Of a stretch of DNA of 64,000 nucleotides, positions 1-64,000 are shown in pieces. The first letter of the stretch is position 1, and the number at the start of each line of letters is the position of its first letter. Origin of the DNA: Ezakiella massiliensis. GTDB lineage: Bacteria; Bacillota; Clostridia; Tissierellales; Peptoniphilaceae. Made by a program: the position numbers and the translations under genes. The notes beneath the pieces are model-generated. The model was not told the DNA's origin and ran no database searches. It saw only the letters and a program-made list of their open reading frames with translations. The stretch lies in contig NZ_LT635475.1 in assembly GCF_900120165.1 (NCBI RefSeq), positions 1,612,001 through 1,676,000 on the forward strand, read 5' to 3'.

Positions 1-134
1 CGCTTAATGGTAAAATTTCAAACGAGAGTCCACTTGGAGCAGCCCTTCTTGGCAAGAGAAGAAAAGATATAGTAGAAGTTCACGCTCCAGACGGAATTAT
101 TAAATACACTATCAAAAGCATCAAAAAATCATAG
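1..134 (+). CDS. greA: Transcription elongation factor GreA, C-terminal end (5' partial)
   Basis: The window opens inside a frame (codons from base 3) that ends at TAG 132-134. The 43 visible residues include [16 protein letters not shown] and [18 protein letters not shown], which match the end of the GreA C-terminal FKBP-like domain. GreA binds RNA polymerase and stimulates transcript cleavage to rescue stalled complexes. lysS follows 8 bases after the stop and its ribosome site overlaps the greA stop, so the two are probably cotranscribed, an arrangement common in Firmicutes. Only the tail is visible, so nothing can be said of the coiled-coil domain. Confidence 0.85.
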
Positions 135-142
135 GAGGTATC

Positions 143-2023
143 ATGGAACAAGAATTAAACGAAATGCTTCAGATGAGGCGGGAAAAATTACAGAAACTAA
201 AAGACATGTATAAAAATCCATACGAAATTACAAATTACGACAGGACCCACTTTGCCAAAGATATCTTAGATAATTTTGATGACTATGAAGGTAAATACGT
301 ATCAATCGCCGGCAGGGTAATGGGCAAGCGTGGTCACGGAAAAGTCACTTTCCTTGACATCCTAGATTCAACTGGGACAATCCAATCCTTTGTAAGCCAA
401 AATAATTTGGGAGACGATTATGAAGAAGTAAAACTCCTTGACATCGGTGACATCATAGGCATCAAGGGCGAAGTTTTCAAGACCAAGATGGGAGAAATTT
501 CCGTACGCTGCGAAGAATTTGTTATTTTGACAAAATCCTTGCAAATCCTACCGGAAAAATTCCACGGCCTCAAGGACCCAGACCTCAGATACCGTCAAAG
601 ATATGTGGATTTGATTGTAAATCCAGAAATCAAAGAGACCTTTATCAAGAGAAATAAAATCTTAAAAGAAATAAGAAAATATTTGGACGATAGAGACTTC
701 CTAGAAGTTGAAACTCCAACCCTAAATACAATCGCAGGTGGTGCAAATGCAAGACCATTTATCACCCACCACAACACACTTGACATCGATATGTATTTGA
801 GAATTGCCAACGAGCTCTATCTAAAGAGATTGATCGTCGGTGGTTTTGACCGCGTATATGAAATGGGCAAGATGTTTAGAAACGAAGGTATGGACCAAAC
901 CCACAACCCAGAGTACACAGCTATCGAACTATACGCTGCATACGCAGATTACAAGGACATGATGGACATCACAGAAAATATGGTCTCCACCATTGCACAA
1001 AATGTTTTGGGCACACAAATCCTTGAATTCGATGGACTAAAACTTGATGTAACTCCACCATGGAGGAGAATTACAATGGTTGAAGCCATCAAAGAATATG
1101 CTGGCGTTGACTTTGAAGAAATAAAAACAGACGAAGAAGCAATTGCAATTGCCAAGGAAAAAGGCCTAGAGCTTGAACCATCCAAGATGGATAGGGGCAA
1201 TATCATCAACGAATTCTTTGAAGAATTCTGCGAAGACCACATGATCCAACCAACCTTTGTCACCCACCATCCAGTAGAGGTAAGTCCGCTGGCTAAACGC
1301 GACCCAGCAGACCCACGCTACACACAAAGGTTTGAAGCATTTATGGCCACCAAGGAAATTGCAAACGCCTTTACAGAATTAAACGACCCAATCGACCAAC
1401 GCGCCAGATTTACAGCGCAAATGGAAGCCAAGAATCTTGGCGATGACGAAGCTCATCCAATGGATGAAGACTTCTTAAACGCAATTGAAGTTGGCCTCCC
1501 ACCAACAGGAGGACTGGGCATCGGTGTCGATAGACTTATCATGTTCTTAACTGGCGAAGTTTCAATTAGGGACGTAATCTTGTTTCCGACAATGAAGCCA
1601 ATAGGCTTAGAAAAGGCAAGCACAGAAGCCATCAAGGCAGAAAAACTCGACCTATCAAAAGTAAAAGTCGAACCACTCTTTGAAGATATGGTTGACTTTG
1701 AAAAATTCTCTGAATCAGATTTCAGAGTTGTAAAGGTCAAGGCTTGCGAAGAAGTTCCAAAGTCCAATAAATTATTGCAATTTACCCTTGATGATGGATC
1801 AGGCACTGACAGGACAATCCTATCAGGCATCAAAAACTTCTACTCCGCCGACGAACTTGTGGGCAAGACCCTTCTTGCAATTACAAACCTCCCACCAAGA
1901 AAAATGATGGGCGTAGAATCATGCGGCATGCTCCTATCAGCAGTCTGCGACTACGACGGAGAAGAAAAACTAAATTTGATCATGCTAGATGAAAACATCC
2001 CAGCAGGATCAAAAATTTATTAA
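143..2023 (+). CDS. lysS: Lysyl-tRNA synthetase, class II, with C-terminal tRNA-binding domain
   Basis: This 626-residue enzyme charges tRNA-Lys. The order is an OB-fold anticodon-binding domain (about 50-155), then the class II catalytic core with motif 2 near residue 242 ([20 protein letters not shown]) and motif 3 near 456 ([13 protein letters not shown]). An additional domain from about 516 ([18 protein letters not shown]...SGIKNFY...[10 protein letters not shown]) resembles the EMAP-II/MetRS-beta tRNA-binding fold. Bacterial LysRS is usually about 490-510 residues, so this extension is an added module. The start is ATG 143 behind AGGAGG at 133-138. The last 17 codons and the terminator are duplicated at 7097-7206. 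Confidence 0.95.
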
Positions 2024-2081
2024 AGAACACGCTAATTATGAAACTGGGGTTTGTTATGAATCCCAGTTTAATTTTTATAAT
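1972..2081 (+). repeat. Direct repeat copy 1: lysS 3' end plus terminator
   Basis: This 110-bp block covers the last 17 codons of lysS, its stop and its terminator. It recurs at 7097-7206 (offset 5125) with three differences, at 1976, 1978 and 2017. All three fall in the coding part and are synonymous. Sequence diverges immediately outside both copies. It behaves like the left end of an inserted segment. Confidence 0.9.
2041..2078 (+). terminator. Rho-independent terminator of lysS
   Basis: AAACTGGG (2041-2048) pairs with CCCAGTTT (2062-2069), followed by ATTTTTAT. The same hairpin recurs at 7166-7194 in the second lysS-tail copy. Confidence 0.85.
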
Positions 2082-2253
2082 GAAGATTGAAAATTGATAA
2101 AAAACGTTAGTGACTCTACATTGAAATAAATTAGCTGATCTAAGCAGGGCAGGTTTTTATGTTGCGGTCATAAGTGCCAGACATAGTATAGCTATTATGT
2201 TTGAAAGAAATTTTTTCAATAGATTTCAAAGGTTAATGTATGAGAGGGTTAGA

Positions 2254-2904
2254 ATGAAGAGTATTTTGATTATAGAGGATAATAAAGAAATTGCTTTACA
2301 AATGGAAAAGTATTTAGTTAATAATGGCTATGAGGTAGAGATTGCATCATCTTTTTATGAAGCGACCTATAAGATGAATGTAGACATGGACGTGGCGCTA
2401 CTTGATATAAATCTACCAGATAAAGACGGTCAGTATTTAATTGAAAAATTAAAAGATAAAGATATTAGAATTATAGTTACTACTGTTAAAAATGATGAAG
2501 ATTTTATAGTTAAAGCCCTTGATCAAGGTGCAGATGATTACTTAACTAAACCATTTTCCCTTGCAATATTAAGGGCAAGAATTGATGCGGTTTTAAGGAC
2601 AATAGCTCTAAGTCAAGACAAAACAATCAATTATAAGGATATAAAAATAGATTTTAATCAGTCAAAAGTTTATTTTAAGGGAAATCTAGTAGATTTAACT
2701 TCGCTAGAATATGAAATCCTAGTCTTATTTATTAAAAATCCTCACCGAGTTTATACAAGAGGCCAGCTGTTAGAAATGTTTTGGGAAGATAGGGATAAGT
2801 TTGTAAATGACAATACTCTCACATCAACTATTAAGAGAATAAGAGAAAAAATTGATAGAGAAGTTATTACTACTGTCAGAGGAATCGGATATAGGATGGA
2901 TTGA
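2254..2904 (+). CDS. OmpR-family response regulator
   Basis: This 216-residue two-component regulator has a receiver domain with phospho-acceptor Asp51 (ALLDINLPDKDG), acidic Glu8-Asp9 and conserved Lys near 100 (DDYLTKPF), then a winged-helix DNA-binding domain (LTSLEYEILVLF...VRGIGYRMD). I chose ATG 2254 because GAGAGG lies 5-10 bases upstream and the receiver fold begins at MKSILIIEDN; longer in-frame starts add residues with no family match. It is followed by its histidine kinase and an ABC transporter, the layout of bacteriocin or peptide-antibiotic sensing modules, whose promoter such regulators normally activate. The target here is inferred. Confidence 0.9.
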   Translation: MKSILIIEDNKEIALQMEKYLVNNGYEVEIASSFYEATYKMNVDMDVALLDINLPDKDGQYLIEKLKDKDIRIIVTTVKNDEDFIVKALDQGADDYLTKPFSLAILRARIDAVLRTIALSQDKTINYKDIKIDFNQSKVYFKGNLVDLTSLEYEILVLFIKNPHRVYTRGQLLEMFWEDRDKFVNDNTLTSTIKRIREKIDREVITTVRGIGYRMD

Positions 2905-2905
2905 G

Positions 2906-3766
2906 ATGATATATGTATTTTGGATAATAAGCCTGGGACTTCTTTATTATTTTTTAGAATCAAGAAAGAAAAATAGAATAAATGAGCTTATAAATCTGAT
3001 AGAAAATATGAAAAATCAAAATTATAAAATTCCTATGAAGCAAGACGATTTTTCGATTTTAGAAGATAAAATTTACAAACTTTTTATAGAAATAGTCGAA
3101 GCAAAAGAGACAAGTACTAGAAATAGTGAAAAGCAAATAGAATACCTAGAAGATATCGCTCATCAAATTAAAACTCCCATCACATCTATGCTTTTTTCCA
3201 TAGAAAATTTGGGGATAGATTTTCCAGATATTGAAGATATAGAGATTTTAAAAAGGCAAACAATCAGATTAAACTCCCTATCAGATATTTTGCTTAAACT
3301 ATCAAGCCTTGAGGCAAATAAAGATCTTATGAAAAAAGAACAAATTCGTTTAGATGAATTAGTGGATTATGCTTTAGATAGTTTGGATTTAAATAGATCT
3401 ATAAATGTAGAAATAGAGGAGAGTTTAAAGGAAAATAGTATTTGTGGAGATTTTTATTGGCTGGCAGAAGCTCTGATTAATATTATAAAAAATGCTGACA
3501 ATAGACCGACTTGTGATAAAATCGTGCTTTCATCATACAAAAATCCCCTCTATACGAGCTTAATCATTGAAGACAATGGTGGAGGAATAGAAAAAGAGAA
3601 TATGAAAAAAATCTTTAAACGCTTTTATAAAACTCCAGACTCAAATGGTTTTGGAATAGGTCTTGCTATGGCGAAGTCAATTATCGAAAAAAACAACGGA
3701 GAAATTTCTGTTTCAAATATTGATGTTGGAGCAAGATTTGAAATAAAATTCTACAATGTCACCTAA
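2906..3766 (+). CDS. Short sensor histidine kinase
   Basis: The kinase has 286 residues with one evident N-terminal membrane segment (about 1-18), almost no extracytoplasmic part, and a DHp helix with His86 in DIAHQIKTPITSM. The HATPase domain shows N-box NIIKNADNRP, G1 EDNGGGI and G2 GFGIGLAMAKSI. ATG 2906 is one base after the regulator stop. Kinases lacking an input domain, next to an ABC transporter with a large extracytoplasmic domain, usually sense through that transporter (BceS-like mechanism); that role is inferred. A longer frame begins at 2852 but overlaps the regulator. Confidence 0.88.
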   Translation: MIYVFWIISLGLLYYFLESRKKNRINELINLIENMKNQNYKIPMKQDDFSILEDKIYKLFIEIVEAKETSTRNSEKQIEYLEDIAHQIKTPITSMLFSIENLGIDFPDIEDIEILKRQTIRLNSLSDILLKLSSLEANKDLMKKEQIRLDELVDYALDSLDLNRSINVEIEESLKENSICGDFYWLAEALINIIKNADNRPTCDKIVLSSYKNPLYTSLIIEDNGGGIEKENMKKIFKRFYKTPDSNGFGIGLAMAKSIIEKNNGEISVSNIDVGARFEIKFYNVT

Positions 3767-3812
3767 AAATCACTTTGCTTTTATATACTTACCTTAAATT
3801 AAGGAGGAAAGT

Positions 3813-4493
3813 ATGGAAATATTAAAAGTAGAAAATTTAAGAAAAGAATACGGCGAGGGTAATTCTAAGGTCATAGCCTTAGACTGTGTTAACCTTGAAA
3901 TTGAAAGAGGTGAATTTGTCGCCATTGTTGGACCAAGTGGATCTGGGAAATCAACCCTCCTACATATTATAGGAGGAGTAGATAGCCCAGATGATGGTAA
4001 GGTTTATATAGATGGTAACGACATCTCAAAGTATTCTTCAAAAGAATTAGCCTACTTCAGAAGAAGGAAAGTCGGACTAATTTATCAGTTTTATAATTTG
4101 ATTCCCAACTTAACGGTTCGTCACAATATAGAACTTCCTTTAAAGCTTGATAAGAGAAAAATAAATCAAGATGAATTTTCAGATATAGTAAACAAACTGG
4201 GTATAGAAAGTAAACTTGACTCTTTTCCAAGTGAGCTTTCAGGAGGTCAGCAGCAGAGAGTTGCCATTGCGAGAAGTCTTATCTACAATCCATCTATAAT
4301 ATTAGCGGATGAACCAACAGGCAATTTGGATAGGAAAAATTCTAAAGAAATTATAGAAATTTTTAAATATTTTAATAGAAGCTTAAAACAGACAATTATC
4401 CTAATCACCCATGACGAAGAAATAGCCTTACAAACAAATCGTATTATTACAATAGTCGATGGAAAAATTGTAGGAGATGAAAAAAATGAATAA
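3813..4493 (+). CDS. ABC transporter ATP-binding protein, MacB/LolD/BceA type
   Basis: A stand-alone 226-residue ATPase. Walker A is GPSGSGKSTLL (about 39-49), Q-loop LIYQFYNLIPNLTV, signature LSGGQQQRVAIARSL, Walker B ILADEPTGNLD and H-loop THD. The GNLDRKNS stretch and length are typical of ATPases partnering FtsX-like permeases that act on peptides or lipids at the membrane rather than importers. GGAGG precedes the start. The permease gene overlaps its end by 17 bases or less, so they are translationally coupled. Together with the upstream two-component genes it forms a detoxification-type module; substrate unknown. Confidence 0.92.
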   Translation: MEILKVENLRKEYGEGNSKVIALDCVNLEIERGEFVAIVGPSGSGKSTLLHIIGGVDSPDDGKVYIDGNDISKYSSKELAYFRRRKVGLIYQFYNLIPNLTVRHNIELPLKLDKRKINQDEFSDIVNKLGIESKLDSFPSELSGGQQQRVAIARSLIYNPSIILADEPTGNLDRKNSKEIIEIFKYFNRSLKQTIILITHDEEIALQTNRIITIVDGKIVGDEKNE

Positions 4494-6918
4494 GAAGAAT
4501 TTTCCTATTTTTATCTCATTATTTATTGTAAGTCTATTTTTTACTGTGGTTTTTTATTATGGATACAGAAGTTTGAGAGCTAACTATGGTTATTACATGG
4601 CTTCAAGCTTTTATCATGGAGAGATTAAAGAAGAACTTTCAAATGAAGATGTTGAAAAGTTAAAATCCATTGAAGATATAGACTTGGTCGGAAAAATGTC
4701 TCTTAATCCTGATAATGGAAAACTTGCTGACGATTTAGTCGTTATTAACTACCAAGACGAAGCAATCAATAAGATGAGAGAGTATTCAAGACTTATTGAA
4801 GGCAGATTTGCTACAAAGGAAGCCGAAATTGTACTATCTAAAAGCCTCGTAGAGAAAAATAAACTTAAAATAGGCGATCGTGTAGAACTTGATTTAGGCA
4901 AAAGGTTGTTAGACGGAGAAGAGATAGGCCCCACAAGTGCAAATACTGACAGGGAAAAGTTTGAGAGCCAAGGTTCTAAGAGTTTTAATTTAGTTGGTGT
5001 TTATGGAGATGTCTACAACAAGTACAGCAAACTAAGTTTTGCCTTAGGTCTACAAGATAAAATGACCGGTTTCAGAACCTTTGTAAAATTTCATTCATTT
5101 AAGGAAGCTTATAGAGATAGAGATAAAATTCAAGCAGAAATCAATCTGACTTTGGGCAAAAAAGTTACTTTAGAATTTTCTGAAAGTCTTATAAACTATT
5201 ATGGAGTAGAAAACGAACCCTTACAAGATATAATGAGCCAGGCTGTTCTTGTTCTATCAGTTCTTGGATGCATAGCGATCTTTGTGTTTTTTATAAAAAA
5301 CATCTTTTGGGTTTGGGGGCTTAGGAAGATTAGAGAGCTTTCCATTTATAAGTCTATAGGATCTACCAATGGACAAATTTATCTCTTACTTCTAAAGGAA
5401 GGACTTATTATAACTGCAATTCCAATACTCTTGGGACACATTGCAGGATTTTTCTTTATGTATTGTTTGTATAAAAACATAACAATAGGTGAAGGAGTAA
5501 GTGCCTTTGAAGTTATAAAATTTAATCCCTTATTAAGTTTATCAATACTTTTGGTTTCTTTTATCATTGTGGCACTAGCTATTAAATCCCCTGCGAAAAA
5601 GATTTCTAAAATAAACATTATAGACGGCATAAGAGGGAATATAGATTTTTCAAAATCAAAGAAGAAAAGAGTCAAAGATTTTTGGAAAGAATTAAAACTC
5701 AATAACTTAGCTTCAATAAAATCACAGAGATATATTTCTGCAATAGGAATAATTATAATTTCAGTGTTTATAATCATCATAGGTATCTCAAGTTACTACA
5801 GAGATTTTTCGTTTTACGATGATGGCTATAATTTCTCTGTTGATTATTTTAGTGAAAACAACCAAGTCCCAAAAATATTAAAAGAAATTGTAGATAAAAT
5901 CCCCAACGACAAGTCTTATATTTCAAAAGATAAATATGTTCAAGTGGAAAATACAAATGAATTCTCAAAAGAAGCAAAGTCAGCTGGATTAGACGAGGAA
6001 GCGAAAAAGAATATAAAAAAATATAAGACAGAGGGTATGGATGGATTTATCATCGCCTTGGAAGAAAAAGACTTAAGAGAACTTGGAGGAAAGAAGGGCG
6101 AATTTATTCTCTACAATACAATTCAAGAAGATTCTTCTATTCCAATAGCTAAGGCAAAGAGAATTCCATATTTTGAAAACCCACAGACTTTAGATATTAA
6201 CTTAAATGATTATAAGAAGACTATTAAAATTTCAAAGGCAATAACAGATTTGGGAAAATATAAGTCGAGAACAAGACCATTTGATGTAAAAGTTTATACA
6301 GATTTTGACACTTATTTTAAACTTATGGAAGAAGCAGGTGATGAGAAATACAAAAATTATGCCTATACATTAAATATGAAGATAAAAGATTCGGATACCA
6401 AAGATGTAAAAGAATATGTAGAGGCCATGATTAGAAGTAAAATTTCACCAGAAGATCGCTTTAATATCATAACAGGTGAGGAAACAGCAAAAAATGAATA
6501 TAATGATTTGAAAAGTCTAATAAAAATTGTAATAGGGATTGCATCAATCATCTTTGTACTAAATATCACCAATGGCTACTCATCTATTAATTTAAGTCTC
6601 ATGAGCAGAAAAAAAGAAATCGGAAGTCTTTACTCTTGTGGAATGGATGTAGATGAGTTAAAGAGTATTTATCAAAAGGAATTTATTGGAGAGCAGGTAA
6701 AGTCCTTTACTATTTCTATTATTGTGAGTTTAGGAGTTATGTTTGTAATATCATTAATAGCTCCTGATTTAAGAATGAGTACTCTAATAAAATATTATGA
6801 CTATAAAAGTTTCTTAGGATTTTCATTAGTCGTCTATGGTATTAATCTAATCATCTATCATTTTTCTTTAAAGAGAATTTTAGACAGACCGACTATAGAT
6901 TTAATTCGAACAATATAA
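4477..6918 (+). CDS. FtsX-like ABC permease with two MacB/FtsX modules
   Basis: This 813-residue membrane protein has an N-terminal membrane helix (about 8-28), an extracytoplasmic domain to about 250, three helices, a second single helix (about 410-432, IIIISVFIIIIGI), a second extracytoplasmic domain, and three C-terminal helices. This is a duplicated MacB_PCD-FtsX layout. It partners the preceding ATPase. The arrangement differs from classical BceB, which has one large loop between helices VII and VIII, so bacitracin specificity should not be assumed. ATG 4477 and ATG 4486 are both possible starts. Antimicrobial-peptide export or immunity is an inference from context. Confidence 0.88.
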   Translation: MKKMNKKNFPIFISLFIVSLFFTVVFYYGYRSLRANYGYYMASSFYHGEIKEELSNEDVEKLKSIEDIDLVGKMSLNPDNGKLADDLVVINYQDEAINKMREYSRLIEGRFATKEAEIVLSKSLVEKNKLKIGDRVELDLGKRLLDGEEIGPTSANTDREKFESQGSKSFNLVGVYGDVYNKYSKLSFALGLQDKMTGFRTFVKFHSFKEAYRDRDKIQAEINLTLGKKVTLEFSESLINYYGVENEPLQDIMSQAVLVLSVLGCIAIFVFFIKNIFWVWGLRKIRELSIYKSIGSTNGQIYLLLLKEGLIITAIPILLGHIAGFFFMYCLYKNITIGEGVSAFEVIKFNPLLSLSILLVSFIIVALAIKSPAKKISKINIIDGIRGNIDFSKSKKKRVKDFWKELKLNNLASIKSQRYISAIGIIIISVFIIIIGISSYYRDFSFYDDGYNFSVDYFSENNQVPKILKEIVDKIPNDKSYISKDKYVQVENTNEFSKEAKSAGLDEEAKKNIKKYKTEGMDGFIIALEEKDLRELGGKKGEFILYNTIQEDSSIPIAKAKRIPYFENPQTLDINLNDYKKTIKISKAITDLGKYKSRTRPFDVKVYTDFDTYFKLMEEAGDEKYKNYAYTLNMKIKDSDTKDVKEYVEAMIRSKISPEDRFNIITGEETAKNEYNDLKSLIKIVIGIASIIFVLNITNGYSSINLSLMSRKKEIGSLYSCGMDVDELKSIYQKEFIGEQVKSFTISIIVSLGVMFVISLIAPDLRMSTLIKYYDYKSFLGFSLVVYGINLIIYHFSLKRILDRPTIDLIRTI

Positions 6919-6967
6919 TTTCAAAAAAAGTGGAGTATATGAATAAAAAGATTGAGTCAAATTTCTT

Positions 6968-6999
6968 AAAGTGCCTATGATTTTAGGCACTTTTTTCAT
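6968..6999 (+). terminator. Terminator of the two-component/ABC module
   Basis: AAAGTGCCTA (6968-6977) pairs with TAGGCACTTT (6984-6993) and is followed by a T run. It closes the four-gene module about 50 bases after the permease stop. Confidence 0.85.
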
Positions 7000-7096
7000 A
7001 TCTACTTTAGGAGATGATAATAATATATTTTTATTCCTTTGTCTATAATTATTGAATATGTTGCTATTTTTGTGTCCACTAATTTGAGTATGTTCC

Positions 7097-7206
7097 AAAT
7101 CTAATCATGCTAGATGAAAACATCCCAGCAGGATCAAAAATCTATTAAAGAACACGCTAATTATGAAACTGGGGTTTGTTATGAATCCCAGTTTAATTTT
7201 TATAAT
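7097..7206 (+). repeat. Direct repeat copy 2: truncated lysS tail plus terminator
   Basis: Near-identical to 1972-2081. It encodes the same final 17 LysS residues ([16 protein letters not shown] and flank) with synonymous changes, then the same terminator. No further lysS sequence lies upstream. The 5015 bases between the copies hold the two-component/ABC module, so this is the candidate right end of an insertion at the lysS 3' end. Confidence 0.9.
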
Positions 7207-7257
7207 AAACCTATTTATGTTATAATTATTAAAGAAGGAAAACATTTTATACTTTAA

Positions 7258-7443
7258 ACCAATCTTAATAATTCTGCCAATAATTTACTAAATACTACAA
7301 TTTTTTATCAGCCTGAAATGGATCATGAAAATATGAAAGAGGAAGTAGAGGAAGCAGCTCATAAATATAATGTAGAATTTTTTGTTATTAAACAAGATGT
7401 CATAAGTACGAAAAAGAAAAATCTAATTCTTTATATCTACTAA
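7258..7443 (+). pseudogene. Remnant of an exported/membrane protein domain
   Basis: An open frame of about 61 codons with no start and an in-frame stop just before it ends at TAA 7441. The residues (NTTIFYQPEMDHENMKEEVE..., ending KKKNLILYIY) look like part of an extracytoplasmic domain such as those of bacteriocin-associated FtsX-like permeases. An extended -10 (TGTTATAAT) lies at about 7219-7227. I regard it as decayed debris next to the inserted module; the family assignment is a guess from local pattern only. Confidence 0.35.
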
Positions 7444-7466
7444 ACTTTAAAATCATAAAGTAAAAA

Positions 7467-7507
7467 ATTGGGGCAAGAGCAAAAATGTTGCCGCCCTAAT
7501 TTTTGAA
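7467..7507 (+). terminator. Imperfect terminator-like hairpin
   Basis: AAATTGGGGCAA pairs imperfectly with TTGCCGCCCTAATTT, followed by T residues. It separates the remnant at 7258-7443 from the next gene. Confidence 0.5.
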
Positions 7508-7525
7508 AATCATCAAGGAGGAAAC

Positions 7526-7792
7526 ATGAAAAAAATCATACATTTACTTTTTTTATGCTTAATTTCAATATTTGTTTTTTTCTGTATTGAATATGTTACA
7601 TATAAATTCCTTATTCTCCACAATCCATTATATATAGTTACATTTATATTATTTTTGGTTGTGTTTTCTTTGGATATTCACTTGTTGAATAAAATGAATT
7701 TTCCAAATAAGATAATTTCCCCAGCGATTGCGTTAATAACTGTATTTTTAGGTTTGGCACTTTTGAAGTTTTTGCTACCTATTTTGAAATAA
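7526..7792 (+). CDS. Small hydrophobic membrane protein, unknown
   Basis: An 88-residue protein that is almost entirely hydrophobic, with three predicted membrane helices (about 4-24, 33-52 and 62-86) separated by short polar turns. AAGGAGG at about 7515-7521 sits at good spacing before ATG 7526. No motif identifies a function. It lies in the accessory stretch after the lysS-tail repeat, near an ABC-permease-like remnant, so an immunity-type membrane protein is conceivable but unsupported. Confidence 0.6.
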   Translation: MKKIIHLLFLCLISIFVFFCIEYVTYKFLILHNPLYIVTFILFLVVFSLDIHLLNKMNFPNKIISPAIALITVFLGLALLKFLLPILK

Positions 7793-8114
7793 ATATCGGT
7801 TAAAATTAGGCTGAGGAAATGGGGAATTTCTATGCCTTTTACAGATGATTCAAATGGATGATACTTTTTCGGCACTTCTAATATAGTGAGTTCTGTGATA
7901 TACTTACTCTAAATTAGGAATAATACACCGCTTGTTCGGATGTAGTGTGACGATTGCACTTATACGTCAGAAGCCCAAAAGATTGACGTATCTCATCGTC
8001 CATTTCGCAAAGAATTGACGGTCAACGACGACATTCCGCAAGGAATCTCAGTCCCTAAAGGTGAACCTACCATGATCAGTTTGCCTGAGCTATAAAAAAT
8101 GCCAGAATTATTGA
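7793..8114. other. Gene-free accessory stretch with an unidentified C-terminal fragment
   Basis: No intact gene is visible. From 7946 to 8095 a higher-GC frame, cut off upstream by TAG 7943-7945, encodes about 49 residues ending ISVPKGEPTMISLPEL and looks like the tail of a lost protein. The rest shows nothing convincing. Confidence 0.5.
7946..8095 (+). pseudogene. C-terminal protein fragment, unidentified
   Basis: The frame reads CDDCTYTSEAQKIDVSHRP, then RKELTVNDDIPQGISVPKG, then EPTMISLPEL, stop at 8093-8095. Base composition is richer in G+C than the flanks, and the amino-acid pattern looks like genuine protein rather than chance. It contains a CxxC but I do not recognise the family. It precedes thioredoxin-like and CopZ-like genes, so a metal-related cassette that has lost its first gene is possible. 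Confidence 0.35.
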
Positions 8115-8534
8115 GGTATACAAAATGGAACTGAAAAGGTTAGTAGTATAACAAGCAAATTTAATATACTTGCGATTGGAGAAAACTGGTGTATTGATTC
8201 TATAATTAATATTCCTGTAGTTCATTGGTTAGAAAAAAACAATGAAAATATAAAACTTAAAGTAATAGATACAGATAGTTACAGTAAGTTTATGCCTAAT
8301 GAAAAAGTTATTACACCAACATTTATTATTATGAATCAAGAATATCAGGAGATAGGGAAATGGGTTCAATATCCTAAAAGAATAATAGATGTGGTTGAAT
8401 CTAAGGACCAAGTTCGAATTATAGTAGAGAAAAGGAGATACCGACAGGGAGAATATATTGTAGATACATTGGAAGAGGTATTAGATATCCTGATTAACTA
8501 TAGTAATAATATTTATTCAGAAAGGAGGAAATAA
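8115..8534 (+). pseudogene. Thioredoxin-family protein lacking a normal start
   Basis: The frame is open from 8115 (TGA at 8112-8114) to TAA 8532-8534 and encodes a thioredoxin-like fold: NILAIGENWCIDSIINIP..., then VITPTFIIMNQEYQEIGKWV. The redox motif is WCIDS, with Ser in place of the second Cys. The N-terminal helix expected of this family is missing and there is no in-frame ATG/GTG/TTG before the active site; the first ATG (8292) lies after it. It is therefore probably 5'-truncated or frameshifted. It sits directly before the CopZ-like gene, a pairing seen in metal-handling clusters. Translation from 8292 would give 80 residues without the active site. Confidence 0.65.
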
Positions 8535-8535
8535 A

Positions 8536-9036
8536 GTGAATCAAGAAAATAAGATAAATCAATCTTGCTGAGGTTCAATACAAAAAACCACTGGTACAGT
8601 GGAAGAAAAAGCAAATTGCCCCAAATGTCACAAAATAGGAGAAAAGGTTAAGAATATAACTGTAAAGCATATGGTATCAGAAAACCTTATGGGAAAGGTT
8701 GTAGATGAAGAAACTTACTATTTATGTATGAATGAAGATTGTGATGTCGTGTATTATAACTTAAACAATGAAAGAGTTTTTTATAAGGAAGATGTAAAAG
8801 TTCCTATATGGTTTAAAAAGGATGCAAATCCCAAATATATATGCTATTGCAACCAAGTTACAGAGCAACAAATTATAAACGCTGTTTTAGATGATGGTGC
8901 AAAGAATATTAAAGATATTATTAGACTTACAGGGGCAATGAAAAATGGAAAGTGCGAAATTAACAATCCTTTGGGAAAATGCTGTAGTCCTTTTATTCAA
9001 GAAACCATCAATAAGGCATTAAAAAGCAAACAATAG
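8536..9036 (+). CDS. CopZ-like [2Fe-2S] protein, predicted selenoprotein (Cys11-Sec12)
   Basis: GTG 8536 has AAAGGAGG seven bases upstream. The frame reads MNQENKINQSC, then TGA (8569-8571), then GSIQKTTGTVEEKANCPKC and continues to TAG 9034-9036. Read as selenocysteine, the product is 166 residues. Features are Cys11-Sec12, a CPKC zinc-type motif, a conserved KNITVKHMV/YYLCMNEDCDVVYY core, and a C-terminal BFD-like domain (ICYCNQVT...GKCEINNPLGKCC) expected to hold a [2Fe-2S] cluster. Archaeal CopZ with this layout is a copper chaperone/reductase. A hairpin with a GG-starting loop follows the TGA at SECIS spacing. The alternative, reinitiation at GTG 8599, has no ribosome site and falls inside the hairpin. 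Confidence 0.75.
8569..8602 (+). promoter_or_regulatory. UGA codon and bacterial SECIS-like hairpin
   Basis: After TGA (8569-8571) come 16 unpaired bases, then CCACT (8588-8592), loop GGTAC (8593-8597) and AGTGG (8598-8602). The stem is perfect. The loop opens with GG, and the first G lies 21 bases after the UGA, inside the 16-37 range reported for bacterial SECIS elements recognised by SelB. Confidence 0.7.
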
Positions 9037-9177
9037 TTTGCGACACATAATTTATAAAGTACGTCACAACAGTAATAAAATTAAAAATAATAAAAAACTA
9101 TAGAATTAAAATTTTAACTGTTCAGATGTAAAAGTCTGGGTCGCTTTTTTATTTTTCCCGGAAAGGAGGTCACCTAT

Positions 9178-9213
9178 ATGGTAAATGATGGAGTTAGGTT
9201 AAATGAAAAATAA
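9178..9213 (+). CDS. Possible 11-residue leader peptide overlapping the lipoprotein start
   Basis: ATG 9178 follows a near-perfect AAAGGAGGTCACC and encodes MVNDGVRLNEK before TAA 9211-9213. The lipoprotein ATG (9203) lies inside it in another frame with no good ribosome site of its own. Translation of the lipoprotein is therefore probably coupled to the leader. It may also be the surviving start of a lost gene. Confidence 0.4.
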   Translation: MVNDGVRLNEK

Positions 9214-9721
9214 AAACAGGAAAAATTTAATAATAGTGACTTTAATGATAGGGTTGATATTTATAACTTCTTGTTCTAAAGAAAAAAATGTTAAAAGTGA
9301 AGAGTTTCATTTGTTTAAAGAAGAGATGTCATCAAATAAAAAAATAGGTGTGATTCAAATAAAATTTTTAAGACCATCCTTATATATTAATTTTGTTACA
9401 TCTGAAAATTTTAAAATTAATGATGTAAAAAAAGTAATAGATAAATTAAAACCATTCATAAATACCAATCACATGGATGAAATTGCAAGTAAATATTGGG
9501 AAAAAGATTCAAAAGTATCTACTGTATATATATCTTTTTATAATGGGAAAATAGATAAGAATGACACAAGAAAGAATCTCGTGTATAGTATATATACAAA
9601 GTATTATAAAACTCATGTTGTTGATGACAATCCTTTAAATATAGATGCTTATAGCACATGGTTTATAGAAGTTGATGGGAATGAATATCAACTTGAGGAT
9701 TACTTAGACGGAGATTATTAA
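9203..9721 (+). CDS. Putative lipoprotein, unknown function
   Basis: A 172-residue protein with a signal peptide and lipobox ending at Cys24 (LIFITSC), so it should be anchored on the outer face of the membrane. The mature part is lysine-rich and hydrophilic, with repeated IKFLRPSLYINFV- and STVYISFYNGK-like beta-strand patterns but no known domain that I recognise. Codon use is very A+T-rich. It lies in accessory DNA between the CopZ-like gene and an acetyltransferase, downstream of a short overlapping leader frame that holds the strong ribosome site. Confidence 0.6.
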   Translation: MKNKNRKNLIIVTLMIGLIFITSCSKEKNVKSEEFHLFKEEMSSNKKIGVIQIKFLRPSLYINFVTSENFKINDVKKVIDKLKPFINTNHMDEIASKYWEKDSKVSTVYISFYNGKIDKNDTRKNLVYSIYTKYYKTHVVDDNPLNIDAYSTWFIEVDGNEYQLEDYLDGDY

Positions 9722-9723
9722 AA

Positions 9724-9867
9724 TTGGTATATTTTTATCTAAGAGTAGTAAGACATTTCTTGTCTGATAAATTTGATATTACAAAGCATAAGAATTACAA
9801 GTTATTTGAATATTATGATGAGAGAAATGTTTTTGATATTGAAAAGTATGTTACACGAAAAGGGTAA
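9724..9867 (+). pseudogene. Short orphan fragment, unidentified
   Basis: A 47-codon frame from TTG 9724, three bases after the lipoprotein stop. It reads VVRHFLSDKFDITKHKNY, then KLFEYYDERNVFDIEKYV, then TRKG. The composition is protein-like, but there is no ribosome site and no recognised domain. It is probably the tail of a deleted gene. Confidence 0.3.
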
Positions 9868-9990
9868 AGCTATGATAAATAGTAATACAGTGATAACAAG
9901 ATTGTAATATTTACTGTAAGAGTCTACACATGCGAGGGACTATATAATATAATAGAATTAGATAAGTTAGAATTTGAGGGGGATGTTGAA

Positions 9991-10461
9991 ATGATATTCA
10001 TTCAGGAGATACCTGTTTCAAAAATCAACGAGTATTGGGACATTCAGTTTCAGTATTTGGTAAATGACGGGTTTTTAACGACGGAGGAAGAAAAGAAATA
10101 CTTCCAGAGCGCGGAGTATCGAGATGTATTGCAAAGTCATATGTTGCGCACTCCGGACACTCAACACATGGTATATTTTGTGCGTGACGGAGTTAAAATA
10201 GGCGCTTCTCAGTACTGCACTTACAAAAGCGAGGACGGAAAATGTTTCATCCTTGATTTTTGGGTGTTCCCAGAGTATAGAGGGAACGGGACAGGACACA
10301 AATGTTTTCAAACGCTTATGGAATATACAAAAAACGACGGCGCAATTTATTACGCCCTTAACTACGCAAAAGAGGATTCGCATAGATTTTGGGAATCACT
10401 TGGTTTCTCTGACAATGGAATAGATGAATACGGCTTGCCATTGATGATAAAAAGAGATTAA
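9991..10461 (+). CDS. GNAT-family N-acetyltransferase
   Basis: A 156-residue acetyltransferase that transfers acetyl from acetyl-CoA to an unidentified amine. Motif A is visible as ILDFWVFPEYRGNGTGHKCF (acetyl-CoA pyrophosphate loop R-G-N-G-T-G), followed by the C-terminal ALNYAKEDSHRFWESLGF strand typical of the fold. GAGGGGG precedes ATG 9991. Codons are noticeably richer in G and C than those of the preceding lipoprotein (for example GACGGAGTT, GCGGAGTAT), suggesting a separate origin. A terminator follows; no operon partners. Confidence 0.85.
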   Translation: MIFIQEIPVSKINEYWDIQFQYLVNDGFLTTEEEKKYFQSAEYRDVLQSHMLRTPDTQHMVYFVRDGVKIGASQYCTYKSEDGKCFILDFWVFPEYRGNGTGHKCFQTLMEYTKNDGAIYYALNYAKEDSHRFWESLGFSDNGIDEYGLPLMIKRD

Positions 10462-10505
10462 CAAATCTCAGTTTGTCGAGCCAAATAATTAAATGGAAAC
10501 GCAAG

Positions 10506-10540
10506 AGATGATAGATAATTAAACTCTATCGTCTTTTTTT
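10506..10540 (+). terminator. Terminator after the acetyltransferase
   Basis: AGATGATAG (10506-10514) pairs with CTATCGTCT (10526-10534, one G-T pair), then seven T residues. Confidence 0.8.
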
Positions 10541-10565
10541 GTAATGAAATGTACAAGTAGAAAAC

Positions 10566-10639
10566 TTATACAGGATAAGCTTTTTATGGTATAATAAAAT
10601 CAATGTTAGTGGATTAAAATATTTAAGCCAGACCACTAA
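10566..10639 (+). promoter_or_regulatory. Promoter and leader hairpin of the ABC exporter pair
   Basis: TATAAT at 10590-10595 with a weak -35 (TTATAC, 10566-10571) 18 bases upstream. Just after the likely start site, TTAGTGG (10606-10612) pairs with CCACTAA (10633-10639) around a 20-base loop. The pairing is close enough to the start site to act as an operator or 5' stabilising hairpin. Confidence 0.45.
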
Positions 10640-10655
10640 TCGATAGGAGCGAATT

Positions 10656-12215
10656 ATGATTAGAGAAAAATATAAAAAGAATTTTTCTAAAATTTTATTA
10701 TTATTTATAACAGGGATAATAGTGGGGAGTCTAAGCATTTTCCCCATGGTCTTTATTCAAAAGGTAATCGACTACTTAACCATAGGCAATCAAAGTGAAT
10801 TTATAAAATACATAATCCTGTATTCACTGGTCTATATTTTGGTCAATATGTTCAAGATTGCCCTTGTTAATTTTGGTTCAAAATTTGAGCTGAATCTTAA
10901 TAGAGAAATAAGAGACGAGATTGTTGAAAATATCCTGAGCACAAAGATTGGTCTCTTGGAAAAAGCTGGCCACTCAAATGTTTTTAATGTTATAATTGAC
11001 GATTTAAAAGCCCTTGATGACAAGCTCATCCCCTTGGTTTTTGATTTGGGCTTTTCAATATCAAGCTTTGTCATCGGGTCAATCATAATAATAAAATACG
11101 ACTACATTATGCTCTTTGCAATGATTGCCATTTCTGCTATCTCAACCCTTGTTATTCAAAAGATTTTAAACAAATCAGAAATGGCGTCTGAGAGGAGCCA
11201 AATTCAAAGGCTAAATGTTATAAATAAGTTTTTTGACATAATTATAGGTGCTAGGGACATTAAATTATTTAACAAAGAAGAAGTTTTTACCAGTGACTTC
11301 CACCAAGAAAATCACGAGCTAAATGTCTTGGATAAAAAAATCGTAAATATAAAAAATATTTCTCAAGCCCTGGTCAGTTTGCTCTTTAATTTAATTATGG
11401 CAACTTTGATTTTGATTGGCGGCCTCCGTGTTAGTCAGGGTAGTCTGTCGGTTGGTGCATTGATCGCAATTATCTTGTATGCATCGATGATTACCGATCC
11501 AATTTTTAATATAATAGAAAATCAAAAAGAAATATCTGCCTTCAAAAATTCGGTTAAGAGGATTGATGAAACCTTCAAGAGAATAGAAAAAGAAGATGTA
11601 AATTTAATCGAAGATTTTAAGACCATTGAATTTAAAGATGTCTCTTTAAATTATGGAGATAATCAGATTTTAAAAGATTTTAACTTGGTCATAAATAAGG
11701 GCGACAAATTAAAAATAAATGGAAGAACTGGGTCAGGTAAATCTACTCTGGCAAAATTAATTACCAATATGTACAAGCCGACCTCTGGTAAGATATATGT
11801 TGACGGCAAGGAAAATCAGACTATATCACTGTCAGCAGTTTTTCAAGAAAATAAATTGTTTAATATGTCTATCATTGACAACATAACTTTTAAATCCAAG
11901 GTGGACGAGGGCAAGCTAAATCAAATAATTAAAATTTGCAGGCTAGAAGAAGTCCTTGAAAAATATTCCGAAAACAAGATTGGCTTTGATTCCAGTACCT
12001 TATCGGGTGGTGAACGAACAAGAGTATTGCTAGCAAGAGCTCTTTACAAGGATTGCCAGCTCTATATTTTCGATGAAATAAGCACAGGCCTGGATGAAAG
12101 CCTCTTCTACGAGATCTTTGATGACCTCATGAATTACCTAGAAGCAAAGACAGTTATCAGCATCGACCATAAAAATATTAGCGAAAATTACTTCACAAAA
12201 AGTGTTTTTATGTAG
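10656..12215 (+). CDS. ABC exporter half-transporter (subunit 1)
   Basis: A 519-residue fused permease-ATPase. Six membrane helices occupy about 1-300. The ATPase follows with Walker A NGRTGSGKSTLAKL, Q-loop VFQENKLF, signature LSGGERTRVLLARAL, Walker B LYIFDEISTGLD and H-loop SIDH. All catalytic residues are present. Together with the next gene, 33 bases downstream, it should form a heterodimeric exporter of the type used for peptides, lipids or drugs; the cargo is unknown. GATAGGAGC precedes ATG 10656. Confidence 0.85.
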   Translation: MIREKYKKNFSKILLLFITGIIVGSLSIFPMVFIQKVIDYLTIGNQSEFIKYIILYSLVYILVNMFKIALVNFGSKFELNLNREIRDEIVENILSTKIGLLEKAGHSNVFNVIIDDLKALDDKLIPLVFDLGFSISSFVIGSIIIIKYDYIMLFAMIAISAISTLVIQKILNKSEMASERSQIQRLNVINKFFDIIIGARDIKLFNKEEVFTSDFHQENHELNVLDKKIVNIKNISQALVSLLFNLIMATLILIGGLRVSQGSLSVGALIAIILYASMITDPIFNIIENQKEISAFKNSVKRIDETFKRIEKEDVNLIEDFKTIEFKDVSLNYGDNQILKDFNLVINKGDKLKINGRTGSGKSTLAKLITNMYKPTSGKIYVDGKENQTISLSAVFQENKLFNMSIIDNITFKSKVDEGKLNQIIKICRLEEVLEKYSENKIGFDSSTLSGGERTRVLLARALYKDCQLYIFDEISTGLDESLFYEIFDDLMNYLEAKTVISIDHKNISENYFTKSVFM

Positions 12216-12248
12216 GTTAAGGAGAATTTTGATATAACAAGGGAGATT

Positions 12249-13823
12249 ATGGATAGTATTAGAAAGTATCTTTATAAAAACAAGACAAAAACACTAATTG
12301 TCTTTTTGCTGCAAATTTTGATGTGGGGTATGCAGGTCATAGTCCAGTTTTTTGCGATAAAAACATTTGATGGTGCTATCAAACTAGACCTGCATCTCTT
12401 TTTGAAGTGGATTACAATTTCCTTTGCAGGATGGCTTGGATATTTTTTAATTTGCATGCTTGAGTCTTATTGTCGTGCAAGGGCGATAAAGGCAATGAAC
12501 ACTGACCTTAGAGATGATTTTTACCAGGCTATATATCTGGGAGATTCAAGAAATTTCGAAGGAGAAAAAAGAGCTGAATACATTTCCTATATAACAAAAA
12601 ACATTGACGAGATTTCAGATTTAGCTTGGCAAAGTATATTTAACTTAGTAGGTAGAGCCGCACAGATAATTTGGAGCCTGGCGGCACTTTTGTATTTGGA
12701 CTTTTATTTGTTCTTATTCGCTATTTTTTCAAGCCTTTTAATGTGGTTTATGCCAAAAATTTTTGAAAAACGTATAGAAAAAATTGGAGAAGAAAATCTC
12801 CAGGCTCAAGCTGAGGCCATGAAGAAATTCAAAGACCTTATTTATGGTGTACACATTTTAAAAATTCTATCGGCAGAGAAATGGTATTTTAAAAAAGGCA
12901 AGGAAGCAAGTGCTATAAGCGAGGAAGCCAGGTGCAGGAAATCTTATATGACGGAGATTTTGGAGTGTGCCATGGGGATTGTGAGCATTTCCATGCAGTT
13001 TTTGGCGGAAGTCTTGGTCGTTATCTTGGCCCTTTATGGCAGAATTGGAGTTGCAGTCCTTGCAGGCGCGGCAAACCTTATAGGCGGAGTGACAAATGGC
13101 CTATCAAATCTAGCCAACGCAAAGATGCTCATCATGCAGTCCAAACCCTATTTTAATATTTTTGAATCAAGTGAGACTGAAAAAACTTGTAGAGAAACAT
13201 TTAATGAAAGCCTGGCACTTAAAAATATTTCCTACTCTTACGATGATAGAGAAATTTTAAAAAATTTAAATATGGACTTTAAAAAGAATGGTAAGTATGC
13301 GATTGTCGGCAAGTCGGGACGCGGAAAATCGACTATTTTAAAGATTATTATGGGGATAATCAAAGACTATGAAGGAGATGTCCTTTATGATGGAATAATT
13401 CGTCAAAGAGCACTTGACACAAATATGTCCTATATCTCCCAGGATGTATATCTTTTTAATGCGACTATAAAAGAAAACATTTGTCTGGGCAAAGATTTTT
13501 CAGCCAAGGCAATTAATGATGCCATTATCAAAAGCTCTTTGTATAATGATATTAAGAACTTTACTGACGGCATAGACACCCTTGTTGGAGAAAATGGCGC
13601 AAATATTTCAGGTGGAGAAAAACAAAGAATTGCCCTTGCAAGAAGCCTGATAAATGGCAAGGAAATACTTTTAATTGACGAGGGCACAAGTTCTCTTGAC
13701 AGGGAAAACCGAAGGCTGATAGAAGAAAATTTACTCAAAGATAAAAATCTAACCATTATTATGGTCAGCCACAATCTAGATGAGACAAGCAAAAAGCTAT
13801 TCGACAAAATTTATGAAATATAA
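12249..13823 (+). CDS. ABC exporter half-transporter (subunit 2)
   Basis: A 524-residue fused permease-ATPase with six N-terminal helices. The ATPase shows Walker A VGKSGRGKSTILKI, Q-loop YISQDVYLF, signature ISGGEKQRIALARSL, Walker B ILLIDEGTSSLD and H-loop VSHN. Both half-transporters keep the catalytic Glu after Walker B, so neither ATP site is obviously degenerate. GGGAG lies just before ATG 12249. It forms a two-gene operon with subunit 1 and is closed by a strong terminator. No precursor peptide, maturase or regulator adjoins it. Confidence 0.85.
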   Translation: MDSIRKYLYKNKTKTLIVFLLQILMWGMQVIVQFFAIKTFDGAIKLDLHLFLKWITISFAGWLGYFLICMLESYCRARAIKAMNTDLRDDFYQAIYLGDSRNFEGEKRAEYISYITKNIDEISDLAWQSIFNLVGRAAQIIWSLAALLYLDFYLFLFAIFSSLLMWFMPKIFEKRIEKIGEENLQAQAEAMKKFKDLIYGVHILKILSAEKWYFKKGKEASAISEEARCRKSYMTEILECAMGIVSISMQFLAEVLVVILALYGRIGVAVLAGAANLIGGVTNGLSNLANAKMLIMQSKPYFNIFESSETEKTCRETFNESLALKNISYSYDDREILKNLNMDFKKNGKYAIVGKSGRGKSTILKIIMGIIKDYEGDVLYDGIIRQRALDTNMSYISQDVYLFNATIKENICLGKDFSAKAINDAIIKSSLYNDIKNFTDGIDTLVGENGANISGGEKQRIALARSLINGKEILLIDEGTSSLDRENRRLIEENLLKDKNLTIIMVSHNLDETSKKLFDKIYEI

Positions 13824-13841
13824 GCTCCTTGTCTTTATTTG

Positions 13842-13876
13842 CAGTTATTAAGTATTTCTTAATAACTGTTTTTTTT
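13842..13876 (+). terminator. Terminator of the ABC exporter operon
   Basis: CAGTTATTAAG (13842-13852) pairs perfectly with CTTAATAACTG (13858-13868), five-base loop, then eight T residues. Confidence 0.9.
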
Positions 13877-13942
13877 AGGCTCTTTTGACTTAACAGAAAT
13901 TTTGTTTTTTGATTTAAAGAATAAATATTTAATGAAAGTTTT

Positions 13943-14008
13943 TTGAACTATTAGGAATTTCCTAAGACTTGCTTTCTCTTGAACTATTAAGGAATCCTTA
14001 AGAGTTGA
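13943..14008 (+). promoter_or_regulatory. Tandem dyad operators upstream of the nitroreductase
   Basis: Two copies of a TTGAACTATTA-prefixed site. Dyad A is TTAGGAA-T-TTCCTAA (13951-13965). Dyad B is TTAAGGA-A-TCCTTAA (13987-14001). Each has perfect 7-bp arms with a 1-base centre, and the centres are 36 bp apart. Position 80-130 bases before the gene suggests binding sites for an unlinked regulator. Confidence 0.55.
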
Positions 14009-14079
14009 TTACTTATTTTACATTTTCAAAATATATTTTCATCCCTTTGGGGTATAAGGATGGCAGGAGGGAAGTGTAT

Positions 14080-14703
14080 ATGAAAAATAATAATTTTGAA
14101 GACGTAGTATTTAACAGGCACTCGGTAAAGGAATTTAAAGACACCAAGATTGATAGAGAAGAGATGATGGAAATTTTAAGAGAGGCAACCCTGGCCCCAT
14201 CATCTGTAAACTTACAACCATGGAGATTTGTAATAGTTGAATCAGACGAAGGTAAGGACAAACTCCGCCCACTGATCAAATTTAATGTAAGGCAAAACGA
14301 CACATCAGCTGCCATGATTTTGATCTTTGGGGATATGAAATGCTATGAAAAGGCGGATGAAATTTATAGCATGGCTGTTGAAAAAGGCTACATGCCAGAA
14401 GAAATTAAAAAGCAAGCCCTGGACTTTTTTGTCCCAGCCTACAAGTCATTTTCAAAACAAAAAATGAATGACGTAGTAAAGATCGATGCTAGCCTAATGG
14501 CCATGCAACTCATGCTGGTCGCCCGTGCCCACGGCTACGATACAAACGTCATAGGAGGCTTTGAAGAAGACAAACTCGCTGCGGCCTTTGACCTGGACCC
14601 AGAAAGATACGTCCCAGTCATGATCCTCGCCATAGGCGAATCCGACTACGACTACCACGAATCAGTCAGACTCGACGTCGCAGATATTACAAAATTTGCA
14701 TAA
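14080..14703 (+). CDS. Nitroreductase-family flavoprotein
   Basis: A 207-residue FMN-dependent oxidoreductase. The N-terminal RHSVKEF and APSSVNLQPWRFVIV are the characteristic FMN-phosphate-binding segments, and the later NVIGGF...VPVMILAIGE stretch is also typical. Such enzymes reduce nitroaromatics or quinones with NAD(P)H; the natural substrate cannot be read from sequence. The start is ATG 14080 behind AGGAGGG. Upstream in-frame codons to 14005 overlap the dyad operator region and were excluded. Flanking terminators make it a single-gene unit. Confidence 0.88.
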   Translation: MKNNNFEDVVFNRHSVKEFKDTKIDREEMMEILREATLAPSSVNLQPWRFVIVESDEGKDKLRPLIKFNVRQNDTSAAMILIFGDMKCYEKADEIYSMAVEKGYMPEEIKKQALDFFVPAYKSFSKQKMNDVVKIDASLMAMQLMLVARAHGYDTNVIGGFEEDKLAAAFDLDPERYVPVMILAIGESDYDYHESVRLDVADITKFA

Positions 14704-14716
14704 AAATATAAAAAGA

Positions 14717-14748
14717 AAACTGGATTTGAATAAGTCCAGTTTTTTCTT
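14717..14748 (+). terminator. Terminator of the nitroreductase gene
   Basis: AAACTGGA (14717-14724) pairs with TCCAGTTT (14735-14742), then T-rich. Same stem family as the terminators at 2041, 15369 and 20910. Confidence 0.85.
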
Positions 14749-14835
14749 GTTAAAGATAGTAGGGTAAATAAAAAGGGTATAAAAATTATAGGGATAGGTA
14801 AATTTAAAAAATGAAAATAGGACATGGGGGCACAT

Positions 14836-15354
14836 ATGAGGGTCTATGAAAGCAAGGAAGAATTAAAAAGTGAGATAAAGAAGACTTTTGAAAAATATAT
14901 TACCGAGTTTGATAATATTCCAGAAAAATTAAAAGATAAAAGGGTGGAAGAAGTTGATAGGACACCAGCTGAGAATCTTGCATACCAAGTTGGTTGGACC
15001 ACTTTGCTTTTGAAATGGGAAGAAGATGAAAAAAATGGCCTAGCTGTCAAAACTCCATCAGAGAAATTTAAATGGAATCAGTTAGGAGAACTATATAATT
15101 GGTTTACAGATGCTTATGCACATAAATCTCTAGCCGAATTAAAAAATATACTAACAAAAAATGTGGAAAATATTTACCTAATGATAGATAATCTTACGTA
15201 TGAAGAATTGTTCCAGCCTCATAAGAGAAAATGGGCAGATGAAGCGACAAAAAAAGCAGTTTGGGAAGTATATAAGTTTATTCACGTAAATACAGTAGCT
15301 CCATTTGGAACATTCAGAACAAAAATAAGGAAATGGAAAAAATTATGCCTATAA
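14836..15354 (+). CDS. ClbS/DfsB-family four-helix-bundle protein
   Basis: A 172-residue protein resembling the DinB-like DfsB/ClbS family (formerly DUF1706). It has a helix-rich start, the DRTPAENLAYQVGWTTLLLKWE stretch (interrupted here only for reporting: DRTPAENLAYQV and GWTTLLLKWE), KWNQLGELYNWF and a C-terminal VNTVAPFGTFRTKIRKWKK. ClbS itself is a cyclopropane hydrolase that protects colibactin producers; most relatives have no known substrate. I chose ATG 14836, six bases after GGGGG; an in-frame ATG at 14824 would add four residues. Single-gene unit with its own terminator. Confidence 0.75.
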   Translation: MRVYESKEELKSEIKKTFEKYITEFDNIPEKLKDKRVEEVDRTPAENLAYQVGWTTLLLKWEEDEKNGLAVKTPSEKFKWNQLGELYNWFTDAYAHKSLAELKNILTKNVENIYLMIDNLTYEELFQPHKRKWADEATKKAVWEVYKFIHVNTVAPFGTFRTKIRKWKKLCL

Positions 15355-15368
15355 GTCTGATTAAACTT

Positions 15369-15397
15369 AACTGGATCCGTGTGGTCCAGTTTTTTCT
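15369..15397 (+). terminator. Terminator of the DfsB-like gene
   Basis: AACTGGA (15369-15375) and TCCAGTT (15385-15391) with loop TCCGTGTGG, followed by a T run. Its loop and stem are nearly the same as in the terminator at 20910. Confidence 0.85.
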
Positions 15398-15417
15398 TGA
15401 GAAAATTTAAGAATAAA

Positions 15418-15455
15418 AGAAAAAATCTCTCCTGGAATTTTTCCAAGAGAGATTT
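15418..15455 (-). terminator. Terminator of the desulfidase/ECF operon
   Basis: AAATCTCTCCTGGA (15423-15436) pairs with TCCAAGAGAGATTT with one mismatch. On the minus strand the stem is followed by a T run, ending the minus-strand operon. Confidence 0.8.
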
Positions 15456-15460
15456 AACAA

Positions 15461-15952
15461 TTATTTGTTTAGAAACTCTTTCAGTTCATTGATTTCTTCT
15501 GTATTATCTTTGCCTTCAACATAAGATGTCGATACATCAGTAGTTGGTATATCTAAATCCAGATCTCTTATTTTTTTTAGCAGTTCTTCCATAAAAACGC
15601 CTTCGCCACATCTAATGGAGCAGGTGGGGCTATGGTTGATTCCAATTAAACCTACAATTTCATAATCATTTTTTAAATAGTTATTAATTATTGCAATCGT
15701 TTGATCGGCAAGTTTTTGGCAAAGTCTGCGATAATCTTCTGTGTCGTATTGGTCTCTGGTCATTGATGGTCTTTCCATTCCTAGATGGATCATTTCAGGA
15801 CATGGAAGTTGGTGGATACCAATATTATTATCCATAATTGTTTCTACAATCCCCCTGTAGGCTCCCTTAGCACGGGCTAAGTTATCTACAACTGAGTTTT
15901 GATTTAAGATACAATGAGAGACTAGGACAACTCTTTTTGACCTAACGTCCAT
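15461..15952 (-). CDS. TudS-related putative desulfidase (CD3072-type)
   Basis: A 163-residue DUF523-like protein. Three conserved cysteines sit in SHCILNQNSV, LPCPEMIHLG and SPTCSIRCGEG. In thiouracil desulfidase TudS three such cysteines hold a catalytic [4Fe-4S] cluster that removes sulfur from thiolated pyrimidines. Its start overlaps the end of the upstream ECF transporter gene by 11 bases, so the two are translationally coupled. This pairing (CD3072/CD3073 in Clostridioides nomenclature) suggests uptake of a sulfur-containing small molecule followed by desulfuration; the substrate is not known. Confidence 0.82.
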   Translation of the reverse strand: MDVRSKRVVLVSHCILNQNSVVDNLARAKGAYRGIVETIMDNNIGIHQLPCPEMIHLGMERPSMTRDQYDTEDYRRLCQKLADQTIAIINNYLKNDYEIVGLIGINHSPTCSIRCGEGVFMEELLKKIRDLDLDIPTTDVSTSYVEGKDNTEEINELKEFLNK

Positions 15953-16484
15953 TAATAACTCCTTCTAATCTCCTATAAGAAACTGAAACCAATACACAAG
16001 ATATTACTTTATCAATTATATTGCTTGTGATTCTAGGAATAAATGCTGCAGAAAAAATATCCTTGCCTGCATTTTTTAAAGCTGTAAAGAAGACGTCGTT
16101 AAAATCTCCTGTAAGGCCACCATAAACATAGATTGCAATTGGAGTACCTATTGCTGGAGCTACAACTGCCAAAATCAATCCAGTTATAATTGCAGTCTTA
16201 ACATCAAATTTATATTTTTTGGCAATAAGTCCAACTACCAAACCTATAGCAATATTTACTAAAGCGAATGGAATGTCTTTTGGATTGTAAATAAATCCAA
16301 GTACAACGTTTGTAATACCGCCAACAGCCATACCATAAACTGGACCAAGGACTACAGCGGATAAGATTGTGCCGACAGTATCAAGGAATAATAAAGGAAT
16401 AGACATCCAACCTACAATTGTTCCAAGTACGATGTTGATACCGATAGAAATACCGGCAAAGGTTAATTTTTTACTATTGCTCAT
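15942..16484 (-). CDS. ECF transporter S component (CD3073-type)
   Basis: A 180-residue protein with about six membrane helices, rich in Gly/Ala/Val, with the GTILSAVVLGPVYGMAVGG-type segment characteristic of vitamin/ECF substrate-binding subunits. It should capture a small molecule and work with a shared EcfAAT energising module encoded elsewhere. Its ribosome site (AAAAGGAGG) and ATG are clear on the minus strand. It is first in a two-gene operon with the TudS-like enzyme, which suggests a sulfur-bearing ligand such as a thio-nucleobase; this is inference. Confidence 0.85.
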   Translation of the reverse strand: MSNSKKLTFAGISIGINIVLGTIVGWMSIPLLFLDTVGTILSAVVLGPVYGMAVGGITNVVLGFIYNPKDIPFALVNIAIGLVVGLIAKKYKFDVKTAIITGLILAVVAPAIGTPIAIYVYGGLTGDFNDVFFTALKNAGKDIFSAAFIPRITSNIIDKVISCVLVSVSYRRLEGVINGR

Positions 16485-16512
16485 AATGAGACCTCCTTTT
16501 ATTTATACATAT

Positions 16513-16521
16513 ATTATATCA
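16513..16521 (-). promoter_or_regulatory. Extended -10 promoter of the ECF/desulfidase operon
   Basis: On the minus strand TGATATAAT gives a TGn extended -10 about 30 bases upstream of the ECF start. No clear -35 is seen. Confidence 0.5.
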
Positions 16522-16651
16522 CTTTGCTAAGTTAAAAAAATTATTATTAAAAAATTTAATAACAAGAGCTGTGATATAGATAAAATTTATAAAGTGCTCA
16601 TATATATTGCAATTACTAGTTTGAAGGTATAAAATTAGAAAAAAATTGCGT

Positions 16652-16680
16652 TTGATTTTAAAAAAATGATGTGCTAAAAT
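16652..16680 (+). promoter_or_regulatory. Promoter of the ugp-like operon
   Basis: TTGATT (16652-16657), 17-base spacer, TAAAAT (16675-16680) with an upstream TGC extension, about 42 bases before the first gene. Confidence 0.6.
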
Positions 16681-16722
16681 TTACTTTAAGATTTTTTTAC
16701 AAATGGTTTTTAGGAGGGAATT

Positions 16723-17778
16723 TTGAAAGTAAGTTTAAAAAATGTGACAAAAAATTTTGGAGAAAAGACGGCGGTAAATAACATCAGCGTTGACTTTGAA
16801 GATGGTAAGCTTATTTCTATATTGGGTTCAAGTGGTTGTGGTAAAAGTACAACCCTTAATTTAATTGCTGGCCTTGAAGATTTAAGTTCAGGTAAAATTT
16901 ATTATGATGATATTGATGTAAGTAATTTAGAAACTGAAAAAAGAAACATAGGAATGATATTTCAAAATTATGCCCTCTATCCTCACATGAGCGTTTATGA
17001 TAATATTGCTTTCCCACTAAAAATGAAAAAGTATAAAAAGAATGAAATAAAAGATTTGGTTGAAGAAGCAGCAGACCTTGTAAAGATAAAGCATCTTATA
17101 AATAACAAGCCATCTGAATTATCAGGTGGTGAACAACAAAGGGTTGCAATTGCAAGGGCTATTGTCAAAAAACCAGATTTGTTACTTATGGACGAGCCGT
17201 TTTCTAATTTGGACAAAAAACTCCGTACTGAAACTAGAATGGAAATTAGAAATTTGCAAAAAAAATTAAATATAACAACTATATTTGTCACCCATGACCA
17301 AGAGGAAGCTATGTCAATCTCAGATGAGATTGTACTGATGTCGGATGGAAATATTATTCAAACTGGCGAGCCATTACAAATATACAATGATCCCAAGAAT
17401 TTAATTAGTGCTAAATTTTTTGGAGATGGTAATTTAAATGTTTTTGATGCCGAAGTTAAAGACAATATAATTTATATTGATCAGAAAAAAACTAATTATA
17501 GAGTAAAGATTAATGATCAAAAGTGTTCATTGGCCTTTAGACCAGAAGATGTATTGATTAACACAGATAATCCATTAATTACGGTTAGGGCAAAAAGCTA
17601 TCAGATAACTGGTAGAAGTATTTTAGTATATGCAAGTTATGAAGACTTAGATGTAGAGTTTTATCTAGATAAAGGAGACATGGAAATAGAAGGGAAACTT
17701 TTTGATATAAACGTTCCTGCGTCTAAAATAATGTTATTTGATCAAACAGGTGAGAGGATTTATGAAGAAATTAAATAG
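16723..17778 (+). CDS. ugpC: ABC importer ATPase, UgpC/MalK type
   Basis: A 351-residue ATPase starting at TTG 16723 behind TAGGAGG. It has Walker A GSSGCGKSTTL, Q-loop IFQNYALYPHMSVYDNIAFP, signature LSGGEQQRVAIARA, Walker B LLLMDEPFSNLDKKLR and H-loop VTHDQEEAMSISDEI. A C-terminal TOBE-type regulatory region (from about 235) is typical of carbohydrate importers of the MalK/UgpC group. It is first in a four-gene operon with two permeases and a binding protein. The sugar-phosphate assignment rests on the binding protein; other sugars remain possible. Confidence 0.88.
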   Translation: MKVSLKNVTKNFGEKTAVNNISVDFEDGKLISILGSSGCGKSTTLNLIAGLEDLSSGKIYYDDIDVSNLETEKRNIGMIFQNYALYPHMSVYDNIAFPLKMKKYKKNEIKDLVEEAADLVKIKHLINNKPSELSGGEQQRVAIARAIVKKPDLLLMDEPFSNLDKKLRTETRMEIRNLQKKLNITTIFVTHDQEEAMSISDEIVLMSDGNIIQTGEPLQIYNDPKNLISAKFFGDGNLNVFDAEVKDNIIYIDQKKTNYRVKINDQKCSLAFRPEDVLINTDNPLITVRAKSYQITGRSILVYASYEDLDVEFYLDKGDMEIEGKLFDINVPASKIMLFDQTGERIYEEIK

Positions 17779-18646
17779 GAAAATAAAACCATATATCCTA
17801 CTGCTACCAGCCTTGGCTATAATTTTTATGTTTAGTATTTATCCAACTGTAAAAGTTTTACTGATGGCTTTTTACACTAAGTACAATTATTTTAAGCATA
17901 TAGTTTTTGAAACGGGCACTGATAATTTCGTAAATTTGTTTAATGATGAGTTGTTTTTATTATCATTAAAAAATACAGCTAGGATAGTTGTCTGGGTAGT
18001 TCCAATATCAATTATAATTTTGATTTTTATATCAACATTATTGTACGAAAACACAAAAATAAAAAACTTTATAAGAGGAGTATATTTTATTCCTTTTATA
18101 ACCAGTACTGCTGCAGTAGCTGTAGTTTTTAGATGGATATTTAATTCTAAGTTTGGCCTTTTAAATTATTTTTTGGGATTAATTGGAATTGAGCCCATTG
18201 CTTGGCTCTTAGATCCTAATTACTCTATCTATGCCACTATAATATTTTGCATATGGAAGACCCTAGGCTATAACATTTTAATTTTTGTGACTGGCCTTAG
18301 GAAAATTGACGATGTTTATTTAAAAGCTGCTAAGGTTGATGGGGCAAATGCTTTCGTTAGATTCAAGAGAATAATCTTACCTCTACTTTCACCCACAATT
18401 TTGTTTATATCTATAACATCGCTTATAGGAACATTTAAAGTTTTCCAAGAAGTATACACCTTATTTGGCAGATCACCTGGACCTTTAAATTCATCTTTGA
18501 CAATTGTTTATTATATATACGACAATTTGATGAACAAGTTTTCTTATGGAATAGCGGCAGCAGCTTCACTGGTGTTGTTTGCTATAGTTTTGTTGGTGAC
18601 CTTGATTCAATTTTTAGTTTCAAAAAAATATGTCCACTATAGTTAA
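17762..18646 (+). CDS. ugpA: ABC importer permease, UgpA type
   Basis: A 294-residue inner-membrane permease with six helices and the EAA loop ending AAKVDGANAFVRFKRIILPL, which contacts the ATPase. The start at ATG 17762 (MKKLNRKIKPY) has GGTGAGAGG upstream and overlaps the end of the ATPase gene by 17 bases, implying coupled translation. MalF/UgpA-family topology without the large MalF loop. Works with the following permease as a heterodimer. Confidence 0.87.
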   Translation: MKKLNRKIKPYILLLPALAIIFMFSIYPTVKVLLMAFYTKYNYFKHIVFETGTDNFVNLFNDELFLLSLKNTARIVVWVVPISIIILIFISTLLYENTKIKNFIRGVYFIPFITSTAAVAVVFRWIFNSKFGLLNYFLGLIGIEPIAWLLDPNYSIYATIIFCIWKTLGYNILIFVTGLRKIDDVYLKAAKVDGANAFVRFKRIILPLLSPTILFISITSLIGTFKVFQEVYTLFGRSPGPLNSSLTIVYYIYDNLMNKFSYGIAAAASLVLFAIVLLVTLIQFLVSKKYVHYS

Positions 18647-18657
18647 AGGAGTGCATA

Positions 18658-19479
18658 ATGAGTAAAAAAATATTAAATGCTTTTATATGGATTATCTTAA
18701 TAGTGGTAGCTATTTTCACCCTACTTCCATTTGTTTGGATGCTAATAACTTCTGTAAAAAGTTCAGGTAATATATATCAAATGCCACCAGAGTTTTTTGT
18801 AAAAAATCCTAGATTTGAAAACTATAGCGACGTCGTCAAAATGGTTCCAATTTTTAGATACTTTATAAATAGTACTCTAATCAGTTTGCTTGTAACAGTG
18901 GGTACTCTAATCACCACAATATTTGCAAGTTATGCATTTGCAAGATATGAATTTAAGGGCAAAGACATTATATTTACCATAATAGTAGCCACTATGATGG
19001 TTCCTGGTGAAGTGCTTATCGCTCCTAATTTTGTAACAATATCAAAATTGGGGCTACTAAACACAATGACAGCTTTATATTTACCTTGGATTGCAAGTGC
19101 CTTTTCAATATTTTTATTAAGACAATACTTTTTGCAAGTCCCCGAGGAGTTATACAAGGCTTCAAAAATTGATGGAGCTTCTGAGATGGATTACTTATTT
19201 AGAATACTTGTTCCATACTCAAAGCCAGCCCTTATAACCATAGGGCTTTTGAGAATAATAAATAGCTGGAACGAATTCTTGTGGCCACTCCTTATGGTCA
19301 ATGAAACTACCAAGAGGACTTTGCCAGTTGGACTCACAACATTTGTCACAGAAGCCGGAACCAAATATAACTTACTGATGGCCTATGCTTCTATTGTAGT
19401 TATACCAATAATTTTGATTTATATTTTATGTCATAATTATATTATACAGGGCTTTAGTCGAGGAGGACTAAAGGGTTAA
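18658..19479 (+). CDS. ugpE: ABC importer permease, UgpE type
   Basis: A 273-residue permease with six helices and the EAA motif (ELYKASKIDGASEMDYLFRI, ending LVPYSKPAL). The C-terminal GFSRGGLKG is the usual end of MalG/UgpE proteins. ATG 18658 follows AAAGGAG, 11 bases after the upstream permease. It completes the transmembrane heterodimer. Confidence 0.88.
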   Translation: MSKKILNAFIWIILIVVAIFTLLPFVWMLITSVKSSGNIYQMPPEFFVKNPRFENYSDVVKMVPIFRYFINSTLISLLVTVGTLITTIFASYAFARYEFKGKDIIFTIIVATMMVPGEVLIAPNFVTISKLGLLNTMTALYLPWIASAFSIFLLRQYFLQVPEELYKASKIDGASEMDYLFRILVPYSKPALITIGLLRIINSWNEFLWPLLMVNETTKRTLPVGLTTFVTEAGTKYNLLMAYASIVVIPIILIYILCHNYIIQGFSRGGLKG

Positions 19480-19524
19480 AATTGCTTTAATGACATTGTC
19501 ATTAAATATATAAAGGAGGAAAAG

Positions 19525-20895
19525 ATGAATAAAATTAAATTTTTATCAATCGTGCTTGTTCTAGCAATGATTTTTAGTTTATCAGCTTGCACAAAAAAAG
19601 ACCAAGCACAAGCACCAAAGACAGATAGTGAAAAAACAGACACTGTCGAAAAGAAAGAGGAAGAACAACCTAAAGAAGAAAAGAAAGACAAAATTGAAGT
19701 TGAATTTTGGCACGCAATGAGCGGCCCTAATGGTGAAACCTTAGAAAAAATCATCAATAAATTCAACGAAAGCAGAGATGATATAGTTATCAATGCAACA
19801 TTCCAAGGCGGATACAAAGACTTGTTTGAAAAATTAAATGCAGCTGCACAAGCTAATCAATTGCCAGCTCTTACAATGATTTATGGCAATAGGCTCTCTG
19901 CATATGTAAAAAATGACTTGGTACAACCACTAGATGATTATATTACTGATGAAAATATTGGATTCAAAAAGGAAATTTGGGATGACATTCCTCAAGGTTT
20001 AAGAGATTTTGGTACATGGGATGGAAAAAGATATGCTCTACCATTTAACAAATCAGCCTTCTTGATGTATTATAATGAAGATGCTCTTAAAGAAAATGAT
20101 ATTGAAGTTCCTACAACATGGGATGAATTGAGAGCTGCTGCTGAAAAACTCACCAAAGACGGTAAAACAGGTATCGTATTCAATAAAGAAGTCGGTGTTG
20201 AATTCAGCTTCTGGACAGAACAAGCTGGCGGACACATCTATGACGAAGAAAAAGAAGTTCCTACAATTGATACACCAGAAAATAAAGAAGCATATGAATT
20301 TGTAACTGGCTTAGTAAAAGATGGACTTGCACAAGTTGCAGTTGAAGATAAACATATTACAGGGCCTATGTCAAGAGGAGAAGCTTTCATTGGTTTTGCA
20401 TCTTCATCTAACTTACCATATATGGCAGAAGCTTGCAAAGATACAGGTGTTAACTGGAATGTAGCAGAATTACCTGAAGGCAAGAAAAAAGCTGTTAGCT
20501 TCTCAGGTACAGACATTACAATCTTTAACACAGTTAGTGAAGAAGTTAGAAAAGCCGCTTTTGAATTTATCAAATACTGGTATGAACCAGAAACACAAAT
20601 TATGTGGGGCAAGGGCTCAGGCTACCTACCACTAACAAATGCTGCAGCAAATTCAGAAGAATTCCAAGAATATTTAAAGGGAGAAGGAAAAGCAAAACAA
20701 GTTGCTATCAATCAATTCCCAATTGCTTTTCAAGATCCAAAGGGACTTGGAGGATATTCAATTCACGCAGCTATGCAAGAAGCTTTTGAACAAATTACAA
20801 CCGGCGGAATGAGCATTGAAGAAGCTCTAAAGAATGCTCAAGAAAAAGCTTCCAAGGAAATGGAAGAGGCCAAGAGTAATTTTAGTTTAAAGTAA
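19525..20895 (+). CDS. ugpB: Extracellular solute-binding lipoprotein, UgpB-like
   Basis: A 456-residue family 1 binding protein with a signal peptide and lipobox at Cys22 (FSLSAC), followed by an acidic/lysine linker. The mature start IEVEFWHAMSGPNGETLEKI and NATFQGGYKDLFEKLNAAAQ closely resemble the UgpB pattern for glycerol-3-phosphate/glycerophosphodiesters. It is last in the operon, 45 bases after ugpE with AAAGGAGG before ATG. Codon use is more biased to preferred codons than in the permease genes, as expected for a highly made binding protein. Confidence 0.85.
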   Translation: MNKIKFLSIVLVLAMIFSLSACTKKDQAQAPKTDSEKTDTVEKKEEEQPKEEKKDKIEVEFWHAMSGPNGETLEKIINKFNESRDDIVINATFQGGYKDLFEKLNAAAQANQLPALTMIYGNRLSAYVKNDLVQPLDDYITDENIGFKKEIWDDIPQGLRDFGTWDGKRYALPFNKSAFLMYYNEDALKENDIEVPTTWDELRAAAEKLTKDGKTGIVFNKEVGVEFSFWTEQAGGHIYDEEKEVPTIDTPENKEAYEFVTGLVKDGLAQVAVEDKHITGPMSRGEAFIGFASSSNLPYMAEACKDTGVNWNVAELPEGKKKAVSFSGTDITIFNTVSEEVRKAAFEFIKYWYEPETQIMWGKGSGYLPLTNAAANSEEFQEYLKGEGKAKQVAINQFPIAFQDPKGLGGYSIHAAMQEAFEQITTGGMSIEEALKNAQEKASKEMEEAKSNFSLK

Positions 20896-20909
20896 TTTTT
20901 ATGCAAATA

Positions 20910-20938
20910 AAACTGGATCCGTGTGATCCAGTTTTTTC
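20910..20938 (+). terminator. Terminator of the ugp-like operon
   Basis: AAACTGGATC (20910-20919) pairs with GATCCAGTTT (20925-20934) around CGTGT, then T-rich. Confidence 0.9.
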
Positions 20939-20961
20939 ATACATAATTTATTAATATTATA

Positions 20962-21066
20962 TTATTTCTCCAAAAATTCTAGCACGTCTGCGTAGACAGT
21001 TTCTTTGTCTGTTTCGCATAGGATTTCGTGTTTCATATGGTCGTAGGTTTTGGAGGAGATGTTTTG
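20962..21066 (-). pseudogene. C-terminal remnant of an alpha/beta hydrolase (lysophospholipase-like)
   Basis: On the minus strand, about 34 residues read QNISSKTYDHMKHEILCE, then TDKETVYADVLEFLEK, stop at 20962-20964. The YDHMKHEIL...VYADVLEFL pattern is the end of monoacylglycerol-lipase/lysophospholipase hydrolases, including the catalytic His. An in-frame TAG and unrelated sequence lie just upstream, so only the tail survives next to the restriction cluster. Confidence 0.6.
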
Positions 21067-21152
21067 CTAGTCCGGTGTTTTTATACATGGTAATAAAAAG
21101 GCATAATAAATCTTTATAAGTGAGGATAAATATGGGAAAAAATTGGCCTTTA

Positions 21153-21161
21153 TGATATAAT
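21153..21161 (+). promoter_or_regulatory. Extended -10 promoter of the hsd operon
   Basis: TGATATAAT gives a TGn-TATAAT extended -10 about 65 bases upstream of hsdM; no convincing -35. Confidence 0.5.
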
Positions 21162-21226
21162 AAATATATATAGATATTTTATTATAGTAAAGTTTAGAAA
21201 TATAAAAACAAATTTGGAGGGATTTT

Positions 21227-22798
21227 ATGTCTGATATTTTAAATGCATCAGCGCAAAGGGCTGAATTACACAGGAGAATTTGGGCGATTGCGGATGATGT
21301 TCGCGGAGCTGTTGATGGATGGGACTTCAAGCAATACGTTTTGGGAGTTTTATTCTACAGATTTATTTCTGAAAATATGACAGAATTTTTCAACAAGGCC
21401 GAGCATGAGGCGGGCGATCCTGATTTTGATTATGCAAAAATTTCTGATGCAGAGGCTGAAGAAGATTTTAAACCAGGCACAGTTGAGGACAAGGGATTTT
21501 TTATCCTGCCCAGCCAACTCTTTGAAAATGTTGTAAAGACAGCTGATAGCAATGAAAACTTAAATACAGACTTGGCCAATATTTTTAATACCATAGAGGC
21601 AAGCGCAGTTGGTTTTCCATCAGAAGAAAAAATAAAAGGCCTCTTTTCAAACATAGACACCAGGAGCAATCAACTTGGAGGAACAGTCAAGGAGAGAAAT
21701 CAAAGATTAGCAGATATATTAAAGGGTATCAACTCTATCAATTTTGGTAACTTTCAAGAAAATGAAATCGACGCCTTTGGAGATGCTTACGAATACTTAA
21801 TTTCAAATTACGCTAGCAATGCAGGTAAATCAGGTGGAGAATATTTTACTCCTCAATCAGTTTCTAAACTGCTTGCAAAATTGGCCATGCACAAGAAAAC
21901 CAAGGTCAATAAGGTCTACGACCCAACAATCGGCAGCGGAAGTTTAGTTCTTCAAATGAAAAAGCAATTTGACGATCACATTATCGAGGAGGGTTTTTAC
22001 GGGCAGGAGATAAATCTGACCAACTTTAACTTGTCCAGGATGAATATGTTCCTCCACGATGTAAACTACAATAATTTTTCTATAAAATATGGGGACACGC
22101 TTTTAAATCCTAAGCACTTGGATGAAAAACCTTTTGATATTATTGTTTCAAATCCACCTTATTCAAAAAAATGGATAGGCGACGGAGATGTAACTTTGAT
22201 AAATGATGAGCGTTTTGCACCTGCTGGCAAGCTGGCACCAAAGTCATACTCAGACTTTGCCTTTATTATGCACGCCCTCAACCATTTGTCCAGTAAGGGA
22301 AGGGCAGCTATCGTTTGCTTCCCAGGAATTTTTTACAGAAGGGGTGCAGAAAAAACTATTAGGCAATATTTGGTTGACAACAACTTTGTGGACGCTATTA
22401 TCCAACTGCCAGAAAATTTATTCTTTGGCACGTCTATTGCTACTTGTATACTTGTGATGGCGAAAAATAAAACTGAAAACAAGGTTTTATTTATAGATGC
22501 ATCACAGGAATTTCAAAAGGTCACCAACAACAATGTCCTCACAGATGAAAACATAGACAAGATTGTTGACGAATTTGACAAGAGATCTGATACAGAATAT
22601 TTTTCCCGCTATGTAGATAGGGCAGAGATTGTAGAAAACGATTACAATTTATCTGTATCGACCTATGTTGAAAAGGAAGACACAAGGGAAAAGATTGACA
22701 TCAAAGTCTTGAACCAAGAAATAAAAGAAACCGTCGAAAAAATTGATCAGCTTAGGGCAAGCATCGATAAAATAGTTGAGGAACTTGGCGATGAATAA
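21227..22798 (+). CDS. hsdM: Type I restriction-modification, DNA methyltransferase subunit
   Basis: A 523-residue N6-adenine methyltransferase. It has an HsdM N-terminal helical domain ([20 protein letters not shown]), SAM-binding motif [12 protein letters not shown] (about 232) and catalytic NPPY (about 307, [10 protein letters not shown]). It methylates the host target as M2S and supplies the methyltransferase core of the restriction complex. ATG 21227 follows TTGGAGGG. hsdS starts inside its last codons, so the two are coupled. The whole set is intact, flanked upstream by a hydrolase remnant, consistent with an acquired defence cassette. Confidence 0.93.
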
Positions 22799-23963
22799 TA
22801 TCCTGGAAATGATTAAAAACGAAAAAGTCGAGTGGAAGAAACTGGGTGATGTAGCAAGATGCTTTGCAGGAGGCACACCTAAAACAAATATACGTTCATA
22901 TTATGATGGGGACATTCCATGGATTAGATCTGGTGAAATAAATTTTAACGTAATTAGATCTTCGGAAAGAAATATTACAAAAGAGGGCTTAGATAAGTCA
23001 TCTGCTAAGATGATAAGACCAAATAGTGTTGTTTTAGCAATGACCGGTGCAACAGTTGGAAGGAGTGCAGTTGTTGAGTTTGCAACTGCATCTAATCAAT
23101 CAGTTGCAGCCATTGAAAATAATGAGGAATTATTAAATTATAAATTTTTATATTATTATATTTCAAATAACTATGAAAACATTAAAAATATGGGGCAAGG
23201 AGCTCTAACAAGTTTAAACTTAGGAATTATTAAAAATTTTCAAATTCCAATTCCATCACTGGAGACTCAGGAGAGGATTGTAAAAATTCTCGATACAATG
23301 GTGGACCACTTTACTCAGCTACAAGCTGAGCTACAAGCTGAGCTACAAGCTCGAAATAGACAATATGAGCATTATCGTGATAAATTGTTGAGTGAAGAAT
23401 ATTTAAATAAACTGACAGAAAATAATAATGTTAGAAAAACTAGATTATGTGAAATTGCTCAATTAAATAGAGGAAAAAGAGTTGTTAGAAATCAGCTAAG
23501 CCAAGAGGGTTTGTATCCTGTTTTTCAAAATTCTTTAATACCTTTGGGATTCTATGACAATAAAAATTTTAATGGAGAAAAAACCTGTATTATAACAGCA
23601 GGAGCAGCAGGGGATATTTTTTATCAAGAAAAAGACTTTTGGGCGGCTGATGATGTTTTTGTAATAACAACAGATGAAACGATAGATAAATATTTATATT
23701 ATTTTATTTTAAATAAACAATTTATTTTAAAATCAAAAGTCAGAAGAGCTAGTGTTCCAAGGCTATCTAGGGAAAGTATTGAAGGATTGGAGATACTAGT
23801 CCCACCCATCCCAGTTCAAGAGCATATTGTTTCTATTCTTGATAATTTTAATAAGATTGTTACTGATATCAACGAGGGTTTGCCTAAGGAGATTGAACTA
23901 AGGCAAAAGCAGTATGAGTATTACAGGGAGAGATTGCTGGACTTTAAGAGGGAAGAGGATTAG
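22791..23963 (+). CDS. hsdS: Type I restriction-modification, specificity subunit
   Basis: A 390-residue subunit with two target-recognition domains (about 10-150 and 215-355), each followed by a conserved helical region ([27 protein letters not shown]). The central helix carries a 12-base tandem repeat giving [12 protein letters not shown] (23319-23354), comparable to the TAEL repeats of EcoR124I whose copy number sets the spacer length of the recognition site. Start ATG 22791 overlaps the hsdM stop by eight bases. No second hsdS or recombinase lies alongside, so phase switching by inversion is not supported here. Confidence 0.9.
23319..23354 (+). repeat. Three 12-bp tandem repeats in the hsdS central linker
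   Basis: CTACAAGCTGAG at 23319-23330 and 23331-23342, then CTACAAGCTCGA at 23343-23354. In-frame multiples of four codons can expand or contract without breaking the gene and would alter the spacing between the two half-sites recognised. Confidence 0.9.
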
Positions 23964-24012
23964 TTTTTTTAATATAAAGATTAGTTAATTATTATAAATG
24001 AAAGGAGTTTAT

Positions 24013-27000
24013 ATGGCTGACTATACTCGCGACTACATGAGTTCTTATGATGTGGCACCCATTGCTGAATTAAACAATGGGATTATCTTATCTAAATTTG
24101 AAAAAAATTCTTATGTCAGGGACCAATCCTATCAAACCGAAGCTGAGCTAGAGGCTAAGCTAATTGAAAATCTTATGAATATAGGCTATGAAAGGCTGGA
24201 GGCAAGGACCAATGAGGCCTTGTATGTCAATTTAAAAAAGCAAATCGAAAGACTCAACCATGTCACTTTTACAGATGAGGAATGGGCCAGGTTTTTGGTG
24301 GAATATATTGATTCGCCAAATGATGGAATGATTGAAAAAACTCGCAAGGTTCAGGTGGACCATGTTTATGATTTTTTGTTTGATTCTGGCGAAAGAAAAA
24401 ATATTTATATTATAGACAAGAATAATATCCACAACAATATTGTCCAGGTCGGTAACCAGGTCCATGGTGTTGGTCCACACAATAATCGTTATGATGTTAC
24501 GATTTTTGTAAATGGTCTTCCATTGATCCATGTTGAATTAAAAAAACGTGGGACTAGTATGTACACTGCTTTTGAGCAGATTCACAGGTATGTGGCGGAT
24601 AGTTTTAATGCGGACAATTCCCTCTACAAGTATGTGCAGATTTTTGTAATTTCAAACGGGACCTTTACCAGGTATTTTGCAAATACAACTGCCAAGGACA
24701 AGAATAATTATGAGTTTACTTGTGAGTGGGCGGATGCAAGGAACAATGCCATCAGGGACTTGGAAGATTTTACCAAAACTTTTTTTGAAAAGCGGGTTAT
24801 ATTAGAAATTTTGACCAAGTATTGTGTCTTTGATACCAACAATACATTGCTCGTCATGAGGCCCTATCAAATAGCAGCGACTGAAAGGATTTTGTGGAAG
24901 ATAAAATCCAGCTACGAGTCAAAAAAATATGGGCGTGCTGAAGCAGGCGGTTTTGTCTGGCACACGACTGGGTCTGGGAAAACTCTGACAAGTTTTAAGG
25001 CGGCGCGTTTGGCTACAGATCTTCCATTTATAGACAAGGTGTTTTTTATAGTCGACAGACGGGACTTGGACTATCAAACTATGAAGGAGTACCAGCGTTT
25101 TGATCCAGACAGTGTTTCTGGTAGCAAAAACACAAAGGCTCTTGCTGATTGCATAGCTAATGATAACAAGAGGATTATAGTTACGACTATTCAAAAGATG
25201 AATGAGTTTGTTAAGAGAAATCCAAATAGTCCAGTTTATGACAAGCAGTGCGTTTTGATCTATGACGAGTGCCACCGGTCGCAGTTTGGTGACGCTCAAA
25301 AGAATATTAGGAGGCGTTTTAAAAAATATTACCAATTTGGTTTTACGGGCACGCCGATTTTTGCAGAAAATACTATCAAGGGTGATACAACGGCTGATGT
25401 TTTTGGAGCTCAACTCCACAGCTATGTAATTACAGATGCTATTAGGGATGAGAAGGTTTTAAAATTCAAGGTTGACTATAATAATATTTCTCCTGAATTT
25501 AAGGATGCAGAAAAAGATTTGTCCGAAAAAGAAATTGACCAGATGAAAAACAAAACGCTCCTCCACCATGATAGGATTGCAGAGATCACTAAGTATATTT
25601 TGAGGGTATTTAACAAAAAAACTCACAGAAATGAACATAATACTTTGGCATCGCAAAGGGTAAATGGTTTTAACGCTATGTTTGCTGTGGATAGTATAGA
25701 TGCAGCCAAGCTTTATTATAATGAGTTTAAGAGCCAGCAAAAGGACTTGCCAGAAGAAAAGAGACTGAGGGTGGCAACTATTTTTAGCTTTTCACCTAAT
25801 GAGGCTCCTTCGACTTTGGGGGATATTCCTGATGAAGAGTTTAATGTTTCTGCTTTAGGCTCAAGTGCCAAAGAGTTTTTAAATTATGTAATTGATGATT
25901 ACAACAAAATTTTTAATTCAAATTTTTCAACTGACGACAAGCAGTTTGAAGATTATTATCGAGATTTATCCAAGAAGGTCAAGGACGGAGAAATCGACCT
26001 CTTGATTGTAGTTGGTATGTTCTTAACTGGTTTTGACGCTCCAAGGCTTAATACTTTGTTCGTGGATAAAAATTTGAGATACCACGGACTTATTCAAGCT
26101 TATTCAAGGACCAGCAGGATTTTAAATAAGGTCAAGAGCTTTGGTAATATTGTTTGCTTTAGAGATTTGGAAGAAGCAACCAAGGATGCCATCAGGGTTT
26201 TTGGCGACAAAAATTCTGTCAATATGATTTTGGAAAAAAGTTTTGATGAGTATGTCCATGGTTTTGAAGACGAAGAAACTGGCGAAGTCAAGAAGGGTTA
26301 TATAGAAATTTGTAATGAAATCAAGGAGAAGTTCCCAGATCCTAGCGAAATTATTTTTGATGCTGATAAGAAGGAATTTGTAAGGCTCTTTAATGAATAC
26401 CTGGCCGCTGATAATATTTTGAAAAATTTTGATGAGTACGAAGACTTTGACAAGATTTTTACTGAAAGAGAAGTTCAGGATATGAAGAGTGTCTACCTGA
26501 GTATTAGAGAAGGCAGGCGAGGTGGAAGAGATGGCGGCGGCTCAGATGATGAAGGTGTTGATTTTTCAAATGTTGAGTTCCATATTGATTTAATCAAGAC
26601 TGATGAGATAAATCTGGAATATATCTTGTCTCTTATTTTAGAAAAGACCAAGGAGAATGAAAATATCGAAAGCATCAAGGCTGAAGTCAGACGTGTCATT
26701 AGGTCAAGTATTGATACTAGGAGCAAGGAAGAAATCGTAATTAGATTTATTAATTCAACTGAATTAAATTCCTTGCAAACTAATAATGATATATTGGAAG
26801 CTTTCTATAATTTTGCTAAGGCTGAAAAATCAAGAAGCATTGCAAAGCTAATCGAAGAAGAAAATTTAAATGAAAATGCAGAAAGATTTATAAGTAAATC
26901 TATAGCCAGGGGCTTTGCTGAAAGTACAGGAGAAGAATTAGACGGCATTATACCTCCAACTTCTAGGCGGAGGGGAGCTCGTGAAAAGAAAAAAGAACAA

Positions 27001-27048
27001 GTCCTAATGAAAATCCAAGAACTGGTGGATGTATTTGTGGGACTATAA
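24013..27048 (+). CDS. hsdR: Type I restriction-modification, restriction/translocase subunit
   Basis: A 1011-residue motor-nuclease. The N-terminal HSDR_N nuclease region contains the HVELKKRG segment (PLIHVELKKRGTSM), then a superfamily 2 translocase with Walker A TTGSGKTLTS (about 320), DECH box (about 417, IYDECHRSQFG), motif III FTGTPIF and motif VI AYSRTSRILN. A long helical C-terminal region binds the methyltransferase. ATG 24013 has AAAGGAG upstream; an in-frame ATG at 23998 lies before that ribosome site. All key motifs are present, so the system appears functional. Confidence 0.92.
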   Translation: MADYTRDYMSSYDVAPIAELNNGIILSKFEKNSYVRDQSYQTEAELEAKLIENLMNIGYERLEARTNEALYVNLKKQIERLNHVTFTDEEWARFLVEYIDSPNDGMIEKTRKVQVDHVYDFLFDSGERKNIYIIDKNNIHNNIVQVGNQVHGVGPHNNRYDVTIFVNGLPLIHVELKKRGTSMYTAFEQIHRYVADSFNADNSLYKYVQIFVISNGTFTRYFANTTAKDKNNYEFTCEWADARNNAIRDLEDFTKTFFEKRVILEILTKYCVFDTNNTLLVMRPYQIAATERILWKIKSSYESKKYGRAEAGGFVWHTTGSGKTLTSFKAARLATDLPFIDKVFFIVDRRDLDYQTMKEYQRFDPDSVSGSKNTKALADCIANDNKRIIVTTIQKMNEFVKRNPNSPVYDKQCVLIYDECHRSQFGDAQKNIRRRFKKYYQFGFTGTPIFAENTIKGDTTADVFGAQLHSYVITDAIRDEKVLKFKVDYNNISPEFKDAEKDLSEKEIDQMKNKTLLHHDRIAEITKYILRVFNKKTHRNEHNTLASQRVNGFNAMFAVDSIDAAKLYYNEFKSQQKDLPEEKRLRVATIFSFSPNEAPSTLGDIPDEEFNVSALGSSAKEFLNYVIDDYNKIFNSNFSTDDKQFEDYYRDLSKKVKDGEIDLLIVVGMFLTGFDAPRLNTLFVDKNLRYHGLIQAYSRTSRILNKVKSFGNIVCFRDLEEATKDAIRVFGDKNSVNMILEKSFDEYVHGFEDEETGEVKKGYIEICNEIKEKFPDPSEIIFDADKKEFVRLFNEYLAADNILKNFDEYEDFDKIFTEREVQDMKSVYLSIREGRRGGRDGGGSDDEGVDFSNVEFHIDLIKTDEINLEYILSLILEKTKENENIESIKAEVRRVIRSSIDTRSKEEIVIRFINSTELNSLQTNNDILEAFYNFAKAEKSRSIAKLIEEENLNENAERFISKSIARGFAESTGEELDGIIPPTSRRRGAREKKKEQVLMKIQELVDVFVGL

Positions 27049-27063
27049 GTAAATAAAAAAATA

Positions 27064-27092
27064 AAAAATGGGGCCTTGGCCTCATTTTTTGT
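27064..27092 (+). terminator. Terminator of the hsd operon
   Basis: AAAAATGGGGCC pairs with GGCCTCATTTTTT (one G-T pair). The same TGGGGC/GCCTCA stem recurs at 30689 and 35412. Confidence 0.85.
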
Positions 27093-27214
27093 TATAAAAT
27101 TAATCTATAGCTTTTCTTTTCTTATGAAACTTTTCTATAATGCCTCTAAATCACGATTTTATATTGAATTCATCATTTAAAAGTGCTAAGATTATTCTGT
27201 TTAAAGGAGGTATT

Positions 27215-27871
27215 ATGAATAAGAAATTTATAATCATCGTTGCCCTTATAATGGCTTTTGCCTTTGTAGGATGCAACAAGAAGACAGAAGTTAAAGCCGA
27301 CGTTGAATTATTTGGTCTTTCAAAGACCAACAACATGGTTGTTGACAAGGAAGCAAAGACTATTAAGATTTTTGCTTTAGCAAATGGTAAGTATTTGACA
27401 GAAAGCACCAGACACGGTGTTGTTTCAGATGGCGGTAAGTTCGCTGACAAGGCTGTATTTAGATCTTTTGTTAAACCAGCTGATTTTCACCAAGCTTTGC
27501 TTGATATCGGTGCTGTTGCTGGTAACAATATGACAAAGGATAACGCTGAAACTACTCTTACAGAAGGTTCAGATTTGAAATTGACCTTTACTTGGAAGGA
27601 TCAAGAATCTGGTAAGGATATTAACGAAGTTATCAAGGATTCAAATGGCAATCCAATTCAAATTAGGTTTACAGGTAACCTTGATAATGCTAACGAAAAG
27701 AAAACAGGTTGCATTACCTGCCTAGACTCATGTTTAGTTGGTATTACAAGCAATGCTTCATATCCATACGGCTCAGTTGAAAAGGCTAAGACAGTTGAAT
27801 TCAACGGCAATATGGAAAACTTCCCACTTGATGGTGAACCTGTAGTTATAACTTATGAAATTGTTGAATAA
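27215..27871 (+). CDS. YdjY-domain lipoprotein
   Basis: A 218-residue exported protein with lipobox at Cys20 (AFAFVGC). The mature part (TRHGVVSDGGKFADKAVFRS...ADFHQALLDIGA) matches the YdjY domain, a family of unknown role often next to redox or Fe-S membrane proteins. Three cysteines cluster as CITCLDSC near residue 170. Start ATG 27215 follows AAAGGAGG; longer in-frame starts from 27140 lack a ribosome site. The next membrane-protein gene overlaps its end by 17 bases, so they form a two-gene unit. Confidence 0.8.
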   Translation: MNKKFIIIVALIMAFAFVGCNKKTEVKADVELFGLSKTNNMVVDKEAKTIKIFALANGKYLTESTRHGVVSDGGKFADKAVFRSFVKPADFHQALLDIGAVAGNNMTKDNAETTLTEGSDLKLTFTWKDQESGKDINEVIKDSNGNPIQIRFTGNLDNANEKKTGCITCLDSCLVGITSNASYPYGSVEKAKTVEFNGNMENFPLDGEPVVITYEIVE

Positions 27872-28238
27872 GTTATCAAATTTATATTTAAAACTAACGA
27901 CAGGCCTCTTAGCAGGCCTGTTGCTTTCTGCTATTGGTAGTTTAAGCACTTGGTTGGACATGAGAATCCACGCCAATTTGACGATGATAATCACAATGCT
28001 GGTTGTCGTGGCAGCCTCATATATTTTTAAGTTAAAGTTTACACGGATATTTTTTATAAGTGAGTTGCTGGCTTTAATGTTTGCCTTGATTGCAGGTAAG
28101 TTTGTTCGTTACATTTATGACATGCGGGAAGTTTTGGGCAGAGATGTTTCGATAAAAACAACAAGTACTGTCTTGGCGATTTTGCTAATAGCAGCCAACA
28201 TAATAGGAATAATTAGGTGGAGAAAGGGCATCGATTGA
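27855..28238 (+). CDS. Small integral membrane protein, unknown
   Basis: A 127-residue protein with four predicted helices (about 11-28, 38-56, 62-82 and 102-122). No recognised domain. Its ATG lies inside the end of the YdjY-like gene in another frame, so expression is probably coupled to it and the two may act together at the membrane. A terminator hairpin overlaps its last codons. Confidence 0.65.
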   Translation: MKLLNKLSNLYLKLTTGLLAGLLLSAIGSLSTWLDMRIHANLTMIITMLVVVAASYIFKLKFTRIFFISELLALMFALIAGKFVRYIYDMREVLGRDVSIKTTSTVLAILLIAANIIGIIRWRKGID

Positions 28239-28250
28239 TGCCTTTTTTAT
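28223..28250 (+). terminator. Terminator overlapping the membrane-protein stop codon
   Basis: AAAGGGCATC (28223-28232) pairs with GATGCCTTTT, followed by a T run. The stop codon TGA 28236-28238 lies in the hairpin. Confidence 0.8.
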
Positions 28251-28304
28251 TTGCTCTTGAAGGATGGAAAAATTTGTTGTATTATTGTCTTAAGGAGGAG
28301 TGTT

Positions 28305-28844
28305 ATGTTTCATTTAAATGCAGAGGATTCTTTATTTTTATTTGTAGATTTTCAAGAGAGATTGATGCCGGCTATGGCAGAGTGTGATCGTGTAGTTGCA
28401 AATGCTATCAAGGCAATGGATTTTTGCAAGCTGATGGATATTGAGTATTTATTTACTACTCAATATAAGAGGGGGCTGGGCGATCTAATTGATGGCTTCA
28501 AGGTTTATTCGGATGAGGCCATGGACAAGACTGAGTTTTCTTGTTATGCAAATGCTGATATTAAAAATGCGATTGATGGGAAAAATAAAAAGAATATTAT
28601 TATCATGGGCCAAGAGACTCACGTTTGCGTTTTTCAAACTGCTCGCGATTTAATCGAGGCAGGCTATAAGGTATTTTTGATGGAGGACGCCATTACTTCC
28701 AGAAATCTTTTTAATAAGGAAAGTGGTCTTAGGACCTTGCGCTATATGGGGGCAAATATGGTTAATCTGGAGCTTGTTATCTTTGATATTCTCCACGATT
28801 CCAAAAACCCGGCCTTTAAAGAGGCTCAAGCTTTGATTAAATAG
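28305..28844 (+). CDS. Isochorismatase-family cysteine hydrolase
   Basis: A 179-residue hydrolase. The family's catalytic triad is visible as Asp15 (LFVDFQERLMP), Lys75 (MDKTEFSCY) and Cys108 (GQETHVCVFQTARDL). Relatives cleave isochorismate, nicotinamide or other amides; the substrate here is undetermined. ATG 28305 follows TAAGGAGGAG. It sits 10 bases before the LTA-synthase-like gene, so the two may be cotranscribed without an obvious functional link. Confidence 0.85.
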   Translation: MFHLNAEDSLFLFVDFQERLMPAMAECDRVVANAIKAMDFCKLMDIEYLFTTQYKRGLGDLIDGFKVYSDEAMDKTEFSCYANADIKNAIDGKNKKNIIIMGQETHVCVFQTARDLIEAGYKVFLMEDAITSRNLFNKESGLRTLRYMGANMVNLELVIFDILHDSKNPAFKEAQALIK

Positions 28845-28854
28845 GAGAGAAGGA

Positions 28855-30681
28855 GTGGCTGATTTTTTAAAGAAGATTTTTAACAAGCGGAGGGTCTATG
28901 ATATTTTGCTCATGGCTCTTTTGTCTTTTGTTTTAACTTTGGCAAGTTTTTTATTTATAGACCAGGTGGTGGATTTTTCAATTCCTTTTAAGTTATTGAG
29001 ATCTCCACTTATTTTGCTGATGAATTTTATTCCTATTTTTATTTTGATGGTCCTTATGTATTTTGTCTTTGCCAGCGTGGGCGGGGCTTTTCTTTCGGTT
29101 GGGGCTATAATTTTTATTATGGGCCTTGCCAACCAAAATAAACTTTTTTATAGGGATGACAATTTACGGATTACCGATATTGTTTTAGTGAGAGAAGCTT
29201 TTGGCATGTTAAATACAGGTCTTAAGGTTAAATTTCACAAGCTCTATGTGGTCTTTCCGATTTTTATAAGTGGCCTGGGGCTTTTGCTTTTAAAAGTAGA
29301 TAAGTTTAGATTGGGCAAAAAATCCAGGTGGATTGGAGTTATTGTGACTTTGGCTATAGGGTTTTTATCTTTAAATACTTTTATGACCAAGTGGGACACT
29401 TACTGGAATAATTCCATGGGCCTTTATCATCCATATATTGAAGTGGAGAGGGCCAAGGACCGGGGTATGGTCTATACTTTCTTTTATCATTACAGGGATT
29501 TTTTCTACGAGAAGCCCGATGGCTATGACCAAAAAGAAGTTGAGAAAAAATTGGCGGCTTACAAGGAGTCTTTGCCTGAAAAAGAGGACCAAGTGGATAT
29601 ATTTTTAATCTTGGGAGAATCCTTTGCTGATTTGGAAGAAAAGGGTGCCAAGGTTGACCCGAGTGTTTACGATTCTTTTAGGAAAATTCAAAATCAGTCC
29701 ATAAGTGGGCTTATACAAAATTACACTTACGGGGGCGGGACCATAGAGGCCGAGAGATATATGTATCAGGGGGCCAATAGTTTTCCGCCTTATATTAAAA
29801 ATATTAACACCTTTGTTTGGCTTTTGAAATCACAGGGCTATGCGACCAAGTCTATGCATCCCTTTACAGGAGCTTTTTATAACAGGTTAAATACCAATGG
29901 GTTTTTAGGTTTTGATGAATTTCTTTGTTCGGAAAATTATTTTGACCAATTTTTTGTAAACAAGGATGGGGATTATTTTCCAGATAAATTATTATTCCCA
30001 TTGATTTTAGAAGATTATGCAAATAGGGATAAGGAGAAGAGATATTTTAATTCTATTATCACTATGCAAAACCACACTCCTTATAGTTCTGAGGACAAAA
30101 AGCTTGGCGAGTTTTTGGACCGGGCAAGTTTTACAGGGACTGACGAGGAATACAATATGGCAAACAATTATCTCTACGGGGTCAAAGATACGGCTGACCA
30201 ACTTTTAAATTTTATAGAAAAGTTGAAGGATGAAGACTCTCCAGTCTTGGTGGTTTTTTATGGAGACCATTTGGCCAGGCTTGGTGACGATGGATCGATT
30301 TATGAAAAGATGGGTGTGGATATTGGTTTTGATTCAGCTGAGGGATGGTTAAGTCATTACACAACGCCTTATATTATTTGGGCCAATTCGGCTGCCAGAG
30401 AAAGATTAGGCAAGGATTTTGTTGGGAAAAATCCAACTATGAGCAATTATTATTTATTTGCCTATGCCTTAAATGAACTCGGTTTCAAGACCCCTTTTAT
30501 TCAATATGTGAATGAGAGAAGGCAAGAGTATCCAATTGACGCCTCCTCATATATGAGTGAGAATGGCAAGCTCACTGCAGATCCAAGCCAAAAAGCCTTG
30601 GATGACAAAGCTTTAAATAAGATGATCCAATATTATATGCTCAGCAATTTTTCTTATGAGGACTTGCTTGTAACTAAATAA
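28855..30681 (+). CDS. LTA-synthase-family membrane sulfatase
   Basis: A 608-residue protein starting at GTG 28855. Five N-terminal membrane helices (to about 190) precede an extracytoplasmic sulfatase-like domain (DQVDIFLILGESFADL from about 245). The catalytic Thr is probably residue 296 in YTYGGGTIEAE; DYFPDKLLFP, TMQNHTPY and YGDHLARLG are metal-site or family segments. Such enzymes transfer glycerophosphate from phosphatidylglycerol to lipoteichoic acid or a related glycopolymer. The window does not show whether LTA is the true product. Confidence 0.85.
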   Translation: MADFLKKIFNKRRVYDILLMALLSFVLTLASFLFIDQVVDFSIPFKLLRSPLILLMNFIPIFILMVLMYFVFASVGGAFLSVGAIIFIMGLANQNKLFYRDDNLRITDIVLVREAFGMLNTGLKVKFHKLYVVFPIFISGLGLLLLKVDKFRLGKKSRWIGVIVTLAIGFLSLNTFMTKWDTYWNNSMGLYHPYIEVERAKDRGMVYTFFYHYRDFFYEKPDGYDQKEVEKKLAAYKESLPEKEDQVDIFLILGESFADLEEKGAKVDPSVYDSFRKIQNQSISGLIQNYTYGGGTIEAERYMYQGANSFPPYIKNINTFVWLLKSQGYATKSMHPFTGAFYNRLNTNGFLGFDEFLCSENYFDQFFVNKDGDYFPDKLLFPLILEDYANRDKEKRYFNSIITMQNHTPYSSEDKKLGEFLDRASFTGTDEEYNMANNYLYGVKDTADQLLNFIEKLKDEDSPVLVVFYGDHLARLGDDGSIYEKMGVDIGFDSAEGWLSHYTTPYIIWANSAARERLGKDFVGKNPTMSNYYLFAYALNELGFKTPFIQYVNERRQEYPIDASSYMSENGKLTADPSQKALDDKALNKMIQYYMLSNFSYEDLLVTK

Positions 30682-30688
30682 ATTTTTT

Positions 30689-30716
30689 AAATGGGGCTTG
30701 GGCCTCATTTTTATTT
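30689..30716 (+). terminator. Terminator after the LTA-synthase-like gene
   Basis: AAATGGGGC (30689-30697), loop TTGG, GCCTCATTT (30702-30710), T-rich tail. Confidence 0.8.
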
Positions 30717-30787
30717 GAAAAATTTTTTTAATTTTTTATTAAGTCTTATTATTTTGCGGGTATAAATTTACAAAGGAGATTTAAAAA

Positions 30788-31873
30788 ATGAAAAATAAAT
30801 TTATTATATTAATTTTAGCCCTGGCTATTTTATTTGTTTCATGCCAGGGAAGTTCAAAAGAAAAGCAAGAAAAAATTGCTGACACAAAAACAGAATCAAA
30901 AGAGGCCAAAGAGGATATAAATCCAGAAGATTTATCTACAATTTATTTTGCTGGCGGATGCTTCTGGGGCCTTGAGGCTTATATGGAAAAGCTGTACGGC
31001 GTTTACGATGCTGAGAGCGGCTATGCAAATGGCAAGACCGCAGATCCGACTTACAAGGAAGTATCTACTGGTGAAACTGGCCACGCTGAAACCGTAAAGG
31101 TTTCTTATGATCCAAATAAAATTTCTTTGGATAAGCTCATCCGTTATCTCTTAATGGTAATTGACCCGACATCTGTGAACAAGCAGGGCAATGATATTGG
31201 CAGCCAATATAGGACTGGGATTTATTATGTAGATGAAAAGGACAGGCAGGTAATTGAGGACAGGCTTAAAAAAGAGCAAGAGAAATACGACAAGGAGATT
31301 GTGGTAGAGGTGGAAAGATTGGATAATTTTTATAAAGCCGAAGACTACCACCAAGATTATCTGGACAAAAATCCCGGTGGCTATTGCCACATAGACTTGT
31401 CAAAGGCTGACCAAGTTTTAATTGACGAGGCCGATTACAAGAAGCCGTCAAATGAGGAAATAAAAAAGAATTTGACTGATGAAGAGTACAAGGTTACCCA
31501 AGAAAGTGCAACTGAACCGGCTTTTAATAATGAGTTTTGGGATAATTACAAAAAGGGAATTTACGTCGACATTGTAACGGGTGAGCCACTTTTCTCTTCA
31601 ACGGACAAATTTGATTCGGGTTGTGGCTGGCCATCATTTTCAAAGCCAATTTCTGAAGATGTTGTAAAATATAATACCGATACTTCTTTTAATATGAGGC
31701 GGACTGAAGTAAAGAGCAGGTCGGGCGAGTCACATTTGGGCCACGTTTTCAAAGACGGTCCCAAGGACAAGGGCGGCCTCCGTTATTGCATCAACAGTGC
31801 CTCTCTTAGATTTATTCCCTATGAGGATATGGACAAGGAAGGCTATGGATATTTAAAACACTTAGTTGAATAA
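30788..31873 (+). CDS. msrAB: MsrA-MsrB fusion methionine sulfoxide reductase, lipoprotein
   Basis: A 361-residue exported enzyme with lipobox at Cys19 (LFVSC). MsrA (about 48-205) has catalytic Cys58 in AGGCFWGLE and the ETGHAE segment. MsrB (about 220-358) has CGWPSF and catalytic Cys334 in [11 protein letters not shown]; the zinc-binding CxxC pairs of many MsrB proteins are absent. It repairs both stereoisomers of oxidised methionine in surface proteins. GGAG precedes ATG 30788. Lipidated MsrAB fusions are known as oxidative-defence factors in Gram-positive bacteria. Confidence 0.93.
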
Positions 31874-32024
31874 AAAAGTTGTGGCTAATGTAATTAAGAA
31901 ACATAAGGGAGCTAGCTTTTTATTTTTATGTATTTATAGTTTTTATTAGGTTTGATAAAGAAAGTCGTCTAATTTTGGAGCTTTTAAAAGCGTATAATAA
32001 GCATAATATATTATAATCAAAGTT

Positions 32025-32082
32025 TAATTAGCTGTTTAAGCAGGATATAATTAGCTGTATAAGCAGGATATAATTATCTGGA
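32025..32082 (+). repeat. 23-bp tandem repeats
   Basis: TAATTAGCTGT-TTAAGCAGGATA (32025) and TAATTAGCTGT-ATAAGCAGGATA (32048), then a partial third unit from 32071. The array lies about 90-150 bases upstream of the predicted transcription start. Confidence 0.75.
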
Positions 32083-32118
32083 ATTTAGAGTATATTTCTA
32101 ATCCTAGGAAAAATTTCT

Positions 32119-32166
32119 ATCTATGTTGTTATAACAACATAGATTATTGCCGATTGGGTGTATAAT
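32119..32166 (+). promoter_or_regulatory. Crp/Fnr-type operator and promoter
   Basis: ATCTATGTTGTTA and its exact reverse complement form a 26-bp palindrome (32119-32144). An extended -10 (TGTATAAT, hexamer 32161-32166) places transcription start near 32173, so the palindrome centre lies at -41.5. That is the position from which Crp/Fnr proteins activate class II promoters. A related site (GTTGTTATGACAAC) precedes the nearby Crp/Fnr gene. Confidence 0.65.
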
Positions 32167-32499
32167 TAAATAGAAAACTGAATTTGAAACTGAAATTAAA
32201 AATCAGCTTGAAGTAGTTTTGAAATTTTCGCCAGAGATTTTATGATGCATTATGTTTGAAGGCATAATTTGATTTATGTAAAATCAAAAATGACTTTTAA
32301 AAATATAATACAAAGTAGAGCGTGTTTTTATATAAATTCTTATGATTAATTATTTGTGCAAACATAATTTAAATAATGTATGAAATGCAACAGAGTCTGT
32401 TTTTATATCAGACAGCTATTATTTATTATTGATGGGGAGAAAAAATTTAGAAAAATATAGATTAAAAAAATAAAAAAATAAAAAATCAAGGAGGTAAAG

Positions 32500-33954
32500 A
32501 TGAAATATATTGATTTAAATAAGAGTGTTTATGATCTTGTCGGCGAATATCCAGAGCTGATAGATATTATGAGCGAGCTGGGTTTTACAGAGATTAAAAA
32601 GCCTGCCATGTTAAAATCTGTGGGCAGGTTCATGACCATACCCAAGGGGGCCAAGGCTAAGGGGATTGATATGATTGATATTATCCTCGCTTTAAAGAAT
32701 AATGGTTTCACTTTTGATGGACCAAGTGCCGATAAAGGCGCGGAGGAAAATCTTGATCAACAATTAGGCATGCATGTAGATGAAGCAGGTAAAGACGATG
32801 AGGCGACGAGGAGAAAAGAACTGATAAAATCTTATCTTCTAAGGTTGGAAGATGAAAGTCAATTGGAGGATGTGAGGGCAGACTTTGTGAAGAACTTTGA
32901 ATCTGTAGATGCAGCTGAGATTATGGCAGCAGAAGAAGAACTTATCAAAGAGGGAATGCCCGTAAATAAGATTAAAAAACTTTGCGATATACACTCTTCA
33001 CTTTTCCATGGTATGAGTGTTGAGGAAATTCATGGGGCAGGAGCTAATGGCATTAGCCTAGAAGACAAAAGGGCCAATAAAAAAGAATTTGCGGCCTTTT
33101 ATAAAACTATTGTTGGCCACCCTATTTCTACTTTTTTAAAAGAAAACGAATGTGCGGCCAAGATCATTGAAGATTTTCTGGCTGATCCTAGGCCAGAAGT
33201 CTTGGCGGACTTATCCGATTTATCTATCCATTATGCCAAGAAGGGCGATTTGATTTATCCACTTTTAAATGTTAAGTATGGGATGTTTGGTCCATCAAAT
33301 GTTATGTGGACGGTGGATGATGAAATTCGGAATGGTCTTAGAGAGCTTAGAAAATCCTATGATGAGGCCAAAGCTATAGAGGTGGTAAATAGGGCTAAGG
33401 AAATGATTTATAAGGAAGAAAATATTTTATTCCCACTTTGTGCAGCTAACTTTACTGATGAAGATTGGAATGGAATTTATTTTGATTCCAAGGATTATGA
33501 CATGGCCTTTGGCATTGATGACACTTGGGAGGGAACTGTTAAGTCTGAACAAGGAGATATTGATTTTGAAGCCGAAGTCAAGATGCCAGGTGGAGTCTTG
33601 AAGGTAAAAGAGTTAATCGCTCTTTTAAATACCCTGCCACTTGAAATAACATTTGTCGATGCAAATGATATAAATAAATTCTTTAACGAAGTTCCGAAAG
33701 TATTTAAGCGGCCGGCAATGGCTTTGGGTAGGGATGTTTTCTCCTGCCATCCGCCAAAAATTGAGCCAATGGTGCGTGCAATTATTGACGACTTCAAATC
33801 GGGTGCTCGTGACAAGGTTGAGGTCTATATGAATAAAAAAGAAGGAGACTTCCTGGTAACTTACCTGGCCCTTAGGGACAGAGAGGGAACTTATTTGGGC
33901 ACTATGGAGTTAGTGCAAAATATGGATGGAATCAAAAAACACCTGGGCCTTTAG
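32500..33954 (+). CDS. DUF1858-DUF438-hemerythrin-PAS protein
   Basis: A 484-residue soluble protein. Order: DUF1858 (about 1-65, YDLVGEYPELIDIMSELGF), DUF438 helical domain (about 105-170), a hemerythrin-like HHE region (about 185-320, with DIHSSLFHG, VGHPISTF, LSIHYAKKGDLIYP, YKEENILFP) that likely binds a di-iron centre, and a C-terminal PAS-like domain (about 365-484). Such proteins occur in anaerobes near NO/O2-stress genes. AAGGAGG precedes ATG 32500. A Crp/Fnr-type operator at its promoter and a divergent-facing Crp/Fnr gene downstream suggest redox control; ligand sensing is inferred. Confidence 0.85.
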   Translation: MKYIDLNKSVYDLVGEYPELIDIMSELGFTEIKKPAMLKSVGRFMTIPKGAKAKGIDMIDIILALKNNGFTFDGPSADKGAEENLDQQLGMHVDEAGKDDEATRRKELIKSYLLRLEDESQLEDVRADFVKNFESVDAAEIMAAEEELIKEGMPVNKIKKLCDIHSSLFHGMSVEEIHGAGANGISLEDKRANKKEFAAFYKTIVGHPISTFLKENECAAKIIEDFLADPRPEVLADLSDLSIHYAKKGDLIYPLLNVKYGMFGPSNVMWTVDDEIRNGLRELRKSYDEAKAIEVVNRAKEMIYKEENILFPLCAANFTDEDWNGIYFDSKDYDMAFGIDDTWEGTVKSEQGDIDFEAEVKMPGGVLKVKELIALLNTLPLEITFVDANDINKFFNEVPKVFKRPAMALGRDVFSCHPPKIEPMVRAIIDDFKSGARDKVEVYMNKKEGDFLVTYLALRDREGTYLGTMELVQNMDGIKKHLGL

Positions 33955-33999
33955 CTATACAGGCTAAAGATCTTGTAAAAGTGAGAAAATAATTTTAAA

Positions 34000-34075
34000 A
34001 TAAAAATCCCCTTTATGCACTGGGTCTTAAGTCCATTTTTAGATTTAAGGGTCAGTACAAAGGGGATTTTTTATA
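34000..34075. terminator. Large bidirectional terminator hairpin
   Basis: AAAAATCCCCTTT (34002-34014) pairs with AAAGGGGATTTTT (34059-34071). Inside, ACTG/CAGT and CTTAA/TTAAG can pair further. A and T runs on both sides suit termination of the converging hemerythrin and Crp/Fnr genes. Confidence 0.75.
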
Positions 34076-34730
34076 TTTTTTTTAATTCAAAAGAATTTTT
34101 ATAAAAGTCCAAGAGGCCGTCTGCTCTCATTTTGCTGAGTTCATTTGATAGGGCAGATCGGTCTAAATTTAAATAGTCTGACAACTCTTGCCGATTGAAG
34201 GGTATGGAAAAGTGGTTGCTATTATTTATTGTCGCTTGCTCTGATAAGTAGGAGCTGACCCGGTCTCTAATCGACTTTGAACTGGTGTGGATCATCCGGC
34301 TAGAGAAGAGTAAATTTTTTCTGGCGGCAATTCTTATTAAATTTAAGATAAGCTCATTGTGGTAAGGACAAGAATTTTGGCAAGTTGCTACAAGGGCTGA
34401 GAAATCGAAGAAAATAATTTCTGTGTTTTGTGCAGCAATTACATCACAAAGGAGTTCTTTGCCAGGGACGGCTGCATAATTTTCACCAAATATTTCTCCT
34501 GCTTTAACGTGGCCGAAGATTTGTCCCTGCCCCCAGTAGGAAACTACAAAAATATTTACGCCACCACTTAAAACCATGCCAATTTTATTGGTAGTATCGC
34601 CTGTGTGGAGGATAATTTCGTTTTTCTGGTAGGTCTTTTCCTCTGGACTTAGGCAGGGGAGGACTTTTTTTATATCATCTTCACTTAGGCCTTTAAATAA
34701 ATTTGTTTCAGATAAAAATTTATAATCCAT
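34071..34730 (-). CDS. Crp/Fnr-family transcriptional regulator
   Basis: A 219-residue regulator with an N-terminal cyclic-nucleotide-binding-like domain (about 5-125) and a C-terminal winged helix with recognition segment RQELSDYLNLDRSALSNELS. It has five cysteines, including a CxxxC pair (ATCQNSCPYHN), which could serve redox or metal sensing, although this is not the canonical Fnr N-terminal cluster. The gene is convergent with the hemerythrin gene. A site like the hemerythrin palindrome lies between its promoter and ribosome site, consistent with autoregulation. The effector is unknown. Confidence 0.88.
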   Translation of the reverse strand: MDYKFLSETNLFKGLSEDDIKKVLPCLSPEEKTYQKNEIILHTGDTTNKIGMVLSGGVNIFVVSYWGQGQIFGHVKAGEIFGENYAAVPGKELLCDVIAAQNTEIIFFDFSALVATCQNSCPYHNELILNLIRIAARKNLLFSSRMIHTSSKSIRDRVSSYLSEQATINNSNHFSIPFNRQELSDYLNLDRSALSNELSKMRADGLLDFYKNSFELKKI

Positions 34731-34741
34731 TTTTCTCCTTT

Positions 34742-34757
34742 CGTTGTTATGACAACA
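34742..34757 (-). promoter_or_regulatory. Probable autoregulatory Crp/Fnr site
   Basis: CGTTGTTATGACAACA (plus-strand reading) has the TTGT-N4-ACAA core of the 32119 palindrome. It overlaps the 5' end of the regulator's leader, just upstream of its ribosome site, a position suited to repression. Confidence 0.55.
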
Positions 34758-35000
34758 TACTTTATAATTTAGTTTTATTATAATACATATAGGCTAAGAT
34801 TTAAAGAAATTTATTTTTGATAAAATATTTTGGCAAATAATCTGGGTATTATAATTTTTAACAAGAAAGTTTTTAAAGTTTAGAATATTTAAGAAATTGT
34901 TAATAGGAAAGCATTAAAATTATAAAATTAGCAATTTAGCTAATACAATCATTAATCATTTTAAATAAGTTAGGACCTATATAGTTTAGGAGGTGGAAAT

Positions 35001-35360
35001 ATGGCTGGAAAATTACTAATGATAAGGGCCTATGACATAGACGATACCTGCCAAGGCAGGAGAATTTTGGTCGACAGGCTCTGGCCCAGGGGAATTAAAA
35101 AAGAAAGTTTAGAGCCCTTTGAATGGGCAAAAGAAATAACGCCTTCTACACAAATTAGAAAATTTTTTGCTCACAAGGCAGAAAACTTTGAAAAATTTTC
35201 CGAACTTTATTTGGAAGAGCTAGAGGGAAATCCTGAAGCGGCAAAATTTAAAATTCATGTAAAAGATCTCTTAAATGAAGATGATGTGATATTGATTTAT
35301 GCAGCCAAGGATCCAGAGATCAACCATGTACAAGTGTTGAAAAAATTTTTGCAAGAGTAA
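35001..35360 (+). CDS. DUF488 (YeaO-like) protein
   Basis: A 119-residue protein with the family hallmarks ILVDRLWPRGI, APSTQLRK-like ITPSTQIRKFF, FEKFSELYLEEL and LIYAAKDPEINH. Function of DUF488 is not established; genes of this family often lie near stress, nitrite or hemerythrin-like genes, as here. TAGGAGG precedes ATG 35001. Flanked by a 270-base upstream gap with no other gene and a downstream terminator, so it is a single-gene unit. Confidence 0.82.
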   Translation: MAGKLLMIRAYDIDDTCQGRRILVDRLWPRGIKKESLEPFEWAKEITPSTQIRKFFAHKAENFEKFSELYLEELEGNPEAAKFKIHVKDLLNEDDVILIYAAKDPEINHVQVLKKFLQE

Positions 35361-35411
35361 TTTAATAGGAATCATAAATTACTAATAACTTATAAGTTGC
35401 TTTTATAAAAT

Positions 35412-35440
35412 AAAAATGGGGCTCTGGCCTCATTTTTTTA
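35412..35440 (+). terminator. Terminator of the DUF488 gene
   Basis: AAAAATGGGGC (35412-35422) pairs with GCCTCATTTTT (35427-35437), then T residues. Confidence 0.85.
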
Positions 35441-35489
35441 TGTAATATATTTTTTAATTAATATGAATTTAAATCAATTAAGAATATTT

Positions 35490-35537
35490 AAAAAAGCTAT
35501 CCCCGTGTGCTAGCATTAGAACACTGGGTGATGGCTT
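35490..35537 (-). terminator. Terminator of the TetR gene
   Basis: AAAAAAGCTATCCCC pairs imperfectly with GGGTGATGGCTTTTT, with GTGT/ACAC extending inward. It lies directly after the minus-strand TetR stop. Confidence 0.65.
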
Positions 35538-35538
35538 T

Positions 35539-36153
35539 TTATTTTTTTATATCTATGGAATTTTCTACTAATAACTTTATATTTTCAAATAAATATGGTT
35601 TGTATTCTTCGATTGTAACTGGAACTCCATCTAAGATTACATTGTAGCAGGTGGAATTTACCAGTTCAAATATGGTGAAGAGGAGGATGCGGATGTCTTT
35701 GAGGACAACGTTTTCCTTCTTTTCAATTAAATTTATGATTTGGCTAAGGGGGTTTACATTATTTTGATCTAAGTAATGTGAAGATATGAAGCCCCAACTT
35801 AGGTATTTTGAAATAAATTTCAAGAGGGCGGGGTCTTCTATAAATATTTCAATTATATAATCGACAATATACAAAATTCTTTCGGAATAATCGAGCTTGA
35901 GTTGGCTTGATTCTATATGGGTGTCTAGGCTTTCAACGGCACGGGTTAAAATCCAAGCGGATTTTTCAGCTATTAGGGCTTCTTTGATATCCTGTTTGCT
36001 TTTAAAATATAAATAAAAAGTTCCCTTGCCAACTGAAGCTGTGTCGGTTATTTTTTGTATGGTCGTATTTTCAATTCCAATGGTCGTAAACAAGTCATAG
36101 CTTGCTTTTAAAAGCTCTTGTCTCTTGTCAATTCTTTCAATTTTGTTTTTCAT
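35539..36153 (-). CDS. TetR-family transcriptional regulator
   Basis: A 204-residue repressor with an N-terminal TetR helix-turn-helix (IQKITDTASVGKGTFYLYFKSKQDI, split here as IQKITDTASVG and KGTFYLYFKSKQDI) and a ligand-binding helical domain of unknown specificity. GAGGT precedes its ATG. It diverges from a radical SAM gene, and a perfect 13-bp palindrome overlaps that gene's -35 box, so it most likely represses the radical SAM gene and perhaps itself. Confidence 0.88.
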   Translation of the reverse strand: MKNKIERIDKRQELLKASYDLFTTIGIENTTIQKITDTASVGKGTFYLYFKSKQDIKEALIAEKSAWILTRAVESLDTHIESSQLKLDYSERILYIVDYIIEIFIEDPALLKFISKYLSWGFISSHYLDQNNVNPLSQIINLIEKKENVVLKDIRILLFTIFELVNSTCYNVILDGVPVTIEEYKPYLFENIKLLVENSIDIKK

Positions 36154-36208
36154 TTTTTACCTCTATTAATATTTTAACATTAATTTAATAAAAATCAACA
36201 GGAAAAAG

Positions 36209-36237
36209 TTGACCAATGGTCAGAAATGTGATATCAT
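36209..36237 (+). promoter_or_regulatory. Promoter and TetR operator of the radical SAM gene
   Basis: TTGACC (36209-36214), 17-base spacer and TATCAT (36232-36237). TGACCA-A-TGGTCA (36210-36222) is a perfect dyad that covers the -35 box. Confidence 0.7.
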
Positions 36238-36331
36238 ATAAACAAAGATAGATATATATCTCTACAGCCATCTATAAATACACTTACATAAATTATAGAT
36301 TGACTAGTAAATTATTATAAGGGAGGATTTT

Positions 36332-37723
36332 ATGAATTTAAAAGATGCAGCAGAAAAAAAGGCAGTAGAAACTTTTGTAAATCATGAATTAAAGAAATTA
36401 GAAAAGGAACCAGTAGAAACTTTTAAAAATCTAATGGGCTATGCAAAAAAATTAAAGGTTTTTGAAGACGAAACTTTTGACAAGGCAATCAGGGTTGCCG
36501 ACGATCCAAACAACGGTTGGACAAAATATGGAATTGACATTGCACAAAATATCGACAGAAATATTCTCTACAAGACCATTATGAACTTTGGTTATGAGGC
36601 TTCACTTTACGGATCAAAGGTCAGAGAAAAACACAGACAAGAACTGGGCACTAATTTGCCTTGGACAATTTTATTTGACCCGACCAGTGCTTGCAATCTT
36701 CACTGCATTGGTTGCTGGGCAGCCGAATACGGTAACAAGCTCAACTTGACCTTTGAAGAAATGGATAGCATTGTTACACAAGGTAAGGAACTGGGAATTT
36801 ATTTTTATCTGGTAACAGGCGGTGAACCCTTGGTAAGAAAGGCAGATATGCTCAAGCTTGCCGAAAAGCACAACGATTGTTGCTTCCACATTTTCACCAA
36901 CGGAACTCTGATTGACAGAGAATTTTGCAAGGAAGTAAAGAGACTTGGCAATATGAATTTCGCAGTCAGCCTTGAAGGTTACGAAGATGAAAATGACTTC
37001 AGACGCGGCGAAGGTGTTTACAAAAAAGTTATCGACGCCATGAAAATTATGAAAGAGGAAGGATTATTATTTGGAAATGCCGTTTGCTACACCAGCAAAA
37101 ACATTGATACAGTTACAAGCGATGAATTTTTGAAACTACTTATCGACAATGGATCAAAACTCATTTGGTACTTCCACTATATGCCAGTTGGTAAGGACGC
37201 AGTTGTAGAACTTATGCCAAATCCTGAGCAAAGAAAATACATGGTCGAAAGAATTGACCAATTGAGGAGCAAGGATGCAGATCCTGCAATTGTGGCTTTT
37301 GACTTCCAAAACGACGGCAGACTCATCAACGGATGTATAGCAGGTGGCAAGGACTACATGCATATTAACGCAAACGGCGACGTAGAGCCATGCGTATTTA
37401 TCCACTATTCAAGTGCAAATATCAGAGACGTTTCTATTAAGGACGCTTTGGCCCAACCACTCTTTATGGCCTACAAGGAAAATCAACCATTTAATGAAAA
37501 CCACTTTAGACCATGCCCAATGCTAGAAAATCCTGATCTCTTACGCAAGATGGTCAAGGAAACCGGGGCCAAGTCAACAGACTTGATTGAATCCGAAGAC
37601 GTTGAACACCTATGCGGCAAGTGTGATATGTATGCAGAACACTGGAAGGATACAGCTGACGAACTCTGGGCTAAGGAAAAGGCCAAGAAAGAAGCCAAGG
37701 AAAAAGTAACAGCAGGTAAGTAA
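36332..37723 (+). CDS. Radical SAM enzyme with SPASM-like C-terminus
   Basis: A 463-residue enzyme. The CxxxCxxC cluster motif is CNLHCIGC (about 125), followed by TGGEPL (SAM binding) and NGTLID. C-terminal cysteines (GCIAGG, EPCVFIHYSS, RPCPMLE, HLCGKCDMY) suggest auxiliary Fe-S clusters of the SPASM kind. An extra 100-residue N-terminal helical part precedes the barrel. Substrate unknown; no peptide precursor adjoins. GGGAGG precedes ATG 36332. Strong codon bias suggests high expression when the TetR repressor is released. Confidence 0.85.
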   Translation: MNLKDAAEKKAVETFVNHELKKLEKEPVETFKNLMGYAKKLKVFEDETFDKAIRVADDPNNGWTKYGIDIAQNIDRNILYKTIMNFGYEASLYGSKVREKHRQELGTNLPWTILFDPTSACNLHCIGCWAAEYGNKLNLTFEEMDSIVTQGKELGIYFYLVTGGEPLVRKADMLKLAEKHNDCCFHIFTNGTLIDREFCKEVKRLGNMNFAVSLEGYEDENDFRRGEGVYKKVIDAMKIMKEEGLLFGNAVCYTSKNIDTVTSDEFLKLLIDNGSKLIWYFHYMPVGKDAVVELMPNPEQRKYMVERIDQLRSKDADPAIVAFDFQNDGRLINGCIAGGKDYMHINANGDVEPCVFIHYSSANIRDVSIKDALAQPLFMAYKENQPFNENHFRPCPMLENPDLLRKMVKETGAKSTDLIESEDVEHLCGKCDMYAEHWKDTADELWAKEKAKKEAKEKVTAGK

Positions 37724-37835
37724 ATTTATTTGTATTTTTGCCTCCTAGTTAAAAGATAGCAAAATATTGCTGGCAAAAATAAAATACACGAGTCGAAAAA
37801 ATTTCTATTAATATATAACTCCATGAAGACAATAA

Positions 37836-37921
37836 AAAGAGTTGTGGCAAAGGAGTGTACTGCCCCCTTAAATCCGGACACGGAAATAAGGGAGCAGTAC
37901 ATAAAGGCCACAACTTTTTTG
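37836..37921. terminator. Three-tier long hairpin ending in a T run
   Basis: AGTTGTGGC (37840-37848) pairs with GCCACAACT (37907-37915). Inside, TGTACTGCCCCCTTA (37856-37870) pairs with TAAGGGAGCAGTACA (37887-37901, one mismatch). The tip is TCCG-GACA-CGGA (37873-37884). A T run follows. It is far larger than the other terminators here and could be a terminator, a small RNA or a mobile hairpin element. Confidence 0.6.
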
Positions 37922-38115
37922 TTGGGTTTTTAAAATATTTTTTCAAATGTGAGAATGAAAACTTTATATTATAAAGGGAGTTTAATTTAAAAATGCTATG
38001 TAAGTAAAGGCTAGTGAAGCTTTTCGAAGAGTTTATTAAGAAATAATTTATCTGGTTAAAATCTAGTTACAATACAATGAAATAATAGAAATTTCGCCAC
38101 ATTTTTAATTTTATA

Positions 38116-38205
38116 TGTTATAATTGTTATTGAGTTAATTTATAGGGCCTATAAGAACTCACATGAATTAATGCGTATGTGCACTGTCGTGGGATTAAGG
38201 GCCAC
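38116..38205 (+). promoter_or_regulatory. dpp promoter and structured leader
   Basis: TGTTATAAT (38116-38124) is an extended -10. In the leader, TGAGTT/AACTCA (38131-38136, 38156-38161) encloses TATAG-GGC-CTATA, and GTGG/CCAC (38189-38192, 38202-38205) forms a second hairpin. I do not recognise a known riboswitch. Confidence 0.5.
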
Positions 38206-38224
38206 TTACTTATGAGGAGTTGTA

Positions 38225-39187
38225 ATGGGAAAGTATGTTTTTAAAAAAGTATTATTGGGCTTGATGACTATTTTCTTTTCTTTTGTGATGACTTTTTTCT
38301 TGATCAGGTTGGCACCTGGTACACCTATGATGGTCATTGCTAACAAAGAAAATCCAAATCCTGAGCAAATTGAATACTTAAAAGAAAAATACAACTTGGA
38401 CAAACCAGTTGCCGTTCAATTTACTACTTATGTAAAAAATGCTGCAAAGGGTGATTTTGGTTTTTCATACAAGAGCAACCTACCTGTTTTTGAGGTTATA
38501 AAGAGGAGAATTGGGCCTACTCTATTACTTACTTTGATGGCAACTTTTATTTCCATTGGCCTGGGGATTCTTTTTGGAATAATTGCCAGCCGGAACTTAA
38601 ATGGTTTCGTAGATAAATTGTTTAATCATATTTCTTATTTTTTTGACGCTATGCCGAGCTTCTGGCTGGGTTTAATACTTATATATGTTTTTGCGGGCAG
38701 ACTGAGGTGGTTTCCGACATCAGGACTTTATAATTTACGTGAATCTTACACTGGTTTTAAAAAGTTTTTGGACCTCATGCACCACATGGCTTTGCCGATT
38801 TTGACAATCGTTTTGATTCAAACACCTATTTTTTATAGAATTGTGCGCTCATCAATCGCAAATGTTATGAATCAAAATTTTATAAAGACCTTTAGGGCTG
38901 TTGGCCTTAGTGAAAGAGAAATTTTTAACAAATATATTTTGAAAAATGCTTTGATCCCACTGGTTACAGTTGTGGGTATGAGTTTTGCCTTTGCAATTAG
39001 CGGGGCGGCCCTTGTAGAAATTGTCTTTGGCTGGCCGGGCATGGGCAGGCTCATAATCGAATCAATTAACTCCAGGGAATACATGGTTTTAAATGCAGTG
39101 TACTTGGTAATTTCTGTTTCAATTGTATTTTTCTCAATATTGACTGATATTGTTTATGGTATTTTAGATCCGAGGATTAGAGTATGA
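38225..39187 (+). CDS. dppB: Peptide/nickel ABC permease, DppB type
   Basis: A 320-residue membrane permease with six helices: one at the N-terminus, an extracytoplasmic segment, then the conserved LGILFGIIASR and the EAA-type loop TFRAVGLSEREIFNKYILKN. The C-terminal EIVFGWPGMGRL and DPRIRV are typical of DppB/OppB. GAGGAG precedes ATG 38225. It is first of five genes (B-C-D-F-A) that import di- or oligopeptides, a plausible main nutrient route in an amino-acid-fermenting coccus; nickel uptake is an alternative for this family. Confidence 0.88.
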   Translation: MGKYVFKKVLLGLMTIFFSFVMTFFLIRLAPGTPMMVIANKENPNPEQIEYLKEKYNLDKPVAVQFTTYVKNAAKGDFGFSYKSNLPVFEVIKRRIGPTLLLTLMATFISIGLGILFGIIASRNLNGFVDKLFNHISYFFDAMPSFWLGLILIYVFAGRLRWFPTSGLYNLRESYTGFKKFLDLMHHMALPILTIVLIQTPIFYRIVRSSIANVMNQNFIKTFRAVGLSEREIFNKYILKNALIPLVTVVGMSFAFAISGAALVEIVFGWPGMGRLIIESINSREYMVLNAVYLVISVSIVFFSILTDIVYGILDPRIRV

Positions 39188-39987
39188 GAGAAGTTTTTGA
39201 AAAAACCGAATTTAAAATTGGCTTAACACTTTTGATTTTGTTAATAATATTCTCAATCGTCGGTCCTCATCTAACTTCCTATGCACCGACAGATCTGACA
39301 GACAATTTGCTCACGCCGCCTTCAAAAGATCACATCTTTGGCACGGACGACTTGGGCAGGGATGTTTTTGCCAGCGTTTCAAACGGGATTAAGACTTCCC
39401 TTATTGTGGGAATTTTGGCAGCTTTTATTTCTAATACCATTGGTGTTTTTATTGGCGCCATGATTGGCTACTATGGTGGAACCTTGGACAAGGTTGTTAT
39501 GGAAATTATTAATGTTATGCTTATGGTTCCGACATTTTTTCTGATTATAATTATTGCCTCTATCTATGGGTCGTCTTTTACAAATATTATTTTGGTAATC
39601 GCACTAACTGGATGGATGGGGACAGCTCGTGTTATGCGCGGGGCTACAATGAGCCTTAAGGAAAGAAATTTTGTAAAGGCCGCTCAGGTTATTGGTGAGA
39701 GTGACGCCTATATTATTACAAATCATATTTTGCCTCACGGTATAAACTCGATAATTGCAGACGCGACTCTGTCGATTTCATCAGCCATATTATATGAGGC
39801 CAGTCTTTCATTTTTGGGGCTGGGAGATATCACAAGAGTCTCTCTGGGCAAGATTATCTACAACGGTAAGAATTTCTTGATATCCGGCTGGTGGATTTCA
39901 CTTTTTGCTGGTTTGTTTTTAATTCTAATTGTCTATGCCTTCCACATGATTGCGGAAGCTATTAATAAGACCATGATGGAGGTATAA
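39184..39987 (+). CDS. dppC: Peptide/nickel ABC permease, DppC type
   Basis: A 267-residue permease overlapping dppB by four bases (ATGA). It has the family's N-terminal PPSKDHIFGTDDLGRDVFA signature, six helices, and the EAA loop FVKAAQVIGESDAYIITNHI. It pairs with DppB to form the channel. Confidence 0.88.
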   Translation: MREVFEKTEFKIGLTLLILLIIFSIVGPHLTSYAPTDLTDNLLTPPSKDHIFGTDDLGRDVFASVSNGIKTSLIVGILAAFISNTIGVFIGAMIGYYGGTLDKVVMEIINVMLMVPTFFLIIIIASIYGSSFTNIILVIALTGWMGTARVMRGATMSLKERNFVKAAQVIGESDAYIITNHILPHGINSIIADATLSISSAILYEASLSFLGLGDITRVSLGKIIYNGKNFLISGWWISLFAGLFLILIVYAFHMIAEAINKTMMEV

Positions 39988-39988
39988 G

Positions 39989-40939
39989 ATGATTGAGATT
40001 AAAGATTTAAATATTGTTTACAAAAACAAGGACAAGGTCGTTCGCGCAGTTACAGATGCTAATTTGACTTTAAGGGAAAACGAATCAGTTGGCATAGTTG
40101 GTGAATCAGGATCGGGTAAATCGACTTTGGCTCACGCTATCTTACAAATTTTACCTGAAGGTACAAGAGTTGACGGAAATATTTTTTATAGGGGAGTGGA
40201 CTTATTAAAATTATCTCCCAGGGAATTTAAAGAATACCGTTGGCAAAAAATAGCCATGGTCTTTCAAGCTTCTATGGATTTTTTAAGTCCCGTGCATAAA
40301 ATTGGAGTCCAACTTACATCTATTTTAAATAACTTTGGATCATATAAAAAGTCTAAGGCAAAAAAAGTAATCGTGGATGCTTTAAATATGGTAAACTTGC
40401 CAGATTATATTTATGATAAATATCCGCATGAGCTTTCGGGCGGTATGATGCAAAGGGTGGCAATTGCCACTGCATTTTTGCTTAAGCCTGAGCTGGTGAT
40501 TATGGACGAGGCTACAACTGCTTTGGATATTGTAACTGAGCGGCAGATTATGGATGAGATTTTAGAATTGGAAGCTCAGACAAATATAACCCGCCTGATG
40601 ATAACTCATGATGTTTCCCTGGTGGCTAGCTCTGTTAAAAGAGTTGTGGTCATGTACGGGGGCAGGATTGTGGAAGTGGGGGATGTGATGGATGTATTTA
40701 CAAAACCTTTCCATCCTTACACGGAATTATTATTAAATTCTTATCCAGATATGTACAAGGACAAGGAAAAGCTAATGAGTATACCAGGAACCATTGTAGA
40801 CTTATCCAAAGAATATATGGGTTGCATCTTTAAAGATAGGTGTCCATACAGGAGCGAAATTTGCGATAAGGAAACTCCAAAGGTAGAGGTATTTGGATCA
40901 AGGCAAGTAGCTTGCTTTAACAAGAGGAATTTTGAATGA
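39989..40939 (+). CDS. dppD: Peptide ABC transporter ATPase, DppD type
   Basis: A 316-residue ATPase with Walker A GESGSGKSTLAHA, Q-loop VFQASMDFLSPV, signature LSGGMMQRVAIATA, Walker B LVIMDEATTALD and H-loop ITHD. The C-terminal cysteine cluster (GCIFKDRCPYRSEICDKETP) is the Fe-S-type motif found in Opp/Dpp ATPases. It starts one base after dppC and overlaps dppF by four bases. Confidence 0.9.
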   Translation: MIEIKDLNIVYKNKDKVVRAVTDANLTLRENESVGIVGESGSGKSTLAHAILQILPEGTRVDGNIFYRGVDLLKLSPREFKEYRWQKIAMVFQASMDFLSPVHKIGVQLTSILNNFGSYKKSKAKKVIVDALNMVNLPDYIYDKYPHELSGGMMQRVAIATAFLLKPELVIMDEATTALDIVTERQIMDEILELEAQTNITRLMITHDVSLVASSVKRVVVMYGGRIVEVGDVMDVFTKPFHPYTELLLNSYPDMYKDKEKLMSIPGTIVDLSKEYMGCIFKDRCPYRSEICDKETPKVEVFGSRQVACFNKRNFE

Positions 40940-41901
40940 ACATACTTGAAGTAAGAGATATAAAAAAACATTATAAGACCAAGGATGGGATTTTAAAGGC
41001 CCTTGATGGGGTGAGCTTTGACTTGGATGAGTCCGAGGTCATAGGCATTGTTGGTGAGTCAGGTTCGGGCAAGAGCACACTTGCCAAATGTGTTATTGGC
41101 TTAGAGGAGCCCACATCTGGTCAGGTAAAATTTTTGGGCAGAGATCAAGAGGAATTTTTAAAGAAGGATAAATTATCATTTAGGCGGAATGCTCAAATGA
41201 TTTTTCAAAATCCCTTTGACGTTTTTAATCCCAAGAAAAAATTAAAAGCAACCCTGATGAATACCTTGAAGGTTCACAATATTTTAAAGACCAAGGAAGA
41301 GCGTTATGAATTTATAGTTGATAGCTTAAAGGAGATTGGTTTTCCAAATGCAGAAGAGTATTTAAATCGTTATCCTGCTGAGCTTTCGGGCGGACAACTT
41401 CAAAGGATATCAATCCTTAGGTCACTTTTTTTAAATCCCAGACTAATAATTGCCGACGAACCTGTCAGTATGCTGGACGCGTCCATTAGGGCAGATATTT
41501 TAAATATGCTAATGGACATAAAGAAAAATGATAGTACAGGATTTTTATATATTAGTCACGACATACCAACTACTCAGTTTATTGCAGATAAAATATTTGT
41601 AATGTACTTGGGCAAAATCGTTGAGTATGCACCAACGGATGAAATTATCAACAATCCCAAGCACCCTTACACAAAGGCTCTTATATCTCACGTGGGCACA
41701 GTAGATCCACGGATAGAAATAAATAGAATAAAAATAAAGGGAGAAATCCCAAAACCGATTAATCTTGACCAAGGCTGCAGCTTTAAAAAACGCTGCTACA
41801 ATCGCACAGATGTTTGCAATTGTCAAAGCCCAGAGCTCAAGAAAATCGCTGAGGATCATTATATTAGCTGTTTTAACCCAATAAACAGTTCATATAAATA
41901 A
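40936..41901 (+). CDS. dppF: Peptide ABC transporter ATPase, DppF type
   Basis: A 321-residue ATPase with Walker A GESGSGKSTLAKC, Q-loop IFQNPFDVFNPKK, signature LSGGQLQRISILRSL, Walker B LIIADEPVSMLD and H-loop ISHD. The C-terminal GCSFKKRCYNRTDVC again carries the family's cysteine motif. It forms the ATPase heterodimer with DppD. Confidence 0.9.
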   Translation: MNILEVRDIKKHYKTKDGILKALDGVSFDLDESEVIGIVGESGSGKSTLAKCVIGLEEPTSGQVKFLGRDQEEFLKKDKLSFRRNAQMIFQNPFDVFNPKKKLKATLMNTLKVHNILKTKEERYEFIVDSLKEIGFPNAEEYLNRYPAELSGGQLQRISILRSLFLNPRLIIADEPVSMLDASIRADILNMLMDIKKNDSTGFLYISHDIPTTQFIADKIFVMYLGKIVEYAPTDEIINNPKHPYTKALISHVGTVDPRIEINRIKIKGEIPKPINLDQGCSFKKRCYNRTDVCNCQSPELKKIAEDHYISCFNPINSSYK

Positions 41902-41925
41902 TTTATTTTCAAATTAGGAGGAATT

Positions 41926-43605
41926 ATGAAAAGACAATCAAAAGCAATAATATTTTTACTTATTGCCCTGCTATCTTTGACATCACTATTTGCTTGCAAA
42001 AACGATGCACCAAAGACTGATGAAACAAAACCAGCAGAAACAGAAACAAAGACAGAAGAAAAGACAGAAGAAAAGACAGAAACAACAGAAGACAAGAAAG
42101 ACGACAAGGTCGAAAAGACTGATGGTCCAGTAGAAGGCGGCACATTTATTGTCAGCCTTGGCAAGGAACCAAGTCAATTCAACCCATGTGCAACAGCTGA
42201 CAACGCTGCTTACCAAATTATTCAAAACACATTTAACAAACTTTTAAAGATTAATGGTAATGGGGAAATTATAAACGACCTTGCAGAATCATATGAATAT
42301 GAAGATGAAGGCAAGACCTTGATCTTCCACCTACACAAGGATGTTAAGTGGCACGACGGCGAAGATTTCTCAGCAGAAGACGTAAAGTGGACTTTTGATG
42401 AAATCATGGACAAAAAAGGTTTCGCATCAAGCTCACTCTCATCTGTTGAAAGTGTAGAAGTTAAAGATAAAGACACAGTTGTTTTCCACCTAAGCCAACC
42501 AGATTCAGGTCTACTTGGATACATTGCATGGATGGGAACATACATTATGCCTAAGCACATTTACGAAGGCACAGATTGGCTAACCAATGATGCTAACTAC
42601 AATCCAATTGGAACTGGTCCATTCAAATTTGTTGAAATGGTTGAAGGCGAATCAATCACTCTAGAAAAGAATCCAGATTTCTTTGGCGAAGGACCTTATG
42701 TTGACAAGCTAATCTTCAAGATTATCCCAGACGACAACACAGCTTACCAAGCTTGGTTAAATGATGAAATTGACCAAACACTTGCCGGCGTACCAGCAAC
42801 AGAAATTGAAAAGCTCAAAAAAGACGACAGATTTAGATTTGTTCCAAAATCATGGCCAAACAAATCATACCTTTGCTTCAACATGGAAAGCGGAATTTTC
42901 ACAGATAAGAACTTAAGAGAAGCTGTACTTTATGGTATTGACCGTGAAGACATCTACAAGAGAGTTCTAAAAGAACAAGGCACAATTTCAGAATACTTTA
43001 TCGCTCCAGAATATGCTTGGGCAATTAACAAAGACGTAAAGAGCCCTGAAAGAGACCTTGCAAAAGCTCAAGAATTAATTGAAGCTGCAGGTTACACAAA
43101 AGATGCAGATGGATATTATTTTGAAACAACAATCGATACATTCCCTGGTTGGGATGATTTCGTAGTTGTTCTAACAGAACAATTCAAGGAAATGGGCATT
43201 AAATTAAACCACAACTCAATGGACGACCCAACTTATGATGAAAAAGTTCTAGAAAGAAAAGACTTTGACTTCACAGTTCTAGGCGGTTATGTGGGACCAG
43301 ACATCTCAGCAATGGGAATCAGATTTGTAACAGGCGGCCCAATGAACTATGGAAACTATTCAAACCCAGAACTCGATAAGGAATTCGAACTTGCAAACAT
43401 TGCAACAGAATATGAAGACAGAGCAGTTCACTACAGAAGAATCCAAGAAATTCTATACGAAGATCTTCCAGTAGTTTACTTCTCAAACAAGGGCGTTGAA
43501 TACCCAATCAAAAACTATGTAAAGGGATCACCAGCTGATGAAGCTACACCATACACAACAGAAGGAGAATTCTCAAGAGTATGGATTGATCCATCACTAA
43601 GATAA
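41926..43605 (+). CDS. dppA: Peptide-binding lipoprotein, family 5 (DppA/OppA-like)
   Basis: A 559-residue solute-binding protein with lipobox at Cys24 (LTSLFAC) and a long Thr/Glu/Lys linker (about 30-67, repeated TEEK-like units) before the mature fold. LAESYEYEDEGKTLIFHLHK, VKWHDGEDFSAEDVKWTFDE and NPIGTGPFKFVE are family 5 hallmarks. AGGAGG precedes ATG 41926. Strongly biased codons suggest high expression. The specificity (peptide, nickel or other) is not readable here. Confidence 0.88.
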   Translation: MKRQSKAIIFLLIALLSLTSLFACKNDAPKTDETKPAETETKTEEKTEEKTETTEDKKDDKVEKTDGPVEGGTFIVSLGKEPSQFNPCATADNAAYQIIQNTFNKLLKINGNGEIINDLAESYEYEDEGKTLIFHLHKDVKWHDGEDFSAEDVKWTFDEIMDKKGFASSSLSSVESVEVKDKDTVVFHLSQPDSGLLGYIAWMGTYIMPKHIYEGTDWLTNDANYNPIGTGPFKFVEMVEGESITLEKNPDFFGEGPYVDKLIFKIIPDDNTAYQAWLNDEIDQTLAGVPATEIEKLKKDDRFRFVPKSWPNKSYLCFNMESGIFTDKNLREAVLYGIDREDIYKRVLKEQGTISEYFIAPEYAWAINKDVKSPERDLAKAQELIEAAGYTKDADGYYFETTIDTFPGWDDFVVVLTEQFKEMGIKLNHNSMDDPTYDEKVLERKDFDFTVLGGYVGPDISAMGIRFVTGGPMNYGNYSNPELDKEFELANIATEYEDRAVHYRRIQEILYEDLPVVYFSNKGVEYPIKNYVKGSPADEATPYTTEGEFSRVWIDPSLR

Positions 43606-43627
43606 TTTAAAAAAATTTATTATTACA

Positions 43628-43662
43628 AAGCGGCGGGAGAAATCTCGCTGTTTTTTCTTTGC
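43628..43662 (+). terminator. Terminator of the dpp operon
   Basis: An AGCGGC/GCTGTT stem with a bulge joins GAG/CTC around AAAT, followed by TTTTTTCTTT. It is imperfect but well placed 25 bases after the dppA stop. Confidence 0.6.
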
Positions 43663-43824
43663 CTCTCTATATATTTTCTGCGATCAAAAAAATATTTAAC
43701 GTGTAATTATTCATTGTTCATAATTTAAAAAAATTTTTTTACTTGTATTTTTATATTTAATTTTTCATTGCATAAAATATTTTTGATAAAATAAGAAAAA
43801 CTTTTGAAAAACAGCCTTTCCGCG

Positions 43825-43853
43825 TTGACAATCGGAATTATTTAATGTATAAT
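43825..43853 (+). promoter_or_regulatory. Consensus promoter of rpmG-secE-nusG
   Basis: TTGACA (43825-43830), exactly 17 bases, TATAAT (43848-43853). This is the strongest consensus promoter in the window. Confidence 0.9.
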
Positions 43854-43907
43854 TAGGTGTAATTGTTTTGCCCCCAAGTGTGCGGGCATTAAACGGGAGG
43901 TGGAAAG

Positions 43908-44057
43908 ATGAGAGACATGATTACTTTGGAATGCACTGAATGCAAACAAAGAAATTACAGAACTTCCAAGAACAAGACTCACACAACTGATAGAGTTGAG
44001 CTCAAGAAATACTGCAAGTTCTGTCAAAAGCACACCGTTCACAAGGAAACCAAGTAG
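43908..44057 (+). CDS. rpmG: 50S ribosomal protein L33
   Basis: A 49-residue protein too short for routine frame calling. It begins [19 protein letters not shown] and ends [11 protein letters not shown]. Two CxxC pairs (CTEC, CKFC) mark the zinc-binding form of L33. GGGAGG precedes ATG 43908. It opens the conserved rpmG-secE-nusG-rplK-rplA order; the tRNA-Trp gene often found here is absent. Confidence 0.93.
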
Positions 44058-44071
44058 AAAGGAATTTTAAA

Positions 44072-44278
44072 ATGGCAAACGAAAATGCAAATAAGAAGGG
44101 CAAGTTATCAACTTATTTAAGAGGCGTTCGCCTTGAAACTAAAAAAGTTGTATGGCCTACAAAAAAAGAACTCTTTAACTATACTGTTACAGTGCTTGTA
44201 TTTAGCGTTTTGTTTAGTATCTTAGTTTATCTACTTGACCTTGGAATTGGTTACGTCTACAGTTTGATTTTGAAGTAG
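44072..44278 (+). CDS. secE: Preprotein translocase subunit SecE
   Basis: A 68-residue single-span SecE: YLRGVRLETKKVVWPTKKEL is the conserved amphipathic cytoplasmic helix, followed by one membrane helix (about 38-62). It clamps SecY in the translocon. Spacing and order (rpmG-secE-nusG) confirm identity. AAAGGA precedes ATG. Confidence 0.95.
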   Translation: MANENANKKGKLSTYLRGVRLETKKVVWPTKKELFNYTVTVLVFSVLFSILVYLLDLGIGYVYSLILK

Positions 44279-44279
44279 G

Positions 44280-44831
44280 ATGACTGAGTTGTTAGGCAAT
44301 AACGAAGAGAGAAGAAAAGACGCTAAATGGTATGTGGTTCACACATATAGCGGTCACGAAAACAAAGTTAAGGCGACTATCGAACAAATGGTTGCAAGCA
44401 GAGGTTATAAGGATAATATTTTTGAGGTAATAGTTCCGATGGAATCTTATCAAGACAAAAACAATCCTGGCAAATTAAAGACCAGAAAGTCTTTCCCAGG
44501 CTACGTGCTTGTCAATATGATAAATGACACCGAGAGCTGGTTTTTGGTGCGCAACACTAGAGGCGTTACCGGTTTTGTTGGTCCTTCGGGTGACCCAGTT
44601 CCTTTGACTGATCGCGAGCTCAAGAGTTTAGGTATGACTGATGAAATTCCTAAAAAGCCGGTCGATGTTGAAATTGGAGACAGAGTTTTAGTTATGACTG
44701 GTCCTTTTAAGGATAAGGTAGTCGAAGTTAAAGAAGTCAAAAAAGAAGAGAGAATATTAAAAGTATTAGTAGACATGTTCGGTCAAGCAAATATTGTTGA
44801 TATTGACTATGACCAAGTTGAAAAAATCTAA
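44280..44831 (+). CDS. nusG: Transcription termination/antitermination factor NusG
   Basis: A 183-residue protein with the NGN domain (KWYVVHTYSGHENKVKATIE, FPGYVLVNM, NTRGVTGFVG) and a C-terminal KOW domain (GDRVLVMTGPFKDKV). It binds RNA polymerase and controls pausing. It starts one base after the secE stop. Confidence 0.96.
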   Translation: MTELLGNNEERRKDAKWYVVHTYSGHENKVKATIEQMVASRGYKDNIFEVIVPMESYQDKNNPGKLKTRKSFPGYVLVNMINDTESWFLVRNTRGVTGFVGPSGDPVPLTDRELKSLGMTDEIPKKPVDVEIGDRVLVMTGPFKDKVVEVKEVKKEERILKVLVDMFGQANIVDIDYDQVEKI

Positions 44832-44891
44832 TTTATTTGAAAGTGTGGCAGATACTCTCCTATCGGACCACAATATACTAAGGAGGAAATT

Positions 44892-45317
44892 ATGGCTAAG
44901 AAAGTTTTAGCATTAGTTAAATTGCAAATCCCAGCAGGTAAGGCAACTCCTGCACCACCAGTAGGTACAGCTCTTGGACCTCACGGTGTTAACATTGTGC
45001 AATTTACAAAAGAATTTAACGCAAAGACAGCTGACCAAGCAGGTTTAATTATCCCTGTTGTGCTCACTGTTTACCAAGACAGATCATTCACATTTATTAC
45101 AAAGACCCCACCAGCAGCAGTTCTAATTAAGAAGGCTCTTAAACTTGAATCTGCATCAGGTGAACCAAACAAGAAAAAAGTTGGTAAGCTAACAAAGGCT
45201 CAATTAAAAGAAATCGCTGAAATCAAGATGCCAGACTTAAATGCTGCATCAATCGAATCAGCTATGAGACTTGTTGCAGGTACTGCAAGAAGCATGGGCG
45301 TAGAAGTAGAACAATAG
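44892..45317 (+). CDS. rplK: 50S ribosomal protein L11
   Basis: A 141-residue protein with the N-terminal [20 protein letters not shown] proline-rich segment and a C-terminal rRNA-binding domain (SMGVEVEQ end). It forms the L7/L12-stalk base and GTPase-associated region. AAGGAGG precedes ATG. A 60-base gap after nusG can form a GTGG/CCAC hairpin. Confidence 0.96.
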
Positions 45318-45332
45318 TAGGGGGTTAATATA

Positions 45333-46031
45333 ATGAGAAGAGGAAAAAAATATCAAGAAGCTGTTAAGCAATTTGATAGATTTGAGCTTTATGATGCAAA
45401 TGAAGCTCTACAAAATGTATTAAAGGGTTCAACAGCAAAATTTGACGAAACAATTGAATTACACGCAAGACTTGGTGTTGACGGCAGACACGCTGACCAA
45501 CAAGTTCGTGGTGCTATCGTTCTGCCACACGGAACAGGACAAGAAGTTCGCGTACTTGTAATTGCAAAGGGCGACAAGGAAAAAGAAGCTAAAGAAGCTG
45601 GAGCAGATTTTGTTGGCGCTGAAGATATGATTGAAAAAATCCAAAATGAAAACTGGTTTGATTTCGATACACTTATCACAACACCAGATATGATGGGTCT
45701 TGTAGGTAGACTTGGTAAGGTTCTAGGACCTAAGGGTTTAATGCCAAACCCAAAGAGTGGTACAGTTACAATGGATGTTGCAAAGGCTGTTAACGAAGTT
45801 AAGGCTGGTAAAGTTGAATACAGACTTGATAAGGCAAACATCATCCACACCGTTATTGGTAAGAAGAGCTTTGGTGAAGAAAAACTTAAGGAAAACTTAG
45901 ATGCAATTATGGAAGCTATCGTAAAGGCTAAACCAGCTGCTGCAAAAGGTAAGTACCTTAGATCACTCACAGTTTGCTCAACAATGGGACCTGGAGTTAA
46001 ATTAGCTACAAGCCAATTTGAAAACAAATAA
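45333..46031 (+). CDS. rplA: 50S ribosomal protein L1
   Basis: A 232-residue protein with the L1 signature [16 protein letters not shown] and [19 protein letters not shown]. In many bacteria L1 represses its own operon by binding the L11-L1 leader. It lies 15 bases after rplK. A strong terminator follows, so rplJ/rplL are separated or absent here. Confidence 0.96.
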
Positions 46032-46047
46032 GATTGAGATTTATTTT

Positions 46048-46072
46048 GCCACCCGCAAGGGTGGCTTTTTTA
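46048..46072 (+). terminator. Terminator of the ribosomal/nusG operon
   Basis: GCCACCC (46048-46054), loop GCAA, GGGTGGC (46059-46065), then seven T residues. Confidence 0.95.
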
Positions 46073-46204
46073 TTGTTAAAATTTATTTTTAAGACCAAAA
46101 GACTTGTAAATTGTAAATTATATTTAGCAAGAGGCTCTTGTTTAAACAAAAATATGTCTGGGTATTAATAGTTAAAGAAAGTCAAAGTCAAAGGAGTGAT
46201 TTAA

Positions 46205-46675
46205 TTGGCAAGGCTTACCGATATTATAGAAGAATTTTTAAAAGAGATGCTTGAGGAGAGCGGAGGATACGTTGAGGTCAGGAGAAATGCTCTGGCAGAT
46301 TCATTTAAGTGCTCGCCATCTCAAATTAATTATGTTTTAGAGACTAGATTTCAGCCGCAAATGGGCTACTATATTGAAAGTAGACGTGGCGGAGGCGGAT
46401 ATATATCAATTGAAAAGATAAATTTAACGACCACAAGTGATTTTGAATCCATGCTTGTGGATACAATTGGTGATTCAGTTACGGCCAGCGAGGTGGACTT
46501 GATTTTGGATTCGCTTTTTGATTCGGGCATTATTACGAAAAGAGAATCCGCTCTTATAGCTAGCAGCTTAAGCGACAGGAGCTTGGATGTGAGACCGGGC
46601 GAGAAAAATATGCTCCGGGCTTCGATTTTAAAAAATATCTTGCTGGTGCTTGCAAAGGAGAGTGAAGATGAATAA
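46205..46675 (+). CDS. ctsR: Class III stress repressor CtsR
   Basis: A 156-residue repressor starting at TTG 46205 behind AAAGGAG. N-terminal winged helix (VEVRRNALADSFKCSPSQIN) with the conserved glycine-rich wing SRRGGGGYISI that inserts in the minor groove and acts as heat sensor. It is first of ctsR-mcsA-mcsB-clpC. I could not find a canonical CtsR heptad repeat (GGTCAAA-N3-GGTCAAA) upstream; AGTCAAAGTCAAAGG at about 46180 is only a partial resemblance. Confidence 0.93.
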   Translation: MARLTDIIEEFLKEMLEESGGYVEVRRNALADSFKCSPSQINYVLETRFQPQMGYYIESRRGGGGYISIEKINLTTTSDFESMLVDTIGDSVTASEVDLILDSLFDSGIITKRESALIASSLSDRSLDVRPGEKNMLRASILKNILLVLAKESEDE

Positions 46676-47111
46676 TTTTTTTTCTTTTAATAATTTTGAA
46701 TACGATGATTTTAAAAAGCTTCCTCTTGAAGAGTTAAAGGAAATGTTTAATATAGGTGACGATTCCAATATTGATGTCAAGGTTATTTTTAACAATCAGA
46801 TTATGAACCTGATCAAGGAATTGGAAAATTCCATGGAAGAGAAGGATATTAACGAAATCACTTGTCCAAATTGTGGGACCAAGCTGAGCGAATTAAAGAT
46901 TACGCAAATGGCTGGCTGTGAAGTTTGCTATTCCTGCTTTAAAAATGAAATTGAAAACTTGTTGAAGAGCAAAAATCTAATGCCAACCACCAGGGAAAAT
47001 TCAAAAAAATCTTATATGGATGACTTGAGGAAGGAATTGGATATAGCGATTAGAACCGAAGACTATGAGAGGGCCCAAGAGATTAAGGCTCAAATGGAGA
47101 ATGTGAAATGA
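46668..47111 (+). CDS. mcsA: McsA-like UVR-domain zinc protein (shortened)
   Basis: A 147-residue protein that activates the McsB kinase in B. subtilis. Here one zinc motif is visible (CPNC...CEVCYSC, about 67-92) and a C-terminal UVR helix pair (LRKELDIAIRTEDYERAQEIKAQM). The first CxxC pair at the N-terminus of usual McsA is missing, and the protein is shorter than the about 170-185 residues of B. subtilis-type McsA. ATG 46668 overlaps ctsR by eight bases. The shortening parallels the degenerate McsB next door. Confidence 0.88.
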   Translation: MNNFFSFNNFEYDDFKKLPLEELKEMFNIGDDSNIDVKVIFNNQIMNLIKELENSMEEKDINEITCPNCGTKLSELKITQMAGCEVCYSCFKNEIENLLKSKNLMPTTRENSKKSYMDDLRKELDIAIRTEDYERAQEIKAQMENVK

Positions 47112-48046
47112 TTATTAGCGGTTACAATGTTGACTTGATCCGCAATGTGTCGGGTTATAAATATGTAGAAAAGATGAATTGGAACGAGCGGTCTGACCTC
47201 AGGGATAAGATTATAAGTGCAGCAGGAGCTGTGGAAGTTCCTCTAAAATATATTCCTTCCTATAGGAGTATGCAGGATGAAATTAATTTTATCCAAGAGA
47301 TGAATCTCTTGTCCATGAATATTACAGACGAAACCGATCCGTCGATTCTCTATAATGAAGAAGAAAATATTTTTATTATTATAAATGATGTTGACCACAT
47401 TCTGATGAGTGCCAAGGCAGATTCCTGGGATGCTGCTTATCAGAAGCTAAAGCCTATTGAAAAGAATTTATCAAGTAATTTTACCTTTCAAAAGGACAGG
47501 AATTTTGGATATCTGACTGCAACCACTCCCCTTTGTGGCAATGGTTTGGTTTTTGATGTCCTCTTGCACCTGCCGGCTATGATGAACAAGAACAGGATTT
47601 TGACCCTGATAAAGAAGATAATGAAGATGCCAGGGGCTATGTTATTGCCATTTAACAGTGGGTCAAGGCCATCTGCATTTTTTGTACTGAGGATGATTTC
47701 CAAGGGCAATATTGAAAAAGAATTAAATTTTATGAAAAATATTGCAGAAGAGCTTTGCATTATGGAAACCGCAGAGAGGGAAGACCTAAAAGGAGACGAG
47801 GAATTTATTTCCTATATCAAGGATAGAATTGATAAGTATAAGGCCATGGAAGCTGTGAGCTTTGTAGACTTCCTCAGAGTTGTGGACGACATAACTATTT
47901 ACAAGGAAGCCATTGGTGAGAGAATTGAAGCAGAAAAAATTAATTCTCTCCTGGTAAACACCCAGCCCGAACATTTAAAGACCAAGGGCATTATGAATGA
48001 AGAACTAGAAAAATACTATTACAAAAAGATTTTTGAACTATTATAA
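47108..48046 (+). CDS. mcsB: McsB-like protein, phosphagen-kinase fold, probably catalytically degenerate
   Basis: A 312-residue relative of protein-arginine kinase McsB (usually about 350). The fold is clear from FGYLTAT...GNGLVFDVLLHLPAM. Signature residues are changed: SSRIRLARN corresponds to a region reading GYNVDLIRNVSG; NEEDHIRIQ reads NDVDHILMS; the CPTN cysteine loop reads TTPL; GLRASVM reads GLVFDVL; and the YGEGSEA.GN segment reads PFNSGSRPSA. The ATP-binding arginines and active-site Cys/Glu therefore appear lost. It overlaps mcsA by four bases. It may act as a non-catalytic ClpC adaptor; this is inference. Confidence 0.85.
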   Translation: MIISGYNVDLIRNVSGYKYVEKMNWNERSDLRDKIISAAGAVEVPLKYIPSYRSMQDEINFIQEMNLLSMNITDETDPSILYNEEENIFIIINDVDHILMSAKADSWDAAYQKLKPIEKNLSSNFTFQKDRNFGYLTATTPLCGNGLVFDVLLHLPAMMNKNRILTLIKKIMKMPGAMLLPFNSGSRPSAFFVLRMISKGNIEKELNFMKNIAEELCIMETAEREDLKGDEEFISYIKDRIDKYKAMEAVSFVDFLRVVDDITIYKEAIGERIEAEKINSLLVNTQPEHLKTKGIMNEELEKYYYKKIFELL

Positions 48047-48058
48047 GAAGGTGAGACA

Positions 48059-50455
48059 GTGTTTGATTTAACAAATTTTGATCAAGATGCCAAAAGTATA
48101 ATCCAGCTTGCACATGAGGAAGCGGAGAGCCTGGGGGCAAAAAACCTGGGCAGTGAGCACATTGTGCTCGCACTTTTAAAATATAATTCAGAAGTTAAGC
48201 AGGCCTTTGCCCAATACGGGATGACCTATAGGCGTTTTAGGCAGGCCCTCTATGACTTGGTTGGTCAAGGAGACTACACAAAGCCTGAAGGCTATGCCCA
48301 AGGGGCCAGAAATATTTTAATGTTTGAAGCCAAGAAACGGGCAGAATATTTTGCCTTGGACGATGTAAGTCCAGAAGTCCTTGCCATTTGTGCCATAAGT
48401 GATAAATACGATATGACGGAGATGGTAATAGATACTCTGGGCTTTGATGAAAATGCTTTTATCAGGTCCATTGTTTCTGAAGACGATGAAGATTTTTCGG
48501 ATGATGAATCAATAGAAGAGTATACGATAAATTTAAATGACAGATACAAGGCTGGCAAGATTGATCCTGTTATTGGCAGGGAAGAAGAAATTGAGCGGAT
48601 GATTCAAATTCTATCTCGTAGGACCAAGAACAATCCAACTTTAATCGGTGAGCCTGGCGTTGGTAAGACGGCTATAGTTTATGGTCTGGCTGAACGCATA
48701 GAAAAGGGCGAAGTCCCTTATTATTTGGCTGACAAAAATGTCTACATGGTTGACATGACTTCTCTGGTTGCAGGGACAAAGTACAGGGGCGATTTTGAAA
48801 GCAGGATCAAGAAGCTTTTGGAACGTGCCTCCAAGGACAAGTCCATGATTTTATTTATAGATGAAATCCACAATATTGTCGGGGCTGGTGGCAGCGAAGG
48901 CTCTCTGGATGCATCAAATATTTTAAAGCCTTATTTGGCACGCGGCGACATTCAAATTATAGGTGCAACTACCTTTGATGAATACAAAAAATATATAGAA
49001 AAGGATTCAGCCCTTGAGCGCAGACTGCAAACAATTGTAGTTGAAGAGCCAAGCGTTGAGGAGTCAATAGAAATTCTTCGCGGAATTAAAGAAGATTTTG
49101 AACGCTATCACAATGTAAAAATTACAGATGAAGCCCTTGTCAAATCAGTAACCTTGTCCAAGAGATATCTTAGCGAAAGATTTTTACCTGACAAGGCCAT
49201 CGACGTTATGGACGAGGCCATGAGTAAAGCCAGGACCAAGGTCAAGGTCAAGGATGATATGGATATCCTAAAGGAAAATCTCTTGAGAATCCAAGATGAA
49301 AAGATGAAGGCCATAGGCGATGAAGATTTTATTAGAGCCGCCAAGCTAAGAGACGAAGAAAAAATAATCGAAGCTCGGATTGGCGAGAGTCCAAGGCCGG
49401 TTGAAAATACAAAAAATATCGTGGACACACCTATGATTGAGACCATTGTAAGCAGGTGGTCAAAGGTTCCTGTAAGCGACATGACTTCAACTGAACTGGA
49501 AAAGCTCAGGACCTTTAAAGACAATCTAAAGGCAAAAGTCATTGGCCAAGATCTAGCAATTGATGTAATAGATAAGGCTATAAAACGGTCTAAGGCAGGA
49601 CTTAAAAATCCTAACCGTCCAATCGCGTCCATGCTTTTTGTTGGTCCAACTGGAGTTGGTAAAACCTATTTGGCAAAAAGGGTTTCCTATGAACTCTTTG
49701 GCGACGAAAACGCAATGACAGTTATAGATATGAGTGAATACATGGAAAGGCACTCGGTTTCTAAACTAATTGGATCGCCTCCGGGCTATGTAGGCTTTGA
49801 AGAAGGTGGTCAGCTCACAGAAAATGTAAGGAGAAAGCCCTATCAAGTTATTTTGTTTGATGAAATTGAAAAGGCCCACCCAGATGTCTTCAATGCCCTT
49901 CTACAAATTCTAGAAGAAGGCAGGCTATCAGACAGCAAGGGCAAGGAAGTTAACTTTAAAAACACAGTTATAATTATGACTTCAAATGCCGGCACCAGCC
50001 AACTTGAAAAACAAAATTCAATCGGATTTATGGAAGGGTCCTCTTCCGAATTTGAATCCATCAAAGGTAAGGTCAATAAGGCTTTAAAAGATACCTTTAG
50101 ACCAGAATTTTTAAACAGGATTGATGAGATAGTTGTCTTTGATAGAATTTCTAAGGACAATGTTAAAAAGATTGCCCGTCTGGAAATTGAAGATATCAAA
50201 TCTCGTGTGAGTGATAAATACAAGGTGGATGTTACAGACGCCTTTGTCGATCATATTGCTGAGGTCGGTTACTCAGATGTCTTTGGTGTAAGGCCACTTA
50301 AACGGGCTCTTACAACTGCACTTGAAGATAATTTGAGCGAAAAGATTATTGAGGGAGAAGTTTTGGAAGGCGATAAGATCCTTGTAGATTATGAGGACGG
50401 CAAAGTTAAAATAAAAAGGATAAAGGATGAAGAGAAACAATCTGTACAAGTGTGA
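48059..50455 (+). CDS. clpC: AAA+ unfoldase ClpC
   Basis: A 798-residue double-ring unfoldase starting at GTG 48059. Order: Clp N domain (about 1-145), AAA1 with Walker A GEPGVGKT (about 197), a UVR/M-type middle domain (DFIRAAKLRDEEKIIEARI), AAA2 with Walker A GPTGVGKT (about 530), sensor and C-terminal D2-small domain. It feeds substrates to ClpP. The gene belongs to the ctsR operon; radA overlaps its end by 29 bases. Confidence 0.95.
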   Translation: MFDLTNFDQDAKSIIQLAHEEAESLGAKNLGSEHIVLALLKYNSEVKQAFAQYGMTYRRFRQALYDLVGQGDYTKPEGYAQGARNILMFEAKKRAEYFALDDVSPEVLAICAISDKYDMTEMVIDTLGFDENAFIRSIVSEDDEDFSDDESIEEYTINLNDRYKAGKIDPVIGREEEIERMIQILSRRTKNNPTLIGEPGVGKTAIVYGLAERIEKGEVPYYLADKNVYMVDMTSLVAGTKYRGDFESRIKKLLERASKDKSMILFIDEIHNIVGAGGSEGSLDASNILKPYLARGDIQIIGATTFDEYKKYIEKDSALERRLQTIVVEEPSVEESIEILRGIKEDFERYHNVKITDEALVKSVTLSKRYLSERFLPDKAIDVMDEAMSKARTKVKVKDDMDILKENLLRIQDEKMKAIGDEDFIRAAKLRDEEKIIEARIGESPRPVENTKNIVDTPMIETIVSRWSKVPVSDMTSTELEKLRTFKDNLKAKVIGQDLAIDVIDKAIKRSKAGLKNPNRPIASMLFVGPTGVGKTYLAKRVSYELFGDENAMTVIDMSEYMERHSVSKLIGSPPGYVGFEEGGQLTENVRRKPYQVILFDEIEKAHPDVFNALLQILEEGRLSDSKGKEVNFKNTVIIMTSNAGTSQLEKQNSIGFMEGSSSEFESIKGKVNKALKDTFRPEFLNRIDEIVVFDRISKDNVKKIARLEIEDIKSRVSDKYKVDVTDAFVDHIAEVGYSDVFGVRPLKRALTTALEDNLSEKIIEGEVLEGDKILVDYEDGKVKIKRIKDEEKQSVQV

Positions 50456-51785
50456 GAACTGCGGCTATGAGTCCGCAGGATATTTAGGCAAGTGCCCTGA
50501 GTGTGGGTCTTGGGGATCTTTGGTGGAAGTTGGCAATAGCCAGCCCGTTCACGAAAAATCTACCACCCACCAGGCCACTGTTCAAAAGCTAAAAGAAATT
50601 GAAAGTGTTAATAGTGATCGCGTGATCTCTAATATCAAGGAGTTGGACAGGGTGATGGGCGGCGGCATCGTTAGGGACTCCGTGACTATTGTTACAGCTA
50701 GACCTGGTGCCGGCAAATCCACCTTGCTTCTGCAACTTTCCAATGCTTTGGTTGAAGAGGGATACAAGGTTTTGTACGCCAGCGGCGAAGAGTCGGGCAG
50801 TCAAATTAAAAAACGGGCCGAACGCGTTATAGAAAATATTGGTGAAGACCTTTATATAATGGCGACTAATTCTTTGGACGCTGTTGTGGCCAAGGCTGAA
50901 GATTTAGATGTGGACGCTCTAATTGTCGACTCCATCCAGACTTTTGTTTTGGACGAATATTTGCCAAGCCGTGCAGGCAGTCCAACTCAAAGTTTAGAAT
51001 GCGCTTACAAGTGCGTTGAGCTTGCCAAGAATACAGAAAAACCCAAGATGGTTTTTTTGGTTGGGCAGATGAATAAGGCCGATGAACTTCAAGGTCTAAG
51101 GAGCATCGAGCACTTGGTGGATACAGTTTTATATATAGAGGGTGAGGCTGGAGATCCACTTAGGACCTTGATGGCGACCAAAAATCGTTACGGGTCAACA
51201 GGAGAAATTGGATTTTTCTACATGGAAGAATCGGGTATGAAGTCCATAGATAATCCTAGTGAATACTTTATGACCACTCGTGAAGAGCCGGTCAAAGGAT
51301 CCAGCCTAGGCGTTATTAAAGAAGGGACCAGGGCCATTGTAATGGAAGTTGAAAGCCTTATGAATAAAACTTTCACTCCATATCCGTCGCGGATAACGGA
51401 TTCTATCAAAAAAGATTCATTAAATATTATGATTTCGATTTTGGAAGACAAGATGAAGCTAAAACTTTTTGATATGAATGTGGTTTTAAAAGCGGTTGGT
51501 GGCTTAAAAACCTTTGATCCAGGTATAAACTTTGCCATTATAATGAGTCTGGCTTCTAGTTATTACAACAGGCCAATTAAAAAAGACGTGGTCTTTATTG
51601 GTGACGTATCTTTGACAGGCGAGGTTAGAAAGACCGAAGGCTTACAGACAAAAATTAATGAGGCGGACAGACTTGGCTTTAGCGAAATTGCAATTCCAAA
51701 AACATCTGCCAAGATCAAGGCCAAGAATGCAAAGATTGTAGAATTTAAAAATATAAATGAGGCAATAAATTATTATTTATCTTAA
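50427..51785 (+). CDS. radA: DNA repair protein RadA
   Basis: A 452-residue RecA-like branch-migration factor. N-terminal zinc finger CENCGYESAGYLGKCPEC, Walker A RPGAGKSTLLLQ (family usually GDPGIGKST), KNRYG motif (TKNRYGSTGEIGFF) and a C-terminal Lon-protease-like domain (FDPGINFAIIMSLASSYYN...VFIGDVSLTGEVR). ATG 50427 lies inside clpC in another frame, so translation is coupled. The clpC-radA order is widespread in Firmicutes. Confidence 0.94.
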   Translation: MKRNNLYKCENCGYESAGYLGKCPECGSWGSLVEVGNSQPVHEKSTTHQATVQKLKEIESVNSDRVISNIKELDRVMGGGIVRDSVTIVTARPGAGKSTLLLQLSNALVEEGYKVLYASGEESGSQIKKRAERVIENIGEDLYIMATNSLDAVVAKAEDLDVDALIVDSIQTFVLDEYLPSRAGSPTQSLECAYKCVELAKNTEKPKMVFLVGQMNKADELQGLRSIEHLVDTVLYIEGEAGDPLRTLMATKNRYGSTGEIGFFYMEESGMKSIDNPSEYFMTTREEPVKGSSLGVIKEGTRAIVMEVESLMNKTFTPYPSRITDSIKKDSLNIMISILEDKMKLKLFDMNVVLKAVGGLKTFDPGINFAIIMSLASSYYNRPIKKDVVFIGDVSLTGEVRKTEGLQTKINEADRLGFSEIAIPKTSAKIKAKNAKIVEFKNINEAINYYLS

Positions 51786-51798
51786 AAAAATTTTACAG

Positions 51799-51965
51799 AT
51801 GACCGGCCGATTATCTTTAAAAATAGAATGCTAATATTTTTTGCAAATGAATGGCTGGAAATTTTTAAAAACAAAATGCTAAAATTTTTTGTAAATGAGC
51901 GGCTGGAGGTTTTTAAAAATATATTGCAAAAGTATTTTATAGATGGATGGCTTTAAAAAAATAAA
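51799..51965 (+). repeat. 48-bp imperfect tandem repeats
   Basis: Three full units start at 51799, 51847 and 51895, and a partial one at 51943. Each begins ATGA(N)2GGC(T/C)GG and continues with an A/T-rich TTTTTAAAAA core and TGC(T)AAAA segment. The stretch is not coding (stops in all units) and lies between radA and its downstream terminator-like hairpin. Confidence 0.75.
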
Positions 51966-51976
51966 AGATTTTAACC

Positions 51977-52008
51977 AAGAGAACTTTGCGGATGCAGGGT
52001 TCTTTTTT
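51977..52008 (+). terminator. Terminator downstream of radA
   Basis: AAGAGAAC (51977-51984) pairs with GTTCTTTT (51999-52006, one G-T pair), followed by T residues. Confidence 0.6.
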
Positions 52009-52065
52009 ATTTGATTGTTTACTTATTTTAATATTAATGATAAAATAATGTCATGAGGTGAAGTT

Positions 52066-53214
52066 ATGGATGAGAAACATAAATTAGTTCCTGCTGTGGG
52101 CAGGGAAGTTATTATTTTTATAGTTATTTTTACAACTATATTTGGTTTGATTGGTCACAAGATGGGTGTAATCAATATGATAAACACCATTATGCAATCA
52201 TCTTATGCCATGATTATGGATGTTTGTTTTTACATTATGGGCGTTGCAGTTATAGCAGGCGCCTTGTCAGGGATACTGGGAGAGTTTGGGGTAATCGCCC
52301 TTATTGATAAACTCTTATCTAAGCTGATGGGACCACTTTACGATTTGCCGGGAGCCGCCAGCCTTGGTGTACTTACCTGTTATATGTCGGACAACCCTGC
52401 AATTTTATCCTTGGCTAAAGACCAAAACTTTGTCAGATATTTTAAAAATTACCAGCTACCAGCCCTTACAAATATAGGGACTTCTTTTGGTATGGGTTTA
52501 ATTATCACATCAACTATGATGGGGCTGAAGATTGATGGATCTATAAAAGCAGCTTTGGTTGGAAATTTGGGAGCAATTATTGGCTCCATTGTGAGTGTTC
52601 GCATTATGATGCGTTTTACCAAAGCTTATTATGGAACAGAAGATTCATCCTTGGACTTCAAAGAACTTGAAAATAGAAAGCTAAGAGTAGTTAGAGAAGG
52701 CAGCGTTGGAGGTAGGGCTATAAACTCTCTCCTCGAAGGGGGAAAAAATGGTGTAGACATGGGTCTAACTATTATTCCTGGCGTTGTAGTTATCTGTTCA
52801 CTGGTACTCTTGCTTACAAACGGTCCTGGACCAGAAGGTTATACTGGGGCGGCCAATGAAGGCGTGGCTTTTTTGCCATGGCTGGGAGAAAAACTTTCCT
52901 TTATTTTGAGTCCGCTATTTGGTTTTCAAAATCCATCCAGTATTGCTGTGCCTATTACTGCTCTTGGAAGCGCTGGTGCTGCTATGGGACTTGTGCCAGG
53001 CCTTATTGAATCCGGTTCAATTACTGCTAATGAAATAGCAGTTTTCACCGCAATTTGCATGTGTTGGAGTGGATATTTATCAACCCACGTTGCAATGATG
53101 GATTCACTGGGAGCTAAAGAACTTACAGGTAAGGCGATTATGTCTCACACTATTGGTGGAATTTGCGCAGGTATCGCTGCGAATTTGTTGTATAAATTAT
53201 TTATGTTATTTTAG
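52066..53214 (+). CDS. CD0519/CD1768-family membrane protein
   Basis: A 382-residue polytopic protein with about nine to ten helices, containing Gate-type (nucleoside-recognition-like) segments such as FYIMGVAVIAGALSGILGEF, CYMSDNPAILSLAKD and GTSFGMGLIITSTMMG. The family is found in anaerobic Firmicutes and is presumed to be a transporter; no substrate is known. TGAGGTG precedes ATG 52066. It leads a run of tightly packed genes with NUDIX, whiA and grdX. Confidence 0.78.
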   Translation: MDEKHKLVPAVGREVIIFIVIFTTIFGLIGHKMGVINMINTIMQSSYAMIMDVCFYIMGVAVIAGALSGILGEFGVIALIDKLLSKLMGPLYDLPGAASLGVLTCYMSDNPAILSLAKDQNFVRYFKNYQLPALTNIGTSFGMGLIITSTMMGLKIDGSIKAALVGNLGAIIGSIVSVRIMMRFTKAYYGTEDSSLDFKELENRKLRVVREGSVGGRAINSLLEGGKNGVDMGLTIIPGVVVICSLVLLLTNGPGPEGYTGAANEGVAFLPWLGEKLSFILSPLFGFQNPSSIAVPITALGSAGAAMGLVPGLIESGSITANEIAVFTAICMCWSGYLSTHVAMMDSLGAKELTGKAIMSHTIGGICAGIAANLLYKLFMLF

Positions 53215-53222
53215 GGAGTGTC

Positions 53223-53630
53223 ATGGTTATTTCTTGCGGAGGAGTTGTTATTAATAAGAATAATGAACTCTTGATTTTACAAAAGAAAAACGGCTACTAT
53301 TGCCTGCCAAAGGGTAGAGTAGAGGAAGGCGAGTCCTGGGAAACGACTGCTTTGCGAGAAGTAAAAGAGGAGACCAACATTGACGCAAGGATTATCAAGT
53401 ATATAGATACGGTCTATTACAAGATGAATGTTGGCAAGGGCAAGTCCTATCCCAAAAAGGTCAAATGGTATTTGATGGAGGCGACCAGCTTTGATGCCAA
53501 ACCTCAAAGGAAAGAGGGCTTTGTCCATACGGAATTTATTTCAATGGATGAGGCCAAAAAGCTCTTGGCTTATGAAAACGAAAGGTATATTGTTAGAAAG
53601 GCTTTTAAAACTTTAGAGAAAAATGGCTAA
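53223..53630 (+). CDS. NUDIX hydrolase
   Basis: A 135-residue pyrophosphohydrolase. The Nudix box is GRVEEGESWETTALREVKEE followed by TNI, with the metal-binding glutamates present and Asn in place of the usual Gly. Relatives hydrolyse nucleoside diphosphate derivatives; the substrate is unknown. It overlaps whiA by eight bases and follows the membrane protein by nine bases. A NUDIX gene near whiA/rapZ is common in Firmicutes. Confidence 0.88.
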   Translation: MVISCGGVVINKNNELLILQKKNGYYCLPKGRVEEGESWETTALREVKEETNIDARIIKYIDTVYYKMNVGKGKSYPKKVKWYLMEATSFDAKPQRKEGFVHTEFISMDEAKKLLAYENERYIVRKAFKTLEKNG

Positions 53631-54453
53631 CTTTACACAGACTGTTAAAAATGAATTATTTACTTATGAGTCTAATAGAAGCGACGAGGATCTGTGCGAG
53701 CTAATGGGTTATTTGGCTAGCAAAAATGCCATGGCCCAAAAATCTATCGAGGGCAAATGTGACGAGGAGTATTTGAATCGTATAAAAAATTTTTCTTCGC
53801 CAGATGATTTTAAAATAAAGATTGGAGGACCAAGAAAAAACCATGTTTATATTGACTCAATCTTTAAGCTTGGAGATTTTATAAAAAAATCTGACAATCA
53901 ATTAAAAAGGGCCTTTGTAAGGGGAGCTTTTATTGCCAATGGTTCGGTCAGCGATCCAGATAAGAGCTACCACTTGGAAATTGAATTTAAATATTTAAAT
54001 GAGGCAGAGTTGGGCCAAGGGCTCATAGAGAGCCTGGGTATAAAATGTGGTTTCACCTTGAGACGAAACAATATAATTCTCTATATAAAAGAGAGAAATG
54101 CCATCTCGGATATGCTGACTTTAATGGGGGCTGTGCAAAGCACTTTGGTATTTGAAGACAGCCTGATTTTAAATGCTACCAGAAATGATGTGAATCGTCG
54201 GGTAAATTGCGAATCGGCCAACATGACCAAAACTATAGCCGCAGGTTTAAAGCAAATCGAGGCAATAGAGAAGCTCCAAGAAATGGGAGCCTTTGAAGAC
54301 CTGGATAAAAATTTGTATGATGTCGGGCTTTTGAGACTGGCCAATCCTGATGCCAGTTTGAACGAACTTTCTATACTTATGGGCGGTAGGCTGACAAAGT
54401 CGGGTATCAACCATAGACTTAAAAAAATTATAGATCTTGCAGATAAATTATAA
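53623..54453 (+). CDS. whiA: DNA-binding protein WhiA
   Basis: A 276-residue WhiA: an N-terminal LAGLIDADG-like fold (FTQTVKNELFTYES; RAFVRGAFIANGSVSDPDKSYHLE, split as RAFVRGAFIANG and SVSDPDKSYHLE) and a C-terminal helix-turn-helix (LANPDASLNELSILMGGRLT, KSGINHRLKKI). In non-sporulating Firmicutes it affects cell division and growth. It is a little shorter than the usual about 310 residues. The usual neighbours rapZ and yvcK/glmR are not seen in this window. Confidence 0.93.
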   Translation: MANFTQTVKNELFTYESNRSDEDLCELMGYLASKNAMAQKSIEGKCDEEYLNRIKNFSSPDDFKIKIGGPRKNHVYIDSIFKLGDFIKKSDNQLKRAFVRGAFIANGSVSDPDKSYHLEIEFKYLNEAELGQGLIESLGIKCGFTLRRNNIILYIKERNAISDMLTLMGAVQSTLVFEDSLILNATRNDVNRRVNCESANMTKTIAAGLKQIEAIEKLQEMGAFEDLDKNLYDVGLLRLANPDASLNELSILMGGRLTKSGINHRLKKIIDLADKL

Positions 54454-54462
54454 GGAGGATTT

Positions 54463-54855
54463 ATGAAAAGTAAAAATATAATTGTCACCAACAATCCTTA
54501 TGTGCGTGACAAATTTGAAAATGAATTTAATCTTGTTTACATTGATGATAACAAAACTTATATGGAGGTTCTAACAACCATTAGAGACATGGTTCACAAG
54601 GGCTACAAGCTTTTGACCCATCCACTTAGCGGTTCGGTTAAGCCAAATGAAACTCCCTATAAGTCAGTTATGCTTGAAGAGGGCTCAAAGCTCGATTCGG
54701 ATAGCCTGATGATAATTGAAGGGGCCATTCAAACTATGAAAAAATTTCAAAATAACGAAGTAACACCTAACTGGCCAGAGAGCGTCCACGATGACTTTAG
54801 AGTTGTCGACCTATCGCTAATGGAAAATACAGTTTATAGATTGGGGCATTTTTAA
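54463..54855 (+). CDS. grdX: GrdX-family protein
   Basis: A 130-residue protein with the GrdX hallmarks IIVTNNPYVRDKF, YMEVLTTIRDMVHKGYKLL and THPLSGSVKPNETPYKSV. GrdX is normally encoded in glycine/sarcosine/betaine reductase operons, whose GrdA and GrdB are selenoproteins; its own role is unknown. Here it is alone between whiA and an rRNA methyltransferase, with AAGGAGG before ATG. Its stop overlaps the next start by one base. Confidence 0.88.
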   Translation: MKSKNIIVTNNPYVRDKFENEFNLVYIDDNKTYMEVLTTIRDMVHKGYKLLTHPLSGSVKPNETPYKSVMLEEGSKLDSDSLMIIEGAIQTMKKFQNNEVTPNWPESVHDDFRVVDLSLMENTVYRLGHF

Positions 54856-55985
54856 TGCGCGGACAAATTGTAGATATCTCAACCGATGGCAGGGGTGTAA
54901 TTAGAGACGGTAAAACAGTTTTTGTAAAAGATGCTCTACCAGGAGATTTGGTGGAGTATTTTTTAGTTAATGAAAAGAAAAATTATGACGAGGCTGAGGT
55001 AAAAGAATTTATCCAGTATTCTGATAGGAGAAAATTTACTAAAAATCCACTGGGTTCAGCTTATCCCCTTTATCCTCTTGACGAAGACTATCAGCTGGAA
55101 TTAAAAAAGAATATGGTCGACTTCAATATAAAAAGAAAAGCTGGAATCGACTTGGATGTAAAAGCTGTTGCAAGTGATAATTATAAGCTAAATAAAATCC
55201 GACTCCATGTTGACGGAGGCAAAATCGGTTTGCATTCCAGAGGGACCAACGATATTTACCTGCCAGACCTAGAAATATTGTTTGGCCACAAAGACTTTAT
55301 AGAAACTCTGCCAAAATTTTTAAAAAACGCGACCTATGTTAGCCTAAGGCAGGCGGACAATGGATTATTTTTGGCGACTGACGGCGAGTATTTTGGCGAG
55401 AAAATAGATGGGGTTGAAGATATCAATGGCCACAGGGGAACCTTGCCTATATTAGAAATTGAAGGCATCAAATACGCCCATGATATAGATGGATTTTTTC
55501 AAAACTCCAAGTCAGGAGCAGCCCACGCTTTAAAAATAATCGGCGACCAGGAAAGAGGAGAAGTCTTGGACCTCTACTGCGGAGTTGGTTTTATTTCTCT
55601 TTATGTGGGCAAAAACGCCCAGACACTAACGGGTGTTGAAATAAATTCATCCGCCATCAACCACGCCAAGGACAACGCTAAGTTAAATGATATAAAAAAC
55701 ACAAAATTTATCTGCAAGGACACAGCCGATTATATGCGGACAAACAAAAAAGAATATGACACAATAATTATCGACCCACCAAGGTCCGGCCTCCACAAGG
55801 ATGTAATTGCAGGAATCAACAAAACATGCAAAAAAGAACTCATCTATATGAGCTGCGACCTGGGTACATTTACTAGAGACCTAAAAATCCTAAAAGACAC
55901 TTTCGATGTCGAAGAAATATATGTAATCGATATGTTCAAAGGCACAAGTGGTGTAGAGTGCATAGGCAAGATGACGAGGAAATAA
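54855..55985 (+). CDS. RlmD/RumA-type rRNA (uracil-5) methyltransferase without Fe-S cysteines
   Basis: A 376-residue SAM-dependent methyltransferase: an N-terminal TRAM-like domain (GQIVDISTDGRGVIRDGKTV), SAM motif VLDLYCGVGFISLYVG, PPRSGLH, and the catalytic Cys in YMSCDLGTFTRDL. The region that normally carries the [4Fe-4S] ligands (C...CGGC) reads PLGSAYPLYPLDEDYQLELK, so those cysteines are absent. Shorter than typical RumA/RlmD (about 430-460). It probably methylates 23S rRNA; the exact uridine cannot be assigned. Confidence 0.85.
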   Translation: MRGQIVDISTDGRGVIRDGKTVFVKDALPGDLVEYFLVNEKKNYDEAEVKEFIQYSDRRKFTKNPLGSAYPLYPLDEDYQLELKKNMVDFNIKRKAGIDLDVKAVASDNYKLNKIRLHVDGGKIGLHSRGTNDIYLPDLEILFGHKDFIETLPKFLKNATYVSLRQADNGLFLATDGEYFGEKIDGVEDINGHRGTLPILEIEGIKYAHDIDGFFQNSKSGAAHALKIIGDQERGEVLDLYCGVGFISLYVGKNAQTLTGVEINSSAINHAKDNAKLNDIKNTKFICKDTADYMRTNKKEYDTIIIDPPRSGLHKDVIAGINKTCKKELIYMSCDLGTFTRDLKILKDTFDVEEIYVIDMFKGTSGVECIGKMTRK

Positions 55986-56010
55986 TCTATTTATAATAAA
56001 CGGAGATTTG

Positions 56011-56853
56011 ATGAAGAAAAATAACAAGAAAAAATATTTACGCCTGGCGGGATTGATTGTATTAATAGTTTTTTTGTTTGCGGCTTTTGATGTACGTTTA
56101 AAGACGGTTCATTACGTAATCGAGTCGGACAAGATTCATTCGCCTCTTAGGCTTGCCCTGGTGACTGACTTGCATTCCTGCAAGTATGGGGAAGGTCAAA
56201 AGACTTTGATAAATGCTGTGAATAAGGAAGAGCCTGATATTGTTCTTTTGGGTGGGGATATTTTTGATGATGAGATTCCCGATGACAATACAAAGATATT
56301 TTTGCAGGCCATTTCAAACAAGTATCCGACTTACTATGTAACTGGCAACCACGAGTACTGGTCCAGACGGGTGGATGGAATGTTGGATTGGCTTAGAAAG
56401 AACAATATTGAAGTTTTGGATGGAAAGACTAGTAAAATAAATATTAATGGTCAGACAATTTCTTTGTCTGGTGTCGATGACCTTGATGTGAAAAGATTTA
56501 CAGACAAGGAAAAAGATTTTTACGACCAGCTGGAGGAAGTTGGTAAAAATAAAAACGATGGACTTTTTACGATTTTGCTTGCCCATCGACCGGCCTTTGT
56601 GGATGACTATTTAAAATATAATTTCGATTTAATTCTCTGCGGCCACGCCCACGGAGGCCAGTGGAGGATTCCATATATTTTAAACGGAGTCTTCGCCCCT
56701 GATGAAGGTTGGCTGCCATCTTACGCTGGAGGCTTGTATAATTTTGACCACAGCCAGATGATCGTCAGTCGGGGACTCGCCAGAGAGTCCACTCGCGTGC
56801 CCAGGATTTTTAACCGACCAGAGCTTGTAATAATTGAATTAAAGAAAAAATAA
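56011..56853 (+). CDS. Membrane-anchored metallophosphoesterase (YkuE/YaeI-like)
   Basis: A 280-residue protein with one N-terminal membrane anchor (about 10-28) and an extracytoplasmic calcineurin-like phosphoesterase: ALVTDLHSCKYG (metal site), LLGGDIFDDE, VTGNHEYWS, LAHRPAF and CGHAHGGQWRIP. Relatives cleave lipid A or other phospholipid-linked phosphates; the substrate here is unknown. ATG 56011 is chosen over TTG 56008, with CGGAGA upstream. Confidence 0.87.
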   Translation: MKKNNKKKYLRLAGLIVLIVFLFAAFDVRLKTVHYVIESDKIHSPLRLALVTDLHSCKYGEGQKTLINAVNKEEPDIVLLGGDIFDDEIPDDNTKIFLQAISNKYPTYYVTGNHEYWSRRVDGMLDWLRKNNIEVLDGKTSKININGQTISLSGVDDLDVKRFTDKEKDFYDQLEEVGKNKNDGLFTILLAHRPAFVDDYLKYNFDLILCGHAHGGQWRIPYILNGVFAPDEGWLPSYAGGLYNFDHSQMIVSRGLARESTRVPRIFNRPELVIIELKKK

Positions 56854-56857
56854 ATTT

Positions 56858-56892
56858 AGACGGTGAGATTAATTTTCACCGTCTTTTTTGTT
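56858..56892 (+). terminator. Terminator of the metallophosphoesterase gene
   Basis: AGACGGTGA (56858-56866) pairs with TCACCGTCT (56876-56884), then T residues. Confidence 0.9.
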
Positions 56893-56945
56893 TGAAGAGA
56901 TATTTGAATTTTAATTTAAAACAAAGCAACAAATAATTGCAATAA

Positions 56946-56984
56946 AAAAATAGCTATAAGCACTTCGCTTATAGCTATTTTAAG
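56946..56984 (-). terminator. Terminator of the M18 aminopeptidase gene
   Basis: AAATAGCTATAAG pairs with CTTATAGCTATTT around CACTTCG. The A run upstream becomes a T run on the minus strand. Confidence 0.85.
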
Positions 56985-57000
56985 TTTGTTTTTTAAATTT

Positions 57001-58368
57001 TTATCTATCCATAAATACCTTGTAGGCTTTGTAGCACATGTAGGTGTCTACCTTGCTGGCTACTTCGTGTGGGGCGTGCATGCTTAGTAGTCCTGGTCCG
57101 CAGTCTACAACTTCTGCACCGTATTTTGATAACAATAAAGCGATTGTTCCGCCGCCGCCTTGGTCAACTTTGCCAAGTTCGCCTGTTTGCCATACGATAT
57201 TTCCTTCGTTGAAGATTGTTCTGACTTCTTGGAGGAATTCTGCGTTGGCGTCATTTGATCCGCCTTTTCCGCCTGATCCTGTGTATTTTACAAGGGCGAT
57301 ACCGCCTCCAATGAAGGCTGTGTTCATTTTTTCACAAGTTTCTGCAAAGTCTCCGTCATAAGCAACGCTTACGTCTGAAGATAAAACTTTTGAATTTTTG
57401 AGTGCGCGTCTTACTTTTAGTTCACAGTAGTCGCCAAGTCTTGCAACAACTTCTGCAACTGCATTTTCAAACATATATGAAGCCATACCTGCGTTACCCA
57501 TTGAGCCGATTTCTTCTTTGTCGGCGAAGATGCAAAGGGCAGTCTTGGTTGGGTTTTCAACTTCTAGGATTGCTTGAAGGGAAGTGTAGGCACAAATTCT
57601 GTCGTCGTGGCCATAGCCAAGGATCATTGAGCGGTCGAGTCCCATTTCTCTAGCCTTGCCAGCTGGTACAACTTCGAGTTCAGCTACTTTGAAATCTTCT
57701 TCTTCAAAATTGTATTTGTCTTTGATTAATTTTAAAATATTTGCTTTAACAGCTTCTTTTTCGTCTTTGCCTTCAACAGGAATGTTGCCGATGATGACAT
57801 TCATTTGTTCACCTGTCAGAGCTTCTCTGGCTGTCTTTGCCATTTGGTCCTTGGATAGGTGGATTAGAAGGTCTGATACGCAGAAAACTGGATCTTTGTC
57901 ATCGTCACCAATGTTGATTTCAATTCTTTCGCCGTCTTTGTTAAAGAGGACGCCGTGAATTGCTAGAGGAATTGTGCCGTATTGGTATTTTTTAACTCCG
58001 CCATAGTAGTGAGTTTTTAATTTTGCCATTCCGTCTGAATCTTCATAAAGTGGGTTTGCCTTGACGTCTAAGCGTGGGCTGTCGATATGTGATCCAACTA
58101 TGTTGAGGCCGTTTTCGATTTGTTCTTTACCGATAACAAACATCAGTACGGCCTTGCCCTTTTGGTCTACATAAACCTTGTCTCCAGCCTTTAAGCTGTC
58201 AACTTCTTCAATGTTTTTAAAGCCCTTGGCTTCTGCTTGACGAATGATTTCGATGTTAGCAAGTCTTTCTGTTCTCGCAACATTTAAAAAATCAATGTAG
58301 CCGTCACAAAAGCTGTGAACTTCTTTTCTTTCTGTTTCATTTAATTTTAACCATGCGTTTTTTGTCAT
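57001..58368 (-). CDS. M18-family aminopeptidase
   Basis: A 455-residue dinuclear zinc aminopeptidase. Metal ligands lie in VGSHIDSPRLD, the GYGHDDRICAY stretch, FADKEEIGS and SMHAPHE; KKYQYGTIPL is also typical. It removes N-terminal residues from peptides in the cytoplasm and would complement the dpp-like peptide importer in an amino-acid-fermenting cell. AGGTATC lies before its ATG on the minus strand. Single-gene unit with its own terminator. Confidence 0.92.
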   Translation of the reverse strand: MTKNAWLKLNETERKEVHSFCDGYIDFLNVARTERLANIEIIRQAEAKGFKNIEEVDSLKAGDKVYVDQKGKAVLMFVIGKEQIENGLNIVGSHIDSPRLDVKANPLYEDSDGMAKLKTHYYGGVKKYQYGTIPLAIHGVLFNKDGERIEINIGDDDKDPVFCVSDLLIHLSKDQMAKTAREALTGEQMNVIIGNIPVEGKDEKEAVKANILKLIKDKYNFEEEDFKVAELEVVPAGKAREMGLDRSMILGYGHDDRICAYTSLQAILEVENPTKTALCIFADKEEIGSMGNAGMASYMFENAVAEVVARLGDYCELKVRRALKNSKVLSSDVSVAYDGDFAETCEKMNTAFIGGGIALVKYTGSGGKGGSNDANAEFLQEVRTIFNEGNIVWQTGELGKVDQGGGGTIALLLSKYGAEVVDCGPGLLSMHAPHEVASKVDTYMCYKAYKVFMDR

Positions 58369-58446
58369 AAGATACCTCCACTTGTTATTATAACATAATT
58401 TTAAAAATAATCCACTATGGGTATATGTCCTATAGGAGGTTTTGCA

Positions 58447-59694
58447 ATGCTAATTAAAAATGCTCGTGTAATTGATCCCTTGCAAGGGCTTGATGAAGTT
58501 TTAGATATACAAATTTGTGGAAAGACCATCAAGGCCATTGCCAAGGATTTAGAAGTTAAAGATGAAAATAGATTTGATGCTGATGGGCTTATTTTGGCTC
58601 CAAGTTTTTTTGACCCTCACACTCACTTGCGTGATTTTGGCGAGGAGAGAAAAGAAACTTTTGAAAGTGGATCTATGGCTGCGCTTTGCGGTGGATTTAC
58701 AGACCTTGTGGCAATGGCAAATACCGTGCCGCCAATTGACTCTAAGGAGATGGTGGCTGAGGCAATGGAGAAGACCAAAGACTTGCCAGTAAATATTTAT
58801 ATTTCTGCAAATGTTTCCAAGGGCATGAAGGGCAAAGACCTTGTTGATTTTGAAAGCTTAAAGGAAATGGGCGTAATCGGTTTTACTGACGACGGTTTTC
58901 CTCTGGCTGATGTAGACTTTATGCGCCAGGCTTTAAAGGCAAGTAAGAATCACAATTTTATTATTAGCTTGCACGAGGAAGACCCGACTTATATTAGCCA
59001 TCCTGGTTACGATGATACAGCTCCACGCGAAGCAGAGATTTCTATTATAAAAAGAGATATAGATTTATTAAGGGAGATGGGAGGCCATCTCCATGTCCAA
59101 CATCTGTCTTCAAAAGAAGGAGTAGAACTCATTAGGCAGGCTAAAAAAGAGGGCTTAAGCATTACAACAGAAGTCAATCCAAATCATATTTTCTTTAACA
59201 AGGAAGATGTGGAAAAGCACGGAACACTTTTAAAGGTCAATCCTCCTATTCGCGAAGAGGCGGACAGGTTGGCACTTATTGAAGGCCTTAGAGATGGAAC
59301 TATTGACATGATTGGAACTGACCACGCTCCACACACAGAAGCTGATAAAGAGTTGGGTAAGTACAAGTCCAAATCTGGAGTCACTTCATTGGAGATTGCT
59401 TTTTCTATGCTCAATATGAAATTGGTAGACGAAGCTGGCTTTGAGATGATGGATTTAATTAAGATCTTGAGCACAAATCCTCGTAAACTTTATAAGAAAT
59501 CTTCAAAGTTAGAAGCGGGGCAAAGGGCAGACTTGGTTTTAATTGATCCTGATTACGAGTATTGCTATTCCAATTCTTTTTCTAGATCAAAAAACACACC
59601 ACTCTTAGGAAGGAATCTAAAGGGCAAGGTGATGATGACTATCAAAGATGGTTCTGTTAAGTATATAGATTTTAAAGTTAAAAAAGGAGATTAA
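58447..59694 (+). CDS. pyrC: Dihydroorotase
   Basis: A 415-residue amidohydrolase that closes carbamoyl-aspartate to dihydroorotate in pyrimidine synthesis. The zinc-binding HxH is in DPHTHLRDFG, substrate residues in MANTVPPID, and further ligands in HVQHLSSKEG and IGTDHAPHTEADK. ATG 58447 follows AGGAGG; in-frame codons back to 58417 precede that ribosome site. No other pyr genes adjoin, so a hydantoinase-like activity cannot be excluded, but the motifs fit class I PyrC best. Confidence 0.88.
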   Translation: MLIKNARVIDPLQGLDEVLDIQICGKTIKAIAKDLEVKDENRFDADGLILAPSFFDPHTHLRDFGEERKETFESGSMAALCGGFTDLVAMANTVPPIDSKEMVAEAMEKTKDLPVNIYISANVSKGMKGKDLVDFESLKEMGVIGFTDDGFPLADVDFMRQALKASKNHNFIISLHEEDPTYISHPGYDDTAPREAEISIIKRDIDLLREMGGHLHVQHLSSKEGVELIRQAKKEGLSITTEVNPNHIFFNKEDVEKHGTLLKVNPPIREEADRLALIEGLRDGTIDMIGTDHAPHTEADKELGKYKSKSGVTSLEIAFSMLNMKLVDEAGFEMMDLIKILSTNPRKLYKKSSKLEAGQRADLVLIDPDYEYCYSNSFSRSKNTPLLGRNLKGKVMMTIKDGSVKYIDFKVKKGD

Positions 59695-59695
59695 A

Positions 59696-60802
59696 ATGAA
59701 AATTGGATTAATTGTTAACCCCTTGGCTGGCATTGGTGGCAGCGCAGGTTTAAAGGGCAGCGACGGTGACAAAATTGTAGAGCTGGCCCTTGAACGCGGA
59801 GCAAAGCCAAAGGCCAACGAGAGGGCAAAAACAGTTTTTGAAATATTAAAAAGAGATAATAAATTGCCAGAAATAATTTCTGCACCAGGAGTAATGGGCG
59901 GAGATATATTAAGAGAGCTCGGCATAGACCACAGGGAAGTGGATAAGCTGGGAGACAAAACTTCGGCTGATGACACCATTAGGATCGCCAAGGAAATTAT
60001 GGATGAGGGCGTTGACCTATTAGTTTTTGCTGGAGGCGACGGAACTGCCAGAAATATTTACGATGCTATTGGTGACAAAATACCGGCCCTTGGCATACCA
60101 GCAGGGACCAAGATGCACTCGGCAGTTTTTGCCAACAAACCTGAATCTGCGGCCCTGGTTATTGAGAGATTTTTAAAGGGAGAGGGCTATGAACTCCTTT
60201 TGCAAGAGGTTATGGATATTGATGAAGAGGCCTTTAGGAATGAAATTTTAAGTACAAAGCTCTACGGCTATTTAAAAGTCCCCTTTGTAATCGCCCTTGT
60301 CCAAGCTTTAAAATCCACCAGGTCCCAAGGCCAACAATCAGATATAGAATCCATCTGCCAATACGCAGTTGATTGCATGGAAGAGGATACACTTTACTTG
60401 GTGGGAACAGGTTCAACTTTAAAACCAATTATGGATATCATGGACTTAAATGGGTCCCTCCTTGGAGTTGATGCCGTTTACAATAGGGAACAAATTGGCA
60501 AGGACATAGATGAAAAGGAAATTTTAAAACTCCTGGACAAATATGACAAGGCCAAAATTATTATTACAGTTATTGGCGGCCAAGGCTATTTATTTGGCAG
60601 AGGCAACCAACAATTTTCACCGGAAGTTCTAAGGCGGGTGGGCAAGGACAACATAATCGTCTTAGCTACAAAGACTAAATTAAATTCCGTTGGCGGACCT
60701 CTCCTTGTTGATACCGGAGATGTAGAATTAAATGAGGAGCTCAAGGGTTATTATAGGGTTGTAACGGATTATGACTTTTATACGCTTAAAAAAGTAGGCT
60801 AA
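59696..60802 (+). CDS. ATP-NAD kinase family protein
   Basis: A 368-residue protein with an NAD-kinase-like fold: GLIVNPLAGIGGSAGLKGSD at the start, then LVFAGGDGTARNIYDAI (the GGDGT nucleotide-binding motif) and IPAGTKMHSAVFA. This longer branch (PpnK/AcoX-like) is distinct from housekeeping NadK, and the exact phosphate acceptor is uncertain. It starts one base after pyrC and has AAAGGAG upstream, so the two are cotranscribed. Confidence 0.85.
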   Translation: MKIGLIVNPLAGIGGSAGLKGSDGDKIVELALERGAKPKANERAKTVFEILKRDNKLPEIISAPGVMGGDILRELGIDHREVDKLGDKTSADDTIRIAKEIMDEGVDLLVFAGGDGTARNIYDAIGDKIPALGIPAGTKMHSAVFANKPESAALVIERFLKGEGYELLLQEVMDIDEEAFRNEILSTKLYGYLKVPFVIALVQALKSTRSQGQQSDIESICQYAVDCMEEDTLYLVGTGSTLKPIMDIMDLNGSLLGVDAVYNREQIGKDIDEKEILKLLDKYDKAKIIITVIGGQGYLFGRGNQQFSPEVLRRVGKDNIIVLATKTKLNSVGGPLLVDTGDVELNEELKGYYRVVTDYDFYTLKKVG

Positions 60803-60836
60803 TTTATTATTAAAATAGCGAATTTTTTCAGTGTTC

Positions 60837-60889
60837 GACTTTTTTCTCCCTGCGGAGTACCATCTGTACACCTCGGTCGTAAAAAAGTC
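60837..60889. repeat. Structured intergenic element
   Basis: GACTTTTTT (60837-60845) pairs with AAAAAAGTC (60881-60889). Inside are CTCC-CTGC-GGAG and GTAC-CATCT-GTAC. The compact multi-hairpin form looks like a dispersed repeat or small structured RNA rather than a plain terminator. Confidence 0.5.
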
Positions 60890-60954
60890 TCAGCCTAAAA
60901 AAATTCATCTATTTTTCTTAATAAATCCGTGCAATGTATAGAATTGAGAATATT

Positions 60955-60985
60955 AAAATCGACATCTTATGCGTGTCGGTTTTTT
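60955..60985 (+). terminator. Terminator-like hairpin after the NAD-kinase-like gene
   Basis: AAAATCGACA (60955-60964) pairs with TGTCGGTTTTT (60974-60984). It lies about 150 bases after the stop. Confidence 0.7.
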
Positions 60986-60987
60986 AA

Positions 60988-61036
60988 TCGGTCTTGGCGA
61001 CCATAAAGGATCGCCTCTACAGGGCCCTACAAAAAA
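60988..61036 (+). repeat. GGCGA/TCGCC intergenic repeat-like segment
   Basis: GTCTTGGCGACCATAAAGG, then ATCGCCTCTACAGGGCCCTAC: higher in G+C than its surroundings, with GGCGA (60996-61000) pairing to TCGCC (61011-61015). The wording resembles dispersed intergenic repeats seen in many anaerobe genomes; that resemblance is from memory only. Confidence 0.35.
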
Positions 61037-61059
61037 TATAATAATAAAATATGTAAACA

Positions 61060-61099
61060 AAAAAGGGCTTGCTTCATTTTAACTTTGCAAGTCCTTTTT
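61060..61099 (-). terminator. Terminator of the short SLH-like gene
   Basis: AAAAGGGCTTGC pairs with GCAAGTCCTTTT (one G-T pair). Upstream A residues give the T run on the minus strand. Confidence 0.8.
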
Positions 61100-61715
61100 A
61101 GATGTCAATATTTAAGATATCTTTTAATTTTAGGGTTGAGCCCTTGCACTCGATTGAAAGTGCATTGACGATGAGTTTTGAAAGCTCACCGCGATTTAGC
61201 TCTGGGTTTTTGCCCGATTCAATATTTAGGCCATCACGCAAGCCAAGTGAAAGGCTTAGGGGCTCGATTAAATTCCAAGTCTTAGCCTCTTCTTCATAGC
61301 CTAGGGTCCGAAGCAATATTACCTCAACTTCCTTGATGGTTACATTTTCGTTGGCGCCAAACTCTTCATCGCTAATTCCCTTTATCAATTTTTTCTCAAC
61401 AGCCCAAGCTACATAAGAATAGAAGTAGTCATCTTTTTTTATATCATTAAATGATATCTTGTAGGTAGATTTTTTGGCCTTATCTTCTTCGCTGTAAAGC
61501 CGGGAAATAATTATAGGCAGATCCTTGCGCTTGAGATTTGCTTCTAGCTGGAGATTTTTTTCCTTGTTTCCCTTGATAATGCCAACTTTTTCAAGCGTGC
61601 GGGCTTCAATTTCGAAATATTTACTTGTATCTTTTGAATTGTCTGTTGCATAGGAGTTTTGAACCAACAAGGTTAAAACTACTAGGACCAGAGCAAGAAT
61701 TTTTCTTAATTTCAT
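61098..61715 (-). CDS. Secreted protein with SLH-like repeats
   Basis: A 205-residue protein with a signal peptide (KLRKILALVLVVLTLLVQNSYA) and two S-layer-homology-like units: EARTLEKVGIIKGNKEKNLQ...LKRKDLPIIISRL and ISFNDIKKDDYFYSYVAWAVEKKLIKG...VTIKEVEVILLRTLG. It probably attaches to secondary wall polymer or works with the larger SLH protein facing it. The start at 61715 (MKLRKI) has GAGGG on the minus strand; an earlier in-frame ATG at 61727 is less well placed. Confidence 0.75.
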   Translation of the reverse strand: MKLRKILALVLVVLTLLVQNSYATDNSKDTSKYFEIEARTLEKVGIIKGNKEKNLQLEANLKRKDLPIIISRLYSEEDKAKKSTYKISFNDIKKDDYFYSYVAWAVEKKLIKGISDEEFGANENVTIKEVEVILLRTLGYEEEAKTWNLIEPLSLSLGLRDGLNIESGKNPELNRGELSKLIVNALSIECKGSTLKLKDILNIDI

Positions 61716-61929
61716 ACATACCCTCACTTACTTTATATAATATATGTAAAGTTCAAGCTTTTCAAGGAATTTTAATAAATTTAATATAAATGTAACATAA
61801 AGACCATAATGTAAAACAAATGTAATACGAATCTGTTGCCTTTTTTAGTGCAATGATGTAAAATATTTATATAAAGAAGAATTTCGAACAATTATTAGAT
61901 TTTTGATAATTAGAGATAAGGAGGAAATT

Positions 61930-63966
61930 ATGAAAAAGCTATTATCGATAATATTAGCTGCTTTGATGGTTGTATCTTTTTTACCAGTAAATATTGAAGC
62001 GGCTAAATTTAAAGATGTCCCAGACAGTGAATGGTACGCACCTTATGTTAACAAGGCTGCATCGGCCGGAGTTATCAAGGGCTACGGAGACGGGACATTC
62101 AAACCAAAAGGAAATATTGCATTTACAGAAATCACAAGCTTGCTTGCAAATCTTGTAAATGTTTCTGAGGCTGATCTAAAAGTTGCAAACGCAACTTACG
62201 GTAAAGATCTTGATGCCCTATTAAATGTTGTTAAACAACAAGGAAACCCAGGCATTGATTGGGCTAGACCAGCTATTTTAAAATGCCTATACGCAGGTGT
62301 TTATTCAATGAAGGGCTTAGCTCTAGCTGTTGAAGGAAAGATGCTTTTGGACACAAAACCTGCACAAAGAAAACCTGTTGATAGAACCAACACAGCTGGC
62401 TTTATAGCAAATGCTTTGAAGCTAGATACCAAACAAGCTGTATCCTTATCATACAAGGACACAAGCAAAATTTCTGTTGACGCTCACTCACGCATCCAAG
62501 CTCTAATCGACATTGGAGTTTTGAGCAAAGAAGGAGACGGCACAGGAAACTTTAGACCTAACGATCCAATCGATAGGGCAAGTATAGCTAAGATGATTAC
62601 AGTTGCTATGGATTATCTTGAAAAGAATCCAGCAAAGCCTGTCACACCACCAGAACCACCAAAGCCAGTTACCACTACAATTGAAGGTACTGTTGTAGAC
62701 GTTACAGAAAATGGCGATGAAGTTATTGCTCTTATTAATACAGGAGCAAAGACTCAATCAGTTTTAGTTGGCTATGCAGCAGAGCTAATTATTGATGGTT
62801 CACCAGCTCTATTTGATAAAATAACCAAAGGCATGAAGGGTACTTTCACATACACAACAGAAACAGCCAAGGTTACAAAGGCAACTTTAAAATCAACGGA
62901 AGAAACAATCGAAGGTAAAATTTCAGCTATATATTCAACATATAGGTTCGAAATCGAATACAAAAAGGGTTCAATCTTAAATAATAAAATGGAGCTCGAC
63001 TTAAGAGATGCTGACATTTATATAGATGGGTCAAAATCAAGCCTAACAAACCTAGATGTAAATTATGAAGTTAAAATTACAAAACTTGGCGAAAAGGTAA
63101 CTAAGGTTGAAGCAAAACGCGGAGAAGCTTATTCAGATGGTACCTTCTATCAATTCGGTTACAGTGAATATGATAAAGAATACTATGTCGATATCTATCC
63201 AAACAACAAGAGAGATAGAAGATCTTCAAAACTTGCTACAAATTATATTTATATTAATGGTAAGTCAGTAGATAATAGAGACTTAGTAAGGTCCGGAGAT
63301 GAATACAAATATATCGCTAAAGATGCGCCTGTTAAATTAAAATTTGATAGGGACAACAGGGTAACAGAAATTACAACTGTTTTTGGAGATGTAAGAAATG
63401 GTAAGGTTTCAGGTTATCTCTATGAAAGCCCATCAAGAAGTGATAGTAGAATTGTTATCTCCCAATATAAATACGATAGCAGATACAGAAATGATACTGT
63501 TAATTTAAATGTTGGAAGATATACTGTTGATGTTAAGATTGACGGCTACTCAAAACCAAGTGGCAGAAGCAGCTACTATGATATATCAGACCTCAGACGC
63601 GACTACTGGGTTACTGTAACCATGAAAGATGGTTATGTAAGCTCTATTGAAGCAGATTCAAAGGGTGACAAGAGATATACTGATATATCTACAGTATATG
63701 GAAAAATATATGAAGTTAACTCAAGAAGAAGCTATGTAGATATTGACTTCAGAGATGACAGTGATAAAAAATACTTTGATGCAAGCCACTTAGAGTTTAC
63801 CTATGATAGCAATACAAAATTCTACGATAGGGGATCATCGATTACACTGTATGAATTTGAGAACAGATATTCTGATAAGAAAGATCTTGACAAAGAAGTA
63901 ATAGTAGAAGTTGAGAGAAGATCAAGAGACAGTAAGTACTATATCAAAAGCATTGACGTTAGATAA
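61930..63966 (+). CDS. S-layer-homology domain surface protein, Tyr/Arg-rich
   Basis: A 678-residue exported protein: signal peptide (MKKLLSIILAALMVVSF), three SLH units (KFKDVPDSEWYAPYVNKAA; a degenerate middle unit to about 165; YKDTSKISVDAHSRIQALID...FRPNDPIDRASIAKMI), a proline hinge (PPEPPKPV, about 240) and a long beta-rich region. The last 300 residues are unusually rich in Tyr, Arg, Ser and Asp (for example YDSRYRNDT, RGSSITLYEFENRYSDK). AAGGAGG precedes ATG 61930. It is probably a wall-bound surface or S-layer protein; the C-terminal domains are not recognised. Confidence 0.85.
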   Translation: MKKLLSIILAALMVVSFLPVNIEAAKFKDVPDSEWYAPYVNKAASAGVIKGYGDGTFKPKGNIAFTEITSLLANLVNVSEADLKVANATYGKDLDALLNVVKQQGNPGIDWARPAILKCLYAGVYSMKGLALAVEGKMLLDTKPAQRKPVDRTNTAGFIANALKLDTKQAVSLSYKDTSKISVDAHSRIQALIDIGVLSKEGDGTGNFRPNDPIDRASIAKMITVAMDYLEKNPAKPVTPPEPPKPVTTTIEGTVVDVTENGDEVIALINTGAKTQSVLVGYAAELIIDGSPALFDKITKGMKGTFTYTTETAKVTKATLKSTEETIEGKISAIYSTYRFEIEYKKGSILNNKMELDLRDADIYIDGSKSSLTNLDVNYEVKITKLGEKVTKVEAKRGEAYSDGTFYQFGYSEYDKEYYVDIYPNNKRDRRSSKLATNYIYINGKSVDNRDLVRSGDEYKYIAKDAPVKLKFDRDNRVTEITTVFGDVRNGKVSGYLYESPSRSDSRIVISQYKYDSRYRNDTVNLNVGRYTVDVKIDGYSKPSGRSSYYDISDLRRDYWVTVTMKDGYVSSIEADSKGDKRYTDISTVYGKIYEVNSRRSYVDIDFRDDSDKKYFDASHLEFTYDSNTKFYDRGSSITLYEFENRYSDKKDLDKEVIVEVERRSRDSKYYIKSIDVR

Positions 63967-64000
63967 TTAAAAGTATAATTAAATAAGAACTAGTGACAGC

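What the first reader, a model, noticed from the sequence alone, without database searches (positions are those of the whole stretch)
8536..9036. Candidate selenoprotein: CopZ-like [2Fe-2S] protein with Cys-Sec and a SECIS-like hairpin
Seen: a strong ribosome site and GTG 8536 precede an in-frame TGA (8569-8571), and the frame continues without break for 155 more codons into a clear CopZ/BFD-like protein. The TGA lies directly after a Cys codon (SC-U-GS). The hairpin CCACT-GGTAC-AGTGG starts 16 bases later and its GG-initial loop is 21 bases from the UGA. Known: bacterial SECIS elements need a small hairpin with a G in the first loop positions 16-37 nt after UGA. Inference: a Cys-Sec redox or metal-binding site on a copper/metal-handling Fe-S protein. 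I do not know of a described selenoprotein in this family.
Basis: partly seen in the sequence, partly recalled or inferred. Interest (0 to 1): 0.88.

Follow-up and report, generated by a model that had tools for sequence, protein, structure and literature searches.

The report
Known-family selenoprotein on mobile DNA
The gene very probably reads one UGA "stop" as selenocysteine, but its protein family is already listed in print as a selenoprotein; the fresher part is that nearly the same gene has moved between distant anaerobes, and a few copies have cysteine or glycine in place of the UGA.

Summary
TGA 8569-8571 interrupts a 166-codon frame (8536-9036) whose two parts belong together: the read-through protein passes NCBIfam NF045877 "Csac_0668 family 2Fe-2S cluster-binding (seleno)protein" (266.8 bits, cut-off 190). 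The genome (one contig, nearest Ezakiella) has tRNA-Sec (UCA), selA, selB and a selD with its own in-frame TGA. In 14 distinct UGA rows the hairpin sits in one register, with paired changes at 4 of 6 pairs; of 12 Cys relatives tested, one has a comparable hairpin in that register. So it is very probably a selenoprotein. The family is not new: two reviews list it. Not found in print: the allele series. Sixteen alleles at least 95.3% identical in DNA sit in eight genera and one MAG from two NCBI classes; 13 have TGA, two TGT (Cys), one GGA (Gly). All 16 hosts carry selB, although seven SelBs compared share only 36.5-43.7% identity with Ezakiella's. Likely role, inferred: metal or redox handling, with a flexible Cys-Sec arm on a CopZ-like core. 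No expression was tested.

The parts
8536..9036 (+). CDS of the Csac_0668-family (CopZ_Nterm_CU) selenoprotein, 166 residues with Sec at residue 12
   Evidence: NF045877 266.8 bits over residues 3-163; zf_CopZ 26-88; Fer2_BFD 101-140
8569..8571 (+). in-frame UGA, proposed selenocysteine codon, directly after Cys11
   Evidence: TGA in 13 of 16 near-identical alleles
8588..8602 (+). bacterial SECIS-like hairpin CCACTG-GUA-CAGUGG, 16 nt after the UGA, loop 22 nt after it
   Evidence: same register and covarying stem in UGA relatives
8524..8528 (+). Shine-Dalgarno GGAGG, 7 nt before GTG 8536; a GGAGG precedes the GTG in all 16 alleles
8133..8534 (+). 3' remnant of a Thioredoxin_9 gene (WCIDS motif), shared with Finegoldia from 8133 on, its stop ending 1 nt before the GTG; full length (175 aa) in Finegoldia
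   Evidence: L067 5472-5999, PF14595 111.7 bits
8459..9196 (+). 738-bp block shared whole with 8 of 15 other hosts (94.6-99.6% DNA identity) and over 520-724 bp with the other 7 (96.3-99.2%); its right end lies just inside the start of a gene that in other hosts is DUF3801-like
   Evidence: (listing printed before that script stopped)
7097..7209 (+). duplicate (96.5% over 113 bp) of the 3' end of lysS; looks like an attachment-site repeat (inference)
1972..2084 (+). 3' end of lysS (gene 143-2023) that is repeated at 7097-7209

Best explanation
8536-9036 is a genuine selenoprotein gene of the already described Csac_0668 / CopZ_Nterm_CU family. SelB, guided by the hairpin at 8588-8602, puts Sec in at UGA 8569. 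Shown by sequence: the family match, the Sec machinery, a conserved covarying hairpin, and Cys relatives. Inferred: the Cys11-Sec12 pair lies in a flexible N-terminal arm (residues 1-23) attached to a CopZ-N-terminal-like core with one zinc and one [2Fe-2S] site. It would act as a soft-metal-binding or redox arm that passes metal or electrons between the Fe-S centre and a partner, in metal resistance or metal-redox stress. The gene is carried on mobile DNA: a cassette that has moved between genera and between two NCBI classes, and all 16 hosts found have selB.
For: NF045877 266.8 bits with the UGA read through, cut-off 190. tRNA-Sec with UCA anticodon at G000:C1:182769; selD-selA-selB side by side at C1:282254-286539, selD itself with an in-frame TGA. 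TGA in 13 of 16 alleles at least 95.3% identical. Stem in 14 distinct UGA rows: 92.9% of 84 cells paired, 4 of 6 pairs changed on both sides, 11 cells with such a change; the paired percentage, the cell count and the covariation score are reached by 0 of 500 shuffles, and slid controls are far lower. Of 12 Cys relatives tested only L025 has a comparable hairpin in this register. Three genomes without selA, selB or a tRNA-Sec over cut-off (G024, G055, G060) carry only Cys forms. Core fold: 2HU9, TM 0.81 by target, 35% identity; residues 1-23 have pLDDT under 50. Metal context in Cys-form relatives: ArsR-type regulator and heavy-metal P-type ATPase genes within about 6 kb. Cassette 95.3-99.6% identical across hosts, while SelB of 7 hosts is 36.5-43.7% identical to Ezakiella's.
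Against: No expression, 75Se or mass-spectrometry evidence. The hairpin alone is not significant. Two other covariation measures are less striking: pairs changed on both sides are matched by 33 of 500 shuffles and further pair types by 389 of 500. Among UGA rows the hairpin is weak in L073 (-2.1 kcal/mol, 18% of shuffles as good), and L035 has it in another register and was left out of the count; Finegoldia G063 breaks the outermost pair. A Gly allele exists in a host with selA, selB and selD, so Sec may be dispensable. One relative has TGG (Trp) here (L126). Alternative codons among the 16 alleles are mostly nonsynonymous (30 of 41 in codons 23-164), which suggests weak constraint. I recognised no metal-transport gene beside it in the window (ORF lists, read by eye), and the metal context of relatives was seen only beside Cys forms.
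Confidence: 0.9

Rival explanations
1. The real start is GTG 8599 (145 residues); the UGA lies in leader sequence and is only a stop.
For: Automatic ORF calling gives exactly this, and several database homologues begin after the UGA position, e.g. P0006 and P0010.
Against: A GGAGG stands 7 nt before GTG 8536 and precedes that GTG in all 16 alleles, while I see none before 8599. The TGT and GGA alleles and nearly all Cys relatives have an open frame through this part. The hairpin covaries. NF045877 models this N-terminal part.
Confidence: 0.05
2. Recent pseudogene: a Cys codon was mutated to TGA and the hairpin is incidental, or is an intrinsic terminator of the opposite strand.
For: The pattern scan calls 8602-8588 a minus-strand terminator-like site followed by six T. 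Codon changes are nonsynonymous-heavy. The upstream thioredoxin gene is truncated here.
Against: The same TGA stands in 13 of 16 alleles and in more distant relatives; selB is present in every UGA host tested (the 13 here plus G030, G037, G082, G085, G095). The hairpin keeps pairing through paired changes in relatives with a shorter A run before it, and 11 of 12 Cys relatives tested have none comparable in that register.
Confidence: 0.04
3. UGA is read as tryptophan (another genetic code).
For: Metagenome entries such as P0002-P0005 show W at this position, and one Symbiobacterium relative (L126, 55% identity) has TGG there.
Against: TGA ends 5 of 49 non-overlapping ORFs of 150 codons or more in the window. 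A tRNA-Sec with UCA anticodon is present. Of the 80 loci, 60 have Cys-Cys and one Cys-Trp. The W entries are best explained by gene callers using a TGA=W table (inference). I did not search for a tRNA-Trp(UCA).
Confidence: 0.01

Closest known systems
NCBIfam NF045877 CopZ_Nterm_CU, 'Csac_0668 family 2Fe-2S cluster-binding (seleno)protein'; listed as '(2Fe-2S)-binding protein (copper chaperone CopZ family) form 2', motif CU, in PMC13188914 (passages seen), and as form 2 in PMC9312934 (passages and part of the reference list seen)
   Same: Family score over cut-off, the CU dyad, zf_CopZ plus BFD-like domains, Sec machinery in the genome
   Different: Nothing found in the protein itself; the mobile setting and the UGA/Cys/Gly allele series were not in the passages I saw
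Csac_0668 itself (PMC4510573, passages seen)
   Same: Re-annotated there as a BFD-domain [2Fe-2S] protein
   Different: That paper guesses a part in hydrogen production; the passages do not mention selenium
NCBIfam NF047645 CopZ_Nterm_CC, putative iron-sulfur cluster-binding metallochaperone
   Same: Matches over residues 10-150 (93.7 bits)
   Different: Below its cut-off of 100; by its name the Cys-Cys type
Archaeoglobus fulgidus CopZ N-terminal domain (PDB 2HU9)
   Same: Same fold; the conserved Cys residues align. Which Cys bind zinc and which the cluster is recalled, not checked
   Different: 2HU9 aligns from the CPxC on, without the CU arm; the window protein has no C-terminal HMA copper domain
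Streptococcal ICEs inserted in the 3' end of lysS (PMC4701971, abstract start and passages seen)
   Same: lysS 3'-end repeats; a Tn916-type integrase next to such a repeat in Mediannikoviicoccus L059
   Different: I recognised no integrase or conjugation gene near the repeats in the window's ORF list (by eye); only a remnant

Membership tests
NF045877 Csac_0668-family selenoprotein | score over the curated cut-off | tested here: met
   266.8 versus 190 bits
NF045877 Csac_0668-family selenoprotein | N-terminal Cys followed by Sec (UGA) or Cys | tested here: met
   SC-U-GS; 74 of 80 related loci have C-C or C-U
NF045877 Csac_0668-family selenoprotein | zinc-binding CopZ domain plus BFD-like [2Fe-2S] domain | tested here: met
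   PF18423 86.8 bits, PF04324 30.2 bits
Bacterial selenoprotein | selA, selB, selD and tRNA-Sec in the genome | tested here: met
   loop GUA 22 nt after the UGA; covariation. bSECISearch itself was not run
Bacterial selenoprotein | selenocysteine present in the protein | not testable with these tools
   needs 75Se labelling or mass spectrometry
CopZ copper chaperone (A. fulgidus type) | C-terminal HMA copper-binding domain (recalled) | tested here: not met
   no PF00403 match up to E 0.1
CopZ copper chaperone (A. fulgidus type) | copper binding and transfer | not testable with these tools
   needs purified protein

The most novel reading that the evidence does not exclude
This is a mobile selenoprotein cassette with a portable SECIS. 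One nearly identical gene plus hairpin has spread between genera and between two NCBI classes of anaerobes, only into hosts that can make Sec although their SelBs are highly diverged. There it forms a natural allele series (UGA, TGT-Cys, GGA-Gly) in which paired stem changes track UGA use.
Probability: 0.6. Interest if true: 0.58.

Novelty: new member of a known kind. Interest (0 to 1): 0.42.

Why it matters
The family itself is known, so this member adds little on its own. The allele series could matter: Sec, Cys and Gly versions of one protein, at least 95.3% identical in DNA, already exist in nature. With them one can ask what Sec adds to a metal/Fe-S protein, and how one hairpin is read by SelB proteins only 36.5-43.7% identical to that of Ezakiella. 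It also suggests that a selenoprotein gene can behave as mobile cargo. Mechanical ORF calling starts this gene at GTG 8599 and some metagenome entries write W at the UGA, so such genes are easily mis-annotated.

Tried and rejected
Rfam scans of the window (gathering scores) and of 7801-9201 (E up to 1) gave nothing, so no Rfam family supports the hairpin. No match in phage records. Three distant matches in viral contigs, 51-55% identity, were used only in the neighbour clustering. The plasmid search gave two partial matches: a Cys-form paralog on Anaerococcus plasmid pAPRE01 and a UGA form in a 2.6-Mb Acetoanaerobium record. I considered that hosts lacking Sec machinery had replaced the UGA; rejected, because both TGT hosts and the GGA host have selA, selB and selD. 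I considered a minus-strand terminator for the hairpin; disfavoured by covariation and by the Cys relatives. A test that hairpin decay follows loss of the UGA (a pair broken in 1 of 13 UGA and 2 of 3 non-UGA alleles) has too few cases. In one search the Cys relatives L079 (-4.5), L132 (-3.8) and L030 (-3.5) do have hairpins, but with loops 27-37 nt away; they were counted as not in the register. The tree of the 16 alleles is unrooted with weak nodes, so three separate losses of UGA is parsimony, not proof. PMC2398784, cited by the 2022 review for this entry, and PMC5029168, cited there for neighbouring entries, were searched in their main text only and do not hold the words CopZ, copper chaperone or 2Fe-2S, so I could not trace the first description. 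Searches for a report of the mobile cassette found none in their listings: (open-licence PMC only). The 53-nt fold z-score and the simple promoter scan (9 found, 8.0 expected) led nowhere.

Full report
What was checked. There are 154 sense codons after the UGA. The RNA fold prefers 6 bp with loop GUA, starting 22 nt after the UGA. Taken alone, the hairpin (z -0.71; 54 of 2334 TGAs in the window have one as good) and the open frame (6 such cases, this one included) would not convince.

What it is. Read through, the protein scores 266.8 bits against NCBIfam NF045877, 'Csac_0668 family 2Fe-2S cluster-binding (seleno)protein' (cut-off 190), with Pfam zf_CopZ and Fer2_BFD. The only PDB sequence match up to E 0.1 is 2HU9 (E 1.6e-21), the A. 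fulgidus CopZ N-terminal domain, which is also the best fold match (TM 0.81 by target length). 2HU9 aligns from about the CPxC at residue 28 onward. The CU pair (residues 11-12) therefore lies in an N-terminal arm, which the model leaves unstructured (residues 1-23 pLDDT under 50; modelled with C for U). C28, C31, C64, C69, C103, C105, C140, C149 and C150 are invariant in the 25 aligned sequences, the query among them. No HMA domain was found.

The host. The window lies in a 1.74-Mb single-contig genome. The genome holds tRNA-Sec with anticodon UCA, selB, selA and selD, the last three adjacent. selD carries its own in-frame TGA, a built-in comparison. TGA is also an ordinary stop here: 5 of 49 ORFs of 150 codons or more end in it.

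SECIS evidence. Fourteen distinct UGA-containing rows, aligned without gaps from the UGA, put the stem in one register: 92.9% of 84 cells paired, 4 of 6 pairs with changes on both sides, covariation score 0.419 against a shuffled mean of 0.269 (0 of 500 reach it) and at most 0.212 for slid versions. The number of pairs with double changes is matched by 33 of 500 shuffles, and the number of further pair types by 389 of 500. Related sequences can inflate the first scores; the slid control keeps relatedness. L035, a UGA relative whose hairpin lies a few bases nearer, was left out, and L073 has only a weak hairpin. Of 12 Cys relatives tested, L025 alone has a comparable hairpin in this register; it is a Cys paralog in a genome that also holds a UGA paralog, so it looks like a remnant. 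L079, L132 and L030 have hairpins elsewhere. Within the close clade a C-G pair became U-A through two amino-acid-changing substitutions in Peptoniphilus duerdenii and an Anaerococcus, and U-G in a Tissierellaceae MAG.

Position 12 in wider relatives. In the 80 loci, 60 have Cys-Cys, 14 Cys-UGA, one Cys-Gly, one Cys-Trp (TGG, L126), three no such dyad, and one is cut by its contig end. In wider samples the UGA form is the minority: 10 of 39 matches in 130 family genomes and 6 of 24 in 391 class genomes.

The allele series. Sixteen alleles share 95.3-99.6% DNA identity over 492 nt. Hosts by record title or matching contig length: Ezakiella (three, the window's own among them), Fenollaria (two), Finegoldia (two; G063 placed by its shared genus with G010), Anaerococcus (three), Peptoniphilus duerdenii, Lagierella, Mediannikoviicoccus, Oribacterium (two) and a Tissierellaceae MAG. 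NCBI puts Ezakiella in Tissierellia and Oribacterium in Clostridia, order Lachnospirales. Codon 12 is TGA in 13, TGT in 2 (Mediannikoviicoccus, Anaerococcus Q5996) and GGA in 1 (Lagierella). All 16 hosts have selB over the cut-off; in O. sinus the two matches cover only profile positions 1-365 of 581. For comparison, 12 of the 25 family genomes G000-G024 have selB over the cut-off. SelB of 7 other hosts is 36.5-43.7% identical to that of Ezakiella, so near-identity of the cassette means transfer, not shared descent. By contrast, of 8 genomes carrying the mobile Cys paralog or its close kin, selB is missing in G024, G055 and G060 and present in G010, G035, G041, G045 and G058.

Mobility. The shared block is the whole 738 bp (8459-9196) in 8 of 15 other hosts and shorter in 7; with Finegoldia it reaches 983 bp (8133-9115). 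In Finegoldia the upstream gene is a full Thioredoxin_9 protein; in the window its first part is missing. In 8 loci the block runs into a related downstream gene; in L066 its product carries DUF3801 fused to a type I restriction-subunit end, while the shorter L059 and L060 versions gave no significant Pfam match. In four loci a gene for a SEFIR-domain protein follows (L060 tested, PADLOC bSEFIR). In Mediannikoviicoccus, Lagierella and Anaerococcus P3625 the gene lies between two whole or partial copies of the lysS 3' region, with a Tn916-type integrase gene beside one copy in L059 and a relative of it in L061. In the window a 113-bp copy of the lysS end sits at 7097-7209, 1.3 kb upstream. lysS 3' ends are known ICE sites in streptococci (PMC4701971, passages). 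That the window block came in this way is inference.

Function. Some relatives, all of them Cys forms, stand within about 6 kb of ArsR-type regulator genes (8 loci) or heavy-metal P-type ATPase genes (7 loci); one member of each cluster was identified by Pfam. The window copy has no such neighbour that I recognised. I think a soft-metal or redox arm is most likely (about 0.5); the Gly allele warns that Sec may not be essential, and codon changes among the alleles are mostly nonsynonymous (30 of 41).

Known or new. PMC9312934 (passages and part of the reference list seen) and PMC13188914 (passages seen) list the family among prokaryotic selenoproteins, the latter as 'Csac_0668 family ... selenoprotein', motif CU. 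I found no paper on the mobile allele series in the listings.

Noticed in passing
most of L098-L131 (match 6001-6465 in most) and L180 4830-5309: A Cys-form (CCC) paralog of the same family is nearly identical in its N-terminal part across Prevotella, Porphyromonas, Veillonella, a Coriobacteriales, Gordonibacter and Peptoniphilaceae, and sits on conjugative plasmid pAPRE01: a very broadly mobile gene. In L100 a heavy-metal P-type ATPase follows at 8707-11040.
   Followed up: partly
window 1972-2084 and 7097-7209: The 3' end of lysS is repeated (96.5% over 113 bp), bracketing a two-component system and an ABC transporter; looks like an integration scar, with no integrase that I recognised.
   Followed up: partly
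L060 7032-7952: A SEFIR-domain protein (PADLOC bSEFIR, 241.6 bits) lies downstream of the selenoprotein cassette; related genes in four loci.
   Followed up: no
L025 and L040 (genome G085, contig C83): One genome holds a UGA and a Cys paralog about 27 kb apart; the Cys one keeps a hairpin like a SECIS remnant.
   Followed up: partly
L126, codons at 5962-5967: A Symbiobacterium relative has TGC TGG (Cys-Trp) at the dyad position.
   Followed up: no
L086 3887-3889: A Thermoanaerobacterium relative has an in-frame TGA two residues after a CCC motif, not at the usual Sec position.
   Followed up: no
L063 and L064: Oribacterium alleles have longer C-termini (173 and 185 residues instead of 166).
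   Followed up: no
P0002, P0004 and other metagenome proteins: Clusters of up to 1065 member sequences show W at the UGA position, probably gene callers using a TGA=W table.
   Followed up: no
window 9026-9041, minus strand: Terminator-like hairpin with T run at the 3' end of the gene, on the opposite strand.
   Followed up: no
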